In this document: one piece after another, positions 1 to 64,000 of the stretch | Position numbering within the stretch: the stretch's first letter is position 1 | How the letters are laid out: every line of letters starts with the position of its first letter | Origin: Aerococcus viridans | Lineage (GTDB): Bacteria; Bacillota; Bacilli; Lactobacillales; Aerococcaceae | Reading direction: 5' to 3' | Length of the DNA: 64,000 bases | Assembly (NCBI RefSeq): GCF_001543285.1 | Contig: NZ_CP014164.1 | Span: 248,001-312,000 of the forward strand | The notes under the pieces: generated by a model | What the model saw: only the letters and a program-made list of their open reading frames with translations | Databases searched by the model: none | What the model was told of the DNA's origin: nothing | Program-made: the position numbers and the translations under genes

Positions 1-687
1 ATCCTATTAATGGATGAAGCCTTCTCAGCGCTTGACCCATTAATCCGTCGTGACATGCAAGATGAGTTAGTTGATTTACAAGAACGTGTAAACAAAACAA
101 TCGTCTTCATTACCCATGACTTGGATGAAGCTTTAAGAATCGGTGACCGTATCGCCTTAATGAAAGACGGAGAAGTCGTTCAAGTAGGTACTGGTGAAGA
201 AATCTTAACGAATCCAGCTAACGATTACGTTGAACGGTTTGTTGAAAGTGTTGACCGTTCTAAAGTCCTTACTGCAGAACATGCTATGGAACGTCCAAAC
301 TTCTTATTAAATGTTGAGAAGCATGGTGCCAGAATGGCCCTACACCGTATGGAAGAAGAAAACTACAGCTTCCTAATGGTGACAAATAACAAACGTGAAT
401 TATTAGGTTACGTTCGTGACACTGATGTTGTCAAAATAATTAAAGGCAATCAAAATAAACAATACTTATCTGTTGAATCTATTATTCGTACAGATCACCC
501 AACAGTTCATCCAGAAACATCTATTAATGATATTTATGATGTGATGGGTAATGCATTTATGCCAATTTCAGTAGTAGATGAGGAAAACCACTTATTAGGA
601 ATGGTAAGCTCTAAGATGGTTATCAATAGTCTAGCAAATGACAATGGTGATAATGAAGTTGAAGAGGAGGAAGAATTGAATGTTTAA
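1..687 (+). CDS. opuAA: Glycine betaine/choline-type ABC transporter ATP-binding protein, 3' part only
   Basis: This is the C-terminal part of an osmoprotectant importer ATPase; the gene begins before the window and is already open at base 1. Visible are the Walker B and D-loop segment (LLMDEAFSALDP), the switch histidine (VFITHDLDEAL) and a C-terminal region of about 130 residues shaped like a tandem CBS pair. Such CBS pairs sense ionic strength in OpuA/ProV-type ATPases. The tail is acidic (EVEEEEELNV). The stop overlaps the permease start by 8 bp, so the two are translationally coupled. The substrate (betaine, choline or carnitine) is inferred from the family and from the aromatic-cage-type binding protein downstream. 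Confidence 0.93.
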   Translation: MLLMDEAFSALDPLIRRDMQDELVDLQERVNKTIVFITHDLDEALRIGDRIALMKDGEVVQVGTGEEILTNPANDYVERFVESVDRSKVLTAEHAMERPNFLLNVEKHGARMALHRMEEENYSFLMVTNNKRELLGYVRDTDVVKIIKGNQNKQYLSVESIIRTDHPTVHPETSINDIYDVMGNAFMPISVVDEENHLLGMVSSKMVINSLANDNGDNEVEEEEELNV

Positions 688-1537
688 TTTAGCTATGTAT
701 CCAATCCCAAAATTGCCAGTGGCAGATTGGGTTGAAGCAGCAACAAACTGGTTAACCGTAACTCTATCAGGACTTTTTGGTGCCATTCAAAATGGCGGTT
801 CAGCCTTTATGAACGGTATTACGAGCTTACTATTATTAATCCCCCCATTTGCCTTTATCTTAATCGTGGCAGTGATTGCTTATTTTGTGAATAAGAAACG
901 ATTGTCATTATCTGCCTTTGCTTTGGTCGGTTTAGGCTATATCTTAAACCAAGGTTTATGGTCAGAATTAATGAACACAGTAACATTGGTACTGGTTTCT
1001 AGTGTAATCTCAATTATTATCGGTGTACCTTTAGGGATTTGGTCAGCGAAATCCAAAACTGTCCACAATATTTTAAAACCGATCTTAGACTTCATGCAGA
1101 CAATGCCAGCCTTTGTTTACCTAATTCCAGCCGTTGCCTTCTTCGGTATCGGTATTGTACCTGGTACATTCGCGTCAGTAATTTTCGCCTTACCACCAAC
1201 AGTACGATTTACTGAGTTAGGTATCAAACAAATTTCTACTGAATTAGTAGAAGCAGCAGACGCCTTTGGTTCAACTGGTAAACAAAAACTATTCAAAGTA
1301 GAATTACCTTTAGCTAAATCGACAATTATGGCTGGTGTAAACCAAACAGTTATGCTTGCCTTGTCTATGGTTGTTACAGCTTCAATGATTGGTGCACCAG
1401 GTCTAGGTCGCCAAGTACTAACAGCTCTACAACGTGCCTCAGTAGGTTCAGGGTTTGTGTCAGGTCTAGCGATTGTTATCTTAGCAATCTTGATTGACCG
1501 CTTAACAAATCGTTTCACAGCTGATAAAAATAGCTAA
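680..1537 (+). CDS. opuAB: Glycine betaine/choline-type ABC transporter permease
   Basis: Membrane permease of the osmoprotectant importer, 285 residues, in the normal range for ProW/OpuAB proteins. An N-terminal amphipathic stretch is followed by several hydrophobic segments (for example around residues 50-70, 95-120 and 230-275). The region near residues 170-200 (ELGIKQISTELVEAADAFG) matches the cytoplasmic EAA loop that docks onto the ATPase. The ATG lies inside the end of the ATPase gene, preceded by a purine-rich GAGGAGGAAG stretch. The binding-protein gene follows after 22 bp, giving the order ATPase, permease, binding protein. Expression is presumably controlled from a promoter upstream of the window. 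Confidence 0.93.
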   Translation: MFNLAMYPIPKLPVADWVEAATNWLTVTLSGLFGAIQNGGSAFMNGITSLLLLIPPFAFILIVAVIAYFVNKKRLSLSAFALVGLGYILNQGLWSELMNTVTLVLVSSVISIIIGVPLGIWSAKSKTVHNILKPILDFMQTMPAFVYLIPAVAFFGIGIVPGTFASVIFALPPTVRFTELGIKQISTELVEAADAFGSTGKQKLFKVELPLAKSTIMAGVNQTVMLALSMVVTASMIGAPGLGRQVLTALQRASVGSGFVSGLAIVILAILIDRLTNRFTADKNS

Positions 1538-1559
1538 GTCAACGAAGGGAGAATTTATT

Positions 1560-2465
1560 TTGAAGAAAAAACTTAAAGGAATCTGGATTGCAGTCATTAC
1601 AGTCTTGGGACTAATTCTTACTTTCGGAAGTGCGGGTGCCTACAGTTCAAATACTTTTAACCTTCTTTCTGTTGGAAGCAGTGGAAGTAAAGGGAACATC
1701 AATCTATCTTACGTAACATGGGATACTGAAATTGCTTCTACAAATGTTATCGCAGAAGTTTTACGTCAAGCTGGCTATACAGTAGAAACTACGCCACTAG
1801 ATAATGCTATTATGTGGTCATCAGTTGCGTCAGCTGAAGCGGATGCGATGGTGGGTGCTTGGTTACCTAACACACATGCACCGCAATACGAACAATATGG
1901 TGATCAGATGGAAGACTTGGGTCCTAACTTAGAGGGCGCGATTACAGGTTTAACCGTACCAACTTATATGGAAGATGTGAACTCAATTGAGGACTTAAGT
2001 GACCAAGCGAACCAAACAATTACAGGTATTGAACCTGGTGCTGGTGTTGTAGCGGCTGCAGAAAATGCAGTAGATACATACAGCAACCTAAGTGATTGGA
2101 CAGTTCAAACATCATCTTCAGGTGCCATGACGACTGAACTAGGGACATCTATTGCGAATGAAGAAGAAATCGTTATTACTGGTTGGTCACCACACTGGAT
2201 GTTCCAAAAGTATGACTTGAAATATCTAGAAGATACTGAAGGTATCTTCGGAAACGGTGAAACAATCAATACAATGGTTCGCCTAGGATTACAAGATGAC
2301 ATGCCAGAAGCTTATCAAATCTTAGACAACTTCTTCTGGGAAGTTGAGGATATGGAATCTGTAATGGCTGAAATCAATGACGGTGCTGATCCTCAAACTG
2401 CAGCACAAGCATGGATTGAAGAAAATCAAGAAACAGTCAATCAATGGTTAGCTATTGAAGAATAA
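1560..2465 (+). CDS. opuAC: Glycine betaine/choline-type substrate-binding protein
   Basis: Extracytoplasmic binding protein of 301 residues with a TTG start preceded by GAAGGGAGA. Tryptophans expected in a quaternary-amine aromatic cage are visible in YVTWDTE, GAWLPNTH and GWSPHWMF, and the GIEPGAG segment typical of OpuAC/ProX proteins is present. The N-terminus has a charged start and a hydrophobic core, but no lipobox cysteine (LTFGSAGAYSS). It is therefore not an ordinary lipoprotein; it may stay anchored by an uncleaved signal segment. It completes the three-gene importer. Confidence 0.9.
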   Translation: MKKKLKGIWIAVITVLGLILTFGSAGAYSSNTFNLLSVGSSGSKGNINLSYVTWDTEIASTNVIAEVLRQAGYTVETTPLDNAIMWSSVASAEADAMVGAWLPNTHAPQYEQYGDQMEDLGPNLEGAITGLTVPTYMEDVNSIEDLSDQANQTITGIEPGAGVVAAAENAVDTYSNLSDWTVQTSSSGAMTTELGTSIANEEEIVITGWSPHWMFQKYDLKYLEDTEGIFGNGETINTMVRLGLQDDMPEAYQILDNFFWEVEDMESVMAEINDGADPQTAAQAWIEENQETVNQWLAIEE

Positions 2466-2530
2466 TTGAATAAAAGCTTGACAATGCTGTTCGTGATAAT
2501 TAATGAACAGTAACGTCTCGACGAGCTTAT

Positions 2531-2570
2531 AACAGGAGTGAGGCAATACTAGCCCCTCCTGTTTTTTTTA
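2531..2570 (+). terminator. Rho-independent terminator after the osmoprotectant operon
   Basis: AACAGGAG pairs with CTCCTGTT, with further pairing inside the loop (GGC/GCC), followed by a run of eight T. It separates the operon from the broken second binding-protein copy. Confidence 0.85.
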
Positions 2571-2628
2571 TAAAAAGTAAGTAGTCGAACATTTGTAACT
2601 AAGGAAGATTATTTTCGGGAGTGTAAAA

Positions 2629-3498
2629 ATGTTTAAGAAAATGAGTTTATTAGTAGCAACAGTTATAGGGTTATTATTTACCTTTGGCAGTGAAGATTCG
2701 TATAAAACGACTGTAGGTTCTGATTCTGGTGGCCAAACAGTGACTCTAGCAACTGTGAATTGGGAGTCTGAAATAGCTTCAACAAATGTCCTGGCACAGG
2801 TGCTAAAAGAAGCAGGATTCAACGTACAAATTACAACAGTAGACCCGGCCATCATGTTTAGTCGGGTTGCAGAAGGGCAGTCGGATGCAATGATCGGCGG
2901 TTGGGTGCCTACAACGCACCAGGCCTATGCAGAGAAATATGGTGACTCGATGGTTGATTTAGGGGCTAACCTAGAAGGTGCTATTTCAGCATTAACTGTT
3001 CCAACATATATGGAAGATATCAATTAGATTACCGACCTCACGGATGAAAATGATTCCACTATTACAGCAATTGAACCAGGGGCAGGTGTTACCAACAGTG
3101 CCCAAAATGCTGTTAAGGAGTATGACAATCTGTCCGATTGGGAGGTTTCTGTGAGTTCAACAGGTGCAATGATTGCTGAATTAGAGCAAGCTATCAATAA
3201 TGAAGAGGATATAGTTGTGGTTGGTTGGAAGCCACATTGGATGTTCATGGATTATGATCTTAAGATGCTTGACGATCCAAAAAATGTCTTTGGTGGCTAC
3301 GAGGAAATTCATTCATACGCAAGAGAAGGGCTAAAGGAAGATAATCCAGAAGCCTATAAGATTATTGATAACTTCTACTGGGAAGTTGAAGATATGTCTT
3401 CTGTTATGGAAGAATTAGCGACAGATGTAGAACCAGAAGAAGCAGCAGATAATTGGATTGAAGCCAATCGTGAAACAGTTGATGGTTGGTTAGAGTAA
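2629..3498 (+). pseudogene. Second osmoprotectant binding-protein copy, interrupted by one in-frame stop
   Basis: A paralogue of the preceding binding protein (shared motifs VNWESEIASTNVLAQVL, GGWVPTTHQAYAEKYG, GWKPHWMF, FYWEVEDM). It starts at an ATG with an upstream CGGGAG. The reading frame is continuous over 289 codons except for one TAG at 3025-3027, where the intact copy has the serine of DVNSIED. Everything after the stop stays in frame and keeps the cage tryptophans. Either this is a recent nonsense mutation, a sequencing error, or read-through occurs. Like the intact copy it lacks a lipobox cysteine. The N-terminal fragment alone would be 132 residues and non-functional. Confidence 0.85.
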
Positions 3499-3504
3499 AA
3501 ATTA

Positions 3505-3600
3505 GAGGTGTGACAAAAGTCGCTAATACTCGGCGCGCTGGAGCAAAAGCGGAACAAGCACTGCTAAGTAATTGGCGTATTTTGGGAAGTGTTGGAAGAG
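3505..3600. repeat. Possible decayed intergenic repeat beginning GGTGTGA
   Basis: This non-coding stretch begins TTAGAGGTGTGACAAAAG just after a gene end. Two copies of AAGGTGTGAGC occur in the same kind of position after mscL (37599 and 37742). It is GC-richer than its surroundings and has no open frame. I cannot show that it belongs to a defined repeat family. Confidence 0.3.
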
Positions 3601-3642
3601 TTTGACCTTTGGAACCGGATATCGTGAGCTACATAATAGAAG

Positions 3643-3691
3643 AAAAAGACAGGCGAGTAGATTAAATGAGAGTCTACCGCCTGTCTTTTAT
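3643..3691. terminator. Bidirectional terminator between convergent genes
   Basis: AAAAAGACAGGCG and GTAGA pair with TCTAC and CGCCTGTCTTTT around a short loop. The A-run and T-run on either side make it usable from both strands, by the interrupted binding-protein copy (+) and the NADH oxidase gene (-). Confidence 0.88.
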
Positions 3692-3743
3692 TTGTTATAA
3701 AGAATGTTATATATCTGTAATGAAAAAGTGGTTTTCGTTTGGA

Positions 3744-5108
3744 TTAGAAAAGCATTGTGTCTGCGCCGTATGGTTGACCTTGAGCTTCTTGCGCTAAGAC
3801 ATTTAAGAAGTTCCAAGGACGGCTGAATTCTGGTTGGAAGAAGAAATCAGCTTGCGCTAATTGGTCTACAGTCCATTCAGCTTCAATCGCAACAGATACA
3901 GCATTAATAGCTTGAAGAATGTCATAAGTTGACATTAATTGAGCACCTAATATACGACCGTTATCTGCATCGTAATGAAGCTTCATTAAAACTTTTTCTT
4001 CGTCATGCATAAATGAAGGACGGATTAAGTCTTCTTTGTAAACAGATTTCACATTTCCTTGGTAAGAGTTTGCGTTAGCGTCTTTGATACCAGTAGTAGC
4101 GAATTTGTAGTCAAATACGGCAAGACCTGATGTACCGTTTACGCGACCAATTTTAGCGTCTGCATCACCACTTGCGTGACGAGCCATGATGACACCTTGG
4201 CGACGAGCGTTAGTTGCTAAAGCAATGTAAGCTTTCTCGTTTGTTGGTGCAAAAGGAATAGCAGTTGCATCACCGGCAGCGTAAACATCTTTAACTGAAG
4301 TTTCCATGTGTTCATTGACTTCAACAAAGCCACGACCATCAAGGGCTAACGTGTCTTTCAACCATTGTGTATTTGGACGAACACCAACACTGATAACAAC
4401 TGTATCGGCTTCGTAAGTTCCTTTATCTGTTACAACAGCAGTTACTTCGTTGTTTTCGTTAACTTTAAATTCTTTCACGCCTTCGCCAGTTTTAATCTTC
4501 ATACCTTTGTCTTCCATATGTTTTGTTAGAAGATCAGTGAATTCACTGTCAAGATAAGTTGGTAAGATTGAGTCTACGAAGTCAACAACTGTAACATCAA
4601 TACCAGCTTGTGCATAAGCAACTGCTACTTCGATACCGATGTATCCTGCACCAACAACAACGGCTTTTTTAGCTGATGCCATACGGTTTTTCACTTTATC
4701 TGCCCAGTTTCTACCACGTAAGTAGAAGATGTTTTCGTGTTGGTCATCTACATTAGGGATAGTTCCTGGCACGCCACCTGGAGAAAGCAATAGTTTGTCG
4801 TAACTTTCTGTAGCTTCCACACCGTCAGTAGTGCGTGTTGTAATTTCTTTTGTGTCTGGGTTGATGGCAATAACGCTTGTGTTCATGCGGATGTCAACAC
4901 CTTGTTCTTTATAAGATGCTTCATTTGCGTAGTGTAATTCATCCAAAGATTTTGCAATGTCTTCTAGATAGGACTGAATACCACATGATAGGAAAGAAGC
5001 GGTTGATCCAGCTTCAAATACAACAATTTCTGCATCTGAGTCTTTTTTCAATAGTGTTTGCACAGCTTCGAAACCTGCATGTGAAGTTCCTACTACAACG
5101 TATTTCAT
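3744..5108 (-). CDS. nox: NADH oxidase, CoA-disulfide-reductase/Nox family
   Basis: A flavoprotein that oxidises NADH, most likely reducing O2 to water, in the cytoplasm. The N-terminus (MKYVVVGTSHAGFEA) is the FAD-binding Rossmann motif. A single redox cysteine sits at residue 42 (SFLSCGIQ), the place used by water-forming Nox enzymes. A second dinucleotide fold (VVVGAGYIGIEVAVA) binds NADH, and the FAD motif VYAAGDAT follows. Its 454 residues fit the family. I chose the ATG 7 nt after GGAGGT over a TTG five codons upstream that overlaps the Shine-Dalgarno. CoA-disulfide reductase is the alternative. Its promoter carries the same operator as the rgg-shp locus (see the separate entry). Confidence 0.9.
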   Translation of the reverse strand: MKYVVVGTSHAGFEAVQTLLKKDSDAEIVVFEAGSTASFLSCGIQSYLEDIAKSLDELHYANEASYKEQGVDIRMNTSVIAINPDTKEITTRTTDGVEATESYDKLLLSPGGVPGTIPNVDDQHENIFYLRGRNWADKVKNRMASAKKAVVVGAGYIGIEVAVAYAQAGIDVTVVDFVDSILPTYLDSEFTDLLTKHMEDKGMKIKTGEGVKEFKVNENNEVTAVVTDKGTYEADTVVISVGVRPNTQWLKDTLALDGRGFVEVNEHMETSVKDVYAAGDATAIPFAPTNEKAYIALATNARRQGVIMARHASGDADAKIGRVNGTSGLAVFDYKFATTGIKDANANSYQGNVKSVYKEDLIRPSFMHDEEKVLMKLHYDADNGRILGAQLMSTYDILQAINAVSVAIEAEWTVDQLAQADFFFQPEFSRPWNFLNVLAQEAQGQPYGADTMLF

Positions 5109-5164
5109 TCGTATTACCTCCAAAGGTCAATGTTTATCGTAAATAGAATTTATTTACCCAATTA

Positions 5165-5212
5165 ATTATACACCTCTTTGTGAAAAAAAGGGAGAATTGT
5201 CATATATAACAA
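5165..5212 (-). promoter_or_regulatory. nox promoter with a candidate Rgg operator
   Basis: On the minus strand, TATAAT (5165-5170) lies 57 nt before the nox ATG. The near-palindrome TTGTCATATATAACAA (5197-5212, flanked by AA and TT) ends exactly 26 nt upstream of it. The position expected for a -35 box reads CTCCCT, which is no match, so the promoter probably needs an activator. The same motif flanks the rgg gene at 25565-25580 and 26449-26464. The operator assignment is inferred from sequence identity and spacing. Confidence 0.7.
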
Positions 5213-5351
5213 TTTTTCGTTTTTCTAGTCGTAAATGTCTATTAGGACGCGAAAAAATATACTTTATCCACTAAGTAAAATTTTAAGAATTAGTTTGCGT
5301 TTGAATCTCTGGGTAATTTGATCTGTTTAATTTTTCAAACAGCATTAATCG

Positions 5352-5380
5352 TTGACACGGAAGTGGAAATGGTGTATTAT
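5352..5380 (+). promoter_or_regulatory. rpoBC promoter
   Basis: TTGACA (5352-5357), a 17-bp spacer and TGTATTAT with -10 TATTAT (5375-5380): a strong housekeeping promoter 208 bp before rpoB. Confidence 0.85.
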
Positions 5381-5387
5381 AAGTTCT

Positions 5388-5588
5388 GTATATTATTAAT
5401 TGGATTGGGACGTGCCGAAATATTGTCCGGACGCGTTTCTAGGCAAAAACAAAAGGTAATGACAGGAAAGTCAAATCATCTTTTGTTATTTTTTTGCCCA
5501 TTTTTAGGGTAAAAAGGCCTTAATGAGCATTTTCTTATCAAATTCTCATTAAATTCTAACAGTTTAAATTTCGGAGAGGTGGCTTTTA
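5388..5588 (+). promoter_or_regulatory. rpoBC leader RNA with an internal terminator-like hairpin
   Basis: This is a 5' leader of about 200 nt. AACAAAAGGT (5448-5457) pairs with ATCTTTTGTT (5478-5487), with an inner GAC/GTC helix, followed by a seven-T run, so it looks like an attenuator. Next come GCCCATTTTTA (5496-5506) and a second hairpin, TTTTTAGGGTAAAAA. A conserved Lacto-rpoB RNA motif has been reported upstream of rpoB in lactic acid bacteria, and the position fits, but I cannot confirm the match without a covariance model. The rpoB Shine-Dalgarno (GGAGAGGTGG) ends the leader. Confidence 0.65.
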
Positions 5589-8500
5589 ATGACTGGGCAT
5601 AATGTCAATTTCGGTAAACATCGCGTTCGCCGCAGTTACTCACGTATTAATGAAGTGCTAGAATTGCCAAACTTGATTGAAATCCAAACGGACTCATACA
5701 AATGGTTCTTGGATCAAGGGATGAAAGAAATGTTTGAAGACATTTCTCCTATTGAAGATCATGCTGGTAAATTAGCCTTAGAATTTGTTGATTATTCATT
5801 TAAAGAAGCTAAATACAACTTAGCAGAAGCACGTGCACATGACACAAACTACTCAGCGCCAATTTATGTTAAATTGCGCTTAATGAATAAAGAAACTGGT
5901 GAAATTAAGGATCAAGAAGTATTCTTCGGCGATTTCCCACTAATGACTGATGGTGGTACGTTTATCATCAATGGTGCGGAACGTGTAATCGTTTCTCAAT
6001 TAGTGCGTTCTCCAGGTGTCTACTTCCACGACAAATTAGATAAAAATGGTCGCCAATCATTTGGTACCACTGTAATCCCTAACCGTGGTGCATGGTTAGA
6101 AATGGAAACAGATGCGAAAAACATCTCTTACGTACGTATTGACCGTACACGTAAAGTGCCAATGTCAGTATTGATGCGTGCATTAGGTTTCTCTTCTGAT
6201 GACCAAATTCGTGAAATCTTCGGAGAAAGCGAAACATTAGAATTAACTTTAGAAAAAGATGTCCACAAAGACTTATCTGATTCTCGTACAGAAGAAGCCT
6301 TAAAAGAAATTTACGAACGTCTACGTCCAGGTGAACCAAAAACTGCAGATTCATCTCGTAACTTATTAACTGCTCGTTTCTTTGACCCACGTCGCTATGA
6401 TTTAGCTGCCGTTGGTCGTTACAAAGTAAACAAAAAGTTAGATATTAAAAACCGCTTATTCAACCAAATCTTGGCTGAAACTTTGGTTGATCCAGAAACT
6501 GGTGAAATCTTAGCGGATAAAGGTACTGAACTAAACCGCGAAATCATGGATAAATTAGAGCCATATTTTGACAATGGTTTAAACGTGACAACATTATATC
6601 CAAATGATGATGCTGTCCTAACAGAACCTGTTGATGTACAGATCATTAAAATCCAAGCACCTAAAGACGCTGACCGAGTAATCAACGTTATTGGTAACGC
6701 GAGCCCAGGTAGAGAAGCTCGTGCCCTAACAATTGCTGACGTGTTAGCTTCATTAAACTACTTCTTAGGATTATATGAAGGTATTGGTAAAACAGACGAC
6801 ATCGACCATTTAGGTAACCGTCGTATTCGTTCAGTTGGTGAATTATTACAAAACCAATTCCGTATCGGGTTATCTCGTATGGAACGTGTTGTACGTGAAC
6901 GTATGTCTATCCAAGACATTGAAAAAGTAACGCCACAACAATTAATCAACATCCGTCCAGTAGTTGCGTCAATCAAAGAGTTCTTCGGTTCTTCTCAATT
7001 GTCTCAATTCATGGACCAAACCAACCCATTAGGTGAGTTGACGCACAAACGTCGTCTATCTGCCTTAGGACCTGGTGGTTTGACTCGTGACCGTGCTGGA
7101 TATGAAGTTCGTGACGTTCACTACTCTCACTACGGTCGTATGTGTCCAATCGAAACACCTGAGGGACCAAACATTGGTTTGATCAACAACTTGGCGTCAT
7201 ATGCGAAAATCAATGAATTTGGTTTCATTGAAACACCATACCGCCGTGTTGACTGGAACACACATAAAGTAACAGACCGTATCGACTACCTAACAGCTGA
7301 CGAAGAAGATAATTTCGTTATCGCCCAAGGTAACTCTATCTTGAACGAAGACGGTTCATTCGCAGAAGAAATTGTTATGGCTCGTTACGTTGAAGAAAAT
7401 ATCGAAGTGAAACCTGAACGTGTTGACTACATGGACGTTTCACCTAAACAGGTAGTATCTGTTGCAACAGCGTCAATTCCTTTCTTGGAAAACGATGACT
7501 CTAACCGTGCCTTGATGGGTGCTAACATGCAACGTCAAGCTGTGCCATTGTTACAACCACATGCACCACTAGTTGGTACTGGTATGGAACATAAAGCTGC
7601 AGCTGACTCCGGTGCAGCAGTCGTTGCCCAATTTGATGGTGTTGTTGAATACGTTGATGCACGTGAAATCCGTGTACGCCGTGAAGATGGTGCTTTAGAC
7701 AAGTACCCATTAATCAAATACCACCGCTCAAATGCCTCAGCGTCTTACAACCAAACACCTAACGTGACTATTGGTGAATCTGTTACAGCTGGCGAAATCC
7801 TAGCGAACGGACCTTCAATGGAAAATGGGGAAATGGCTTTAGGTCAAAACCCATTAATCGCCTTCATGACTTGGGACGGTTATAACTACGAGGATGCGGT
7901 TATCATGTCTGAACGTTTAGTGAAAGACGATGTCTATACTTCTATTCATATTGATGAATTAGAATCTGAAGCGCGTGACACTAAATTAGGACCTGAAGAA
8001 ATCACACGTGAAATTCCTAACGTTGGTGAAGATTCATTACGCAATCTTGATGAACGCGGAATCATCCGTATTGGTGCTGAAGTGAAAGATGGTGACATCT
8101 TAGTTGGTAAAGTAACGCCTAAAGGGGTAACTGAATTATCAGCAGAAGAGCACTTATTACACGCTATCTTCGGTGAAAAAGCACGTGAAGTTCGTGATAC
8201 ATCATTACGCGTACCACATGGTGGTGGCGGTATCGTTAACGATGTGAAAGTATTCTACCGTGAAAACGGCGACGAATTATCACCAGGTGTTTCTATGTTA
8301 GTCCGTGTTTACATCATCCAAAAACGTAAGATCCAAGTTGGAGATAAGATGGCCGGACGTCATGGTAACAAAGGGGTTGTGTCTCGTATCTTACCTCAAG
8401 AAGACATGCCTTACATGCCAGACGGAACACCAGTTGATATCATGTTGAACCCTCTAGGGGTACCTTCTCGTATGAACATCGGGCAAGTATTAGAGTTGCA

Positions 8501-9170
8501 TTTAGGTATGGCTGCACGCGAAATGGGCATCCACATTGCAACACCAGTATTTGACGGTGCCAACGAAGAAGACGTATGGGAAACAATCAAAGAAGCAGGT
8601 ATGGCAAGCGACGCTAAAACTGTACTTTACGATGGTCGTACAGGTGAACCATTCGACAACCGTGTTTCTGTAGGGGTAATGTACTACTTGAAACTGTCTC
8701 ACATGGTCGACGACAAATTACATGCGCGTTCAACAGGTCCTTACTCACTTGTTACACAACAACCATTGGGTGGTAAAGCACAATTTGGTGGACAACGTTT
8801 CGGTGAGATGGAGGTTTGGGCACTAGAAGCATACGGTGCGGCATATACATTACAAGAAATCTTGACTTACAAGTCAGATGACGTTGTAGGACGTGTACAA
8901 ACATACGAAGCTATCGTTAAAGGTGAACCAATTCCAAAACCAGGTGTACCTGAGTCATTCCGTGTATTAGTTAAAGAGTTGCAATCATTAGGTCTAGACA
9001 TTGAAGTATTAGACTCTGATAAGAAAGCAGTAGATTTACGTGACATGGATGAAGTAACACCGGGCTTCCCTAAAAAAGATCAAGAAAACAAAGAAAATGC
9101 GGTTGATGCAGATGCAACTGTTGAATCACAAGCAAATGAAATCACTGCACAAAAACAAGTAAACGAATAA
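5589..9170 (+). CDS. rpoB: DNA-directed RNA polymerase beta subunit
   Basis: Full-length RNA polymerase beta subunit, 1193 residues, with the ATG just after GGAGAGGTGG. The rifampicin-binding cluster is visible from about residue 464 ([20 protein letters not shown], then [13 protein letters not shown]) and carries the usual drug-sensitive residues. [13 protein letters not shown] near residue 917 is the active-site motif. The C-terminus has the family's [19 protein letters not shown] block and then a short Gln/Glu-rich tail. It is followed after 32 bp by rpoC. Codon use is strongly biased, as in highly expressed genes. Confidence 0.99.
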
Positions 9171-9202
9171 TTTGGGCAAATTAGATAAGGGAGGTTGGCC
9201 CC

Positions 9203-12200
9203 TTGGTAGATGTAAATAGATTTGAAAGCATGCGTATCGGGTTAGCTTCACCAGACAAGATCAGATCATGGTCTTACGGTGAGGTTAAGAAACCCGAAAC
9301 CATCAACTACCGTACACTTAAATCAGAAAAAGAAGGTCTCTTTGATGAAAGAATCTTTGGACCTTCTAAGGACTGGGAATGTTCTTGTGGTAAATACAAG
9401 GGCATTCGCTATGCTGGTGTTGTCTGTGACCGCTGTGGCGTTGAAGTTACACGTTCTAAAGTACGTCGTGAACGTATGGGTCACATTGAATTAGCGACAC
9501 CTGTAACACATATTTGGTACTTCAAAGGTATCCCATCTCGTATGGGCTTGATGTTAGACATGAGCCCACGTTCGCTTGAAGAAGTTATCTACTTCGCATC
9601 TTACGTTGTAACAGATGCAGGTGATACGCCATTAGATTACAAACAATTGTTATCTGAAAAAGAGTACCGCGATAACAAACGCGAGTACGGTGAAGGCTTT
9701 AAAGCAGCAATGGGTGCTGACGCCATCAAGACCTTGTTATCACAAGTGCAAATTGATAGCGAAGTTGCCGACTTAAAAGAAGAATTAAAAACAGCTAAAG
9801 GTCAAAAACGTACACGTGCAATCCGTCGTTTAGACGTTTTAGATGCTTTCCGTAAATCAGGTAACGATCCTGCGTGGATGGTAATGGATGTTATTCCAGT
9901 TATCCCACCAGAATTACGCCCAATGGTTCAATTAGATGGTGGCCGTTTCGCTACGTCTGACTTGAACGACTTATATCGTCGTGTAATCAACCGTAACAAC
10001 CGTTTGAAACGTCTATTAGACTTAAATGCACCAAATATTATCGTGCAAAATGAAAAACGTATGTTACAAGAAGCGGTTGATGCGCTATTCGATAACGGTC
10101 GTCGTGGTCGTCCAGTTACTGGTCCAGGTAACCGTCCATTGAAATCATTGTCACACATGCTTAAAGGTAAGCAAGGACGTTTCCGTCAAAACTTACTTGG
10201 TAAACGTGTTGACTACTCTGGTCGTTCTGTAATCGTTGTTGGTCCTTCATTGAAGATGTATCAAGCTGGTTTACCAAAAGAAATGGCGCTTGAATTATTC
10301 AAACCATTCTTAATGCGTGAATTAGTTGCTCGCGATATGGCAATCAACGTGAAACACGCCAAACGTAAAATTGAACATCAAGATGAAGATGTTTGGGACG
10401 TTTTAGGCGAAATCATTCGTGAACATCCAGTTCTATTGAACCGCGCACCTACCTTACACCGTTTAGGTATTCAAGCCTTTGAACCGGTCTTAGTTGAAGG
10501 TAAAGCAATTCGTCTTCACCCACTTGTGTGTGAAGCCTACAATGCCGACTTCGATGGTGACCAAATGGCGGTCCATTTACCATTAGGGGAAGAAGCACAA
10601 GCAGAAGCCCGTTTATTAATGCTAGCTGCAACGCATATCTTGAACCCTAAAGATGGTCAACCAGTTGTTACACCGTCTCAAGATATGGTCTTAGGTAACT
10701 ACTACCTGACAATGGAAGAACCTGAAGTAATGGGTGAAGGTATGTTAATGTCTTCTATTAATGAAGCGCATATCGCCTATACGAATGGTTACGTGCAATT
10801 ACATACACGTGTTGCCTTCCCAACAGATGCATTACCTAAAAAACCTTGGACTGAAAACCAAAAAGGTAAATTGATGGTGACAACTATCGGTAAATTATTC
10901 TTTAACGAGGTAATGCCTGAAGAGTTCCCGTACATCAACGAACCAACAACTGAAAACTTAGAATCATCTCTATCTGATAAGTTCATTATGGAACCAGGTA
11001 CAGACGTGAAAGAGTTCATTAGTCGTCAAGATATGGTTTCACCATTTAAGAAAAAATACTTAGCGCGTATCATCGCACAAGTATTTAAAGTATCTAGAAT
11101 CACTGAAACTTCAATTATCTTGGATAAAATGAAAGATTTAGGTTTCAAATATTCTACACGTTCTGGTATTACCGTAGGTGTGGCAGATATTACAAACCTA
11201 GAATCAAAAGCGGCGTCTATCCAAAAAGGACATGACCGTGTTGACAAGATTACAAAACAATACCGTCGTGGTTTGATTACAGACGACGAACGTTATGACC
11301 AAGTTATCGATACTTGGAACAAAGTAAAAGATGAAATCCAAATTGCCCTAATGAACTCACTTGATCAAGATAACCCATTCTTCATCATGTCCGATTCAGG
11401 TGCCCGTGGTAACATCTCTAACTTTACCCAACTTGCTGGTATGCGTGGTTTGATGGCCGGACCTAACGGTAAAATCATCGAGTTACCAATCTTGTCTAAC
11501 TTCCGTGAAGGTTTGACCGTACAAGAGATGTTTATCTCGACTCACGGTGCCCGTAAAGGTATGACCGATACGGCCCTTAAGACAGCCGATTCAGGTTACT
11601 TGACTCGTCGTCTTGTTGACGTTGCCCAAGATGTAATCATTCGTGAAGCAGACTGTGGCACTGACCGTGGTTTAGCGATTGAAGCAATCAAGAATGGGAA
11701 CGAAGTGATTGAAACACTTGAAGAACGTGTGACTGGCCGTTACTTACAAAAAGAAGTACGTCATCCAGAAACTGGCGAAATCATTGCGAACCACAACGAA
11801 TTAGTCAACGAACAAACTGCTCGCCGCATCGTTGAAGCTGGTGTTGAGCAAGTAACAATTCGTTCAGCCTTCACATGTAACACTCGTCACGGTGTATGTA
11901 AACATTGTTACGGACGCGACCTATCTACTAACCAAGAGGTAGAAGTAGGGGAGGCAGTTGGTACAATTGCTGCACAATCTATCGGTGAGCCAGGTACACA
12001 GTTAACAATGCGTACATTCCATACTGGTGGGGTTGCCGGTGATGACATCACTCAAGGTCTTCCTCGTATCCAAGAGATTGTTGAAGCACGTCATCCAAAA
12101 GGTCGTGCCGTAATTACGGAGGTTGCTGGAGAAATCGAAGCAATCGAAGAAGACGAAGCAAGCCGTACGAAGACAGTATTTGTTAAAGGTATGACAGACT

Positions 12201-12859
12201 CTCGTGAGTACAAAGTACCTTACACAGCGCGTATGAATGTTGCTGAAGGCGATACTGTTCACCGTGGACAACAATTAACAGAAGGTTCAATCGATCCTAA
12301 AGACTTGCTACGTGTAACAAACACACTAACTGTTGAAACATACATGTTAGATGAAGTTCAACGTGTATACCGCTCGCAAGGGGTAGACATTAATGATAAA
12401 CACGTGGAGGTTATGGTTCGTCAAATGCTACGCAAAGTACGTGTCCTTGACCCAGGTTCAACAGACTTGTTACCAGGTAAATTAATGGATACTGCAGACT
12501 TTACAGATGCCAATACTGAAGCGATCCGTTCAGGTGAACTACCTGCAACAGCGCGTCCAGTATTATTAGGTATCACTAAAGCAGCCTTAGAAACTAACAG
12601 TTTCCTATCTGCAGCCTCATTCCAAGAAACAACTAAAGTCTTAACTGACGCGGCTATCCGTGGTAAAGAAGACCACTTACTTGGATTGAAAGAAAACGTT
12701 ATTATCGGTAAAATCATCCCTGCAGGTACAGGTATGGCTCGTTACCGTGAAATGGAACCGAAAAAAATCGGTGACACACAACAACTAATCTACGGCGAAG
12801 AAGTAGATGAAGATGCTGAAATTAGCCAAATTGACTACTCAAGTATTCAAGAAAACTAA
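9203..12859 (+). CDS. rpoC: DNA-directed RNA polymerase beta' subunit
   Basis: Full-length beta' subunit, 1218 residues. It starts at TTG 8 nt after GGGAGG; the first residues, [22 protein letters not shown], are the conserved N-terminus. The first zinc site is CSCGKYKG ... CDRCG near residues 60-80. The catalytic Mg-binding [12 protein letters not shown] lies near residue 446. The second zinc site is [13 protein letters not shown] near residue 890. It is co-transcribed with rpoB and ends 38 bp before a strong terminator. Confidence 0.99.
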
Positions 12860-12897
12860 TACACCATTGTAGAAACGACAAATGAATATTCAGACGA

Positions 12898-12937
12898 GAA
12901 AAAATCCCTAGGCCAAATTGGTCTAGGGATTTTGTGT
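12898..12937. terminator. Bidirectional terminator after rpoC
   Basis: AAAAATCCCTAG pairs with CTAGGGATTTT around GGCCAAATTGGT. The A-run and T-run make it usable from both sides. It overlaps the last codons of the convergent phosphatase gene. Confidence 0.88.
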
Positions 12938-13762
12938 TTTATAGAGAGAAGATTTTGAAATTGACGACCGGGCCATTACTTTGAAGGCAATATAAGACCG
13001 GTCATCGAAGCTGACTTGGTCAGGGGTGACGCCTTTTGTGGAAATAAATTGGTCAATTAAATCCGGATCGTTGTGGATAATTTCTTGTAGATATGCCTCG
13101 GTTTCTTCAAAAGTTGGCCTGATTTCTGGATAACCATCTGATGTTAGGACAATTTCATCTCCAGCTTGAACAGGTATAGATATGATTAAGCAGCTTGGGA
13201 TCTTCTGTCCGTTTAAAACCGAATAACCAAACCGTGTATCAGCCTTGTTGGTGAATGTGTTTGTGGAAACTAAATAGGGCATAATGGCGTCCCTAGCTTC
13301 TTGGTGTTGGTTAGGGTTGATATGCAAGATGAGAGACCTGAATGCACTTAAAATAGCATCAGATGCCTTTGATTGGGTATATAATTGCCCGTTTACACTA
13401 GCCTGACAATCCCCAATTAAGTAGATACACTTGTGAAAGTCAGAATACAATGCCATGGCAGCTTGTGGACCATGTTCGATTCGGTTTAGTGGGAAATCCA
13501 CATGTGCATAAAATTTGTCCTCGAAAGCTTGGTTAACGTCCGAAATAACTGTCTCGATAGAGGCCTGCGGATCTAGTGTGGCTAAGAAGTCTTTGATGAT
13601 ATTGGATGCTATTTTGCCAGTTTTCATGCCCTCATGGGTGAAATTCGATTTTGAAGTCACCCCATCTACAACTGCGATGAAATACTCATTTGTAAAAAGA
13701 GCGTCCTCGCATAAAACTGGCTGGTCATATTTACCCTGGATAAAAGTGTGTTGAATCTGCAT
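12923..13762 (-). CDS. PP2C-like serine/threonine phosphatase family protein
   Basis: A 279-residue cytoplasmic protein with scattered PP2C metal-binding signatures: AVVDGVTSK near residue 33, IGDCQ near residue 117, LTSDGYPE near residue 207 and FDDRSYIAF near the C-terminus. The order of aspartates fits a PP2C phosphatase, but the motifs are diverged and it is not the usual PrpC partner of a PrkC kinase (no kinase gene is adjacent). The start ATG follows GGGAGAG. The substrate is unknown. It is convergent with rpoC and lies 31 bp downstream of the prepilin peptidase gene, so the two may share a transcript. Confidence 0.72.
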   Translation of the reverse strand: MQIQHTFIQGKYDQPVLCEDALFTNEYFIAVVDGVTSKSNFTHEGMKTGKIASNIIKDFLATLDPQASIETVISDVNQAFEDKFYAHVDFPLNRIEHGPQAAMALYSDFHKCIYLIGDCQASVNGQLYTQSKASDAILSAFRSLILHINPNQHQEARDAIMPYLVSTNTFTNKADTRFGYSVLNGQKIPSCLIISIPVQAGDEIVLTSDGYPEIRPTFEETEAYLQEIIHNDPDLIDQFISTKGVTPDQVSFDDRSYIAFKVMARSSISKSSLYKTQNP

Positions 13763-13793
13763 ATTCTCTCCCTCACGTTCTATACCTTGCTAA

Positions 13794-14510
13794 TTACAGT
13801 ATATAGAAGATGATGGGATAGGCAAAGAATAAGTAAGGGATAAATGGCAGACCAGTTGGAAAGGTCGTATGTCTGATTTTCAAATAAAAGATGTGACATA
13901 GGGCTAGACCGCTAGCGATTAAAAGAAGGTATGAGAAGTTTAAGGGACCGAGCATTAGAGCTAAGACTACCAGTGCTTTAATGTCGCCACCACCAATACC
14001 TTGATGAAGCAGGTGATTGCAGGTGATTAAAGTAGTGAAGACTAATAGGGAAAAGGTAATGTGGGTTAAGTGTGCTATGTCCGGATTTCGATATAGATAA
14101 TTAATCACAACTAATAATAATATGACTTGAAACCGGTCTGGTATGATGTGTAAAGCCAGATCGGCACTGGTCATGATGAGAAGGATAGTAAAAATCAGGA
14201 AGAGAAGAATTGCTGTTTCAGTCGTATGGTTCAGAAAAAACAAGAAAGAGAATATAGCGAAAAATCCTTCAGAAAGTGGATAAATCAGTGGAATTGGCTG
14301 GCGGCAAGTCTGACATTTACCTGTTGATAGGCCGTAACCGATGATTGGTATCAAAGCTAAGGGTGAAATCGGGACATGGCAATTGTCGCACTTGGAACGA
14401 CCGTGGATAAAGGATTGTCCAAGGACTGTTCTTGAGCCAACCACCATAAAAAATGAAGCAAGACTAGCAAAAAGGACCAATAGAATGGTATAATAAACAA
14501 ACGATATCAT
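13794..14510 (-). CDS. comC: Type-IV prepilin peptidase / late competence protein
   Basis: Membrane aspartyl protease that cleaves and often N-methylates type-IV-pilin-like proteins such as competence pseudopilins. About seven or eight hydrophobic segments are seen. The cytoplasmic zinc-type loop CDNCH ... CQTC lies near residues 40-70. The catalytic aspartates lie in ADLALHIIPDRF and in the GxGD motif GIGGGDIKA. Its 238 residues fit the family. The start is the ATG following GGAGG; an upstream TTG overlaps the Shine-Dalgarno. Its presence suggests a competence pseudopilus elsewhere in the genome. Confidence 0.9.
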   Translation of the reverse strand: MISFVYYTILLVLFASLASFFMVVGSRTVLGQSFIHGRSKCDNCHVPISPLALIPIIGYGLSTGKCQTCRQPIPLIYPLSEGFFAIFSFLFFLNHTTETAILLFLIFTILLIMTSADLALHIIPDRFQVILLLVVINYLYRNPDIAHLTHITFSLLVFTTLITCNHLLHQGIGGGDIKALVVLALMLGPLNFSYLLLIASGLALCHIFYLKIRHTTFPTGLPFIPYLFFAYPIIFYIL

Positions 14511-14597
14511 TTTCAACCTCCATATGGTTTATATACGAATTTTTTCTGCCGATGCGCTAAAAAATGACGAAAAATAAATTTTTTTATGGAAATTGTG

Positions 14598-14626
14598 TTG
14601 ACAGTGTCTAAATCAGATGGTATTAT
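14598..14626 (+). promoter_or_regulatory. Promoter of the tRNA cluster
   Basis: TTGACA (14598-14603), a 17-bp spacer and TATTAT (14621-14626), about 40 bp before tRNA-Val. Confidence 0.85.
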
Positions 14627-14667
14627 TTAGTAGTTGTCTTTGACAGATAACTAATTGAAATATTTAC

Positions 14668-14743
14668 GGAGAATTAGCTCAGCTGGGAGAGCGTCTGCCT
14701 TACAAGCAGGATGTCGGGGGTTCGAGCCCCTCATTCTCCACCA
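14668..14743 (+). tRNA. tRNA-Val (anticodon TAC)
   Basis: Acceptor stem GGAGAAT/ATTCTCC, anticodon loop CTTACAA and T-loop GTTCGAG, with CCA encoded. The next tRNA begins one base later. Confidence 0.97.
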
Positions 14744-14744
14744 T

Positions 14745-14817
14745 GACTCGTTAGCTCAGTTGGTAGAGCAACTGACTTTTAATCAGTGGGTCGTAGGTTC
14801 GAATCCTACACGGGTCA
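14745..14817 (+). tRNA. tRNA-Lys (anticodon TTT)
   Basis: Acceptor stem GACTCGT/ACGGGTC (with a G-T pair), anticodon loop CTTTTAA and T-loop GTTCGAA. CCA is not encoded (TAT follows). Confidence 0.96.
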
Positions 14818-14842
14818 TATTCATTTTGAATAAAACATATTT

Positions 14843-14915
14843 GCCGGCTTAGCTCAGTTGGTAGAGCATCTGATTTGTAATCAGAGGGTCGAGGGTTCAA
14901 GTCCTTTAGCCGGCA
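14843..14915 (+). tRNA. tRNA-Thr (anticodon TGT)
   Basis: Acceptor stem GCCGGCT/AGCCGGC, anticodon loop TTTGTAA and T-loop GTTCAAG. CCA is not encoded. Confidence 0.96.
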
Positions 14916-14922
14916 TATATAG

Positions 14923-14957
14923 AAAAACTCCTTCATCGAAAGATGGAGGAGTTTTTT
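14923..14957 (+). terminator. Terminator of the tRNA cluster
   Basis: AAAAACTCCTTCATC pairs with GATGGAGGAGTTTTTT around a GAAA tetraloop. Confidence 0.92.
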
Positions 14958-15110
14958 GTTCTTTACTACGTTTTTTCGACAATTTTGTTTTCTTAAGGGA
15001 AAGCTAAATAAATCTTTAAGTTTATATATCTTTATCTGGCGTATAATGGACTTTTATGGGGAAATAAAATAGCAATAAAATGAGGAATGGAAAATGGAGG
15101 ATGTAAATTA

Positions 15111-17456
15111 ATGTGGAACGATCAATACCAAGGTCTAACGGATGAAGAAGTCCAGGCCAAAGTGGCTGAAGGCCAGGTTAACCAAACTAGTCATTCTACC
15201 CAAAAAACGACGGCTGAAATTATTATAGAGAACTTTTTTACCCTATTTAATGCTTTAAACTTCCTATTGGCCTTCTTATTGTTACTGGTTGGCGCTTATT
15301 CTAATATGGCCTTTATTGCCATCATTATATTGAATATTATTATTGGGATTGTCCAAGAGCTTAGAGCCCGCGATTTGGTCAGCAAGTTGACCATTTTATC
15401 CAATAAACCAGTTAAGGTGATCCGAAATCGTCAGGAAGCCATTGTGCCATCTACTGAATTGGTGGTTGGCGACTTGATTATCCTTGAAAGTGGTGACCAG
15501 GTTCCGTCAGACGCCAACGTGGTGGACGGGTCCAGCGAAGTGAATGAGTCCCTTTTAACGGGTGAGTCGGATGCCATTTTAAAACAAGCAGGCGATGAGT
15601 TATTATCCGGTTCTTATTTGACCAGTGGGCAATTGCTGGCTGAGTTGATCCATGTTGGGGACGACAATTACGCAGAGCAGTTGGTGGCTGAAACTAAGTC
15701 TCAACCATACGCCCGTTCTGAATTAACCGATGCCATTAAGAAGATTGCCAAGTTTACCTCTTACATCATTGTGCCACTAGGGATACTCTTGTTCTTGCAA
15801 GCCTTTTTCCTACGAAGTGACACAGTAGATGTGGCGGTTATAAACTCGGTGGCTGCCCTGATTGGCATGCTGCCTAAAGGTCTGGTATTGTTGATTTCAC
15901 TAGCCCTTTCAACTGCTGTTTTAAAACTAGGCAAAAAGAATGTCCTCGTGCAAAACATGTACGCTGTTGAAGCCTTGGCTCACATGGATATGCTGTGTTT
16001 AGACAAGACTGGGACAATCACGCAAGGAAAGATGTCAGTGGAGGGGATTTTTCCACTAAACAGTATCTCCGACAAGGATTTACTAGCCAAATTGGCCAAT
16101 TATACAACCGCATCAACCGATAGTAATTTAACCATGACGGCTTTGAAAGACCACTTCGACGGCCAAGTCTCTACTTTAGAAGCCTTACAAGTCACGCCCT
16201 TTTCATCTGAGCGGAAGTGGGGTGCTATCAGCTTTGAAGGAGCCGGTACAATTTTCGTTGGTGCAGCTGAATACCTTATCGACGAACCGATTGAGCAAGT
16301 AATCACCGCGCAAAATGACGGCCTGCGGGTCTTGTTGGTGGGACAATCGACTGACCTACTAGACGACAAGACTGAAATCGCCAACTTAGCAATCAAACCA
16401 ATTGGCTACATCACCTTGAGTGATCCAATTCGCCCCAATTCTAAATCTACTCTGGAATTTTTCCAAAATGAGGGTGTGGACATCAAAATTATTTCAGGTG
16501 ACAACCCGCAAACCGTTGCCAGAGTTGCTAAGAACGCAGGACTCGCAGGCGACGCCCAAGCGATTGATATGAGTCAAATTCAAGCTGAAGCGGATGTAAG
16601 AGCAGCAGCACACCAATACAATGTTTTCGGCCGGGTCTCACCTCAACAAAAGAAACTTTTGGTAGCTGAATTTCAAGACGAAGACCATATTGTTGGGATG
16701 ACAGGTGACGGGGTCAATGATATTTTAGCCTTGTCACAAGCTGACTTATCCATCACTATGGCTGAAGGGGACGGGGCAACCCGTCAAATGGCCGATTTGA
16801 TTCTGGTCAATTCAGACTTTGGTGACTTACCAGCGGTCATTTCTGAAGGCCGCCGTGTGGTCAACAACATCACTCGGTCATCAAGCGTATTCTTTATCAA
16901 AACCCTATATTCTTTAATCGTGACCCTAATTTGTATTGCCTTGAATTTCCCGTTTCCATTTATTCCCTTACAAATTACCATGATTGATGCCTTTATCGAG
17001 GGCTATCCTGCCTTCTTCACGTCATTTGAACCTAATAACCAGCAAGTTAAAGAGCGGTTCCTACCCAAATCCCTTGCCGCTGCGCTACCTTCAGCCTTAA
17101 CGGTGTCTGTAGCCATTTTCGCCTCCTTAGTCATGGTGAAACTGGGCATAATCGACTTTGAAACCGCTCGGACCTTTGACTATGTCATGTTGACCGGCGT
17201 CTCTTTATTTGCGGTATGGCAGTCCTGCCTCCCGTTTAACAAGTTGCGTCTCTTTCTCGCATCAACCGCAACCTTTGCCATGCTTGCCGTCGCACTGGTC
17301 TTGCCGCATTTTTCAGATATTCTGACCATCCAACCCATGACTGCTAACGAAACCCTAATCAGTCTCGCCTTGTTGGCTCTCGCTTTTGCCTTTTGGAAAA
17401 TGGTCAACCGCTATCAAGATCGTTTCAAAGCATTTTTCACACGGATGAATTTTTAA
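15111..17456 (+). CDS. P-type cation-transporting ATPase (E1-E2 family)
   Basis: An integral membrane ion pump of 781 residues. The actuator motif TGESD is near residue 150, the phosphorylation motif DKTGTITQG near residue 298 and the hinge motif TGDGVND near residue 530. Hydrophobic segments lie at about residues 45-85, 215-275 and in a six-helix C-terminal block. No N-terminal heavy-metal domain or CPC motif is seen, so it is not a Cu/Cd pump; the architecture resembles the CtpE-like cation/calcium group. The ion is uncertain. The ATG at 15111 has GGAGG 10 nt upstream; the ATG eight codons earlier overlaps that Shine-Dalgarno. A TATAAT at 15042-15047 may be its -10. Confidence 0.9.
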   Translation: MWNDQYQGLTDEEVQAKVAEGQVNQTSHSTQKTTAEIIIENFFTLFNALNFLLAFLLLLVGAYSNMAFIAIIILNIIIGIVQELRARDLVSKLTILSNKPVKVIRNRQEAIVPSTELVVGDLIILESGDQVPSDANVVDGSSEVNESLLTGESDAILKQAGDELLSGSYLTSGQLLAELIHVGDDNYAEQLVAETKSQPYARSELTDAIKKIAKFTSYIIVPLGILLFLQAFFLRSDTVDVAVINSVAALIGMLPKGLVLLISLALSTAVLKLGKKNVLVQNMYAVEALAHMDMLCLDKTGTITQGKMSVEGIFPLNSISDKDLLAKLANYTTASTDSNLTMTALKDHFDGQVSTLEALQVTPFSSERKWGAISFEGAGTIFVGAAEYLIDEPIEQVITAQNDGLRVLLVGQSTDLLDDKTEIANLAIKPIGYITLSDPIRPNSKSTLEFFQNEGVDIKIISGDNPQTVARVAKNAGLAGDAQAIDMSQIQAEADVRAAAHQYNVFGRVSPQQKKLLVAEFQDEDHIVGMTGDGVNDILALSQADLSITMAEGDGATRQMADLILVNSDFGDLPAVISEGRRVVNNITRSSSVFFIKTLYSLIVTLICIALNFPFPFIPLQITMIDAFIEGYPAFFTSFEPNNQQVKERFLPKSLAAALPSALTVSVAIFASLVMVKLGIIDFETARTFDYVMLTGVSLFAVWQSCLPFNKLRLFLASTATFAMLAVALVLPHFSDILTIQPMTANETLISLALLALAFAFWKMVNRYQDRFKAFFTRMNF

Positions 17457-17502
17457 ATCAACCGCATCTTTGCATGTAAAGCTCACAACAAATAGACACA
17501 GA

Positions 17503-17548
17503 AAACCCCAGTAAGTAGCCTCGATGAGCCGCCTTACTGGGGTTTGTT
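17503..17548. terminator. Bidirectional terminator between the ATPase gene and metK
   Basis: AAACCCCAGTAAG (17503-17515) pairs perfectly with CTTACTGGGGTTT (17533-17545). It serves two convergent genes. Confidence 0.88.
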
Positions 17549-17552
17549 TGTG

Positions 17553-18728
17553 TTATTTCTTCAAGATGTCGACCTTATCTGTTTTTTCCCAAGTAAAGTC
17601 TTGGTCATCACGACCAAAGTGGCCGTAAGTAGCAGTCTTGCTGAAGATTGGTTGACGAAGAGATAACATGTCGATAATACCATTTGGTGTTAAGTCAAAG
17701 TTATCGCGAACTAAAGCAACTAAATCAATTTCAGATACATCACTTGTACCGAATGTGTCAATCCCAATAGATACAGGTTCTGCAACCCCAATAGCATAGG
17801 CTAATTGGATCTCAACTTTACGCGCTAAGCCAGCTGCAACCAAGTTTTTAGCAATATAGCGAGCCGCGTATGAAGCAGACCGGTCAACTTTAGTGGCGTC
17901 TTTACCTGAGAAGGCCCCACCACCGTGGTGAGCAGACCCACCGTAAGTGTCGACGATAATTTTACGACCAGTTAAACCTGAATCGGCTTCTGGACCACCA
18001 GATACAAACTTACCAGTTGGGTTGATGAAGTAACGTGTGTTTTCATCTAACCAGTTTTCTGGCATAGTTGGCTCAACAACGTGTTTAATCACGTCTTGGC
18101 GGATTTGGTCTAATTCAATACCTTCAGTATGTTGTGTTGAAATGACGATGGTATCAATACGTTGTGGTTGGTTGTTGTCATCGTATTCCATCGTTACTTG
18201 TGTCTTACCGTCTGGACCTAAGTAGTTTAATTCACCACTTTTACGGACTTCAGCTAGTCGGCGAGATAGGCGGTGACTTAATGCAATGGGCATTGGCATT
18301 AACTCTGGTGTTTCGTCTGTTGCGTAACCGAACATAATCCCTTGGTCTCCAGCACCGATCAACTTGTTGTCCACTTCGCCCTTTTCCCGAGTTTCAATGG
18401 CATCGTCAACACCTTGTGCGATGTCGGGTGATTGTTCGTCTAGTGAGACCAATACGGCGATGGAGTCAGCGTCGAAGCCGAATTTGCCGTCACGGTAACC
18501 AATTTCACGGACGGTGTCGCGAACGATTTTTTGGATATCCACATATGCGCTAGTTGTGACCTCACCGAATACTAGGACAAGTCCTGTATTGACGGCAGTT
18601 TCGCAAGCGACACGAGCTTGTGGGTCTTGTGCAAGAATCGCGTCAAGAATGGCATCAGAAATTTGGTCAGCAACCTTATCTGGATGTCCTTCTGTGACTG
18701 ATTCAGAAGTAAATAGTCGTTTATTCAT
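17553..18728 (-). CDS. metK: S-adenosylmethionine synthetase
   Basis: Makes S-adenosylmethionine from methionine and ATP. Its 391 residues carry the signatures [13 protein letters not shown] at the N-terminus, [12 protein letters not shown] near residue 120 and the P-loop-like [17 protein letters not shown] near residue 265. It is a single-gene unit on the minus strand. The start ATG is preceded by GGGGGAAAC, whose G-run is the regulated ribosome-binding site of the SMK-box leader described next. Confidence 0.98.
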
Positions 18729-18731
18729 GTT

Positions 18732-18812
18732 GTTTCCCCCAAAATATAAATTTTATGGTTACAAGGAATTTTTGCCTAAGCAAACCCTATCGGGAAGAAT
18801 TTATTGTAACGT
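18732..18812 (-). promoter_or_regulatory. SMK box (SAM-III) riboswitch of metK
   Basis: Read on the minus strand, GTTACAA (near 18810) pairs with TTGTAAC, enclosing a TTCCCGATAGGG hairpin region and a TTGC/GCAA helix. Then come CCTTGTAACC and the Shine-Dalgarno GGGGG just before the ATG. The element order and the CCTTGTAACC ... GGGGGA core resemble the enterococcal metK SMK box, in which SAM binding sequesters the Shine-Dalgarno. Known class; assignment by eye. Confidence 0.82.
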
Positions 18813-18817
18813 CCCCC

Positions 18818-18845
18818 ATTATACATGATATGAAGGGAATAGTAA
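18818..18845 (-). promoter_or_regulatory. metK promoter
   Basis: Minus strand: TTACTA, a 16-bp spacer and an extended -10 TGTATAAT (TATAAT at 18818-18823), placing the transcript start just before the SMK box. Confidence 0.7.
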
Positions 18846-18946
18846 CGGGAAAATGGCGGTATTTTCAATTTTCTGATAAGTTTTTATAGACTATTTTTAA
18901 GATTAAGATAACCCTGCATTAATTGCCTTACTATAGTTTCATTTAC

Positions 18947-19105
18947 AAGAGGCTGGGACAAAACTACTTTTGCGAAAAAAGTAGTCCCACTTTCGTTTAT
19001 TTTTATAAAGATATAGAAAAATACACTCCCACTACTGAACAAAAAAGTTCATAGTTTTGGGAGTGTATTTTTTTGAGAGACCTTTTGTCCCAGCCCCTCT
19101 TTTTG
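18947..19105. repeat. Large inverted-repeat intergenic element with GAGGCTGGGACAAAA ends
   Basis: The outer arms AAGAGGCTGGGACAAAA and TTTTGTCCCAGCCCCTCTTTT pair with one mismatch. Two nested hairpins lie inside: ACTACTTTT/AAAAGTAGT, and AATACACTCCCA/TGGGAGTGTATT followed by T6. Ends of the GGCTGGGACA type are common intergenic repeats in Firmicutes. It fills most of the metK-tnpB gap and may act as a terminator in both directions. Confidence 0.7.
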
Positions 19106-19182
19106 TTGATTTTACTAGGTTATCGTTTATGTTTTCTCTAAATAGATAGTATAATGTATTTTAAGAGAAAAGAGGTGATAAG

Positions 19183-20418
19183 ATGCAGTTAACGAAAACG
19201 ATTAAAGTGCAATTATACCCAAGTGCTAGTGATATTGAAAAGTTCGAAGAAACCCAACAACAGTTTTTAAACGCTTGTAATTTTGTTTCGACATATATCT
19301 TTGACCATGACTTTGAATTAGGTCAAACGACTTTGCACAACGCCTTGTATCATCAGATACGTCAGGATTTTGGGCTGCAATCGCAAATGGCCCAGTCCGT
19401 GATGCGTACGGTAATCGCGAGATATAAGACCGTGAAAACACAGTTTAAACAAAAACCTAAGCGTTATAAAGATATCCATACAGGTAAATATCATACGCTA
19501 TATAAAGACCTTTACCATTTAACGAAACCCCTAGGGTTTAAGCAACCAGTCGCTGTGTTCGTACGTAATCGTAACTACGCTTATCACCAAAACAATACCT
19601 ATTCACTGACGACCAATCAAGGACGAATTAAAGTGTCTTGTGATAAGCAACATATCGCTTATCTTCAACAATTTAGCCAGAATGCTTACAAGTTCGGTCA
19701 AGCTGAATTACGCTGTCGTAAGGGTAAGTGGTTCTTACACGTGTCCGCAAGTAAAGAGATAGACAGCCCAGATGAAACTAATATTCAACGGATTGTAGGC
19801 ATTGACCGTGGTTTAAGACAGATACTAACTATTGCGGATGATACAACTCATACTCCCTTCTATTCGGGTAAAAGCTTGATGAAGAAAAGACGGCGTTTTA
19901 AGGAATTGCGCCAGTCCTTACAAGCGAAGAACACCAAATCAAGTCGTAGACGCCTTAAAACAATTGAAAGACGAGAGAACCGCTGGATGAATGATGTGAA
20001 CCATCAATTATCAAAGACACTCGTTGATCGATACGGGGCCAATACCTTGTTTGTGTTGGAAGATCTTACGAACGTTACTTTTAACACGACTCACCATCGT
20101 AAGCAAGATGCACGGTATGAACACCATTCATGGCGATTCTTCGATTTTGAAGAAAAGTTAATGTATAAAGCTTTAGAAAGTGGTTCGCAAGTTTTAAAAG
20201 TATCCGCACAATTTACGTCCCAACGTTGTCCGAAATGCGAATCAATTGATAAAGCTAATAGACAACAAGGTAAGCACTTGTTTACTTGTCAGAATTGTGG
20301 GTATCAATCAAATGATGACCGTGTGGCAGCTATCAATATTCAAGAATTGGGTCACCGATATCTGTCGAGTGAGAAAAACCCGCGGTTTGAAAAAGTTGTG
20401 CCAATACAAAATTATTAA
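19183..20418 (+). CDS. tnpB: TnpB, RNA-guided nuclease of an IS200/IS605-type element (no TnpA)
   Basis: A 411-residue TnpB. The RuvC-like catalytic residues are in place: D in GIDRGL (about 208), E in VLEDL (about 293) and D in NDDRVAAIN (about 378). The zinc finger CPKC ... CQNC lies near residues 348-370. An N-terminal helix-rich region (MQLTKTIKVQLYPS) is typical of the family. The protein looks intact. No TnpA transposase lies in the flanks, so this is an IS1341-type orphan or a domesticated copy. The ribosome-binding site is AGAGGTG and a TATAAT lies at 19150-19155. TnpB cleaves DNA using a guide RNA transcribed from its own 3' end. Confidence 0.92.
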   Translation: MQLTKTIKVQLYPSASDIEKFEETQQQFLNACNFVSTYIFDHDFELGQTTLHNALYHQIRQDFGLQSQMAQSVMRTVIARYKTVKTQFKQKPKRYKDIHTGKYHTLYKDLYHLTKPLGFKQPVAVFVRNRNYAYHQNNTYSLTTNQGRIKVSCDKQHIAYLQQFSQNAYKFGQAELRCRKGKWFLHVSASKEIDSPDETNIQRIVGIDRGLRQILTIADDTTHTPFYSGKSLMKKRRRFKELRQSLQAKNTKSSRRRLKTIERRENRWMNDVNHQLSKTLVDRYGANTLFVLEDLTNVTFNTTHHRKQDARYEHHSWRFFDFEEKLMYKALESGSQVLKVSAQFTSQRCPKCESIDKANRQQGKHLFTCQNCGYQSNDDRVAAINIQELGHRYLSSEKNPRFEKVVPIQNY

Positions 20419-20572
20419 ACGTAAAACAATATTCGGTAAGTGTCTACAGACCGCTTACTGATGGGGTGCCAGTCAACCATCCCTTAGTGTCTTTAAACGG
20501 TTGGAGATATTATATCGTTTGTACAACCACCATGTTTAGGACAAACTCTCTGTTTTAACAGAGAGTAGTTGA
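20419..20572 (+). ncRNA. Candidate omega-RNA / right-end region of the TnpB element
   Basis: About 150 nt between the tnpB stop and the dnaX promoter with no open frame but several foldable segments (for example GTAAGTG ... CGCTTAC). It ends in a perfect hairpin ACTCTCTGTT-TT-AACAGAGAGT (20545-20566), then TAGTTGAT. In TnpB systems the guide RNA lies at exactly this place. The guide boundary cannot be fixed from one copy. Confidence 0.5.
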
Positions 20573-20621
20573 TGTTATAATGTTCGAGATGATTAAATGT
20601 AGCAAGTTTAAGGAGGCAGCG

Positions 20622-22469
20622 ATGAGTTACCAAGCATTATACCGCGTTTGGCGGCCGCAGACATTTGGAGATATTGTTGGCCAAGAGGCTGTTGCGCGTA
20701 CGCTGCAAAATGCCATTCGAACTGGCAAAACGAGTCACGCTTACTTGTTTACGGGTCCAAGAGGTACTGGTAAGACGAGTGCGGCTAAAATTCTATCGAA
20801 AGCGATCAACTGTCCAAACCAGGTGGATGGGGAACCATGTAATGAATGTGAGATTTGCCGGGCCATTACGGACGGCACTTTGCCGGATGTGATTGAAATC
20901 GATGCAGCTTCTAACAACGGGGTTGAGGAGATTCGTGATATCCGTGATAAGGTTCGCTATGCGCCAACGGAAGCGCAATATAAGGTCTATATCATTGATG
21001 AGGTCCACATGCTTTCAACGGGTGCTTTCAATGCTTTATTAAAAACCTTAGAAGAACCGCCAGCTAATGTCATTTTTATATTAGCAACGACTGAGCCGCA
21101 TAAGATACCTGCAACGATTATTTCAAGAACCCAACGTTTTGACTTTAAACGCATTTCACGTCAATCGATTGAAGACCGGATGGCTTTTATTTTAGACCAA
21201 GACGGGATTGAATTTGAGAACGGCGCTTTAGCTGTGATTGCCCGTGCGGCGAACGGTGGGATGCGGGATGCCTTATCCTTGTTAGACCAGGTGATTTCCT
21301 TTTCCGATGGGACTTTATCACTTGAAACGAGTCGTTTGGTAACGGGGGCCTTGTCTGAAGAGCAGTTGGTTGAATATACGGAGGCCTTAGCTAATGGACA
21401 AGTGACGGCAGCTTTAGACCACTTACATGCTTTAATGGCTGGTGGTCAAGATGCGGCGCGTTTTGTGGAAGAGCAGTTGGTTTTTGTGCGTGATTTAATG
21501 ATTGCCAAGGAAACCAAGGCGGATACGGCTGAGATTGAAGATTTGACCCAACGTTATGACGAAGCCTTTTATAGTCTAGCGAAAACGATTGATGTGAATG
21601 TCTTGTATAAGATGATGAAAGTCTTCCGAGAAACACAGGCAGAAATTCGTTTTTCATTGCAACCAACGATCTATCTAGAGGTCGCGACGGTCCAGGTAGC
21701 CAGTCAAATCGGTGGTCAGGCGGCTGTTGGTCAAAGTGGTAACCAACAAGTGGTGGCTAACCAAGAAGGTGACCATGTCTTGCCAACGCAAGTGAGTCAA
21801 GCGTTAGCTGAATTGCAAGAACAAGTGGCAAATTTAACGGCACAGGTTCAAAATGGGAGCAAAGAGCCAGCTAAACCTGCACCAAGTAAGCCGGCTAAGC
21901 GGTCAGGGAATGCGACGGCCTTTACGCCAAATCTGACGAAGGTCTTCCAAGTCTTAAATCAAGCGACTAAGAAAGACTTGAATGATATTGCTAATTTATG
22001 GGAAGGTCTAATTGAGAGTCTACCAAGTATGCAGGCGGCCTTATTAAAGGCAACTTTCCCAGCGGCAGCATCACCAAATGCCTTCGTAGTTCGGTTTGAT
22101 TATGAAATCTTGTGCAAGAAGGTGGATGACGATACGGAGACCCGTCAAGAAATTGAGCGGTTGCTATCTAATCAATTAGGTCATCCAACGAAGATGTACT
22201 ATTTAACGAGCGACCAATGGCAGTCTGCCCGTCAAAGTTATGTCCAAGCCATGAAGAATGGCGAATTGGGCGACTTGGTGGGGAATGATGCGGTGGCTAC
22301 TAAGGGGTCGGCAACGGATGCTGAGGCCTTTACCCAGGAAGATGAAGCGGTGGATGATGGGCTGGATGAGAACGGATTGAATGATGAAGAATCTCGTTTG
22401 CGTCAAGAGCAGATCGATCAAGCAACTTCACTATTTGGTAAGGATAATGTTACAATAATAGATGATTAG
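20622..22469 (+). CDS. dnaX: DNA polymerase III subunits gamma/tau
   Basis: Clamp-loader ATPase, 615 residues. Walker A GPRGTGKTSAAK is near residue 44. The zinc module CPNQVDGEPCNECEIC is near residues 64-79, followed by the DEVHMLS Walker B and the sensor-1 region ATTEPHKIP. A Gln/Ala-rich linker near residue 370 leads to the tau-specific C-terminal domain and an acidic tail. The ATG follows AAGGAGGCAGCG. A candidate -10 TATAAT lies at 20576-20581. It heads the dnaX-ybaB-recR-tmk-holB block. Confidence 0.96.
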   Translation: MSYQALYRVWRPQTFGDIVGQEAVARTLQNAIRTGKTSHAYLFTGPRGTGKTSAAKILSKAINCPNQVDGEPCNECEICRAITDGTLPDVIEIDAASNNGVEEIRDIRDKVRYAPTEAQYKVYIIDEVHMLSTGAFNALLKTLEEPPANVIFILATTEPHKIPATIISRTQRFDFKRISRQSIEDRMAFILDQDGIEFENGALAVIARAANGGMRDALSLLDQVISFSDGTLSLETSRLVTGALSEEQLVEYTEALANGQVTAALDHLHALMAGGQDAARFVEEQLVFVRDLMIAKETKADTAEIEDLTQRYDEAFYSLAKTIDVNVLYKMMKVFRETQAEIRFSLQPTIYLEVATVQVASQIGGQAAVGQSGNQQVVANQEGDHVLPTQVSQALAELQEQVANLTAQVQNGSKEPAKPAPSKPAKRSGNATAFTPNLTKVFQVLNQATKKDLNDIANLWEGLIESLPSMQAALLKATFPAAASPNAFVVRFDYEILCKKVDDDTETRQEIERLLSNQLGHPTKMYYLTSDQWQSARQSYVQAMKNGELGDLVGNDAVATKGSATDAEAFTQEDEAVDDGLDENGLNDEESRLRQEQIDQATSLFGKDNVTIIDD

Positions 22470-22544
22470 GTCATGGGGCTTGATGCCAAAATGACAATGA
22501 ATATGTAAGTTAAAAAATATGAAAAGCTAAAAGGAGACGATAAA

Positions 22545-22859
22545 ATGGCAGGCGGAATGGCAAATATGCAACAAATGATGCGTAAAATGCAAAAGATGCA
22601 ACAAGAGATGGAGTCAGAACAAAAGAATATTGAAACAAAAGAGTTTCAAGGGACTGAACCATCAGGCATGGTGAATGTGACGGTAACAGGTGACCGCCGT
22701 GTGAAAGCAATCAACATCAAACCGGATGCAGTCGATCCAGAAGACGTTGATATGTTACAGGACTTATTGATTGAAGCAGTCAACAACGGACTTGAAAAAG
22801 TAGACACTGAAACTGCAAACGTTATGGGTAAATATACAAAAGGTATCCCAGGACTATAG
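22545..22859 (+). CDS. ybaB: YbaB/EbfC family nucleoid-associated protein
   Basis: A DNA-binding dimer of 104 residues. It has a Met/Gln-rich N-terminal helix (NMQQMMRKMQKMQQEME) and a conserved core GMVNVTVTGDRRVKAINI ending in a helical VNNGLEKV. It lies between dnaX and recR as in most bacteria, with Shine-Dalgarno AAGGAGA. It is thought to act with RecR or to shape the nucleoid. Confidence 0.94.
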   Translation: MAGGMANMQQMMRKMQKMQQEMESEQKNIETKEFQGTEPSGMVNVTVTGDRRVKAINIKPDAVDPEDVDMLQDLLIEAVNNGLEKVDTETANVMGKYTKGIPGL

Positions 22860-22901
22860 TCAAAACAAAGTTTATGGTTGACCATGAACAACCATTTTTT
22901 A

Positions 22902-22933
22902 CCATGGGTAGGAGACTATCCATGGTATTTTTG
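22902..22933 (+). terminator. Terminator after ybaB
   Basis: ACCATGG and TAG pair with CTA and CCATGGT, then ATTTTTG. The run of T is short. Confidence 0.7.
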
Positions 22934-23072
22934 ATAAGATAGGGTATTACAGACAGGGACAGTTAGATTATGAGCATAGCTACCTAGTGTTGGTGTCTCA
23001 TTTTGTCAGCGTGTTATCCTTTTATCAAAAAGGTTTAAAATGTAAGGAAAGTTAGATGCAGGGGTGTAGAGA

Positions 23073-23672
23073 ATGCAATATCCAGAACCAATTGCCAAGT
23101 TAATCGATTCTTTTAGTAAGTTACCAGGGATTGGCGCAAAGACAGCGTCAAGGTTGGCCTTCTTCGTCTTGGACATGCCTGAGGCGGATGTACTTCAATT
23201 TGCGTCTTCCTTGGTAGATGCCAAGCGTGAGCTACGTTATTGCTCAGTTTGTGGGAATATTACCCAGTCTGATCCTTGCGAAATCTGTGCGGATGAAAAC
23301 CGCGACCGGTCACGGATTTTAGTGGTGGAGCAGGTGCGTGATGTGGTGTCTATGGAACGAATGCGTGAGTATCACGGCCTCTACCATGTCTTGCACGGGG
23401 TCTTGTCACCAATGGAAGGGACTGGACCGGAAGATTTGAATATCCAACCTCTATTGACCCGTCTGCAAGATGACCAGATCAAGGAAGTGATTGTGGCGAC
23501 CAATGCGACAGCTGAAGGGGAAGCGACCGCAACCTACCTGTCTCGTTTGATTAAACCTGCAGGCATTCAAGTATCGCGGATTGCTTATGGTTTATCTGTC
23601 GGCAGTGACATTGAGTATGCGGACGAGATGACCCTATTGCGTGCCCTTGAAGGCCGCCGTGACATCGATTAA
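23073..23672 (+). CDS. recR: Recombination mediator RecR
   Basis: A 199-residue recombinational-repair protein that loads RecA together with RecO/RecF. It has the helix-hairpin-helix [13 protein letters not shown] near residues 16-28, the zinc finger [16 protein letters not shown] near residues 57-72 and a Toprim domain beginning [10 protein letters not shown]. The ATG is preceded by a weak GGGGTGTAGAGA site. Confidence 0.97.
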
Positions 23673-23702
23673 CTAGTCTATAACAGATTTTAAGGAGACC
23701 TC

Positions 23703-24362
23703 ATGGATAAACAAAAATTTGCTGGGAAATTTATTACTGTTGAAGGACCCGATGGCGCAGGTAAAACGACCCTTATTCAGGGACTAACAGCGAAACTTGA
23801 AGAAAAGCTAGCTGTGCCTTTAAAGCTGACGCGCGAGCCAGGTGGCGACCCGATTGCTGAACAAATCAGAGAAGTGATTTTAAGCCCGGAGAACGTGGCC
23901 CTAGATCCTAGAGCTGAAGCCCTTTTATACGCAGCGAGCCGTCGTCAACATTTAGTCCATACCGTACTGCCTGCACTTGAAGCTGGGCACATGGTCTTAT
24001 GTGACCGGTTCGTCGACTCGTCAATTGCCTACCAAGGCTACGGTCGTGAAATTGGGGAAGAGGGGATTATTGCCATCAACCAATTCGCAACAGATGGCCG
24101 CCAACCCGACTTGACCTTGTATTTAGATATTACGGCTGAAGAGGGGATTCGCCGGATTCAAGCCAACCGCAGTCAGGCTGAACAAAACCGCCTGGACGTT
24201 GAAGCCATTGATTTCCATCAACGGGTTCATAAAGGGTATGGCGTCTTGAAAGACCGTTTTCCAGAACGGATTCAAGTTATTGATGCCACCCAAGACCCTG
24301 AAAGTATGCAGCGGGATGCCTTGGCTATTTTAGAAAGCCATTTCCCAACTTTATTTCGTTAA
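23703..24362 (+). CDS. tmk: Thymidylate kinase
   Basis: Phosphorylates dTMP to dTDP. Its 219 residues carry the P-loop GPDGAGKTT near residue 17, the DRF motif (CDRFVDSSIAYQGYGR near residue 104) and a lid region rich in Arg/Gln. Shine-Dalgarno AAGGAG. It is 30 bp after recR and 57 bp before holB, consistent with one operon. Confidence 0.97.
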   Translation: MDKQKFAGKFITVEGPDGAGKTTLIQGLTAKLEEKLAVPLKLTREPGGDPIAEQIREVILSPENVALDPRAEALLYAASRRQHLVHTVLPALEAGHMVLCDRFVDSSIAYQGYGREIGEEGIIAINQFATDGRQPDLTLYLDITAEEGIRRIQANRSQAEQNRLDVEAIDFHQRVHKGYGVLKDRFPERIQVIDATQDPESMQRDALAILESHFPTLFR

Positions 24363-24419
24363 TTCAGCTAAACATTCAAATCTTTAAAGCGCCTTAAAGC
24401 AATGGAAAGGAGTCCATCA

Positions 24420-25433
24420 ATGGCACACGAACATTTTGATATCGCCAAGAAGCAAGCGGATTTAACCGCTATGATGGACCGGGTCCTCGTCAATAACCGC
24501 CTTGGCCACGCCTATATTTTTGAAGGCATGGTAGGTTCTGGTCAAGAAGATATGGCCCTATATTTAGCGGCCTATTTGAATTGCCTCAATCCAGCTGACA
24601 AGGGGATACCTTGCGGGACATGTAACCATTGTCGTCGGATATTGTCCGCTGACTATCCGGATGTTTATCATATAGAACCGGACGGGAATACCATTAAAAT
24701 TGACCAAACGAGAGACCTAAAAGAACGGTTGTCCATGTCCTCACTTGAAGGAGACAACCAAATTTTTATTATCCATGAAGCAGAGAAAATGACTGTCAAC
24801 GCAGCCAATTCTTTGTTGAAGTTTATCGAGGAACCACATGAAAATGTCTATATTTTCCTCCTCACCAATAATAGGGACGCGATCCTGTCCACGATTGTGT
24901 CTCGTTGCCAGATGATTCATTTCCCCCAATTAAACAAGGTGGACTTACAAGTCCTATTTGAGGAAGCGGGGATTAAGCCAAGTATGGCGGCGACTCTGAC
25001 TGCTTTAACAAATGATGTGGGTGAAGCGACGGCGTTGGCAGAGAATGAAGATTTCCAGCAACGACTCAACTGGTCCTTGCAGTGGGTAGATTTAATCGTG
25101 AAAAAGGACCCTCGTGGTCTAACGATGGTGGCGTCAGACTGGATGAAGGGTCCTAAGGGTAGGGCGGATATGATTCAGGCCCTAAGTTTAGTGGCCTTTC
25201 ATTTCCATGATTTATTATATTTACGCCTGCATCCAGACCAGGGACAAGACAATCAAGCGCAATTGGTCTTTCCGAATGACTTTGGTAAATACCAAGGCAT
25301 GGTCAATAAAATAACAGTAGCAGACGCGACAAAAGCCCTACATTTAGTAGGACAAGCACAGCGGATGATCCAATCGAATGTGAGTGTACAGTCCGCTATG
25401 GAATATATGGTATTAGCCTACTGGAAAAAATAG
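24420..25433 (+). CDS. holB: DNA polymerase III delta' subunit
   Basis: Clamp-loader subunit of 337 residues, homologous to the DnaX ATPase core. It has a zinc-type CGTCNHCRRI, the QTRDLKERL segment, HEAEKMTVNAANSLLKFIEEP in the DEVH position and a C-terminal collar domain. Walker A is degenerate (EGMVGSGQEDM), as usual for delta'. The ATG follows AAAGGAG. In related genomes a PSP1-domain gene (yaaT) and then yabA follow holB; here 8 kb of accessory genes intervene and no yaaT is seen. Confidence 0.94.
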   Translation: MAHEHFDIAKKQADLTAMMDRVLVNNRLGHAYIFEGMVGSGQEDMALYLAAYLNCLNPADKGIPCGTCNHCRRILSADYPDVYHIEPDGNTIKIDQTRDLKERLSMSSLEGDNQIFIIHEAEKMTVNAANSLLKFIEEPHENVYIFLLTNNRDAILSTIVSRCQMIHFPQLNKVDLQVLFEEAGIKPSMAATLTALTNDVGEATALAENEDFQQRLNWSLQWVDLIVKKDPRGLTMVASDWMKGPKGRADMIQALSLVAFHFHDLLYLRLHPDQGQDNQAQLVFPNDFGKYQGMVNKITVADATKALHLVGQAQRMIQSNVSVQSAMEYMVLAYWKK

Positions 25434-25443
25434 GCAGAAATGC

Positions 25444-25509
25444 TTAAAGAACGCCAATGATGTCGAAAATTGCAATCGTAGTTAGTAGAGATAAGATTTT
25501 TTGTTTCAT
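25444..25509 (-). CDS. shp: SHP-type short hydrophobic pheromone precursor, 21 residues
   Basis: A 21-codon minus-strand gene: ATG at 25509-25507 and TAA at 25446-25444. The Shine-Dalgarno AAGGAGA lies 7 nt before the ATG. It begins with a positively charged MKQK, continues with a hydrophobic core and ends FDIIGVL. An acidic residue just before a run of Ile/Val/Leu at the C-terminus is the hallmark of streptococcal SHP pheromones (mature forms such as DILIIVGG or EGIIVIVVG). Its gene is divergent from an Rgg regulator, the classical rgg-shp arrangement. Mature peptide boundaries are unknown; DIIGVL or FDIIGVL is my guess. Secretion and import by general peptide and Opp/Ami transporters is inferred from family knowledge. 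Confidence 0.85.
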   Translation of the reverse strand: MKQKILSLLTTIAIFDIIGVL

Positions 25510-25524
25510 GCTTTCGTCTCCTTT

Positions 25525-25580
25525 TTGTTAAAATATAACAGAATTATAGGGGAAAATTCATTTTTTGTCATATATAACAA
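25525..25580. promoter_or_regulatory. shp-rgg divergent control region with a 16-bp operator
   Basis: TTGTCATATATAACAA (25565-25580) abuts the rgg Shine-Dalgarno. On the minus strand a TATAAT (25543-25548) lies 16 nt from it, and an extended -10 TGTTATATT (TATATT at 25532-25537) lies 27 nt away. The second spacing nearly equals the 26 nt seen at the other two operators. A looser copy, TTGTTAAAATATAACA (25525-25540), has one extra base between its half sites. The operator position predicts activation of shp and autoregulation of rgg. Confidence 0.7.
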
Positions 25581-25593
25581 AAGGAGCAACAGA

Positions 25594-26448
25594 ATGAATA
25601 TTGGAATAAGTTACAGAGATCTAAGAAGAGAGCGTGGTTTGACCCTTATGGATGTCACAACCACTGGGGAAGTGTCCTACTCCCAACTCTCAAAGTTCGA
25701 ACGTGGTGAAACAAGTATTACCATTCATCACTTGGTCAATCTAGTCCATAATCTGGGCATCTCCTTTGCTGAATTTATGACGGCCATTGAGGAATTCAAT
25801 AATCCTTATACATTCTACATCGAAGAAATTGATAGAGCTTATAAAAAAGGTGATATTGACGCCTTGAGCGCAATCGCACAAACCCAAGAAAACTTATATG
25901 GTGAAACCAACCAAATTTTATTTAAATACAATGCTATTATGACAAAGCTCTTATTGAATGATTTAACTGAGGTGGAAATTCCTGAAGCTGACAAGCATTT
26001 AATCAGTGAATACATTTTGAAATGTTCCGTTTGGACGAGCTACGAGGTGATTTTGCTAGGGAATTCCCTTCGAGGATTGACGAAGTCATTGCAAGACGTA
26101 TTGGTAGCGGACATGATTGCGAAATTGCCTACAATACAAGAAGGTAATCCCTTGAAGGTGCACATACTGAGCATCCTAATCAATGTCTGTTTCGATCGTT
26201 TACGGTCGGAGGAGACTGACGAAGTGAATGATATTATGGCAGCAATTCAACCACAGTTGAGCACAAATGCCTATTACTTTAAAAACCGCCTCTTATTCTT
26301 AAAAGGGATTGTGGCGATTGTTGAAGGTCAATTTGATGACGGGGTAAGTAAATGTCAAAAGGCGATTCAAGTTTTTGAACTATTCGATGAACCATTCGCA
26401 AAAATGCATCAAGATGAACTAGATACTTATGTTAAAAACTACGCATAA
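25594..26448 (+). CDS. rgg: Rgg-family (RRNPP) peptide-responsive transcriptional regulator
   Basis: A 284-residue regulator with an N-terminal XRE helix-turn-helix (residues 1-65) and the family's typical SQLSKFERGET recognition segment. An all-helical C-terminal domain of about 200 residues follows, as in Rgg/GadR/MutR proteins, where TPR-like repeats bind the pheromone. The ATG is preceded by AAGGAG; longer upstream starts lack a ribosome-binding site and would run through the operator. It pairs with the divergent shp gene and is flanked by operator copies on both sides. The ligand is presumably the SHP product; targets are inferred from the shared operator (shp, a short RNA downstream, nox). 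Confidence 0.9.
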   Translation: MNIGISYRDLRRERGLTLMDVTTTGEVSYSQLSKFERGETSITIHHLVNLVHNLGISFAEFMTAIEEFNNPYTFYIEEIDRAYKKGDIDALSAIAQTQENLYGETNQILFKYNAIMTKLLLNDLTEVEIPEADKHLISEYILKCSVWTSYEVILLGNSLRGLTKSLQDVLVADMIAKLPTIQEGNPLKVHILSILINVCFDRLRSEETDEVNDIMAAIQPQLSTNAYYFKNRLLFLKGIVAIVEGQFDDGVSKCQKAIQVFELFDEPFAKMHQDELDTYVKNYA

Positions 26449-26496
26449 TTGTTATATATAACAATTTTCAGAATACCACCAAAAATCCGGTATAAT
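26449..26496 (+). promoter_or_regulatory. Perfect palindromic operator plus activator-type promoter after rgg
   Basis: TTGTTATATATAACAA (26449-26464) is a perfect palindrome, extendable to 20 bp with its flanking AA and TT. It begins one base after the rgg stop. TATAAT (26491-26496) lies 26 nt further on, and the -35 position (TCAGAA) is no match. Motif and spacing are the same as at nox. Confidence 0.72.
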
Positions 26497-26502
26497 GTAG
26501 GT

Positions 26503-26616
26503 TAACAATAAGAGTTTACATAATTACCATTTGATGGACTGATGGGCAATAAAAGTAGTTCTATGCGAAATAAGCGTATGGACGATCTGTAACGACTATT
26601 GTTGCAGGTCTTTTTT
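26503..26616 (+). ncRNA. Candidate short RNA under the Rgg operator
   Basis: A start about 7 nt after TATAAT and the terminator at 26584-26616 define a transcript of roughly 110 nt. Its only ATG frame of note (from 26542, 16 codons, MGNKSSSMRNKRMDDL) has no ribosome-binding site and is not hydrophobic, so I favour a non-coding RNA. A tiny unusual peptide mRNA is the alternative. Confidence 0.5.
26584..26616 (+). terminator. Terminator ending the short Rgg-controlled transcript
   Basis: GATCTGTAAC pairs with GTTGCAGGTC (ten pairs, two G-T) around GACTATT, followed by T6. Confidence 0.8.
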
Positions 26617-26799
26617 CTATTAGTAGTGAATGGGCTGGCGTCCTTCTTTTCGCTGTGGGAGGCACAGCCACGGACTATATAATCTTTCAGAAAATAGAAT
26701 GAGTAGGGTTCATGTGTAGTGATATAAAAATAACTTTAAATATATAATTTGTGCATAAAATATTCGTACTGTTATGCGTTAGATTTGGGAGGCATTATT

Positions 26800-27375
26800 A
26801 TGAAGAAGATTTTATTACTATCTAGTTTAAGTGTGCTTTTGTTTGCTTGTTCTAATCAAACGGATGAGGAAAAAGTAATCAGTGATTCGCCAACCTCCTC
26901 AAGTGTGGAACAAGAAGCCAGTTCAGAGGAAGCACAAGCATTATATCAGAGTACGATACAAAACTTTACTAGGATTACTGCAGGAGAGATTACAAGCAAA
27001 ATCAATAATGGCGATGGTTTTTACCTATTTATAGGTGCAGAGGATTCGGCAGATGCAACGACTTTTGCCACTAAACTTGACGAAGCCTCCTCCATCTTTG
27101 AGACCCCATCTTCAGCTGATATTGAAGGCGTCATTTATTACTTAGATTTAACCAGTGCTAGCGATCAAGCAACTGCAACATTTACTGAGGATTATGGTAT
27201 TGATACTGTACCTGCCTTTCATTTCTTTGAAGGGCAGATTTACCATAGTAAAATCGAAGATATCGATAGCGAGAATATTAGCGTTAAAGAGATCCAAGAC
27301 TTTATCAATACGCCTTATCAGGATGAACATGTCGCAACAGCACCAGACGAGAACATGGATAATGGAGACAGTTAA
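26800..27375 (+). CDS. Thioredoxin-fold lipoprotein
   Basis: A 191-residue surface lipoprotein: signal peptide MKKILLLSSLSVLLFAC with lipobox LFAC, then a Ser/Glu-rich spacer to about residue 55. The rest has a thioredoxin-like fold, with a beta strand GFYLFIGAED where the redox motif would start and a cis-proline segment TVPAFHFFEG. No CxxC is present, so it is not a disulfide oxidoreductase; it resembles bacteriocin-accessory (PedC-like) proteins. The start is the ATG after GGGAGG. A TATAAT at 26678-26683 may be its promoter. It lies just beyond the rgg locus, but a terminator separates them. Confidence 0.8.
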   Translation: MKKILLLSSLSVLLFACSNQTDEEKVISDSPTSSSVEQEASSEEAQALYQSTIQNFTRITAGEITSKINNGDGFYLFIGAEDSADATTFATKLDEASSIFETPSSADIEGVIYYLDLTSASDQATATFTEDYGIDTVPAFHFFEGQIYHSKIEDIDSENISVKEIQDFINTPYQDEHVATAPDENMDNGDS

Positions 27376-27756
27376 TTTTCCATTACTAAGACCATTTAAG
27401 GCGTGTTTTTTGGATAAGAACTGAATCATGGCAAGTGTTCTATGTGTTATTTTACTGATTGTGTAAGCCGTTATTATTAAGGGCGCCTATCCGTTTAACA
27501 TAAAAATCGATGTATCAGTTATTTTCCAAATGTATATTGAGGCTTATAATAAAAAGATTTTTGAGGTTCTTTTACAAATAGTGTTGGTAAATAATTTCAA
27601 AGCACACGAATACGTTTTTTAGTTTTTAATAATAATTAAGAAATCAATAAAGTTAAATGCCATGCACGCTGTGATGTGTTTGGCTTTTTTCTTGCCTTTA
27701 GACAAGGGAAGTGACCAATGAGATAACATTTCTAACAAATGGTGTTTTGTCCTTCA

Positions 27757-27863
27757 GTGTACGTTCCTTAAAAGCCGTGGCACCAGCGAGAGCCAAGGTC
27801 TCTCAGCTTTGAAATCGAGCCTTAGTCTCGATTTCATGCTTGTTCACGGCTAAGGACGTACAC
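27757..27863. repeat. 107-nt three-way-junction-like inverted repeat inside the ISL3 element
   Basis: The outer arms GTGTACG-CCTTA and TAAGG-CGTACAC pair, then GCCGTG/CACGGC. Two hairpins lie inside: GAGAGCC/GGTCTCTC and the perfect nine-pair GAAATCGAG/CTCGATTTC. There is no open frame. It resembles a structured RNA or a passenger repeat carried by the IS. Confidence 0.75.
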
Positions 27864-27904
27864 TTTCAGTCCTCTTTATTCAAAAATATACCACTATCCC
27901 TGGG

Positions 27905-29245
27905 TTAGCTTGCCATCCCCTCAAATGTAAAAGGTTTAGGATTGGATGGTTTGTAATTTAATTTGAATTGGACTAAAATTCTTGCACGTAAATGATGGAA
28001 GTTCGAATATCCAAAACCTGTTCGTTTAATTAATTTAATTTTATTATTAATACCTTCGGTAGGACCATTTGATACAGTATATTTTAAGGCGTTATGTATA
28101 TAAGGCAAGAATTTGGCCAATGTTCTGATAGTTCTTCTCGTACGACTTGGAAAAGTTTGGTTCTTAGTCCCATGTAGGATTTCATTGAAAATATTGATAT
28201 CATGAGTTGAAATGGCATATTTTAGTTCATTCATCAGGGTATAAGTAACTAAAAGTTCGTGTGAGATACTCAAAAGATAATCAACAATACGTTGTTCTGA
28301 TATTGCTTCACCAAATTGACGAACATAATGTGTATCCGTGAAATTTAAATCTTCAGCGTTCTTTAACAACAATTTCCATTGTTTTTTGAGTTTATTGTAG
28401 TCCGATGGACGGCTTGTTTTGATAGCATTCATCACTTTAATACGAATAGAATTGATTGTTTCATTCAACAGCTTTACTATATGGAATCGATCAATGACAA
28501 TCTTCGCATTAGGGAAACATGTGCGAATGACCTCTAGATAAGGTGTATATAAATCAATCGAAACTGTCTTCACGCTGCTTCGAGCGGTCCAGGTAAAAGA
28601 AGAAAAGTAATCGATGAGCGACGCTTGTTTTCTATCAACGACAATATCAATTAGCCTTCTATTATGCGTGTCCACAAGGACAGCACTCATCGCATTGGCT
28701 ACACGACTAGTCGATTTAAACTCATCTACACCGAGGTGATTCGGGAGATAATTTCCCTTAGGTGATAGTCCCATACTTGCTTTCATTAAAGTTCTGGCCA
28801 CTGTTGGAGAAGAGACATGATAACGTTTAGCGATTAACCGCATAGATTGCGTTTCAACCAATTCGGAGCTAATTTGACTTTTAATGGTTTTAGAAATACA
28901 GCAAAATTTTTCAACTAATGGTGTTTCAGCGATAAAAGTTTGTGCACAATGTTTACAATAAAAGCGTTGCTTCTGTAATTTAAGTAAAACAGGATTAGTA
29001 GCTGTGTTCGGTAATCGAATGATAGCTGGTTTAAAGCCATGTTTGATGATATCTTGATTACCAGTATTCTTTACACCACAGTGCATACAAGCCTTAGGCT
29101 TGTACGTAAGAACCCCATGTAAAACGAAATGATTTATTTCATAATACTTTTCAAGTGGCAACAGATGCATAGATTTTGGTATTGTAATATCAATATTATA
29201 GTCGTAAATACCGCAAAGTTGTTTTATAATAGATGTATGGGACAT
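27905..29245 (-). CDS. ISL3-family transposase
   Basis: A DDE transposase of 446 residues. The N-terminal zinc-type fingers are CMHCGVKNTG and FYCKHCAQTF, followed by a helix-turn-helix region (RLIAKRYHVSSPTVARTL). The catalytic core has D in HLGVDEFKS, D in the VIDRFHIVK region and E in NGPTEGINNKIK. The ATG follows AAGAAGGA; a longer upstream start has no ribosome-binding site. It appears intact, so the element may be active. Confidence 0.93.
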   Translation of the reverse strand: MSHTSIIKQLCGIYDYNIDITIPKSMHLLPLEKYYEINHFVLHGVLTYKPKACMHCGVKNTGNQDIIKHGFKPAIIRLPNTATNPVLLKLQKQRFYCKHCAQTFIAETPLVEKFCCISKTIKSQISSELVETQSMRLIAKRYHVSSPTVARTLMKASMGLSPKGNYLPNHLGVDEFKSTSRVANAMSAVLVDTHNRRLIDIVVDRKQASLIDYFSSFTWTARSSVKTVSIDLYTPYLEVIRTCFPNAKIVIDRFHIVKLLNETINSIRIKVMNAIKTSRPSDYNKLKKQWKLLLKNAEDLNFTDTHYVRQFGEAISEQRIVDYLLSISHELLVTYTLMNELKYAISTHDINIFNEILHGTKNQTFPSRTRRTIRTLAKFLPYIHNALKYTVSNGPTEGINNKIKLIKRTGFGYSNFHHLRARILVQFKLNYKPSNPKPFTFEGMAS

Positions 29246-29398
29246 GATTTTTCCTTCTTTCTGTATTCGTAGTGGTTTACACGCATTAAGGATATCATGT
29301 CCTTTTTGCGTACACAAAAATAGTGTCAATGAGATTCAATATGAATTCTCACCAACACTATTTATTATAGAACCATTTTTGATAGGTAAACCCTAAGT

Positions 29399-29434
29399 AA
29401 AAAGCACGCTACTCTTTGAAGTAACGTGCTTTTT
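29399..29434. terminator. Terminator downstream of the flavoprotein remnant
   Basis: AAAAAGCACG and TAC pair with GTA and CGTGCTTTTT around TCTTTGAA. It works in both directions and serves the minus-strand gene. Confidence 0.82.
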
Positions 29435-29463
29435 CTCTTTTGATTGATTTTCACAACTTGTCA

Positions 29464-29901
29464 TTAGCCAATTTCGGCTAAGGCAGTAATGGGGGCAATC
29501 CGTCCGAATGTAAAGATGTCAGCTAACGCATTGCCCCCTAGACGGTTGCCAGCGTGGATTCCACCAGCAACTTCACCAGCAGCAAATAGTCCTAGAATCA
29601 GTTGACAGTCAGTGTTGATAACGCGTGTTTCTGTGTCGATTTTCAACCCTCCCATTGTGTGTTGAACGGCCGGTTTCCGCGGTGTTGCTAGAATCACGCC
29701 GTCAGCAGCGGTCATTTTTTCATTAAAGGTTTGAATAATAGGTAAGTCATCCTGATCTTCAGTTTCCACAAAGATGGGTACTTCACGAAGGTCTAGAATT
29801 TCAATCTCAACTTTATGAGCAAAATACTTTTGCATAAATTCAAGCAAAGTACGGTTGTATGATTTGTCAGCAGCACTACCGGCAACGGTAATAAATTTCA
29901 T
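29464..29901 (-). pseudogene. Deletion-fusion remnant: FMN-reductase N-terminus joined to fumarate-reductase C-terminus
   Basis: 145 codons. Residues 1 to about 76 match the start of an NADPH-dependent FMN reductase ([22 protein letters not shown] ... ADGVILATP). Residues from about 80 on match the end of a flavocytochrome-c/urocanate-type flavoprotein (HTMGGLKI ... [25 protein letters not shown]). The middle, including most of the FAD domain and any FMN-binding domain, is missing, yet the join is in frame. I read this as an internal deletion of a long multidomain NADH:fumarate-reductase-like gene. The ribosome-binding site is poor. A functional mini-protein is unlikely but not excluded. Confidence 0.75.
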
Positions 29902-29952
29902 CTTATTTGTGAAATAGATAACGAAATATATTGGCTATTAAAGAACACATTT

Positions 29953-30471
29953 CTATAGGGTTAAGCGTTTCTTCAATACTAAAGCCAAAGAAATAGCTAC
30001 CACATTTTTGATGATGTCTGTTGGTAAGAAAATAATCATACCTGACATCAACGTATCCATCCAAGAAATTGGTGAATCCAACAAGTAGTTTAAAGCCAAA
30101 TACATATAAGTTAAACCACATAGGAAGATAATCAAGTTCATACCAATCGCACGAACAGTTAAGATTTTCCAGCCGTTTTCAGCCCCTGGGTTTTGACTAG
30201 CAAAGACCATCGCCACGATGAAACCAATAATGAAACCGAATGAAGGGGAGTAAATAAAAGCACCTTTAAAAATAAATAAGAGAATAGCATTTAAAAACAT
30301 GGCAACAGCCGCATATTTTCTTGGAATCAACAAACCAGTTAAGACAACTGCCATGGTTTGTAAAGTGAATGGAATCGCCCCGAATGGCACGACAACATAA
30401 GAAGCAATTAAGGTAATCACGCTCATTAGTGCAGCGAGTACCCAGTAGTAAGTAGTTGATTTTGTCATCAT
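29953..30471 (-). CDS. bioY: Biotin transporter S component BioY
   Basis: The substrate-binding subunit of an ECF-type biotin importer, 172 residues, with six hydrophobic segments. The FGAIPFTLQTMAVVLTGLL and FKGAFIYSPSFGFIIGF stretches are characteristic of BioY. The ATG follows AAGGAGAAAA. It lies downstream of birA on the same strand, with a BirA-type palindrome between them. The ECF energising module must be encoded elsewhere. Confidence 0.93.
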   Translation of the reverse strand: MMTKSTTYYWVLAALMSVITLIASYVVVPFGAIPFTLQTMAVVLTGLLIPRKYAAVAMFLNAILLFIFKGAFIYSPSFGFIIGFIVAMVFASQNPGAENGWKILTVRAIGMNLIIFLCGLTYMYLALNYLLDSPISWMDTLMSGMIIFLPTDIIKNVVAISLALVLKKRLTL

Positions 30472-30486
30472 TTTTCTCCTTTTTTA

Positions 30487-30513
30487 GTCAACCTAATTTT
30501 ATTAGAGGTTGAC
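30487..30513 (-). promoter_or_regulatory. BirA operator upstream of bioY
   Basis: GTCAACCT and AGGTTGAC form an 8-bp inverted repeat separated by 11 bp, just before bioY. This fits the AACC-N-GGTT pattern of Firmicute biotin-repressor sites. BirA next door has a helix-turn-helix domain. Confidence 0.75.
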
Positions 30514-30584
30514 CGTCCCTTTTAAATTTGGACATACGACATGATGTCGCACATCCACTTGTTACTATAGATAAAATTTTGCTC

Positions 30585-31586
30585 TTATAAGTCAGCAAAT
30601 TGCTGGCTAGAGAAAGACACTTCACCAGATACAAGGGTTCGTCTCTTGCCCTCTGACGTTTCGATTGAAAGGTGACCAAGATCTGTCACACCAAGGATTT
30701 TTCCGCGATAAGTTTCGTGGTTTTCCGTATAGGTTACCCATTGGTCTTTTCCCAATAGGTGGTCACGGTAATAATCCAAAAAAACCAAGCTCGCCAAGTC
30801 ATCATAGTAGCCCTTGAACTTAGTAATGAAGTTGGTAATCAAGTCATTTGGGTTAAAGAGACTAGGCAATTGGGGGCCAAATATTGTACCTGCAACAGAT
30901 TGATTTTCCGCATTCTCCTTAGCGAAATCACCTGCCAAATTGGAGCCAATCCCAAGCACCAGATGAGAAATCGTTTGAGCTTCCATATCAAAAGTCGCCT
31001 CAGTTAGAATACCAGCAACCTTTTTCCCATGGTAGAATAAGTCGTTTACCCACTTAATCATGACATCATCGGGTAAATAGCTAGACAAGGTTTCCGCATA
31101 GGCTGATGCAGAAGCGATAGTCAAGGACGCCACAAGGTCATTATTCACACCCGGTGGTGGGGTCATAACGATTGAAAAATAAAGCCCTTGGCTAAGTGAA
31201 GAATAAAAGGTACGGCCACGTCGACCACGACCAGCAGTCTGCTCACTGGAAATAAAAATAGCAGGTTGGTCTGGATAGTCCGCTGCATGCTTACGACCAA
31301 GATCATTGGTTGACGTAGTAGAATCTTGGTAGTAGACCTTTAACTCTGGCCATATATGTTGTAGGCCATGAGTAATTTGTCCCGGATCAATTGCCTGGTT
31401 TAGGTTTTCTAAGGCATAACCATTTTTAGGGTGACGGATAATTTCATATCCATCCGTTTCTAATTGCTTCACAGCCTTCCAAATGGCATTACGACTAACT
31501 TGGAAGTGGTCTGCCAATTCAGGGCCAGTGTGAAAATGACCTGGATGATCTAAAAAATAAGCAAGTAGTTTCGCTTTAACTGTCAT
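30585..31586 (-). CDS. birA: Bifunctional biotin-protein ligase / biotin operon repressor
   Basis: Attaches biotin to carboxylases and, as biotinyl-AMP-bound dimer, represses biotin genes. Of its 333 residues, 1-60 form a winged helix (ELADHFQVSRNAIWKAVKQLE). The catalytic GRGRRGRTF loop is near residue 118, with KWVNDLFYHGKKVAGIL near residue 180. An SH3-like C-terminal domain (GKILGVTDLGHLSIET) follows. The ATG has an upstream GAAAGGACG. It is followed by bioY and its operator. Confidence 0.95.
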   Translation of the reverse strand: MTVKAKLLAYFLDHPGHFHTGPELADHFQVSRNAIWKAVKQLETDGYEIIRHPKNGYALENLNQAIDPGQITHGLQHIWPELKVYYQDSTTSTNDLGRKHAADYPDQPAIFISSEQTAGRGRRGRTFYSSLSQGLYFSIVMTPPPGVNNDLVASLTIASASAYAETLSSYLPDDVMIKWVNDLFYHGKKVAGILTEATFDMEAQTISHLVLGIGSNLAGDFAKENAENQSVAGTIFGPQLPSLFNPNDLITNFITKFKGYYDDLASLVFLDYYRDHLLGKDQWVTYTENHETYRGKILGVTDLGHLSIETSEGKRRTLVSGEVSFSSQQFADL

Positions 31587-31620
31587 GAAATCCGTCCTTT
31601 CTTTCTAAAATACAAATATT

Positions 31621-31649
31621 ACATTATCAAGATAAAAATACCTTGTCAA
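31621..31649 (-). promoter_or_regulatory. birA promoter
   Basis: Minus strand: TTGACA (31644-31649), a 17-bp spacer and TAATGT (31621-31626), ending 34 bp upstream of the ATG. Confidence 0.75.
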
Positions 31650-32026
31650 CTGAATTTTATATATAGGTGACGAAATACACTTAGAAATAGAAGCCTACGA
31701 TTGCCGTTTTTGCCTATCATTGCCTTTGATGCAGTAGGACCGCGATCAGCCCGAAGTTCGTAATGGATTGAAATGCATTAGGGCATCCAGGTTTACTGTG
31801 AAGGGATGCTAGGGAAGCGAATTCCTTGGCTTTTTCAATTAAACAATCCGAGATAAAAAAGGATGGTCACTATTTCAAGATAATCAACAAGGACATCTAC
31901 AAGATAAAAAGACAAATTTTAGACATGTAAGTTGAGCAATCTTAACTCGCGTAAAGTAAGGTAATTTTCAAAAATGGTTTAGTGGGGAGTAAGAGAAGCT
32001 AATGCTTTTAAAGGTTTACTGTCATC
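31650..32026. other. Gene-free stretch upstream of birA
   Basis: I see no open frame with a ribosome-binding site, no tRNA and no clear repeat here; it may be decayed sequence. Confidence 0.5.
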
Positions 32027-32050
32027 AAAAAAGGAGACGTTATCCGCCTC
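32027..32050 (-). terminator. Weak terminator of the acetyltransferase gene
   Basis: Minus strand: GAGGCG pairs with CGTCTC (one G-T) around GATAA, followed by CTTTTTTG. Confidence 0.6.
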
Positions 32051-32073
32051 GGTTACTTTCGTAATTATTTTAA

Positions 32074-32997
32074 TTAATCATCTAGCTCTTCAAATTCGTC
32101 AAAATCATCAAAATCATCATAGTCATCGAGTTCGTCAAAGTCGTCTAGGCCTGCGTTTTCTAACATATAAGCGACTGGGTCTGCTTGGTAAGTTTGGATG
32201 TCTTCGATGATAGGTTCTTCAATTTTACGGCTTAGGCCGATTTGCATGCCTAAGTCTTGGTAGCCTTGTTTTAAATACATGTCATATGGTGTATCGTCAG
32301 CATCTGCGGCTAAGGCAACCATTTTGCCATCAGATAGGGCTTTATTGCACACCCAAGCTTGAATGAGTGATCCAATACCATGCCGTTGGTATTCTTCTAA
32401 GACTTGGAAGTTATCAATTTCATAGGCATGGGCTAGGCGGATAACGTCCGCAATGGCAACCAATTTGTCATCGATATAGACAGCTACGGCAGTGGTGTTA
32501 TCTTCCGCTAAAAACCAAGGATAGTAATTTAATTTCTGTTGGGCAAACTCGCTTGAATCGTCGATAGCCTTGTCGAAAACTTGGTTAAAGTCGAAGTAGT
32601 CTTGTTCAATGGATGCATCGACTTCTTTCAATACTAGACGGTCACCGTAAGTGTCTTGGGCTTTGGTTGAACCTTTGAAATCAGCGGGGTCTAACACCAT
32701 TAATTTGGTTAGGGAAATTTCATAGCCGACTTCACCGATTGAAGCGAACAAATCTGGTGCTAGGGGTTGGTTCATTGGTAAAACAAAGCTGTAGTAGGAC
32801 AAGTTTAGGTCATAAGCGTAATCTAGAAAATTATCTTCTAGAATATCTAGTTCTTCAGCGGTTGGGACGAAATCTAATACAATTTTATTATTGCTGTACA
32901 TACTTGGGACCTTGCGGTTACCGATAAAATAATACAATTCCGTTTCATCGTAGGTATCCGCCAGGGTAAACATATGATCAAAAGTAAATTCTTGCAT
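32074..32997 (-). CDS. GNAT-family N-acetyltransferase with a highly acidic C-terminal tail
   Basis: A 307-residue cytoplasmic protein. The acetyl-CoA-binding motif A is at about residues 200-215 (VLEEYQRHGIGSLIQAWV), followed by a strand-helix LYLKQGYQDLG as in GNAT enzymes. The N-terminal half is less familiar and may be a second degenerate GNAT domain. The last 25 residues are nearly all Asp/Glu/Phe/Leu (repeats like DDFDEL), recalling the acidic tail of RNA polymerase delta. The substrate is unknown. The start ATG follows GGAGCC. Confidence 0.8.
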   Translation of the reverse strand: MQEFTFDHMFTLADTYDETELYYFIGNRKVPSMYSNNKIVLDFVPTAEELDILEDNFLDYAYDLNLSYYSFVLPMNQPLAPDLFASIGEVGYEISLTKLMVLDPADFKGSTKAQDTYGDRLVLKEVDASIEQDYFDFNQVFDKAIDDSSEFAQQKLNYYPWFLAEDNTTAVAVYIDDKLVAIADVIRLAHAYEIDNFQVLEEYQRHGIGSLIQAWVCNKALSDGKMVALAADADDTPYDMYLKQGYQDLGMQIGLSRKIEEPIIEDIQTYQADPVAYMLENAGLDDFDELDDYDDFDDFDEFEELDD

Positions 32998-33232
32998 GGT
33001 TAAGGCTCCGTTCGTTAGGGAAATTTTTGTCTATTAATTGCTCTTATTTTAGCATAGCTGAATGGATTCTTTTAGGAAAAGGATGATATCGACGATTTTC
33101 AAGGTGCCATATTCAAATAATTATGGTAGTTGCTAAGGGGCGGTAATTTTACTAGCACCCACCCATACCTAGAATTTTTTGATGGGTAAAGTGGCGGTCG
33201 TATCCTTGAATTAATAGATAAAGTAAAAAGAC

Positions 33233-33307
33233 AGCATAAAATTATGCTGCTAAATAATGTGGATCATGACATTCTTTCATTCAAAAACCGAACAGGTGTG
33301 CTATAAT
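33233..33307 (+). promoter_or_regulatory. Hairpin and extended -10 promoter upstream of yabA
   Basis: CAGCAT/ATGCTG forms a hairpin at 33233-33249. An extended -10 TGCTATAAT (TATAAT at 33302-33307) follows, with no good -35. The rest of the 32998-33471 gap holds an ACCCAT/ATGGGT hairpin (about 33162-33188) and a leader of about 160 nt, but no gene that I can support. Confidence 0.55.
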
Positions 33308-33471
33308 TGACGCTAGTTGAAATTGAAGTTTCCATTTAGGTTAGCCACATCATGTGGTATCATGGAGAGTGAAAAGGCGCAGATATTGCGTTTTAACCGG
33401 AATGGTCCAGTAGACAAGTTTTTGTAAGCTGGGTAAGTATTGGATGACTAGTAGAAAGTAGGTGTGGGAAC

Positions 33472-33867
33472 GTGGATGAACATCATGTAGCAGAAGAAAT
33501 CACTGCATTGAAGAAAGATTTGCAAGGAATGATTGAAAAAATTGATGCCATCAACGAGGAGTGGGATAAGTTATTAATTTCTTCCCATAACTTGAAGATG
33601 GAGAATTTTTACTTGCGTGAACGGGTGCAAGAATTAACTGAATTAAACGATAGTTTGTCGCAAAATACAGCGGAAACGGATGAACCTGTTGATGAGGATA
33701 CGCCGCAGGTGATGTCAAAAGCCCGTCAAAATCTAATGAATATCTACGAAGATGGCTTCCATATTTGTAATATTTCCTACGGCCAACGCCGTGGAAATGA
33801 CGAGCAGTGCATGTTCTGTTTAGATATTTTGTATGGTGAGCGTGCTGGTGAGGGGAATCAAGGCTAA
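33472..33867 (+). CDS. yabA: Replication initiation control protein YabA
   Basis: A negative regulator of DnaA that links it to the beta clamp. The 131 residues contain an N-terminal coiled coil (about 5-65, ALKKDLQGMIEKIDAINEEW) and a C-terminal zinc module HICNISYGQRRGNDEQCMFC. It starts at GTG; AGGTG lies about 9 nt upstream. The stop overlaps the next gene's ATG (TAATG), so translation is coupled. Confidence 0.93.
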   Translation: MDEHHVAEEITALKKDLQGMIEKIDAINEEWDKLLISSHNLKMENFYLRERVQELTELNDSLSQNTAETDEPVDEDTPQVMSKARQNLMNIYEDGFHICNISYGQRRGNDEQCMFCLDILYGERAGEGNQG

Positions 33868-34625
33868 TGGATACACCCTTATTACAAGCAGGCGAACGGT
33901 TGGATGCCTTAATTCCACAAAATCTTGAAATTATTCAAAGTGACCTGACCTTCTCCTTCTCGGTAGACGCAGTTTTATTGGCGCATTTTGCCCAGGTGTC
34001 TTCGAGTCGGGTGAAACAGGTCATTGATTTTTGTTCGGGTAATGGGGTGATTCCTTTATTACTGTCGGCTAAAACGAGTGATAAAACCCAGATTCATGGG
34101 ATTGAAATTCAACCTCAAGTAGCAGACATGGCCAAGCGGTCGATGGCACATAATGACTTGGCGGATAAAATTACGGTTCACCAGATGGATTTAAAATCGG
34201 TTCGTGACCATTTTAAAAAGGATTCTGTAGATGTGGTGACTTGTAATCCGCCTTATTTCAAGAAATACGATGAATCTAAGGTCAATTTATTGGATGCTAA
34301 AACCTTGGCCCGCCATGAAGTGGCGATGACAGCGAAAGATATTTTCCAGCAGGCTCAGTTTGTCCTACGTAACCGTGGTAAATTATATATTGTCCATAGA
34401 CCTGAGCGGTTGAGTGAGTTGATTGTTTTAGGTAACCAATACCATTTGACTTTGAAACGGCTGCAATTTATCTATCCGAAACCAGGTAAAGAAGCGAAAA
34501 CCATTTTGCTAGAATTCATGAAAGATGGCCATGATAAGGGCTTGCGGGTCTTGCCTCCTTTCTACACGCAAACTTTGACGGATGAGTATACACCAGAAAT
34601 GAGACAGTTGATTTATGGCGAATAA
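33867..34625 (+). CDS. trmN6: tRNA1(Val) adenine-37 N6-methyltransferase (YabB/TrmN6 family)
   Basis: SAM-dependent methyltransferase of 252 residues. The SAM-binding motif I is [15 protein letters not shown] near residue 52. The adenine-N6 motif NPPY is near residue 126 ([12 protein letters not shown]). Gene order (yabA upstream, GIY-YIG gene and rsmI downstream) matches Bacillus yabB. It overlaps both neighbours by a few bases. Confidence 0.92.
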
Positions 34626-35121
34626 GTCAGAAGAATCGCATAAAAAAGATGCAATCGGTAAAATAAATAAAACACCTCAAAATGCCCACAAGAACGATTC
34701 AGAAGATGGTCTGGGAAAGGGCGTAGACAAGGCGCCTGCTGAGGTTGAGAAGGCAATGAAATTACATTACTTTTATGTGCTAGCCTGTTCAGATAATACC
34801 TTGTATACGGGTTATACGACTGATCCTGATCGTCGGGAAATGGTGCATAACCAAGGTAAGGGGGCTAAGTATACTCAGGCAGCTGGGCGTCGGCCAGTTC
34901 ATATGGTTTACAGCAAGCCTTTTACCTCCAAGTCGCGGGCCATGTCAGCGGAGTATCGGTTTAAACAGTTGACCCGGCGTCAAAAGGAGGCCTTCCTTAG
35001 TGATAAGGGGGTCAAGCGGGTTTGGCCACCGAGTGCGTGGGTGGACCGGGTGGCTGACAGCGTGGAGAGTGGTTTACCCTTTTTGCCGGACAAAGAAAAA
35101 ACAGTTAAAGATGAGGAGTGA
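34615..35121 (+). CDS. GIY-YIG nuclease superfamily protein (YazA/YhbQ type)
   Basis: A 168-residue protein. A charged N-terminal extension of about 48 residues, absent from many relatives, precedes the GIY-YIG domain ([18 protein letters not shown], with R in DPDRR and E in [14 protein letters not shown]). It overlaps the methyltransferase gene by 11 bp. A role in DNA repair or RNA processing is assumed for the family but unproven. The long extension may mean that the true start is the ATG at MKLHYFYVL, but that ATG has no better ribosome-binding site. Confidence 0.85.
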
Positions 35122-35125
35122 GGGC

Positions 35126-36022
35126 ATGGTTCAGGTACAACATTCATTTACAAAGCAGGAGAATGAAGGGTTTGGGACCTTGTATTTGGTGCCAACGCCG
35201 ATTGGGAATTTGGAGGATATGACCTTTCGTGCGGTCAATACGTTGAAGTCTGTGGAGATAATTCTAGCGGAGGATACGCGAAATACGCAGAAATTGTTGA
35301 ATCATTTCGAAGTGACGACAGGCCAGATGTCTTACCACCAACACAATAGTCAGGCGCGGATTCCACAAATTTTAGCTATGCTGAAGGACGGGCAGAATTT
35401 GGCGCAGGTGTCGGATGCTGGTATGCCAGCAATTTCTGATCCGGGATTTGAGTTGGCGCAAGCAGCCATTGCAGAAGGTATTCGGGTTGTGCCGCTTCCG
35501 GGTGCTAATGCGGCCTTAACGGGGCTTGTGGCGTCAGGTTTGGATACGAATCAGTTTGCCTTTATTGGATTTTTGCCGCGTAAGAAGTCTGAGAAAAAGG
35601 CTTTCTTGGATGACCTGGTGAATTTTCCCTACACGATGATGTTTTATGAATCGCCTTACCGCTTGGTGCAAACTCTTGAGGATTGCCGAGATGCCTTCGG
35701 TCCTGACCGGTCTGCGGTAGTGGTACGGGAGTTAACTAAGAAGTTTGAAGAGTTTAACCGAGGCAGCCTGGATGATTTGGCTGTGCATTTTGACCAAAAT
35801 GGACCGATTAAAGGTGAGATTTGCTTCTATATTGCGGGTAACGATGCGCCAGTGACTGAAGCAACGATGTTGCAGGATGCTTTAGAGGAGATGTCCTTGA
35901 AAGACCAGGTGGACTGGTGGATGGGGCAAAAAGACTTGTCGACAAAGGATGCCATTAAACAAGTGGCCAAGCAAACGGGCGTGAATAAGCGGGACGTGTA
36001 CGCTGCTTACCACGAAATCTAG
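35126..36022 (+). CDS. rsmI: 16S rRNA (cytidine-1402-2'-O)-methyltransferase
   Basis: Methylates C1402 of 16S rRNA. Its 298 residues begin with a short extension, then the family's GTLYLVPTPIGNLEDMTFRA. AEDTRNTQKLL and VSDAGMPAISDPG follow, with LPGANAALTGLVASGL near residue 125. The ATG has a GAGTGAGGG site just upstream; earlier in-frame starts lie inside the GIY-YIG gene. It is the last gene of the yabA block. Confidence 0.95.
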   Translation: MVQVQHSFTKQENEGFGTLYLVPTPIGNLEDMTFRAVNTLKSVEIILAEDTRNTQKLLNHFEVTTGQMSYHQHNSQARIPQILAMLKDGQNLAQVSDAGMPAISDPGFELAQAAIAEGIRVVPLPGANAALTGLVASGLDTNQFAFIGFLPRKKSEKKAFLDDLVNFPYTMMFYESPYRLVQTLEDCRDAFGPDRSAVVVRELTKKFEEFNRGSLDDLAVHFDQNGPIKGEICFYIAGNDAPVTEATMLQDALEEMSLKDQVDWWMGQKDLSTKDAIKQVAKQTGVNKRDVYAAYHEI

Positions 36023-36030
36023 GAGGCTTT

Positions 36031-37068
36031 ATGATTCCATATCTCATAGCGCTGACATGTTTTCTTGTTGGCATCGTCATTTTAGTGATTGCACCAAGGA
36101 ATTTGGTGGATAATTTCCTGTTTTTAGCGGGTTTTATTATTTTGTTTTTCGCGATTTTAAATGATCCGACTTTTAACAACCATCCCTTCTTCCAACATGT
36201 CTTTTATTGGTTGGACAGGTATGTCCGGTTATTAGCGCCTTTATTTACCATGATTTTTGGGATCGGGATGATTTCCTATGCTTTGAAAGTCTATCGGATT
36301 GAAAAGTCAAAATTGCAGTTGACGGTAGGTTTACTACTGGCTGCTGTATTGATTGGCGGGACTGTCTTCCAATATGTTGCCAGCTTCTTCTACTCGACCC
36401 TTTTTCACCAGGAAGTGGTAAGGGTCTTCCAGTTTGCGATGGCCTATTTCGTGCTCGCTTTCGTCAATTATTTGGTGGTAACCTTGCGATTGACCTTGTT
36501 GGAGGATGAGAGCCAACAGGATTTTGTGGTGATTTTGGGGGAGCGGTTGTCTAAGAACGGGGAACCTTCGGGTGTTCTGGAGAGTCGGTTGGATATGGCG
36601 GTGGATTACATTGAACGGCAACAGTTCCAATTTCAATCGGTGCCACGGATAATCGTGAGCGGCACGTCGACTGGGGCGGAGTCGCAGGTGAGCGAGGCGC
36701 GGATTATGGCCGATTATTTGGTGGACCACGGGGTGCCGCCTGAGATGATTTTGCTTGAGGACCAGGCGCATAATACCCATGAGAATTTTATTTATGCAAA
36801 AGGGATTATGCAAGCGAATGTGAAGCAGTTGAAAACGACGAAAGCGGTCTTTGTGACGTCGTCTTACCATTTATACCGCAGTCAGTTGTACGCGAATATG
36901 GAGGGCTTGTACCAGATGTCTGGTGTGGGTGCTCAGGCGACGATGATGGAGCGGATTTTAAATTGGGTGCGGGAGTTTGTGGCCATTATTTTCATGCACC
37001 GAAAGCTACATCTGGCGGTTTCTTGCTTGATGATTGGTTTGGGGGTCATTAATTTCGTACATTTTTAA
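36031..37068 (+). CDS. DUF218/YdcF-family membrane protein (SanA-like)
   Basis: A 345-residue membrane protein. About five hydrophobic segments in the first 165 residues lead to a DUF218 domain: DFVVILGERLSKNGEPS, SRLDMAVDYIE, SEARIMADYLVDHGVP, DQAHNTHENF and FVTSSYHLYR. A final hydrophobic segment ends the protein. Family members are linked to cell-envelope or vancomycin-barrier functions but the activity is unknown. It begins 8 bp after the rsmI stop with AGGAGG, probably on the same transcript. Confidence 0.87.
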   Translation: MIPYLIALTCFLVGIVILVIAPRNLVDNFLFLAGFIILFFAILNDPTFNNHPFFQHVFYWLDRYVRLLAPLFTMIFGIGMISYALKVYRIEKSKLQLTVGLLLAAVLIGGTVFQYVASFFYSTLFHQEVVRVFQFAMAYFVLAFVNYLVVTLRLTLLEDESQQDFVVILGERLSKNGEPSGVLESRLDMAVDYIERQQFQFQSVPRIIVSGTSTGAESQVSEARIMADYLVDHGVPPEMILLEDQAHNTHENFIYAKGIMQANVKQLKTTKAVFVTSSYHLYRSQLYANMEGLYQMSGVGAQATMMERILNWVREFVAIIFMHRKLHLAVSCLMIGLGVINFVHF

Positions 37069-37202
37069 TACAATATTGAAACATTTAGCTTGGAATTGTA
37101 CTTTTTTGTATGGTTTTAGGCTATTTTTTTACAAAAAATAAGAGATATGGTTTAATAAGTTATGTATTATTAATCATATTTTATTTAGGGGAGGAAACAA
37201 AA

Positions 37203-37598
37203 ATGTTAAAAGAATTCCGCGATTTTATCGCTAAAGGTAACGTTTTAGATATGGCAATCGGGGTTGTAATGGCGACTGCTTTTACTACTATCGTGAACTC
37301 ATTAGTAAATGATATTATTATGCCATTTGTTGGATTATTTTTGGGGTCAACAGATTTTACATCTATCACAGTTCAGTTAGGTTCAGCTGTATTAACTATA
37401 GGTAACTTCATCCAAGCAGTGATCACATTCTTAATTATCGCATTGGTATTATTCTTCGTCATGAAAGCTGTAGCATCATTGAAGAGCCAATTCGAAAAAG
37501 ATGGTGTTGAAGAAGACGACGAGGTAGCACTTGTTGATAGCCAAGAATTACTATTAACAGAAATCCGTGACTTATTAAAAGAACAAAATAATAATTAA
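37203..37598 (+). CDS. mscL: Large-conductance mechanosensitive channel
   Basis: An osmotic emergency valve in the cell membrane. Its 131 residues have the N-terminal MLKEFRDFIAKGNVLDMAIGVVMATAFTTIVNSLV of MscL, a second membrane helix (FIQAVITFLIIALVLFFVMK) and a charged C-terminal helix. The ATG follows GGGGAGG; the upstream in-frame extension has no ribosome-binding site. Confidence 0.96.
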   Translation: MLKEFRDFIAKGNVLDMAIGVVMATAFTTIVNSLVNDIIMPFVGLFLGSTDFTSITVQLGSAVLTIGNFIQAVITFLIIALVLFFVMKAVASLKSQFEKDGVEEDDEVALVDSQELLLTEIRDLLKEQNNN

Positions 37599-37606
37599 GG
37601 TGTGAG

Positions 37607-37704
37607 CTTTGGCGTTTAGGCAGGTAGCACTGGAAGGAATATGCCGTAGCAAGTTTACTTGCTGCAAATATTCCTGAAGTGAACACCTGACTGCCAAAGC
37701 GAGT
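37607..37704. repeat. Long imperfect palindrome downstream of mscL
   Basis: GCTTTGGC pairs with GCCAAAGC. Further in, AGGCAGGT pairs with ACCTGACT, GGAATAT with ATATTCC, and GCAAG with CTTGC near the centre, giving a hairpin of about 98 nt. It is bracketed by two AAGGTGTGAGC copies (37599 and 37742). No open frame is present. Similar intergenic folding units lie at 27757-27863 and 18947-19105. Confidence 0.65.
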
Positions 37705-37807
37705 CCGATTTTAGGATGCGAGATCCTCGAGCTCGACTATAAGGTGTGAGCCCGATTTTAGGCGCCGTCCTTTAATCTACCTTCATCTATTTTGAATAAA
37801 GTAAAAG

Positions 37808-37821
37808 GCCTAGCTGAGTAT
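37808..37821. terminator. Left arm of a terminator split by the IS3 element
   Basis: GCCTAGCTGAGTAT here is exactly complementary to ATACTCAGCTAGGC at 39503-39516, which is followed by seven T. The IS sits in what was the loop. Confidence 0.85.
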
Positions 37822-37838
37822 GTAAGTATATGTAGAGG

Positions 37839-37875
37839 CCCCCAAAAGTTAGACCAAAAATCTAACTTTTGGGGG
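37839..37875. repeat. Perfect 15-bp hairpin at the left end of the IS3 element
   Basis: CCCCCAAAAGTTAGA and TCTAACTTTTGGGGG pair around CCAAAAA. It lies 9 bp before orfA and partly contains the inverted repeat. Such hairpins can limit transposase expression from outside transcription. Confidence 0.85.
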
Positions 37876-37884
37876 TTTATTTTT

Positions 37885-38430
37885 ATGGCAAAATATTCAC
37901 TAGAATTTAAATTGGAAATTGTAAAACATTATCTGGGGAACTATGGTGGCTACCTAGCGGTAGCAAAGAAATATAATATACAAGATTCTATTGTAAGAAG
38001 ATGGGTTAATAGCTATCAACAATTTGGAATCGAAGGACTGAAACGTAGTAAGAATCAAACTCATTACTCTGTTGATTTTAAGCTTAGTGCTGTAAAATTA
38101 TATGAAACAACAGAGATGAGTTATCGAGAAGTAGCCAATTCATTAGGGATGAATAACCCTAGTCTAATTTGTAATTGGCGCACTACTATCCTCAAGAAAG
38201 GTGTCGATGGCTTATCAGAACAGAGAGGTAGGCCACCGAAAATGGGTAAACGGAAGAAAGCTGATAAGAAAGTATTTCAGGATCCAAAGAATATAACTAG
38301 AGAAGATGTAGACGTTGAGCGTCTGAGACAACTTGAAAATGAAAATCGTGATTTGAGAATCGAGAATGAATTTTTAAAGGAATTAGGGAGATTGCAGGAA
38401 GCAGAGAAACAGCAACAAAGAAACAAATAG
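37885..38430 (+). CDS. IS3-family transposase OrfA (helix-turn-helix subunit)
   Basis: 181 residues with two helix-turn-helix units (EIVKHYLGNYGGYLAVAKKYN..IRRWV and AVKLYETTEMSYREVANSLG), as in the IS150 group. A C-terminal leucine-zipper-like stretch (RLRQLENENRDLRIENEFLKEL) runs across the frameshift site. The start is the ATG after the left hairpin; no strong Shine-Dalgarno is present, consistent with low expression. Confidence 0.88.
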   Translation: MAKYSLEFKLEIVKHYLGNYGGYLAVAKKYNIQDSIVRRWVNSYQQFGIEGLKRSKNQTHYSVDFKLSAVKLYETTEMSYREVANSLGMNNPSLICNWRTTILKKGVDGLSEQRGRPPKMGKRKKADKKVFQDPKNITREDVDVERLRQLENENRDLRIENEFLKELGRLQEAEKQQQRNK

Positions 38431-39329
38431 CTCAAGCAATCTACAATCTCCATACTATTAATAAATTCAAATTAGTTGATATTTTGAGAGTAACTGGCTT
38501 TCCAAAGGCAACTTATCACTATATTAGGAAGCAATCTAAACGACCAGACAAGGATAAAGTTTACAAAGATGCTTTACTAGAACTAAGAGAGAAAAATAAG
38601 GATTATGGGTATAAAAGACTGACTCCCGAGTTAAAAAAATTAGGTTATCATATAAATCGGAAGAAAGTATTACGCTTAATGCGTGAATTAGGCATTCTTG
38701 TAACTGCCTTCTCACACAAAAGCAGAAAGTATAAGTCTTATAAGGGAACTGTAGGGAAAGTAGCATCAAATCGTTTAAAACGACGTTTTAACACATCAGT
38801 TCCACATCAAAAAATTACGACTGATACAACTGAATTCAAATACTATTATACGGACCAGTTAGGCAATACTCAGACAGGCAGACTTTATTTAGATCCTTAT
38901 ATGGATTTATTCAATAGCGAAATCATCAGTTTTCAAATAACAAAACGGCCTAACGGTGAAAGTATGATGGAAGCTTTGAAGGTAGCTATAGAACGTACAA
39001 ATGATTGCATATTCAGAAGAACTTTTCATTCAGACCAAGGCTGGGCTTATCAAATGAAACGGTATTCAAAAACTTTAAAAGATAATGATATCTTCCAAAG
39101 TATGTCTAGAAAAGGGAATTGTTATGACAATTCACCAATGGAAAATTTCTTTAGTATACTCAAACAAGAAATGTATTATGGTCAAACTTATCATAGTTTT
39201 GAAGAATTGGCTGAATCAATTACCAACTATATTAACTATTATAATAAAGAACGAATTAAAGAGAAACTAGGATGGCTAAGCCCCGTCCAGTATCGCAGCC
39301 AATATACTAATTCCATTGTCTTTTCATAG
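38370..39329 (+). CDS. IS3-family transposase OrfB (DDE integrase), made by -1 frameshift
   Basis: The frame is open from 38370 and overlaps orfA in the -1 phase; it has no convincing start of its own (a TTG at 38484 lacks a ribosome-binding site). It contains the HTH_21-like YGYKRLTPEL segment and an rve core with the catalytic triad: D in TTDTTEFKYY, D in HSDQGWAY and E in SPMENFFSILKQE. All residues look intact. It is expected as an OrfAB fusion through the slippery site at 38373-38379. Confidence 0.88.
   Translation: MFKGIREIAGSRETATKKQIAQAIYNLHTINKFKLVDILRVTGFPKATYHYIRKQSKRPDKDKVYKDALLELREKNKDYGYKRLTPELKKLGYHINRKKVLRLMRELGILVTAFSHKSRKYKSYKGTVGKVASNRLKRRFNTSVPHQKITTDTTEFKYYYTDQLGNTQTGRLYLDPYMDLFNSEIISFQITKRPNGESMMEALKVAIERTNDCIFRRTFHSDQGWAYQMKRYSKTLKDNDIFQSMSRKGNCYDNSPMENFFSILKQEMYYGQTYHSFEELAESITNYINYYNKERIKEKLGWLSPVQYRSQYTNSIVFS
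38373..38379 (+). promoter_or_regulatory. Programmed -1 frameshift slippery heptamer
   Basis: T-TTA-AAG (TTTAAAG, pattern X XXY YYZ) is in the orfA phase. It lies just inside the point where the -1 frame becomes open (after a stop at 38367-38369). Confidence 0.75.
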
Positions 39330-39338
39330 TTTCACATA

Positions 39339-39392
39339 AAGTTTCAATCTATCAAGAGTCGCTCCGCTACTACTCTTGACAGATTGAAATTT
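39339..39392. terminator. Strong hairpin after orfB within the IS
   Basis: AGTTTCAATCT-TCAAGAGT pairs with ACTCTTGA-AGATTGAAATT with one mismatch. The T-run is short. It lies between the orfB stop and the right inverted repeat. Confidence 0.6.
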
Positions 39393-39502
39393 ATGAGAAG
39401 TATTGTCGACAACAGGAATTAAGCCAAATTGCATGTATTAAAAAGAGCTGACCAATCGGTCAACTCTCATAAAATTTAGTCTAACTTTTTGGGTCCACTA
39501 TA

Positions 39503-39523
39503 ATACTCAGCTAGGCTTTTTTT
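39503..39523 (+). terminator. Right arm and T-run of the terminator split by the IS3 element
   Basis: ATACTCAGCTAGGC plus T7; complementary to 37808-37821. Confidence 0.85.
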
Positions 39524-39539
39524 AGTTGGCATAATGTAC

Positions 39540-40919
39540 TTATTTGACTTTCACTTGTCCTAGTAAGTCAGTTAAGACGCAGATATCAACGTTTTCGATA
39601 TCTTTGATGGTAGCAGCAATCTTATCTGCTAGGTCAGCATCGATTTTACTTGTAAGACCCTTGTATTTTTCCATTAAGACGTCCCAATCGGCAGGGTGGG
39701 TGTTGAAGCCGTGGTAGTCATTTTTCTCAATTTCAAATACTTGGCCGTCTTTGGTTTCTAGTTCAATACGGCAAGCCATTTCTGCTGGGAAACGGTCGCT
39801 GTATGCTTGAACTGGTTCAACATGGACTTTTTGTAAGAGGTCTTGAACGTCTGAACTAGTAATGCGGGCTGGTTCGTATTGGTCAGGCATAACTTGTCCG
39901 TCTAAGTAGGCGACAGCGAGCATGTAAGGTAGTGAATGGTCTGCTTCCTCTTTGAATTGGATGTTCTTTTTGCCACCTTCCTCGCCACCACCGATAATAT
40001 TGAAGGCCACATCAAAGGTGTACAAGCGAATTTCCTTAATGTCATCAGCGGCAATATTTTCTGCGTCTTTCAATTCCAACAAACCTTCAATAGAAGATTG
40101 GGAATGAATTTCAGCATTGTAGCGTTTGGTGATGGTTTTGGTTACCCGGTTTAAATCTTCTTTCGACCAGTCGATATCAAATTTACCAGCAATCGAATCC
40201 ATGAATCCTTTGTTTCCTTCAAATACTTCTTTAGGTCCAGTAATGCCGTAGCTAGCGAGTAAAGTCGCATGCATAGCACCCATGGCCGTGTTTGGATAAG
40301 CCAACCCTTTCCAGTGAGATAGGGCACCGGTTCTAGTCACCCGCAATGAATTGTAGCCTGTACCTGCAATGGCAATCGCATTTGCGGTCTTATCAGCGTC
40401 TAATTTCAAGGCAGCGGCCGCACCTGCAGCGGCACCGTAACTCCCTTGTACGGTATGGTCAAAACCATGGTCTCGTACAGGGGCAACGTCAGATAAGCGG
40501 GTTTGGACTTGGTAGGCGATGCCTAAGCCAAGTAAGAAGTCTTTCCCACTACCACCAGCGTATTCAGTGGCGGCTAATACTGGGGCAATATTGTCAGATG
40601 GGTGGCAGGTTTCGTTTTTCGCTAGGTATGAATCGTTGTAGTCTAAATAACGGATAGCCGCCCCGTTATAAAAGGTTGCGTAGTCAGGACTGGATTTACC
40701 GCCACCAAGTAAGGTTACTAGTGGGGCGCCACCTAAATCTTCTGTCATCTTGCGGATATCTTTCACGGGTTGGCCTTCTAAGGCGCCGATCCCGACTCCG
40801 ATACTATCTAAGAGACGTAATTTTAATACTTTAATGGCTTCATCTGATAAGTCATCATAGCTACGGCTTTCTACCCAGCTTGCAAGTTGTTGAACCAATG
40901 TTTGTTTATCATTTGACAT
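39540..40919 (-). CDS. MmgE/PrpD family protein (2-methylcitrate dehydratase / aconitate-decarboxylase-like)
   Basis: A 459-residue cytoplasmic enzyme of the superfamily that includes 2-methylcitrate dehydratase and cis-aconitate decarboxylase. Family features are the N-terminal helical core (LRLLDSIGVGIGAL), the conserved NGAAIRYLDYNDSYLAKNETCHPSDNIAP segment, KLDADKTANAIAIAGTGYNSLRVTRTGALSHWKGLAYPNTA, and RYNAEIHSQSSIEGLLEL in the C-terminal part. The ATG follows GGAGGT. It is the last gene of a three-gene operon with citrate synthase and a ComA-like protein. Its substrate is probably citrate or an alkylated or sulfonated analogue; I cannot tell dehydration from decarboxylation. Confidence 0.88.
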   Translation of the reverse strand: MSNDKQTLVQQLASWVESRSYDDLSDEAIKVLKLRLLDSIGVGIGALEGQPVKDIRKMTEDLGGAPLVTLLGGGKSSPDYATFYNGAAIRYLDYNDSYLAKNETCHPSDNIAPVLAATEYAGGSGKDFLLGLGIAYQVQTRLSDVAPVRDHGFDHTVQGSYGAAAGAAAALKLDADKTANAIAIAGTGYNSLRVTRTGALSHWKGLAYPNTAMGAMHATLLASYGITGPKEVFEGNKGFMDSIAGKFDIDWSKEDLNRVTKTITKRYNAEIHSQSSIEGLLELKDAENIAADDIKEIRLYTFDVAFNIIGGGEEGGKKNIQFKEEADHSLPYMLAVAYLDGQVMPDQYEPARITSSDVQDLLQKVHVEPVQAYSDRFPAEMACRIELETKDGQVFEIEKNDYHGFNTHPADWDVLMEKYKGLTSKIDADLADKIAATIKDIENVDICVLTDLLGQVKVK

Positions 40920-41023
40920 CTATTCGACCTCCGATATGTTATTCAGTATATTTTCTATATAGATATATAAGAAGGGTATGGTCAAAAACGCACACCCCTT
41001 ATAGTTGACGTTTATATGACTAC

Positions 41024-41875
41024 TTAGTTTTTACCGTCGTTTAAGGTAATTACACGGCCGAATAATTCGTTGTTACCCCAGATACCGCGACGAATACCTT
41101 CTAATTGTACGATTTGACTATGGTCAACGAACAAGTTCACGTCTGGACCGTAGTTTTTAATGTACCAAGAGAATACATCCGGATCAGCTGCTTCAAACAT
41201 GACTTTTTCAGTACCTAATTCTGAAGCGAAACGGGTAGCGATTTCTGTTCTCCAGCTAGCCACACTTTCAGTGATTCCTTCAGACTCGATCATCAACATG
41301 TAAGCCCCAGCTTCTAAACAACGTTTACCTACTTCAATCGCTTGAGCGGGATCAAGTAGACCGGCTGCTTCATTTTGTTCGATTGTGTTGGTACCACCTG
41401 AACCAAATTGCACACCGATTTCTGGTTTGGCTAATAGACCGGCATCTTGCACGCGTTCTACTAAACGGACAATGTCATCAGTTGGCATAGTAATGAATCC
41501 TGTAGAGATTTCAATGATGTCAAAACCAACACGTTTACATTCGCTAATGTAGTAGTCTACTGCTTCAATTCCTTGTGTCAAAACATATTCCATGAATCCA
41601 CCTGTAGATACTTTGACACCATATTCATGCGCCAAGTCTAAAATTTTAATCAATTCTTCTTCAGGCATTAAGGTGAAAGAACCACCAGCAAATTTCAAGA
41701 TATCTACATGTTCACCCATTGTTTCTAACACATCGCGTAAGTAGCGTTCACCCATAACCGTATAGTATGGTCCACGGATTTCTGTAATTCCGCGTGTACG
41801 TGGTTTTGCTTGACGGTTGTTATGTTTAATTTTAGCAAAGGCTTCTTTGTTGTTTAAATCAGTGTTGTTTCCCAT
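41024..41875 (-). CDS. Phosphosulfolactate-synthase (ComA/YitD) family protein
   Basis: 283 residues, (beta/alpha)8-barrel-type. Signatures of the ComA family include KPRTRGITEIRGPYYTV, DILKFAGGSFTLMPEEELIKIL, VSTGGFMEYVLTQG, DIIEISTGF, KPEIGVQFG and MIESEGIT. Characterised members add sulfite to phosphoenolpyruvate, giving phosphosulfolactate. The ATG at 41875 has AAGGGAAAG upstream; a GTG three codons earlier is too close to it. No ComB or ComC partner is seen. Placement between a citrate synthase gene and an MmgE/PrpD gene suggests a carbon-carbon or carbon-sulfur chemistry related to tricarboxylates, but this is inference. Confidence 0.85.
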   Translation of the reverse strand: MGNNTDLNNKEAFAKIKHNNRQAKPRTRGITEIRGPYYTVMGERYLRDVLETMGEHVDILKFAGGSFTLMPEEELIKILDLAHEYGVKVSTGGFMEYVLTQGIEAVDYYISECKRVGFDIIEISTGFITMPTDDIVRLVERVQDAGLLAKPEIGVQFGSGGTNTIEQNEAAGLLDPAQAIEVGKRCLEAGAYMLMIESEGITESVASWRTEIATRFASELGTEKVMFEAADPDVFSWYIKNYGPDVNLFVDHSQIVQLEGIRRGIWGNNELFGRVITLNDGKN

Positions 41876-41936
41876 AGTAATCACTTTCCCTTTCGTAAAC
41901 CAGAGTGTCTGTTATTATTTGATCGTTACTTGATAG

Positions 41937-43307
41937 CTAGTTGACTGTGTTTACTTTCCTATCTTCCATGGCAAGGTAGGCCTTGTTTTCGGAAATATTG
42001 ACATAAGCTGGGCGGATAATTTTCGGGTCTTGAATTTGTTCCAAGCGATGGGCGCACCAACCGGCAGTTCGTGCGACGGCAAAGATTGGGGTATAGAGGT
42101 CTGGACTCAGTCCAAGCATTCTATAAACAAGGCCCGCGTATAAATCGACGTTGGCACAAATTTCACTGCCAGGACGCTTTTCGTTGATGAGGTCTTTGGT
42201 GATGGCTTCGATGTTACTTAGGAGGTTGAAGTCATCGCAATAGCCTTTTTCAATGGCCATTTCTTTCGCCTTATCTTTCAGCAAAACAGCTCGTGGGTCT
42301 GACTTTGTATATACTGCATGCCCCATACCGTAGATGAGACCTGACTGGTCAAAGGCTTGCTTATTTAAGATGTCACGTAAGTATTTTTCAACTTGGTCCT
42401 TATCCGTCCAATCAGCCGTTGTGGCTTTTAAATCTTGCACCATGGCTTCTACCATCGAATTGGCGCCACCGTGTTTTGACCCTTTAAGCGAACTTAAGGC
42501 TGTTGAAATGGTTGAATAAGTATCCGTTCCTGTTGAAGACACTACGTGAGTAGCGAAGGTTGAATTGTTCCCGCCACCGTGTTCCGCATGGATAATCAAA
42601 CATAGGTCTAATAACTTGGCTTCCTCATCTGTAAATGTCGCATCTGGACGAATAAGATGAAGGATTGTTTCAGCTGTTGACATATTCGGTTCCAGGTGAT
42701 GTAAGATAAGTGACGCATCATCGTAGTAATACTTCTTACCTATGTAGGAATAGGCAAGTATGAGTGGCATCTTCGCAATGATGGAAATGACTTGGGAGAT
42801 TTGATTTTCAAAATCACGATCTTCCGCTTTATCATCAAAGGAATAAAGTGCCAACAATACCCGCTGCATATTATTCATTACGTTTTCGGATGGTGAATTA
42901 ATAATGAAATTTTCAATGAAGCTATCGGGGAGTTTTCGATTCTCCTCCAGTAATTCATCAAAAGCAGCCATTTCTCCTTTAGTTGGTAAACTGCCAGAGA
43001 GCAAGAGGTAGATGGTTTCTTCATAGCCGAACTTATCTTCTTTAAAATAATTCTCTACTAAGTCTGTCAATCGAATTCCCCGATAACGGAGTTCCCCTTC
43101 TGTCGGCATTATTTTATTATCTAGCATTTTATAACCTGAAACTGAAGCAATCCCTGACACCCCAACTAATACCCCTGTACCATCGTCATTCCGTAGACCG
43201 TGTTTCAAGTCATAGGTAGAATAATAATCAGGAGAGATGGTCGTGTTAGCTTTTACTACATCAACAAATTGACGTCCAAACGCTCTGTTATCAAAATCGA
43301 TAGACAA
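41937..43307 (-). CDS. Citrate synthase (or alkylcitrate synthase)
   Basis: About 456 residues, of the longer bacterial class. Catalytic segments are seen: HAEHGGGNNSTF, GSKHGGANSMVEAM and GMGHAVYTKSDPRA (His and Asp of the triad). The terminus RTAGWCAHRLEQ lies near the C-terminus. It condenses acetyl-CoA (or propionyl-CoA) with oxaloacetate. A GTG at 43319 directly abuts GAAAGG, so I prefer the TTG at 43307, 11 nt after AAAGGG; this start is uncertain. It is the first gene of the operon with the ComA-like and MmgE/PrpD genes. No aconitase or isocitrate dehydrogenase gene is nearby. Confidence 0.9.
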   Translation of the reverse strand: MSIDFDNRAFGRQFVDVVKANTTISPDYYSTYDLKHGLRNDDGTGVLVGVSGIASVSGYKMLDNKIMPTEGELRYRGIRLTDLVENYFKEDKFGYEETIYLLLSGSLPTKGEMAAFDELLEENRKLPDSFIENFIINSPSENVMNNMQRVLLALYSFDDKAEDRDFENQISQVISIIAKMPLILAYSYIGKKYYYDDASLILHHLEPNMSTAETILHLIRPDATFTDEEAKLLDLCLIIHAEHGGGNNSTFATHVVSSTGTDTYSTISTALSSLKGSKHGGANSMVEAMVQDLKATTADWTDKDQVEKYLRDILNKQAFDQSGLIYGMGHAVYTKSDPRAVLLKDKAKEMAIEKGYCDDFNLLSNIEAITKDLINEKRPGSEICANVDLYAGLVYRMLGLSPDLYTPIFAVARTAGWCAHRLEQIQDPKIIRPAYVNISENKAYLAMEDRKVNTVN

Positions 43308-43357
43308 GATATACCGCACCCTTTCTTTAATTTTAATAAAACATGCAAAACAAGAAT

Positions 43358-43423
43358 CTTGTAGAAAACGCTACAAGTCAGTTTTGATACCTGTATCCTA
43401 GTCACTTTAGATTTGAATGTCAA
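43358..43423 (-). promoter_or_regulatory. Promoter and palindrome of the citrate synthase operon
   Basis: Minus strand: TTGACA (43418-43423), a 17-bp spacer and TAGGAT (43395-43400). Just downstream of the expected start lies CTTGTAG-AAAACG-CTACAAG (43358-43377), a 7-bp inverted repeat overlapping a second palindrome CAAGAATCTTG (43351-43361). It could be a repressor site or a leader hairpin. It lacks the spacing of a canonical cre site. Confidence 0.65.
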
Positions 43424-43540
43424 CCACTATTTTAAGAATGCGATGAGAGTAAATCTCATCTTTTTCTTATTTCACAAGGGTTTGCGCCGTGTAAAATAAT
43501 TTAAAAATATTTTCAAAAAAGTAACATGACAGAAAAATAC

Positions 43541-43594
43541 CTCACATGATTTTCTCATCAATGTGAGATTTTCTCCGCAAACCATGTGAGATTT
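43541..43594. repeat. ATGTGAGATTT repeats upstream of the citrate synthase operon
   Basis: ATGTGAGATTT occurs at 43561-43571 and 43584-43594. CTCACAT at 43541-43547 forms an inverted repeat with the first copy (13-bp spacer). A related perfect inverted repeat GATGAGA-GTAAA-TCTCATC lies at 43443-43461, closer to the promoter. Together these look like binding sites for a regulator. Confidence 0.6.
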
Positions 43595-43681
43595 GTAAGA
43601 AAAGACACAGAACTGGAAGAGGTGGAAAAATAATTTAAAAGTTATGCAAATTAAGTGTGCAAATAAATATAAATGAACACC

Positions 43682-43717
43682 AAAAAAGCCCTTGCTGATT
43701 CATTTGAGACAGCAAGG
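43682..43717 (-). terminator. Terminator of the DAO-family oxidoreductase gene
   Basis: Minus strand: CCTTGCTG pairs with CAGCAAGG around TCTCAAATGAAT, followed by GCTTTTTTGG. Confidence 0.88.
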
Positions 43718-43764
43718 ACTGTGTATTGCATTGGTTATTTGAAATGATTAGAAAGACTTTCCTA

Positions 43765-44874
43765 CTATTGCACACGCTTCTGGATATAATTTTCAACGGC
43801 ATAGTCGCTAGGATCAAGCAAGGTTTCCTCATTGTTGATTAAGCGACTAATCTCTCTAGCGATCAAAGGGCCGGTTGTTAAACCGGATGAACCCAAGCCG
43901 GATGCCACATAAACATCTGGTCGGTCAGGTAATGGTCCATAGAAGGGCGCATAGTCAGAGGTGTAAGCCCGGCTGCCGATTTTATAGTCAGTGACTGGAT
44001 AGGTAGCCAATTCAGGGACCAACTGATAGATTGTGGAAAAGATATCCGATAATTGACTTGGGTCTGTGGATAAATCAAATCCTCGCTCGTCTTCATGACT
44101 AGCACCCACAAAGATTTTCCCGTCTAAATGGGGGATAAAATCACCTTCACCTTCAGGCATAATCAGGGGTAATACTTGGGTATCCCAGTCGGTTTCTATC
44201 ACTGCCAGTTGGCCTTTTTGAGGGCGGACATCTACTTGATAGCCCAGTGGGTCAAGGACCTGACCCAGCCAAGCACCAGTCGCTAAAACCACGGTATCAT
44301 AGACTTCTTGGTCATTTTTCACCATAACTTTACCATCATCTAAGAAAGCTAAATCAGCCCGACCATCCACAACCTTGAGATTTTCCCCCTTTGCTGCGGC
44401 AATTAGATCCTGACATAAAGCTTGACCGTCTACTACCGCACCGCCGTCCGTTTCAATCAGGTCATTATCATAGTGAAACTGGGGAAATCGAGCCTGTTGA
44501 TAAGTTGGGGATAACCTGTTAATTTCTTGGATTAAAGGGGCCTCTGCCTGACGTTTTTCAGCAATCGTCATCAAATCATCGATCAGTTTGGGCTTTTTCT
44601 TCAACAACCAAGTTGTTTTTTGTTGATAAGCCTGGGTCACTATCCCGGCGTCTGCCAAATCTTTCAATAAGTCTCGGTAAAAATGGGCCCCACCATTGGC
44701 TAGTCGGTACCAGGGTTTATTGCGGCGTTTAGAGAACCAGGGGCAGATAATGCCGGCCGCCGCTCTAGTAGCTTGCCCAGGTCCATCGTCATATAGGGTT
44801 ACATCATGGTCTTTGGTTAAATAAAAGGCAGCGGTCGATCCAAGGATCCCGCCACCTATTACTGCTATCTTCAC
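43765..44874 (-). CDS. FAD-dependent amino-acid oxidoreductase (DAO/DadA family)
   Basis: A 369-residue flavoprotein. The N-terminal FAD motif is IAVIGGGILGSTAAFYL and residues 30-45 hold the ATRAAAGIICPW segment typical of DAO/DadA enzymes. VVLATGAWL is near residue 195, and the C-terminal FAD closure VASGLGSSGLTTGPLIA is near residue 330. It probably deaminates a D-amino acid or a secondary amine such as sarcosine or glycine; the substrate is unknown. It is a single-gene unit with its own terminator. Confidence 0.88.
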   Translation of the reverse strand: MKIAVIGGGILGSTAAFYLTKDHDVTLYDDGPGQATRAAAGIICPWFSKRRNKPWYRLANGGAHFYRDLLKDLADAGIVTQAYQQKTTWLLKKKPKLIDDLMTIAEKRQAEAPLIQEINRLSPTYQQARFPQFHYDNDLIETDGGAVVDGQALCQDLIAAAKGENLKVVDGRADLAFLDDGKVMVKNDQEVYDTVVLATGAWLGQVLDPLGYQVDVRPQKGQLAVIETDWDTQVLPLIMPEGEGDFIPHLDGKIFVGASHEDERGFDLSTDPSQLSDIFSTIYQLVPELATYPVTDYKIGSRAYTSDYAPFYGPLPDRPDVYVASGLGSSGLTTGPLIAREISRLINNEETLLDPSDYAVENYIQKRVQ

Positions 44875-44948
44875 TTAGTTAGCTCCTTACTATATATCAG
44901 TACAATGTATCAGTACCAAAATCAGCGTATTTCAGCTTTTGCTAGCCC

Positions 44949-46034
44949 TTATTTTTTACGGTGCTGACTGGTTTTGCCTGATTCGCTATTTTTATTATCG
45001 TCTTTATCTGCCTTATCAGTGTAACCATCGCGTTCTTGACGGTCCTGCATTTCCCGGTAAGTCTTCCGGTTAATAATCGGACGTTTCAACATAACGGTAT
45101 TCCACAAGTTATTTAGACGCATAGGTTCATCGGAGACTGCCGGTTTTTCCTCATGATTACTATCAGGTGTTTGGTCTAATTCCCGAACGGGGGTTAAATC
45201 CTTGTCGTCATCCCCCGGCTGGCCTGTTAAATAGGCGCCTAAAGTTGGGGAATAAGTGTCGTCATCACTTAAAGTTGACTGAGCCGCTCGGTTTGAAATC
45301 CACAAGTCTACTTTGTCACCGACATTAAAGTAAGAAACTAAGAAGTAGTATGCGACAGCGATAATGGCAATGGCCCATACCAACCAGACTGGCAGGTTAA
45401 TCTGCGCTACCCGGTATGAACGGATAATGTAGGGGAGGATGAAAACCAGTGTGGCCGAAAAGATGCCGGCCAATAAATATAAGACATTAAAGCCTTGGTA
45501 CCACTTGCGGCCAAAGGCGGTATTGCGGCTGAAAGTCACCCAGAAGAAAATGGCGGTGAAAATCACGAAAACCTGTAGAGGCAATCCTAAAATCGATACC
45601 GCAACTGGCATCTGGATAGCAGAAGCAAAGTCCCCCCACCATGCGTAACCAGCAATAAACATATAAGTCGCATAAATGGTTAAAGTTAAGATAAAAAATG
45701 ATAGAACAGCTGGTCTATACTTAGCTAAATCAAAATCATAACGTTCAATATTCAAGCGACGTAGGGTCAACTTACAATAATCTTCCCCTGACATCCCCAG
45801 CACTTCCTCCGCTGAAATTTGTCGCAATTCCGCCACTTGCAACCGGTCCACTAATTTTGATAACTCCTGATAAATCGCAGGTTGCGCCGGACCGCTCGTT
45901 AGAAAGTACCCCTCACAATCCTGGAAGAAGGACCGCATATCCGCCGATAAGGCGCTGGCTTTCTCATGCGTCTCCGCTCGCAAAGCTTGCATTTGGTTGA
46001 CACTTGCATCCGTATTATATCTCCGTTGTGCCAT
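44949..46034 (-). CDS. Membrane protein with a HAAS/DUF1129-like N-terminus, unknown function
   Basis: A 361-residue protein. The helical N-terminal part contains LVDRLQVAELRQISAEEVLGMSGEDYC, recalling the short regulatory helices of DUF1129/DUF1048-type membrane proteins. Four hydrophobic segments (about residues 105-130, 140-170, 185-210 and 220-245) follow. A hydrophilic C-terminal tail of about 110 residues ends in a Lys/Asp/Ser-rich, probably disordered stretch. The ATG follows GAGGAG; a GTG three codons upstream overlaps the Shine-Dalgarno region. No function is assigned. Confidence 0.6.
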   Translation of the reverse strand: MAQRRYNTDASVNQMQALRAETHEKASALSADMRSFFQDCEGYFLTSGPAQPAIYQELSKLVDRLQVAELRQISAEEVLGMSGEDYCKLTLRRLNIERYDFDLAKYRPAVLSFFILTLTIYATYMFIAGYAWWGDFASAIQMPVAVSILGLPLQVFVIFTAIFFWVTFSRNTAFGRKWYQGFNVLYLLAGIFSATLVFILPYIIRSYRVAQINLPVWLVWAIAIIAVAYYFLVSYFNVGDKVDLWISNRAAQSTLSDDDTYSPTLGAYLTGQPGDDDKDLTPVRELDQTPDSNHEEKPAVSDEPMRLNNLWNTVMLKRPIINRKTYREMQDRQERDGYTDKADKDDNKNSESGKTSQHRKK

Positions 46035-46313
46035 CGTATACACTCCTCATTATTACACTTGATATATTTATTTAGAAAAAGGGTTAAAGCATTTTTGCTG
46101 GCATTCCTTATAATGCCACTTCCTTTTCATTATATACTACCAAAAGTCAGACCAATAGCGGTAGCCTTTAAAACTTTTGTAATTTTTAAAGGTTAGGAAC
46201 TGCCCTTTTACAAAAAGGTTTAGAAAAGGCATCACGATTTTAAGGGATAAGTGCTACAATATAGGAAATATGCGGTTGGGGGACTGGCCGGTTAATGAGA
46301 GGATTTTTGTGGT

Positions 46314-47465
46314 ATGACGATTAATGAGCGATTAAAGCAGATTACGCCGTCTGAGATTCGGGCTTTTGATGCGCAGGTGTCGACGATTCCAGGCTTATTG
46401 AATTTTACGATTGGGGAGCCAAATTTTGATGTGCCTGAATTTATTAAGGATGCGATGAAAGAGGCTTTGGATAAGAATTTCACCCATTATGCGGCTTCGG
46501 ATGGTTTGCAGGAGTTGCGTCAGGCGATTGCTAATTTCTACCAACGTCGTCATCAACTAGACCTAAACTGGCAACAAATTATGGTGACGGTGGGGGCTAG
46601 TCAAGGTTTTATGATTACCATGATGGCCCTATTGAATCCTGGTGATAAGGTATTGATTCCTTCGCCGTATTTCCCACTATATGACTATTCTTCTATTTTA
46701 TCTGGTGGGGAGTCAATTTTTGTGGATACGTCTGCGGATAACTTTGTCTTAACGCCTGAAGCTTTGGACCGCCAGTTGCAAGCCCATCCTGGAGTGAAGT
46801 TGTTGATGCTGAACTATCCAAATAATCCAACTGGAACCACTTATTCAAAGGACCAGGTCAAGAGATTGGCGGAGGTCTTGCGGAAGTATCCGGATGTTTA
46901 TATCTTATCGGATGAAATATACGGAGACTTGGTTTATGACGGCGACCACTATTCAATGGTGGAAGAATTGCCTGAGCGGACAATTTTATTGGCAGGTGCG
47001 TCTAAATCTTATGCCATGACCGGCTTTAGACTAGGTTTCTTGCATATTCCAGCTGACCTCTACGAAGAGTTGTTCAAAATTTTCCAAACTATGGTAACCT
47101 GCGTATCAACACCTGACCAGTGGGCTGGGGTAGCTGCTTATAACGACGGCGACCAAGCCATTGACGACATGAAGGGTGAATACAACCAGCGCCGGAAGAT
47201 GATTGTGGACCGGATGACTGCTATGGGATTTGATATCCCGCATCCGGCTGGCGCATTTTATGTATTCCCCCGCATTCCAGCCAAATACGGTGACGATGAC
47301 CAAGCCTTTGCCCTAGATCTAGCAGAAAAAGCTAAGGTCGGTGTCATTCCTGGCTCAGCCTTTGGGCCAGGCGGCCAAGGTTACTTCCGTTTCTCTTATG
47401 CTGCAGCCTACGAGGATATCGCCGTAGCCATGGACCGGATGGCGGCCTTTATGGAAGCATTATAG
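46314..47465 (+). CDS. PLP-dependent class I/II aminotransferase
   Basis: A 383-residue aminotransferase of the AspC/PatA type. Motifs: FTIGEPNFDVPEFI near the N-terminus, TVGASQGFMITMMALLNPGDKV, the NYPNNPTG substrate loop, YILSDEIYGDLVY, the PLP lysine in LAGASKSYAMTGFRLGF and the arginine in GQGYFRFSYA. The start ATG has AGAGGA about 10 nt upstream. The amino-acid specificity (aspartate, aromatic or N-acetyl-diaminopimelate type) cannot be told from the sequence alone. Confidence 0.9.
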   Translation: MTINERLKQITPSEIRAFDAQVSTIPGLLNFTIGEPNFDVPEFIKDAMKEALDKNFTHYAASDGLQELRQAIANFYQRRHQLDLNWQQIMVTVGASQGFMITMMALLNPGDKVLIPSPYFPLYDYSSILSGGESIFVDTSADNFVLTPEALDRQLQAHPGVKLLMLNYPNNPTGTTYSKDQVKRLAEVLRKYPDVYILSDEIYGDLVYDGDHYSMVEELPERTILLAGASKSYAMTGFRLGFLHIPADLYEELFKIFQTMVTCVSTPDQWAGVAAYNDGDQAIDDMKGEYNQRRKMIVDRMTAMGFDIPHPAGAFYVFPRIPAKYGDDDQAFALDLAEKAKVGVIPGSAFGPGGQGYFRFSYAAAYEDIAVAMDRMAAFMEAL

Positions 47466-47675
47466 AAAAATAAATAGAAGAAAAATAAATAGAATAAATA
47501 AAGTCGGGGCCGCGGGTCTCGATTTTTTTGTTTTGTCAAAGTGGGTTTCGATGTCATTAGCTTTTGCCTATAAATTACTTGTGTATGCCTTTTTGAACGG
47601 CTTAAATATCGACAGGGGAAGCTTGGTCGAGTAAGATGGAAGACGAAGAAAGTTTGAAATATGGGGGAGATTTCC

Positions 47676-48917
47676 ATGAATGAAATCAATGAACAAACAA
47701 ATAGAAACTGGGTAAGGGATGTCGCATTATTCCTAACTAGTCAGGGCATTTCCCTATTCGGCTCATCCATCGTCCAGTATGCCATTATGTGGCATATTAC
47801 GATTGAAACCGGGTCCGGTATCATGATGACCTTGTATATCATCTGCGCCTTTTTACCAACCTTTTTACTGTCACCAGTAACAGGGGTTTGGGCTGACCGG
47901 TTTAATCGTAAGCAATTAATCATGTGGGCTGATGGTGGAATTGCGGTGGCTACGCTGATTTTAGCCTTGTTGTATATGCAAGGTTACCAAGAGATTTGGA
48001 TGTTACTGATTGTGGCGACCATTCGTGCCTTTGGGGCAGCCGTCCAAACACCGGCAGTGGGTGCCATTTTGCCCCAAATCGTCCCTAAATCAGAATTAAC
48101 TCGGATTAATGGTCTCAACTCCTCTATTCAAGGGATTCTAAACTTCGGGTCGCCCTTGATATCAGCGGGTTTACTAGCAGCTTGGCCACTGGCTTATATC
48201 TTCCTAGTTGATGTGGTTACAGCGGGATTAGCGATTGTCACCATGCTCTTCTTAAAAGTTCGGACCCATGATAAGGCAAGTAGAAACCAGTCTGCGTCCT
48301 ATACTGCTGATTTTATGATGGGTGTCCGTTACGTCAAAAACCATGACTTTCTAAGAAACCTATTCATCTTCTTCGGAATCTTCATGTTACTAATCGCGCC
48401 AGCCTCAATGTTACCGACCTTAGTTGTGACAAGGACATACGGGGACGAAGTGTGGCGGTTGTCAGCTATTGAAATTGCTTTCTCAGTCGGGTTCGTCTTA
48501 GGTGGCGGCTTAATTTCTTGGTGGCAAGGATTTCCCAACCGAATCAAGACCATGGCCTTGGGTTCCTTCATCTTGGCGGCCTGCACCTTGGGATTAGGTT
48601 CGACCAGCAACTTCTGGTTGTATGTCGTCCTGATGGTCATTACGGGGATTGCTGTCCCTTTATTCAATACACCGTCTATGGTATTGATCCAAGACCACGT
48701 GGAAGAAGCCTATCTAGGTCGGGTGTTTGGCGTTATGTCTATGATTAACACCGCCATGATGCCTTTAGGAATGGCCTTGTTTGGCCCATTAGCCGACTTT
48801 ATGCCTATTTCCTATATCCTGTTATTCGCAGGATTTGCCTTGGTCATTCTATCATTTGGCTTTTTACGGAATAAAGCCTTGCTCGAAGCAGGGAAACCAA
48901 TAGTTAAAATTAAATAG
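47676..48917 (+). CDS. Major facilitator transporter, Mef/drug-exporter type
   Basis: A 413-residue protein with about twelve hydrophobic segments. The motif-A-like loop VTGVWADRFNRKQLIMWADGG lies between helices 2 and 3, and its C-terminal half is LGGGLISWWQG ... FNTPSMVLIQDHVEEAYLGRVFGV. The layout resembles the MefA-type macrolide/enterobactin exporter branch of the MFS. Substrate unknown. The ATG follows GGGGGAG; it is monocistronic with its own terminator. Confidence 0.85.
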   Translation: MNEINEQTNRNWVRDVALFLTSQGISLFGSSIVQYAIMWHITIETGSGIMMTLYIICAFLPTFLLSPVTGVWADRFNRKQLIMWADGGIAVATLILALLYMQGYQEIWMLLIVATIRAFGAAVQTPAVGAILPQIVPKSELTRINGLNSSIQGILNFGSPLISAGLLAAWPLAYIFLVDVVTAGLAIVTMLFLKVRTHDKASRNQSASYTADFMMGVRYVKNHDFLRNLFIFFGIFMLLIAPASMLPTLVVTRTYGDEVWRLSAIEIAFSVGFVLGGGLISWWQGFPNRIKTMALGSFILAACTLGLGSTSNFWLYVVLMVITGIAVPLFNTPSMVLIQDHVEEAYLGRVFGVMSMINTAMMPLGMALFGPLADFMPISYILLFAGFALVILSFGFLRNKALLEAGKPIVKIK

Positions 48918-48925
48918 GCCAAAAT

Positions 48926-48953
48926 AAAAAGACAGGAATAAACCTGTCTTTTT
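48926..48953 (+). terminator. Terminator of the MFS gene
   Basis: AAAAAGACAGG pairs with CCTGTCTTTTT around AATAAA. Confidence 0.92.
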
Positions 48954-49165
48954 ATGTTCATGACTTATATGCCTATCACCTTGCTCTGGTCGAATTTTCT
49001 TCCCAAGAAAAAGGATTTTAAGGATCTTAATGAAGCGTATAGTGTAGTGTTCAAAACATTGGGTCCTTGATTTCCAACTGAACCACCTAATAACTGTGAA
49101 TCACTTGCTATATAGATATATGAACTCATTTTAATCTGCCCTTATTAAAGTAAATATGCTTAAGA

Positions 49166-50005
49166 CTACCTACTTAAAATATATTTGACTCTTTCTGGAT
49201 CCCAATGTGGTGCTTGGTTTGGTTGTCCAGTATCTAAGCCTTTCAGTTTGGCCATATCTTCATCTGATAATTCAAAATCAAAGACATCAAAGTTTTCATC
49301 CATGCGTTCTTTATGGGTAGTTTTTGGAATTACTACATAACCTAATTGCAGTAAGAATCTTAGGCCAACTTGGCTATTTGACTTACCGTATTTATCACCA
49401 ATGGCCTTGATATCAGAGTGGTTAAAGAAATCATGATTACCTTGTGCAAGTGGTCCCCAAGCTTCAAGGACTGTACCGTATGGTTCCATCACTTTTTGTA
49501 AGGCTTCTTGTTGGTAGAAGACGTGTGCTTCTACTTGGTTGACCATAGGTTTAACATCCACAAAATGCACGAAATCTTGGTAACGACCTGGGTAGAAGTT
49601 AGAAATACCAATCGCTCGAATAACCCCTTGACGGTAAAGTTTCTCTAAGGCACGCCAAGCACCGAAATAATCACCGAATGGCTGATGTAATAAGACTAAG
49701 TCTAGGTAATCAGTCCCTAAACGGTTTAGAGATCCTAAGACTGCATCGTGTGTTTTTTCTTCACCATAATCACTTGGCCAGATTTTCGTGGTTAAAAAAA
49801 TATCCTCACGTGGCACATCTGACTGGGCTAGACCTGAACCGACCGCTTCCTCATTTTGATAGAATTGGGCCGTATCAATCGACCGATAGCCGGATGCCAA
49901 AGCATCAATAACTGAACGTTCACATTCCGAATAATCCTTGATTTGAAAGACACCAAAACCTAACTGGGGCATATCAACACCATTATATAAGCGAATATTT
50001 TCCAT
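49166..50005 (-). CDS. Aldo/keto reductase
   Basis: An NADPH-dependent carbonyl reductase of 279 residues. The catalytic tetrad is visible: D and Y in YRSIDTAQFYQNEEAVG, K in LTTKIWPSDYG and H in LVLLHQPFGDYFG. GISNFYPGR and the cofactor-binding VIPKTTHKERMDENFDVFDF are typical of AKR5-like bacterial enzymes. The ATG follows GGAGGTGGG. An inverted repeat lies 34-62 bp upstream. Substrate unknown. Confidence 0.93.
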   Translation of the reverse strand: MENIRLYNGVDMPQLGFGVFQIKDYSECERSVIDALASGYRSIDTAQFYQNEEAVGSGLAQSDVPREDIFLTTKIWPSDYGEEKTHDAVLGSLNRLGTDYLDLVLLHQPFGDYFGAWRALEKLYRQGVIRAIGISNFYPGRYQDFVHFVDVKPMVNQVEAHVFYQQEALQKVMEPYGTVLEAWGPLAQGNHDFFNHSDIKAIGDKYGKSNSQVGLRFLLQLGYVVIPKTTHKERMDENFDVFDFELSDEDMAKLKGLDTGQPNQAPHWDPERVKYILSR

Positions 50006-50038
50006 ATTCCCACCTCCGTTACCTTCATTATAATTTAA

Positions 50039-50067
50039 AAAGCTTACAAAGTTAAAATGTAAGCTTT
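50039..50067. promoter_or_regulatory. 10-bp inverted repeat upstream of the aldo/keto reductase gene
   Basis: AAAGCTTACA and TGTAAGCTTT are perfect arms 9 bp apart. On the minus strand a TATAAT lies upstream (50079-50084 region) and another downstream (about 50027-50032). It may be a dimeric repressor or activator operator, or a leader hairpin. Confidence 0.5.
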
Positions 50068-50132
50068 CTCGTATAATTATATTTTAAAGTATAGGATTGA
50101 ATTTTAGGGATAATAAGATGTTTGTTAGCAAA

Positions 50133-51524
50133 CTAGATAAAGGTATCTGTTGAATTTTCATCCAGTGGGGTAATTGTACCTGTTTTGGTCATGGCGTGGA
50201 TTTGCGTCAAGATAGGTTCAAACAAGGTAATGTTGTCACGGTTTTTCCCATAGAATAACTCATTCGGTAAGAATAGGCGCTCATCACCGCGCTGTTGACC
50301 AGTAAAGGCTGCGATTAAACTCGAAGCTTTTGACAATTCGACCATGTGGCCATTTTTCTCAACTAATTCAATTTGCGTACGTGGTTTCTCCGCATTTGGT
50401 CGGTAGAAATCATACGGTAAATCAAAGCGCGAGTTCATGGCAACATAGTATTGAATGTCATAGCCCAATTTGCCCACTAAGTCGATCAATATTTTCACAT
50501 CTTCTTGGTTTTCAAGCTCGTTATAAGTGACTGACTTAAATGGTTTACGGTTGATAAATCGGTCAGCTAAATCTCGCAAGACTGGGTCTTCTGCGTAGAA
50601 AATCCAGTGTTGGAAATAAGTTTGTAAGACCCCGTCATCTAGGCGCAGGTAGTCTTCTAATGTCCAGTCCTGAGTAAAAAATGGTTCTAAGAATGAAGCG
50701 TGGGTATCACGACTGGTAAATTCATTTTTTGTCAGGAACAATTCTTGAGCGCGTTTTAACAAATGGTGGAGTAGCATTTCCATCCCTCTTGAAACAGGGT
50801 GGAAGTAAACTTGCATGTACATTTGATAACGACTTGTAATATAGTCCTCCACTGCATGCATCCCGTTGTAGTCAAAACGAATCCCGTCTTCATAAGGATG
50901 CATGACTCGCAGAATCCGACTCAAATCAAAGTTGCCGTAATTGGTCCCAGAGAAGTAAGAGTCACGGAGTAGATAATCCATCCGGTCAGCGTCAATTTGA
51001 CTAGAAATCAACTGAACAACTTGTGGATTTGGGTAAGTCTTATCAATGACTGATGCCACTTGTCTTGGGAAATCAGCGGATACCCCTCGTAAAATTTGGT
51101 TGACCTCAGTGGCTTCTGACAAAATGATTTCTCGGGTCATCTTTTCGTGATCGGTATTGAAGATGTTCTCAAAAGTATGGGAAAAAGGCCCGTGCCCAAT
51201 ATCATGCAAGAGGGCTGCACATAAAACCACTAACCGCTCAGAATCATCCCAAACCCCGCCGTTTTCAATCGAAAAATTGCGGACGAATTTATCACAAATC
51301 TTCCGGGCAATTTCATACACACCTAATGAATGGCTAAACCGTGAATGTTCCGCACCGTGGAAGGTATAAGAAGCCGTCCCCATTTGTTTAATTCGGCGTA
51401 GGCGTTGCATTTCTTTAGAATTGATCAGGTCCATAATTACCTGGTGTTGGACGTGGATGTAATCGTGTACGGGGTCCCGAAACACCTTCTCGGGTATGCG
51501 TTTACTCGCTTCTGCAATACTCAT
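50133..51524 (-). CDS. HD-domain phosphohydrolase (YwfO/SAMHD1-like, dNTPase family)
   Basis: A 463-residue cytoplasmic protein. The N-terminal block KVFRDPVHDYIHV and the HD metal site (H in AEHSRFSHSLGVYEIA near residue 60; HDIGHGPFSHTFE near residue 110) are typical. QIDADRMDYLLRDSYFSGTNYG near residue 185 supplies the downstream aspartate. It matches Firmicute YwfO, related to deoxynucleoside triphosphate triphosphohydrolases. The ATG follows AAGGAG; upstream in-frame codons overlap that site. It is 62 bp downstream of the lipL-like gene, the two probably being co-transcribed. Confidence 0.9.
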   Translation of the reverse strand: MSIAEASKRIPEKVFRDPVHDYIHVQHQVIMDLINSKEMQRLRRIKQMGTASYTFHGAEHSRFSHSLGVYEIARKICDKFVRNFSIENGGVWDDSERLVVLCAALLHDIGHGPFSHTFENIFNTDHEKMTREIILSEATEVNQILRGVSADFPRQVASVIDKTYPNPQVVQLISSQIDADRMDYLLRDSYFSGTNYGNFDLSRILRVMHPYEDGIRFDYNGMHAVEDYITSRYQMYMQVYFHPVSRGMEMLLHHLLKRAQELFLTKNEFTSRDTHASFLEPFFTQDWTLEDYLRLDDGVLQTYFQHWIFYAEDPVLRDLADRFINRKPFKSVTYNELENQEDVKILIDLVGKLGYDIQYYVAMNSRFDLPYDFYRPNAEKPRTQIELVEKNGHMVELSKASSLIAAFTGQQRGDERLFLPNELFYGKNRDNITLFEPILTQIHAMTKTGTITPLDENSTDTFI

Positions 51525-51586
51525 AACAGTCTCCTTTGTCAAATTCTGCCTCTCTATATTTATACGTGAAGGCGGGTGGTTTCTAT

Positions 51587-52462
51587 CTATTGATTTGCTA
51601 ATATATCGTAAAGGACTTGGTTTCGTTTCTGCATTCGTTGGCTATAAGTCGCCGTATCCAAAGTCTCTTGACTTCGTTCGTCTAATTCAACCCCAGCATC
51701 CGCAATCACCGTTAATAGGTCATCAACAAATTTTTCGACAGTATCGATAGGCGCAAAGTCGGACAAGTTGGCCATGACACTTGGGTCAACTTGAGGATAG
51801 CGACCTTTTTCGTCTTGGTTCGCCTGCCCCTCATGATACATATCAGCGACTAATTGGCCGCGACTGGCTTGATCTCCGGTGATTGACATGTAGAGGTAAA
51901 TCCCTACTGCATGACCGATTCTACGTTGGGCAATACCGGCTACTTTTTGCCCACGAATGGATACGTCAAATTTACCAGGGCAGTAGGAGGTCGCGACTTC
52001 CCCGACTTCTAGTGATATACCATATGCGTTCATCATTTCTTGTAAGAGTGCGACGATAAATTCATAAGCCTGATCAATGGTAAAGGCTTGGTTTTTGGTG
52101 TCCATCAATAGGGTCACGTTCAAGACATTTGGGTCAGATACAACCGCTAAACCACCAGCTGGTCGTACAACTGGCAAAATGGCTTGGTCCTCATACAGCC
52201 AAGTCACAGCTTGATTAAAGTCTGGTAGCCTGGTGTCCAACCCCCCAAGGATAACGGTTGGGCGGGTTGGCCAGAAATGAATGGCTAAGGGCGCTTCAAA
52301 AGTTTCTTGGTTAATAGCATTCAAGATGGCATCATCAACTGCAAAGGGTAACAAGGCTTTATCTGCCTCCTCTAAACCATAGGCTTGATTATTTTGAGTA
52401 ATATCTTTATAGACCGCCATAGCCAGCGGTTTGTCGATTGTTTTAAAGTCGTCAAACATCAT
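51587..52462 (-). CDS. lipL: Octanoyl-[GcvH]:protein N-octanoyltransferase-like / lipoate ligase family
   Basis: A 291-residue member of the lipoyl-transferase fold. It has FWPTRPTVILGGLDTRLPDF near the N-terminus, VVRPAGGLAVVSDPNVLNVTLL, and SYCPGKFDVSIRGQKVAGIAQRR. The last segment carries a cysteine in the position used by LipL-type amidotransferases and a lysine typical of the fold. It moves octanoyl/lipoyl groups between carrier proteins. The ATG has GGAAGGAC 6 nt upstream. Whether it is LipL or a lipoate-protein ligase is not certain from sequence alone. Confidence 0.82.
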   Translation of the reverse strand: MMFDDFKTIDKPLAMAVYKDITQNNQAYGLEEADKALLPFAVDDAILNAINQETFEAPLAIHFWPTRPTVILGGLDTRLPDFNQAVTWLYEDQAILPVVRPAGGLAVVSDPNVLNVTLLMDTKNQAFTIDQAYEFIVALLQEMMNAYGISLEVGEVATSYCPGKFDVSIRGQKVAGIAQRRIGHAVGIYLYMSITGDQASRGQLVADMYHEGQANQDEKGRYPQVDPSVMANLSDFAPIDTVEKFVDDLLTVIADAGVELDERSQETLDTATYSQRMQKRNQVLYDILANQ

Positions 52463-52628
52463 GTGAAAGTCCTTCCCGCCAATTTGTCTATATTGTACCA
52501 TAAAAGTAGCTGTTTCCCCTGTTTGACGGCGGTTTCAAAAGTATCCAATCTTTGAAGTCTAAGCGAATCGTGTTAGAATAGGAGAGGTTAAATATACAAG
52601 AAAAATTGTCATTAGAGGAGGTTGCCAA

Positions 52629-53081
52629 ATGGCAAATGCTGGTAAACAAGCAATCCAGTTAAAAGTTAAAAACTATATCCAACAAGATCGTGATGGCCAA
52701 CAAGTGCAAGAGGAGTTTACCACTAAAACAAAGGGTTACTACTATGAAGTCGGCGAGGCTATTTATGTAGAATATGAAGAAAAAATCACTGAAAACATCG
52801 TAGCGGTTCGTTTAAAATTTGAAGCTAACGATAAAGTGACTATCCGTCGTCAAGTGAACCGTACAGAAACGACAATGAATCTAGTCAAAGGTAAAAAAAC
52901 GGATATCCTCTACCATGTGACAGATGCACAAGCAATTACTTTCCAAGGACAATTAAATTTACTTAATGTAGATCAAAACGATGCGGATACCTTTAATGCC
53001 CAGATGGCATACAACTTATACCAATCAGAAGAAATGATTGGTCAATACCAAATCGAATTGCAAACAAGGGCCCATGTGTAG
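52629..53081 (+). CDS. DUF1934 family beta-barrel protein (YwiB-like)
   Basis: A 150-residue protein of Firmicute DUF1934, with alternating beta-strand sequence (lipocalin-like barrel; KGYYYEVGEAIYVEYEEKI, AVRLKFEANDKVTIRR, TDILYHVTDAQAIT). The ATG follows GAGGAGG. It precedes rpoE as in other Bacilli. Function unknown. Confidence 0.85.
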   Translation: MANAGKQAIQLKVKNYIQQDRDGQQVQEEFTTKTKGYYYEVGEAIYVEYEEKITENIVAVRLKFEANDKVTIRRQVNRTETTMNLVKGKKTDILYHVTDAQAITFQGQLNLLNVDQNDADTFNAQMAYNLYQSEEMIGQYQIELQTRAHV

Positions 53082-53152
53082 TAATATATAATGGATATAC
53101 TAGACGATTAATCACAAGTGCGTTGGTTATAAGGCGAAAGGATGAACTAGTA

Positions 53153-53731
53153 GTGGAATTAAAAGGATTTGCTGGTCAAAACAAAGAACAGTTATCAATG
53201 GTTGAAGTCGCATACCAAATTTTAGTGGAAACGAATAATGTATTCGAGTTCAATGATTTATTAGCTGAAATTCAAGATTTCTTGAATATGCCACAAGATG
53301 AATTAGAAAGCAAAATGGCGAATTTCTACACAGAAATGAACTATGATGGTAGTTTTATCTCTTTAGGTGAAAACCGTTGGGGCTTACGTGAGTGGTATGC
53401 AGTTGATTCAATCGATGAAGAAATTGTTTCTTCTATTGATGACGACGATATTAAAGCGAAACACAAAGGTAGCAAGAGTCTATTGGCGTCTGTTGAAGAT
53501 GACGATTTAATTGACTACGCGTCTGACGACCCAGAAGATGTGGACTACGTTGAAGACGAAGAAGATTACGATGACGAAGAAGAAGATGAAGAAGACGAAA
53601 TCGCAGCTTACTCTTCTGATTTAGGGGAATTAGGCGACGACGAGGAAGAAGACGATCTTGAAGATGGTCTTGAAGGCGACCTTAGCTTAGTTGACGAAGA
53701 TGATGATGAGGAAGACGAAGAAGACTTCTAA
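53153..53731 (+). CDS. rpoE: RNA polymerase delta subunit
   Basis: Delta subunit that improves polymerase recycling in Firmicutes. The first roughly 95 residues form the HARE winged-helix domain (LSMVEVAYQILVETNNVFEFNDLL, GENRWGLREWY). The rest is an Asp/Glu-rich disordered tail. The start is the GTG with AAAGGA 10 nt upstream, giving VELKGFAGQNKE; an upstream TTG has no ribosome-binding site. Total 192 residues. It lies upstream of pyrG, the normal arrangement. Confidence 0.95.
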   Translation: MELKGFAGQNKEQLSMVEVAYQILVETNNVFEFNDLLAEIQDFLNMPQDELESKMANFYTEMNYDGSFISLGENRWGLREWYAVDSIDEEIVSSIDDDDIKAKHKGSKSLLASVEDDDLIDYASDDPEDVDYVEDEEDYDDEEEDEEDEIAAYSSDLGELGDDEEEDDLEDGLEGDLSLVDEDDDEEDEEDF

Positions 53732-53773
53732 CAAAGATTTCTAAACCTCTATAAAAAAACATGTTGTTTTTCC

Positions 53774-53888
53774 TTGACTCGAATAAGTAAATGAATTATT
53801 ATTCTTTTTGGGCACTTTAGTTTCATAACTATTGTGAGATGAACACGTTACTCCCTGTCTTTCCTAGGAAAGATGGGGATTTTTTTAT
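53774..53888 (+). promoter_or_regulatory. pyrG promoter and CTP-sensing attenuator
   Basis: TTGACT (53774-53779), a 17-bp spacer and TATTAT (53797-53802) place the start at GGGC (53810-53813). About 40 nt later, CTCCCTGTCTTTCC pairs with GGAAAGATGGGGA and ends in T7 (53851-53888). A GGGC start with a CU-rich 5' terminator arm is the hallmark of the known pyrG mechanism: at low CTP, G residues are added repetitively and the poly-G pairs with the CU-rich arm, blocking termination. Confidence 0.9.
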
Positions 53889-53948
53889 TTTTTCTAAGGA
53901 AAATAGTTATCCGCATCTCCCTTCTTATGTAAGCATAAAAATTTTTAG

Positions 53949-55565
<1,617 letters not shown>

Positions 55566-55584
55566 GAATTATAAAATGCAAATT

Positions 55585-55628
55585 ATCCGTTCTTTTTGTA
55601 CGTTTCGTATAAAGGAGCGGATTTTTTT
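55585..55628 (+). terminator. Terminator of pyrG
   Basis: ATCCGTTCTTTTTGTACG pairs imperfectly with CGTATAAAGGAGCGGAT, followed by T7. Confidence 0.82.
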
Positions 55629-55692
55629 ATCGGTACGATAGTTGATATGACAGTCTTTAATAATAATTGTAAATATTTTATTAAAATATGTG

Positions 55693-55721
55693 TTGACTCT
55701 AACTTTCTAAGTCGGTACAAT
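55693..55721 (+). promoter_or_regulatory. pyrF operon promoter
   Basis: TTGACT (55693-55698), a 17-bp spacer and TACAAT (55716-55721), about 235 bp before pyrF. Confidence 0.8.
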
Positions 55722-55728
55722 AGCCAAC

Positions 55729-55902
55729 AGAGTAAAAACAGGGGAAACTGCACTAGCGTAAGGATGCCCTGAACATAAGAGCTGTTCGCTCACAAGAATA
55801 ACCACTTTATTTTGTCAGTGAACAAATTTTAAAACCAGCATCCGCTAGTATATAATCAGCAACCTTGTTTCGTTGTTGGTTATTTTTTTTGCCCATTTTT
55901 AG
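55729..55902 (+). promoter_or_regulatory. Structured leader RNA of pyrF-pyrE with a terminator
   Basis: ACTAGC (55752-55757) and GGATGC (55762-55767), separated by a GTAA bulge, pair with GCATCC (55838-55843) and GCTAGT (55844-55849). This gives a 12-pair helix enclosing about 70 nt. Five bases later a terminator follows: AATCAGCAAC/GTTGTTGGTT with T8 (55854-55890), then GCCCATTTTTA. The layout is that of a riboswitch or protein-controlled attenuator. I see no PyrR-loop consensus and do not recognise the aptamer. Confidence 0.72.
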
Positions 55903-55955
55903 ATAAATGAGAAAAAAATGAAAAGATAACAGAAAAATATGAGAGGAAGTGCCAC

Positions 55956-56663
55956 GTGGATCCGAAGAAACCAATTATTGCCTTAGATTTTCCTAATCAA
56001 GAAGAGGTATTTGCGTTCCTTGATCAGTTCCAAGGTCAACAACTAAATATAAAAGTAGGTATGGAATTGTTTTATGCTGGTGGGACAGCTTTCCTAAAAG
56101 AGTTACAAGCAAAAGGCCACGACATTTTCTTAGACTTGAAATTACATGATATTCCAAATACTGTTGAGCGAGCAATGGCCATTTTAGCCAGTACTGGTGT
56201 TGCAATGGTCAATGTACATGCGGCAGGTGGGAAAGAGATGATGCAAGCAGCGCTTCGTGGTTTAGAGGCAGGTTCGACAGGTAAACGCCCTATGTTAATT
56301 AGTGTCACTCAATTAACGTCCACTTCTACTGAACAAATGAACGAAGAACAAGGCATTCCAGGTGAAGTATTGGATTCAGTATTGCGCTACGCTAAATTAA
56401 CGAAAGCAGCGGGCCTTGATGGTGTGGTTTGTTCACCACTTGAAGCAGCAGCTATTAAAGAGGCTTGTGGGGAAGACTTCCAAACGATTACACCGGGTAT
56501 CCGTTTAGCTACTTCTGTTGCGGATGACCAAAAACGAATCATGACGCCAAGCCAAGCGGCGCAAGGTGGTTCTGACTACATCGTGGTGGGACGACCAATT
56601 ACACAAGCGGATAATTCAAAAGTCACTTATGACCAAATCACAGCTGATTGGTCTGGACAATAA
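55956..56663 (+). CDS. pyrF: Orotidine 5'-phosphate decarboxylase
   Basis: Decarboxylates OMP to UMP. Its 235 residues include the catalytic FLDLKLHDIPNTV near residue 60, ITPGIR near residue 178 and the phosphate-binding YIVVGRPITQA near the C-terminus. It starts at GTG 6 nt after GAGAGGAAG. It is followed by pyrE after 12 bp. Confidence 0.97.
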   Translation: MDPKKPIIALDFPNQEEVFAFLDQFQGQQLNIKVGMELFYAGGTAFLKELQAKGHDIFLDLKLHDIPNTVERAMAILASTGVAMVNVHAAGGKEMMQAALRGLEAGSTGKRPMLISVTQLTSTSTEQMNEEQGIPGEVLDSVLRYAKLTKAAGLDGVVCSPLEAAAIKEACGEDFQTITPGIRLATSVADDQKRIMTPSQAAQGGSDYIVVGRPITQADNSKVTYDQITADWSGQ

Positions 56664-56675
56664 GGAGGGTGCAAG

Positions 56676-57317
56676 ATGACAGTAGAAAAAGCGGATTTAG
56701 TAGCACAAAAATTACTAGAGATTAAGGCAGTAAACTTTAGCCCTGAGGCACCATATACTTGGGCAAGCGGACTTAAAGCACCGATTTATACAGATAACCG
56801 ACTAATCATGTCATACCCGAGTGTGCGTACAACTGTAGAAGATGCACTGGCAGAGTTGATTAAAGAGAACTTTCCTGGTGTAGATGTAATTGCAGGGACA
56901 GCAACTGCTGGTATCCCTCATGCAGCCTTTGTAAGTGAACGCTTAGATTTACCAATGATCTATGTACGTTCTTCAGCCAAAGACCACGGTAAACAAAACG
57001 CCATTGAAGGTGCTTTAGAAGCGGGCGCAAAAGTAGTGATCATTGAAGACCTAATTTCAACAGGTGGAAGCGTCATTACGGCAGCAGATAAAATTCAAGA
57101 AGCAGGCGGAGAAGTCATCGCAGCAGTAGCTATTTTTGACTACTTATTAGCAGCTTCAAAAGATGCTTTCGAACAAGCTGGCTATCCATTAATGACTTTG
57201 ACAAACTATGTGAAGATTTTGGATTACGCAGTAAAAGATCCTAAATTATCACCACATTATGACAAGTTGATGGAATGGTACAAAGACCCTAAAGCTTGGT
57301 CTGAAAAACACGGTTAA
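56676..57317 (+). CDS. pyrE: Orotate phosphoribosyltransferase
   Basis: Joins orotate and PRPP to give OMP. Its 213 residues carry TWASGLKAPIYTDNR near the N-terminus, VRSSAKDHGKQNAIEG, and the PRPP-binding VVIIEDLISTGGS near residue 123. Shine-Dalgarno AAGGAGGG. It forms an operon with pyrF; the earlier pyr genes (carAB, pyrB, pyrC, pyrD) are not in this window. Confidence 0.97.
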   Translation: MTVEKADLVAQKLLEIKAVNFSPEAPYTWASGLKAPIYTDNRLIMSYPSVRTTVEDALAELIKENFPGVDVIAGTATAGIPHAAFVSERLDLPMIYVRSSAKDHGKQNAIEGALEAGAKVVIIEDLISTGGSVITAADKIQEAGGEVIAAVAIFDYLLAASKDAFEQAGYPLMTLTNYVKILDYAVKDPKLSPHYDKLMEWYKDPKAWSEKHG

Positions 57318-57447
57318 GTTGACCTAACCTACTATACAAATAACAGCTTTACCAGATTTATGTCCTTATTTTTTTTTTGCCCATTTTTATTTTTATGGTG
57401 ATTAAATGAGGGAATTACACCAGTTTTATCAAAAAAGGAGCACAAAA

Positions 57448-58758
57448 ATGGAAAAAATAATCGAAAAAAATACAAGAAGAGATGCATTACAAGCGGAAGA
57501 TCACAAGTTAAACAAATCGCAACGTAATGCCTTAATTGCTGCTATTGTTGCATCAGGGACAGATGATTTGAACGTGATGTTCTTATCATTTTCAATGTCA
57601 TCTATCATCAGCCAACTAGGGATTTCGAGTGTAGCTGCCGGCTGGATCGCGACAATTACCAACTTAGGGATGTTAGCTGGAGGTTTACTATTCGGTGTCT
57701 TAGCTGACCGTTGGGACAAAATGAAGGTTTTCTACTTAACGATTCTAACTTTCTCTATCGCAACAGCTTTAATCTTCTTCACGCCAAATATTCAATACCT
57801 ATACCTATTACGCTTTATCGCGGGTATCGGGGTTGGTGGTGAGTACGGGGTAGCCATCTCGATTATGGCCGGACTTGTTCCTGCTAAACAATTAGGCCGG
57901 ATTTCATCCTTGAACGGGATTGTCGGCCAAATCGGTTCCATCAGTTCGGCGCTTCTAGCAGGTTTTATCGTGCCAACGCTTGGTTGGAGAGGCTTGTTCC
58001 TATTCGGCATCTTACCAATCCTAGTTGTTGTGTGGGCTAAATTAACCATTAATGAAGATGAATTAGGTATTAACACAGACGAAGTCACAGAAGACCTTGT
58101 AGACGTTGATGACAAGGAGAAGCCTGCTATTAGAGACTTGTTCAAGACACCGGGCCAAACTTACCAGACTTTGATTTTAATGGTGATGACAACTGTTCAA
58201 ATCGCTGGTTACTTTGGGATGATGAACTGGTTACCAACAATCATGCAAGAACAAGTTGGGGTAACTGTTTCTGGATCATCTACTTGGATGGTAACGACGA
58301 TCTTGGGTATGTGCCTGGGAATGCTGACATTTGGGCAAATTTTAGATAGATTAGGGCCAAGATTGTCTTATGGTATGTATTTAATTGCATCGGCAGTTTC
58401 AGTTTACTTGTTCACTTTTGCCAACTCGGCTATGACCATCTTAATCGGTGGTGCCGTCGTTGGTTTCTTCGTAAACGGGATGTTCGCAGGCTATGGTGCA
58501 ATGATTTCTCGTTTGTATCCATTTAAAGTGAATGCCATCGCCAATAACACTATTTTGAATGTTGGACGTGCAGTGGGTGGTTTTTCATCAGTTATCATTG
58601 GTTTTATCTTAGATGCTTCAGGTGTAGGTATGGTCATGCTTTTCTTAGCAAGCCTTTATCTAGTCAGCTTTATCGCTATGATGAGTTTGCCGCAACTAAA
58701 GCAAGCGAACTATGAACAACATCAATTAAATATTCGTCATAAGGCGCTAGATAAGTAA
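57448..58758 (+). CDS. Major facilitator transporter, aromatic-acid/organic-acid type
   Basis: A 436-residue protein with twelve predicted hydrophobic segments. Helix 1 has ASGTDDLNVMFLSFSMSSI, resembling the DGxD-type acid-binding motif of aromatic acid:H+ symporters. The loop 2-3 motif is GVLADRWDKMKVFY and helix 4-5 reads GIGVGGEYGVAISIMAGLVP. The substrate is probably an organic acid. The ATG has AAAGGAG upstream. It lies 130 bp downstream of pyrE with no clear terminator between, so an orotate or dihydroorotate substrate is conceivable. Confidence 0.85.
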   Translation: MEKIIEKNTRRDALQAEDHKLNKSQRNALIAAIVASGTDDLNVMFLSFSMSSIISQLGISSVAAGWIATITNLGMLAGGLLFGVLADRWDKMKVFYLTILTFSIATALIFFTPNIQYLYLLRFIAGIGVGGEYGVAISIMAGLVPAKQLGRISSLNGIVGQIGSISSALLAGFIVPTLGWRGLFLFGILPILVVVWAKLTINEDELGINTDEVTEDLVDVDDKEKPAIRDLFKTPGQTYQTLILMVMTTVQIAGYFGMMNWLPTIMQEQVGVTVSGSSTWMVTTILGMCLGMLTFGQILDRLGPRLSYGMYLIASAVSVYLFTFANSAMTILIGGAVVGFFVNGMFAGYGAMISRLYPFKVNAIANNTILNVGRAVGGFSSVIIGFILDASGVGMVMLFLASLYLVSFIAMMSLPQLKQANYEQHQLNIRHKALDK

Positions 58759-58800
58759 TACAATTTTGTTCAAGGTTGATAATAAAATAAGACATATTTT

Positions 58801-58835
58801 AGAGGGTGTAACACAAATGTTGCACCCTCTTTTTA
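58801..58835 (+). terminator. Terminator after the MFS gene
   Basis: AGAGGGTGTAAC pairs with GTTGCACCCTCT around ACAAAT, followed by T5. Confidence 0.88.
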
Positions 58836-58922
58836 GTATTTGGATATTTCATTGACGAAATAAATGTAATTTGGTAATTTGAGGTAGAACTATCATGTGA
58901 ATATTTTTTCAAGGAGTGAGTA

Positions 58923-59297
58923 ATGGAAATGAGGACTATTAAAGAGAAGGGTTTTCTAATTTTGGGCTTGTTAAGTGTGGTCCTAGGGAGTGTAGGTGTC
59001 ATATTACCTGTTCTACCGACAACCCCTTTCTTGTTGCTTGCTGGCTGGTTTTTCACGCGAAGTTCACCGCGATTTAAAAGCTGGTTAGAATCTACTCGTT
59101 TATATGAACGGTATGTTGGCGAATTTAAGCGACAAGGTGGTATCAGCAGGCGCAAAAAAGTTCATATCCTAATGACAACTTATCTTGTGATGGGTTTATC
59201 AATGTTACTTATGCCGTTAAGAGGTGTACAAATTTTTGTAGGCGTTTGCGGTTTAGTTTTTGGTTACTTTCTACTATTTAGGGTGGAAGAGGTTTAA
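58923..59297 (+). CDS. DUF454 (YbaN) family membrane protein
   Basis: A 124-residue protein with hydrophobic segments and the family motif GVILPVLPTTPFLLLAGWFFTRSSPRFKSWL near residues 20-60. ERYVGEFKRQGGISRRKKV is typical. Unknown function, often beside redox genes. ATG after AAGGAG. It is adjacent to apbE (20-bp gap). Confidence 0.87.
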   Translation: MEMRTIKEKGFLILGLLSVVLGSVGVILPVLPTTPFLLLAGWFFTRSSPRFKSWLESTRLYERYVGEFKRQGGISRRKKVHILMTTYLVMGLSMLLMPLRGVQIFVGVCGLVFGYFLLFRVEEV

Positions 59298-59316
59298 GGA
59301 GTTGGAGGCTAGTGAT

Positions 59317-60261
59317 TTGGACTTTGAGCAACGGCATTCTATAAATTTGATGGGTACGACGATTGACCTAATGGTTGACCATCCAAATAGCAATTCTTTA
59401 TTACTTGCTGCAGTCCAGCGTTTGTTTCAATTGGAAGCGCGTTTTTCAGCGAATGACCCATCTTCTGAATTAATGGCGGTTAATCAAATGGCAGGATTAA
59501 AGGCTGTACACGTTCATCCAGAGCTATTTCATCTCATTCAAATCGGTAAAAAAGAAAGTATTACATCGGGACGAAAGCTAAATATAGCTATTGGGCCTTT
59601 AGTTAACTTGTGGCGGATTGGTTTTGCGGATTATCGTAAACCTAGCCAGCAAGAGATTGAGGACCGGCTGACTTTAGTAGACCCGAATGAAATTCATCTG
59701 GATGAAATAGAAAAAACAGTTTACCTTGCTAAGCCAGGGATGTCGATCGATCTAGGTGCGCTTGCGAAAGGGTATGCAGCAGATCAAATTATCGCTTATT
59801 TCAAAGATCAAGGCGTAACCAGGGCATCTATTAATCTTGGTGGTAACCTTAGATTCTATGGCCATCGACCCAATCATACAGAAAGTACACAATGGCGTAT
59901 AGGTATCCAAGATCCTGACCAAACGCGTGGTTATCACAAGGCCATTGTCGATTTAAGTAACCGATCGGTTGTAACGTCAGGGGATTACGTACGTGTATTC
60001 GAACAGGATGGACATCTTTACCACCATATTTTAGATTCCACAAATGGTAAGCCCTTTCAAGCGTACGTTCGCAGTGTCACTGTGGTAAGTGAATCTTCGT
60101 TAGATGGTGAGATTTGGACTACGCGATTGTTTCCCTTATCTAAGGAAGCAATTATCAATCAAGCAGAACAAATAGACCAGATTGAAGTGTTGGTTGTTGA
60201 CCGACAGGGACAAGTTACCTATACATCTGGTTTAGAGGGCAAAGTTGAACTTATTTGTTAG
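59317..60261 (+). CDS. apbE: FAD:protein FMN transferase
   Basis: ApbE covalently attaches FMN to threonine residues of flavoproteins. Its 314 residues show GTTIDLMV near the N-terminus, SDP-like FSANDPSSELMAVN, IAIGPLVNLWRIG, the Mg/FAD-binding SIDLGALAKGYAAD near residue 150, ASINLGGNLRFYG and VTSGDY. No signal peptide or lipobox is seen, so it may work in the cytoplasm, as needed for soluble fumarate-reductase-type targets. The TTG start follows GGAGG by 8 nt; an earlier in-frame TTG is inside DUF454. It lies in a flavin block with DUF454 and two FMN reductases. Confidence 0.88.
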   Translation: MDFEQRHSINLMGTTIDLMVDHPNSNSLLLAAVQRLFQLEARFSANDPSSELMAVNQMAGLKAVHVHPELFHLIQIGKKESITSGRKLNIAIGPLVNLWRIGFADYRKPSQQEIEDRLTLVDPNEIHLDEIEKTVYLAKPGMSIDLGALAKGYAADQIIAYFKDQGVTRASINLGGNLRFYGHRPNHTESTQWRIGIQDPDQTRGYHKAIVDLSNRSVVTSGDYVRVFEQDGHLYHHILDSTNGKPFQAYVRSVTVVSESSLDGEIWTTRLFPLSKEAIINQAEQIDQIEVLVVDRQGQVTYTSGLEGKVELIC

Positions 60262-60297
60262 CAGGTTATATTTCTACTATAGAAAGGACAGAAAATC

Positions 60298-60903
60298 ATG
60301 AAGCATATTATCGGAATCGTAGGTACAAATTCTAAGAAATCTACTAATAGAAAACTTCTTAAATATATTCAGAAACATTTTGCAGATCAAGCTGAAATTG
60401 AATTATTGGAAATCCGTGATTATCCAATATTTACTAAACCAGAAGATAAGACACTTCCAAATATTGTTGAAGAGGACGCGAAAAAAATCGAGCAAGCAGA
60501 TGCGGTTATTATTAGTGCTGCAGAATATAATCATTCCATTACTTCTTCACTAACTAATGCCTTACATTGGTTAAGCTATTATATTTATCCCTTAGCAGAT
60601 AAACCAATTATGATTACTGGTGCTTCTAACGGTCGTTTAGGATCTTCTAGAGCACAAATGCACTTGCGCCAAATTCTAGACTCACCAGATATTAGAGCAC
60701 GTGTGATACCAAATTCAGAATTTTTATTAGGAAATTCTTTACAAGCTTTTGATGATGATGGTGATTTAAGTAACCAAAAATCTGTTGAACAATTAGAAGC
60801 TATTTTTACCGAATTTATTCAATTTATTGATCATACACAAGAATTTACGCAGCTAAGAACTGATACAAAAGCAGCTGCTGAAAACTACGAGTGGACCAAG
60901 TAG
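60298..60903 (+). CDS. NADPH-dependent FMN reductase
   Basis: A 201-residue flavodoxin-like reductase. The N-terminal phosphate loop is GIVGTNSKKSTNRKLLKYI. The flavin-contact segment SAAEYNHSITSSLTNALHWLSYY and the TGASNGRLGSSRAQMHLRQIL motif are typical. The ATG follows AAAGGACAG. It is adjacent to a larger paralogue. Confidence 0.92.
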   Translation: MKHIIGIVGTNSKKSTNRKLLKYIQKHFADQAEIELLEIRDYPIFTKPEDKTLPNIVEEDAKKIEQADAVIISAAEYNHSITSSLTNALHWLSYYIYPLADKPIMITGASNGRLGSSRAQMHLRQILDSPDIRARVIPNSEFLLGNSLQAFDDDGDLSNQKSVEQLEAIFTEFIQFIDHTQEFTQLRTDTKAAAENYEWTK

Positions 60904-60922
60904 AAAGGACTAGGGTGACAAA

Positions 60923-62203
60923 ATGAAAATTGTTGGAATTGTTGGCTCAACTGCTGAAAAATCATATAACCGTTTATTGTTACAATATATTCAAAGAGAA
61001 TTCACTGATTTATTTGATCTAGAGATTCTTGAAATTGACCAAATACCTTTATTCAACCAAGATAACCCGGAGTTAGCGACGGAGGGGCCTGTTCATACAT
61101 TGAATCGGAAAATCCGCCAAGCAGATGGTGTGATTATTGCTACAGCGGAGCACAACCATACAACGCCAGGGCCATTGAAGAGTGCATTGGAATGGTTATC
61201 CTTCACAATTCATCCATTGAAAAATAAACCTGTAAAAATCATCGGTGCTTCTTATCTAGATCAAGGAACATCACGATCACAATTACACTTACGTCAAATT
61301 CTTGAGGCACCAGGAATTGATGCTTTAGTCATGCCAGGGCAAGAGTTCCTATTAGGAAATTGTAAAGAGGCAATCAACGCTAATGGTGATTTGGTTGAAC
61401 CTAGCACTGTAAGTTTCTTGAAAGGTAGCTTAGAGAAGTTTATGAAGTACGTTGAATCTGTTCAACCACTTAAAGATAACCCCGTATTCCCTGAGGAAGA
61501 TTTAACTGCAACTAAGCATTGTGACACAACCATTGAGGGTGTAGACATGACCGCACCGGATTGGGTTGAGCAAGCTGCAGCAAAAGTGGGCGCTGTCGAA
61601 GGTGATACCTATGTGAAACTGGATAGAGGGTTGTTAACAGTAGACCAATTAAACTGGTTCTTAAAGACAATTCCTCTTGAATTGACTTATGCAGATGAAA
61701 ATAACCAATACATCTATTATAATCGCGTGAAACCTGGTCAAGACATGTTTGCTTCTCGTTACGAAAAAGATGTTGGTAGCCCACTTGGTGCTGTTCACCC
61801 ACCACGTGCTGTGAAGAACGTTTCTTGGGTAATCTCTCAATTGCGGTCAGGAAACATGGAAGGTGTTCATGTACACGTACCAATCCATAAAGAAAATTAT
61901 GTTGTCCATAATTATGTGGCTATGCATGATGAAGATGGTAAGTATCGTGGAATCAACGAGCATGTTTTAGACTTGCAACCTGTAATTGAGTGGTATCTAG
62001 AACAAACAGGACAAAAGTTAGTGAAAATTGAGGAAGATACAACTGATGCTTCAACTAGCGCTTCAATGAATGGTGCATGGAGTCACGATGACAAAAACGC
62101 TGTGGAAGCTGATGCTAAAAGTGGTGCAAGTGATGCAGAAGTAGCAGATACAACCACTGCAGCTATTGCTACTGATGAAGATTCGAGTGCTAGCCAGTCT
62201 TAG
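60923..62203 (+). CDS. NADPH-dependent FMN reductase fused to a PAS-like (DUF438-type) domain
   Basis: A 426-residue protein. Residues 1-185 are an FMN reductase like the upstream gene (GIVGSTAEKSYNRLLLQYI, ATAEHNHTTPGPLKSALEWLSF). Residues about 240-375 resemble the PAS domain of DUF438 proteins (LELTYADENNQYIYYNRV, GSPLGAVHPPRAVKNVSWVISQLRSG). Residues 376-426 are a Ser/Ala/Asp/Thr-rich tail, probably disordered. This domain combination is unusual. The ATG has AGAAAGGAC upstream. Its N-terminus is also similar to the remnant at 29464-29901. A redox or haem-sensing reductase is possible; function unproven. Confidence 0.82.
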   Translation: MKIVGIVGSTAEKSYNRLLLQYIQREFTDLFDLEILEIDQIPLFNQDNPELATEGPVHTLNRKIRQADGVIIATAEHNHTTPGPLKSALEWLSFTIHPLKNKPVKIIGASYLDQGTSRSQLHLRQILEAPGIDALVMPGQEFLLGNCKEAINANGDLVEPSTVSFLKGSLEKFMKYVESVQPLKDNPVFPEEDLTATKHCDTTIEGVDMTAPDWVEQAAAKVGAVEGDTYVKLDRGLLTVDQLNWFLKTIPLELTYADENNQYIYYNRVKPGQDMFASRYEKDVGSPLGAVHPPRAVKNVSWVISQLRSGNMEGVHVHVPIHKENYVVHNYVAMHDEDGKYRGINEHVLDLQPVIEWYLEQTGQKLVKIEEDTTDASTSASMNGAWSHDDKNAVEADAKSGASDAEVADTTTAAIATDEDSSASQS

Positions 62204-62379
62204 TCAGTGGAATAGCCTGGTTTAGGGGAAAATGATTATTTTCAGTCAAAAAAGCCTATACACGATTAGGATTATTATTGCAAAAATTGTATGAACAGAA
62301 TAATAAAAACGATGTATGCGTTTGCGAATTGTTATTTTATGGCATCAATTAATATTTAATTTTTTATGAGACAAAACTC

Positions 62380-62409
62380 TTGTAAAATGCAATTGATAAG
62401 GGTTACAAT
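62380..62409 (+). promoter_or_regulatory. fba promoter
   Basis: TTGTAA (62380-62385), an 18-bp spacer and TACAAT (62404-62409), 42 bp before the ATG. Confidence 0.72.
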
Positions 62410-62451
62410 AAGCACGAGCACATCAAAATTAAAAATCAGGGGGATCTATTT

Positions 62452-63306
62452 ATGCCATTAGAAAACATGGTCGACATGCTGACAAAAGCGAAAGACGGTC
62501 AATATGCAGTAGCACAATTAAACATTAACAACTTGGAATGGACTCAAGCTGTTTTAGAAGCAGCCCAAGCAGAAAACTCACCAGTAATTTTAGGTGTTTC
62601 TGAGGGTGCTGGTAAATACATGGGTGGCCCAGAAGTTGTTGCCGCTATGGTTAAAGCTTTAATTGAAACAATGGAAATCACTGTTCCTGTTGCATTACAC
62701 TTAGACCACGGTTCATCTTTTGAAACTTGTAAACGTGCAATCGACGCTGGATACACTTCAGTAATGATCGATGGTTCTCATCACCCAATTGAGGACAACA
62801 TCGCTATGACTAAACAAGTTGTAGAATACGCACACGAACGTGGCGCTTCTGTTGAAGGTGAAATCGGTACTGTTGGTGGTACTGAAGACGGCGTTACTGC
62901 TGGTATCAACTACGCAGATAAAGAAGAATGTAAACGTATCGTTGACGAAGCGGGTATCGATGCATTAGCTGCAGCCTTAGGTTCAGTTCATGGTCCTTAC
63001 TCAGGCGAACCTGTTTTAGGTTTCGATGAAATGAAAGAAATTTCTGAATACACAAACACACCATTAGTATTACACGGTGGTTCAGGTATTCCAGAAGAAC
63101 AAATCAAAAAAGCTATCGAACGCGGTCATGCGAAAATCAACGTAAATACTGAATTACAAATCGTATTTACTGCTGCAGTTCGTGAAAACTTAAACAACGA
63201 TGACAAAGTATACGACCCACGTAAAGTTTTAGCACCAGGTAAAGCTGCGATCGTTAAAACAGCACGTGAAACATTACGTATGTTTGGTTCATCAAACAAA
63301 GCATAA
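62452..63306 (+). CDS. fba: Fructose-bisphosphate aldolase, class II
   Basis: A glycolytic zinc aldolase of 284 residues. Zinc and catalytic residues are in [12 protein letters not shown] near residue 81, [27 protein letters not shown] near residue 180 and [11 protein letters not shown] near residue 207. The ATG follows CAGGGGGATC. Codon use is strongly biased, as for a highly expressed gene. Confidence 0.97.
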
Positions 63307-63348
63307 TTCATTTTAGCCAGTGAATTTTCGCTTTACATATCCTTTTTC

Positions 63349-63382
63349 GAGCAATGACCTTTTGGTTGTTGCTCTTTTTTTG
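63349..63382 (+). terminator. Terminator of fba
   Basis: GAGCAA and ACC pair with GGT and TTGCTC around TTTT, followed by T7. Confidence 0.88.
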
Positions 63383-63750
63383 TACTTGAAATCCTCAAAT
63401 TTACGTGAAATTGCCCTTTTTCCAAGTTGTTTAAATATATCGGATGAATATTGGTTAGTTCGTGGGTTATAATAAATTAAATGGCTCCTATAACTGATTA
63501 TATATATGTCAAATTTTACATAGAAGTTAAAAAAACCATTAAAATTGGTGGGGACGGTAGTTATATCATAGAGAATTATGTATAATCAATCTTGCATTAT
63601 CTATCATAAAATAGGAAAAGTATGCAAAAATAGCATGTGTGACGAGTATAGGTAATTAATGAACAAATAAGAGCTAGACTATGTAATTAAAAGAATGAAA
63701 ACATAACGTAAATAAAACGAAAATGAAAACGATGAGTGAGGGGTTTTATA
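63383..63750 (+). promoter_or_regulatory. Gene-free stretch and probable promoter region of murA
   Basis: No supported gene or tRNA is seen. A TATAAT lies at 63581-63586 within GTATAATC; its -35 is weak. AT content is high. The murA Shine-Dalgarno is GTGAGGGG. Confidence 0.45.
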
Positions 63751-64000
63751 ATGGAAAAATTTATCATCAAGGGTGGTAATCCGTTAAAGGGTGAGATTAC
63801 GGTTTCTGGAGCGAAGAATAGTGCAGTTGCGCTAATTCCTGCAGCGATTATGGCGGATTCACCGGTGGTAATTGAGGGCGTACCGGAAATTGACGACGTG
63901 TTCGCTTTAATTGAAATATTGAAAGACTTTAATGTAAAGGTTGATTTCAACGAGCATGTCATGCGTATTGACCCATCGAACATGGAAAATAGCCCAATGC
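63751..64000 (+). CDS. murA: UDP-N-acetylglucosamine 1-carboxyvinyltransferase, 5' part only
   Basis: The first step of peptidoglycan precursor synthesis: transfer of enolpyruvate from PEP to UDP-GlcNAc. The 83 codons present (MEKFIIKGGNPLKGEITVSG, then AKNSAVALIPAAIM) include the conserved Lys-Asn of the KNS motif. The gene continues beyond the window. Position after fba is common in Lactobacillales. Confidence 0.95.
   Translation, partial: MEKFIIKGGNPLKGEITVSGAKNSAVALIPAAIMADSPVVIEGVPEIDDVFALIEILKDFNVKVDFNEHVMRIDPSNMENSPM

Follow-up and report, generated by a model that had tools for sequence, protein, structure and literature searches.

Rgg/SHP signalling has been described chiefly in streptococci, as far as the excerpted text of PMC9765709 goes. 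In the excerpts cited here, mature SHPs of Groups I and II start with Asp or Glu (PMC3679016, PMC13361665), a rule that serves for SHP prediction (PMC12445099), and replacing the Asp of SHP3 by Asn reduced activity (PMC3150281). The excerpts also give two SHPs with Cys at the acidic position (PMC3679016), one with Ala, and MSP (VLPFFLLPIL), an acid-free peptide of an Rgg-type receptor (both PMC12445099). MutRS, ComRS and RopB/SIP likewise combine Rgg-type receptors with peptides that need no acidic start, as in the Aerococcus pair described here. The XIP of ComRS carries a WW motif. Enterococcal sex pheromones, which work with PrgX, are likewise short C-terminal peptides, hydrophobic and with no fixed acidic residue. 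They are cut from lipoprotein signal peptides, matured by Eep, and control plasmid transfer, whereas the Aerococcus peptide has a dedicated gene beside its receptor. Rgg, SHP and Aerococcus were not found together in the literature searched; Aerococcus, quorum sensing and Rgg are co-mentioned in one paper, each once, judging by the search listing.

We analysed a window, meaning the whole 64-kb stretch of Aerococcus DNA, holding what is probably an Rgg-type peptide quorum-sensing pair, with a copy of a 16-bp dyad ahead of the peptide gene (shp), a lipoprotein gene and an NADH peroxidase-like gene (npr) each. The pair resembles Rgg2/Rgg3-SHP2/SHP3 of Streptococcus (Groups I/II) in its divergent shp and rgg genes, the Rgg fold, a hydrophobic precursor with a basic start (20-25 residues across both systems), a dyad at the shp promoter and the presence of processing-family genes. 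It differs from these systems in its distant receptor (19-23% identity to Rgg2/Rgg3 in structural alignments), a pheromone without conserved Asp/Glu, a dyad sequence of its own, a single Rgg and an NADH peroxidase gene among the likely targets. Machinery of this kind is known already; what is new is an acid-free signal in three of four versions and the predicted regulon of the 16-bp dyad.

The Rgg receptor and its distribution

25594..26448, plus strand: rgg, 284 aa, ATG at 25594, HTH and Rgg C-terminal domain

The rgg product carries an N-terminal HTH domain (PF01381, 29.2 bits, cut-off 23) and an Rgg_C domain (PF21259, 85.5 bits, cut-off 27, 4.6e-24), and matches TIGR01716 at 106.9 bits (cut-off 36.9, 1.1e-30). 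The closest solved sequences are Rgg3 (1.1e-17) and then Rgg2 (4.1e-15). ComR appears in the same search through chains of the HTH domain only (E 0.07 and 0.086), and by sequence scores the window Rgg is closer to Rgg3/Rgg2 than to RopB or ComR. The predicted model has the TPR-like fold of pheromone receptors, with a mean pLDDT of 77.7 that drops below 50 at residues 144-158, inside the Rgg_C match. Rgg2, Rgg3 or Rgg144 account for 18 of the best 20 Foldseek matches, at whole-chain TM-scores of 0.3-0.5 against solved structures, and the PrgX fold is also among the matches. Matches outside RRNPP (26S proteasome, CHIP, AIP) were taken as common helical repeats.

Orthologues of this Rgg occur in 4 of 15 genus genomes at 75-100% identity: the window genome (G000), G007 (95% identical), G013 and G003. 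The family model exceeds its cut-off in a fifth genome, G011, through a distant paralogue, and the window genome has one Rgg alone over that cut-off. After the four orthologues, the best match among 60 relatives lies in another family (G054, 32%). Family-wide, orthologues are found in 4 of 76 genomes (E 3e-167 or better; next match 7.7e-36). Source names among 22 protein-database homologues include A. urinaeequi, A. viridans and an Aerococcaceae bacterium. HolB identity is 93-97% among the four carriers and 42-50% in ten other genomes, with 61-72% for fragments from G009, by which measure G009 is the nearest genus member without Rgg. The carriers form one clade, and the co-occurrence of Rgg and dyad therefore counts as a single event. 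G009 has holB followed directly by a presumably BioY-like gene, and in carriers whose contig reaches so far the rgg cassette lies between these two genes.

The peptide gene and its conservation

25444..25509, minus strand: shp-like gene of 21 codons, MKQKILSLLTTIAIFDIIGVL; frame unbroken at all 4 orthologous loci
25518..25524, minus strand: Shine-Dalgarno of shp, AAAGGAG, 8 nt spacing to the ATG; identical in all four genomes
25543..25571, minus strand: shp promoter, ATGACA-17-TATAAT, 11 of 12 matches
25532..25537, minus strand: alternative shp -10, TATATT

The first-pass annotation proposed a 21-codon reading frame with a good Shine-Dalgarno divergent to rgg, and the positions of frame, ribosome-binding site and regulator bear this out. 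A profile for SHP-like frames (15-30 aa, ATG, strong Shine-Dalgarno, at least two K/R in residues 2-6, hydrophobic body) found 25444-25509 as its one match in the entire window. Forty order-2 Markov windows of equal size gave one such frame altogether (mean 0.025), a comparison that serves as a guide and not as a clean P value since the profile was chosen post hoc. The shp promoter scores highest among 10 promoter-like sites in 25300-27500, a total not above chance (7.9 in shuffles). Its TATAAT is retained in G007 and G013 and reads CATAAC in G003. Two other short, overlapping frames in the gap between shp and rgg were rejected, namely plus-strand MMSKIAIV... (missing from G013 and G003) and minus-strand MTKNEFSP... 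(missing from G003).

The four peptides are MKQKILSLLTTIAIFDIIGVL in the window genome, MKQKILSLLTTIAIFGIIGVL in G007, MKRKILSLLTNISIFGIIGVL in G013 and MKQKFLSLLAATSIFGTIGVL in G003, with M1, K2, K4, LSLL (6-9), IF (14-15) and IGVL (18-21) invariant throughout. The frame is intact at every orthologous locus, as the first-pass annotation had made its proposal depend on, and the C-terminus, whose conservation it had suggested as a check, is well preserved as IF[DG][IT]IGVL. The window genome and G013 differ at 19 nucleotides of shp (3/3/13 by codon position), altering 4 residues against 10.1 expected from 20,000 random placements (P 0.00015). Constraint is clearest at the C-terminus, where 8 of 10 differences in the last 8 codons fall at third positions and one of the 8 changed codons alters its residue (1 altered against 3.7 expected, P 0.0025). 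Against G003, 7 residues are altered versus 11.0 expected (P 0.012), with a marginal result for the last 8 codons (2 versus 3.7, P 0.058). The comparison of G013 with G003 gave no constraint (6 residues altered by 8 nucleotide differences, P 0.89), and the 2 differences between the window genome and G007 are too few to inform on it. Divergence biased to third positions with few residue changes argues that the peptide is real. By this substitution pattern, the shp-like frame is a real peptide gene under selection. To this extent the first-pass proposal holds, the regulator opposite the peptide gene being Rgg2/3-like and the organism an Aerococcus (nearest named Rgg: Aerococcus sp. UBA6277, 95%).

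Short length, hydrophobicity and a basic N-terminus are traits common to small membrane-active proteins of the type I toxin kind and to leader peptides, either of which might account for the frame in place of a pheromone. We consider this very improbable. The clearest constraint falls on the C-terminal codons, as a mature pheromone would lead one to expect, and in all four genomes the gene lies divergent to Rgg and has a dyad at its promoter. An Rfam search, which reveals curated families only, found no family at shp, and across 24500-28000 it gave two microRNA matches alone, far under the gathering score. The product of the shp-like gene very probably acts as a peptide signal to the adjoining Rgg.

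The acidic residue and the mature peptide

The first-pass annotation matched the peptide to streptococcal SHPs by an acidic residue and proposed DIIGVL as the mature form. Neither point carries over to the relatives. The residue opening DIIGVL is Asp in the window genome and Gly in the other three, and the Asp or Glu start of Group I and II pheromones is not shared by the four versions. Since Gly stands at the Asp position in 3 of 4 genomes, a mature DIIGVL is doubtful, and the conservation favours a form in which the invariant IF is present. From four sequences, the Asp of the window genome looks derived, and the mature pheromone probably includes IF.

An ordinary streptococcal SHP of Group I or II, cut before Asp, would share the divergent orientation and, in the window genome, the Asp followed by hydrophobic residues. 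This identity is quite improbable given that Gly occupies the position in three genomes, including G007 with its nearly identical Rgg, and streptococcal-type cleavage ahead of Asp is not a likely rule for the Aerococcus peptide. As in Groups I and II, rgg has a divergent gene for a short hydrophobic precursor at 4 of 4 loci. The gene lies upstream of rgg, unlike Group III, in which shp is convergent and overlaps the rgg 3' end. The peptide contains no Trp, and neither the ComR-like receptor nor the WW motif of ComRS was found. We call the peptide an acid-free, SHP-like pheromone; it would be matured and secreted and would serve the Rgg2/3-like regulator.

Other Rgg loci

A looser scan for short reading frames at 30 Rgg loci gave weak candidates at most of them and was replaced by a strict SHP profile over 55 loci, some fetched twice. 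Candidates remained at 8 of the 55: the four orthologues, L020 and L119 (one G031 locus fetched twice), L123 (poor) and L112. L112 belongs to G069, apparently a member of Aerococcaceae of a genus other than Aerococcus, and encodes MKKNLKFILMFLLVMDIIVIVGG divergent to Rgg (1271-1342, minus strand of the reverse-complemented locus). Its Rgg matches S. thermophilus Rgg3 at 1.1e-131. The peptide and the Rgg3 match mark L112 as a near-canonical Group I pair, located in the same family but outside the lineage of the window. The L112 pair shares the divergent layout with the window pair but differs by its near-canonical DIIVIVGG end and is not orthologous; it was possibly acquired by horizontal transfer. 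At the G031 locus, a 17-residue frame, MKKIIKFTIMLLIFVTI, with a good Shine-Dalgarno lies divergent to an rgg frame broken by a stop codon.

A 16-bp dyad at three promoters

25565..25580, no strand: site A, TTGTCATATATAACAA, over the shp -35, shortly ahead of the rgg Shine-Dalgarno
26449..26464, no strand: site C, TTGTTATATATAACAA, directly after the rgg stop codon, before the lipoprotein gene
5197..5212, no strand: site N, TTGTCATATATAACAA, upstream of the npr gene at 3744-5108
26467..26496, plus strand: promoter-like TTCAGA-18-TATAAT downstream of site C
26584..26610, plus strand: terminator-like hairpin of 12 pairs, past promoter C and ahead of the lipoprotein gene, with its stem conserved in G013
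26800..27375, plus strand: lipoprotein gene, probable target
3744..5108, minus strand: NADH peroxidase-like gene (npr), 454 aa, probable target

Two operators had been proposed between shp and rgg. Of these, the dyad at 25565-25580 has good support; the one at 25525-25541 was dropped as an operator, as it is not preserved as a dyad in G013 and G003 (TTGTTAGAATATAGCAG), and a loose pattern built from it matched the window 3 times, with 1.73 matches expected by chance. Exact copies of the first dyad, TTGTYATATATRACAA, number three in the whole 2.2-Mb genome, with 0.010 expected from base composition, and those at 26449-26464 and 5197-5212 are additional to the first-pass annotation. Site A is exact in the window genome and G007, with one mismatch in G013 and G003. 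Site C is exact in the same two genomes, has one mismatch in G013 and is absent from G003, because rgg there is directly followed by a gene that we take to be BioY-like. Site N matches at 16 of 16 positions in the window genome, G007 and G013, and at 13 of 16 in G003. An exact 15-base core is present in 5 of 15 genus genomes, namely all four with rgg and, of the 11 without it, G006 alone, and reversed-pattern controls of the core gave none in the 15 genomes. The sole exact core of G003 lies at the start of a gene that is presumably RidA-like, and the core is thus exact as an operator in three of the four rgg genomes. The single exact core of G006 (G006:C4:86532-86546), a genome without this Rgg, lies downstream of a presumably DivIVA-like gene.

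Degenerate matches are of little weight, given two-mismatch counts of 12, 12, 15 and 11 versus 9, 2, 7 and 6 for controls (G000, G007, G013 and G003, respectively). A dyad-like match at genome position 327820 is explained by the coding start of what we take to be the RidA-like gene, likewise in G003 and G013. One-mismatch matches of the window genome at 179815, 449453 and 1606894 were rejected as lying over a gene start, between converging genes and within a reading frame, respectively. The relatives hold further one-mismatch matches (2 in G007, 2 in G013, 3 in G003).

Spacing to the promoters is regular. At both site C and site N, 34.5 bp separate the centre of the dyad from the first base of the best -10 hexamer, in 3 of 3 genomes that carry the two sites. 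The hexamers are TATAAT, TAGAAT and TAAAAT at site C, with weaker ones at other distances, and TATAAT, TATAAT and TATACT at site N (window copy 5170-5165, minus strand). At shp the distance between dyad centre and -10 is 24.5 bp in 3 of 4 genomes; for the alternative TATATT it is 35.5 bp, or 34.5 bp in G003.

The dyad might belong to another regulator, such as a redox sensor of npr, with rgg and shp among its targets and Rgg acting elsewhere or on shp only. A peroxide enzyme among the targets would fit such a sensor, as would the TTGT...ACAA ends of the dyad, which resemble the Rex box. Rgg co-occurrence is also weak evidence, given that the four genomes are one clade. We nevertheless judge this reading unlikely. 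Two of the three exact dyads flank rgg itself, and ten npr homologues (53-57% identity) from nine genomes without this Rgg carry no dyad, scoring at best 9-12 of 16 in the upstream region. For comparison, 396 of 400 random window stretches score 9-12 and four score 16, the latter presumably over real sites. The scan covered homologues of 53-57% identity, and G005 and G009, with paralogues of 33-41% only, lie outside it. In G003, the absence of site C, the 13 of 16 match at site N and the changed shp -10 appear together, as if by joint decay. With its extended Rgg C-terminus, G003 looks like a circuit in decay. We retain Rgg as the probable regulator at the dyad.

Predicted targets

The closest solved relative of the npr product is NADH peroxidase (E 2.3e-118), and the NCBIfam model for NADH oxidase scores 367 against a cut-off of 600. 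The dyad sites suggest that the Rgg/peptide pair also controls this gene. In the literature searched, the four papers that mention both Aerococcus viridans and NADH peroxidase do not deal with this regulation, judging by titles.

The lipoprotein gene product has no Pfam match of its own. Its match to the thioredoxin-like PedC/BrcD model (24.3 bits) is far under the cut-off of 120. All 8 database homologues carry PF20207, and among the three that are named, two are 'thioredoxin' of Aerococcus viridans and the third a 'hypothetical protein'. The sole cysteine lies in the lipoprotein signal, leaving no CxxC. A leader of about 110 nt (26503-26615) would run from promoter C and close in the conserved hairpin before the gene, making it a candidate attenuated leader or small RNA. 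A reading frame within it (MGNKSSSMRNK...) is not preserved in G007 or G013 by alignment reading. In G013, a LytTR response regulator and an ABC/SpoIIM cluster (L034 9109-13527) follow the lipoprotein gene, the regulator being nearest to AgrA at 98.9 bits (cut-off 400). The window has a transposase in their place, presumably ISL3-like.

Processing genes and a proposed circuit

Gene families for the processing of Group I and II SHPs (Eep, PptAB/EcsAB, Opp) are represented. RseP/Eep exceeds its cut-off in all four rgg genomes, as does SBP_bac_5, and EcsB, which we take to stand for PptB, occurs in three; it was not found in G007, which is 93% complete. The window genome has all three. Among 14 control genomes, RseP is found in 14, EcsB in 2 and SBP_bac_5 in 11. 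RseP and SBP_bac_5 are widespread, and the machinery thus permits the model and is no proof of it.

From sequence and predicted structure we infer transcription, processing, secretion, uptake, peptide and DNA binding, and the direction of regulation. The 21-residue precursor would be expressed from the divergent shp promoter, cleaved in the membrane by an Eep/RseP-type protease and exported through a transporter of the EcsAB/PptAB type. The C-terminal 7-8 residues, (I)F[D/G]IIGVL, would re-enter through the Opp oligopeptide permease and be bound inside the cell by the TPR-like domain of Rgg, which would sit on the 16-bp dyad, probably as a dimer. At shp the dyad lies over a near-consensus -35, and Rgg could thus hold or boost the gene of its own signal. 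Promoters C and N have poor -35 boxes, with the dyad one helical turn further upstream, which would be an activator position. Promoter C may drive the small leader with its terminator and then the lipoprotein gene, and promoter N the NADH peroxidase gene. The outcome would couple peroxide defence and a surface lipoprotein to cell density, and a density-dependent circuit that includes peroxide defence is likely. The fullest version is a one-receptor Aerococcus Rgg circuit with an acid-free pheromone, in which hydrogen peroxide removal follows cell density by way of one new 16-bp operator, and the Gly-to-Asp change in the pheromone core of one genome possibly marks a pherotype. This version is plausible, though we lean slightly against all of its parts holding together.

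The occurrence of a peptide that is under selection and mostly acid-free next to a receptor of the Rgg2/3 kind suggests that prediction by the Asp/Glu rule would miss real pairs outside Streptococcus. The predicted regulon of peptide, lipoprotein and NADH peroxidase poses the question of whether peroxide handling in Aerococcus varies with cell density.
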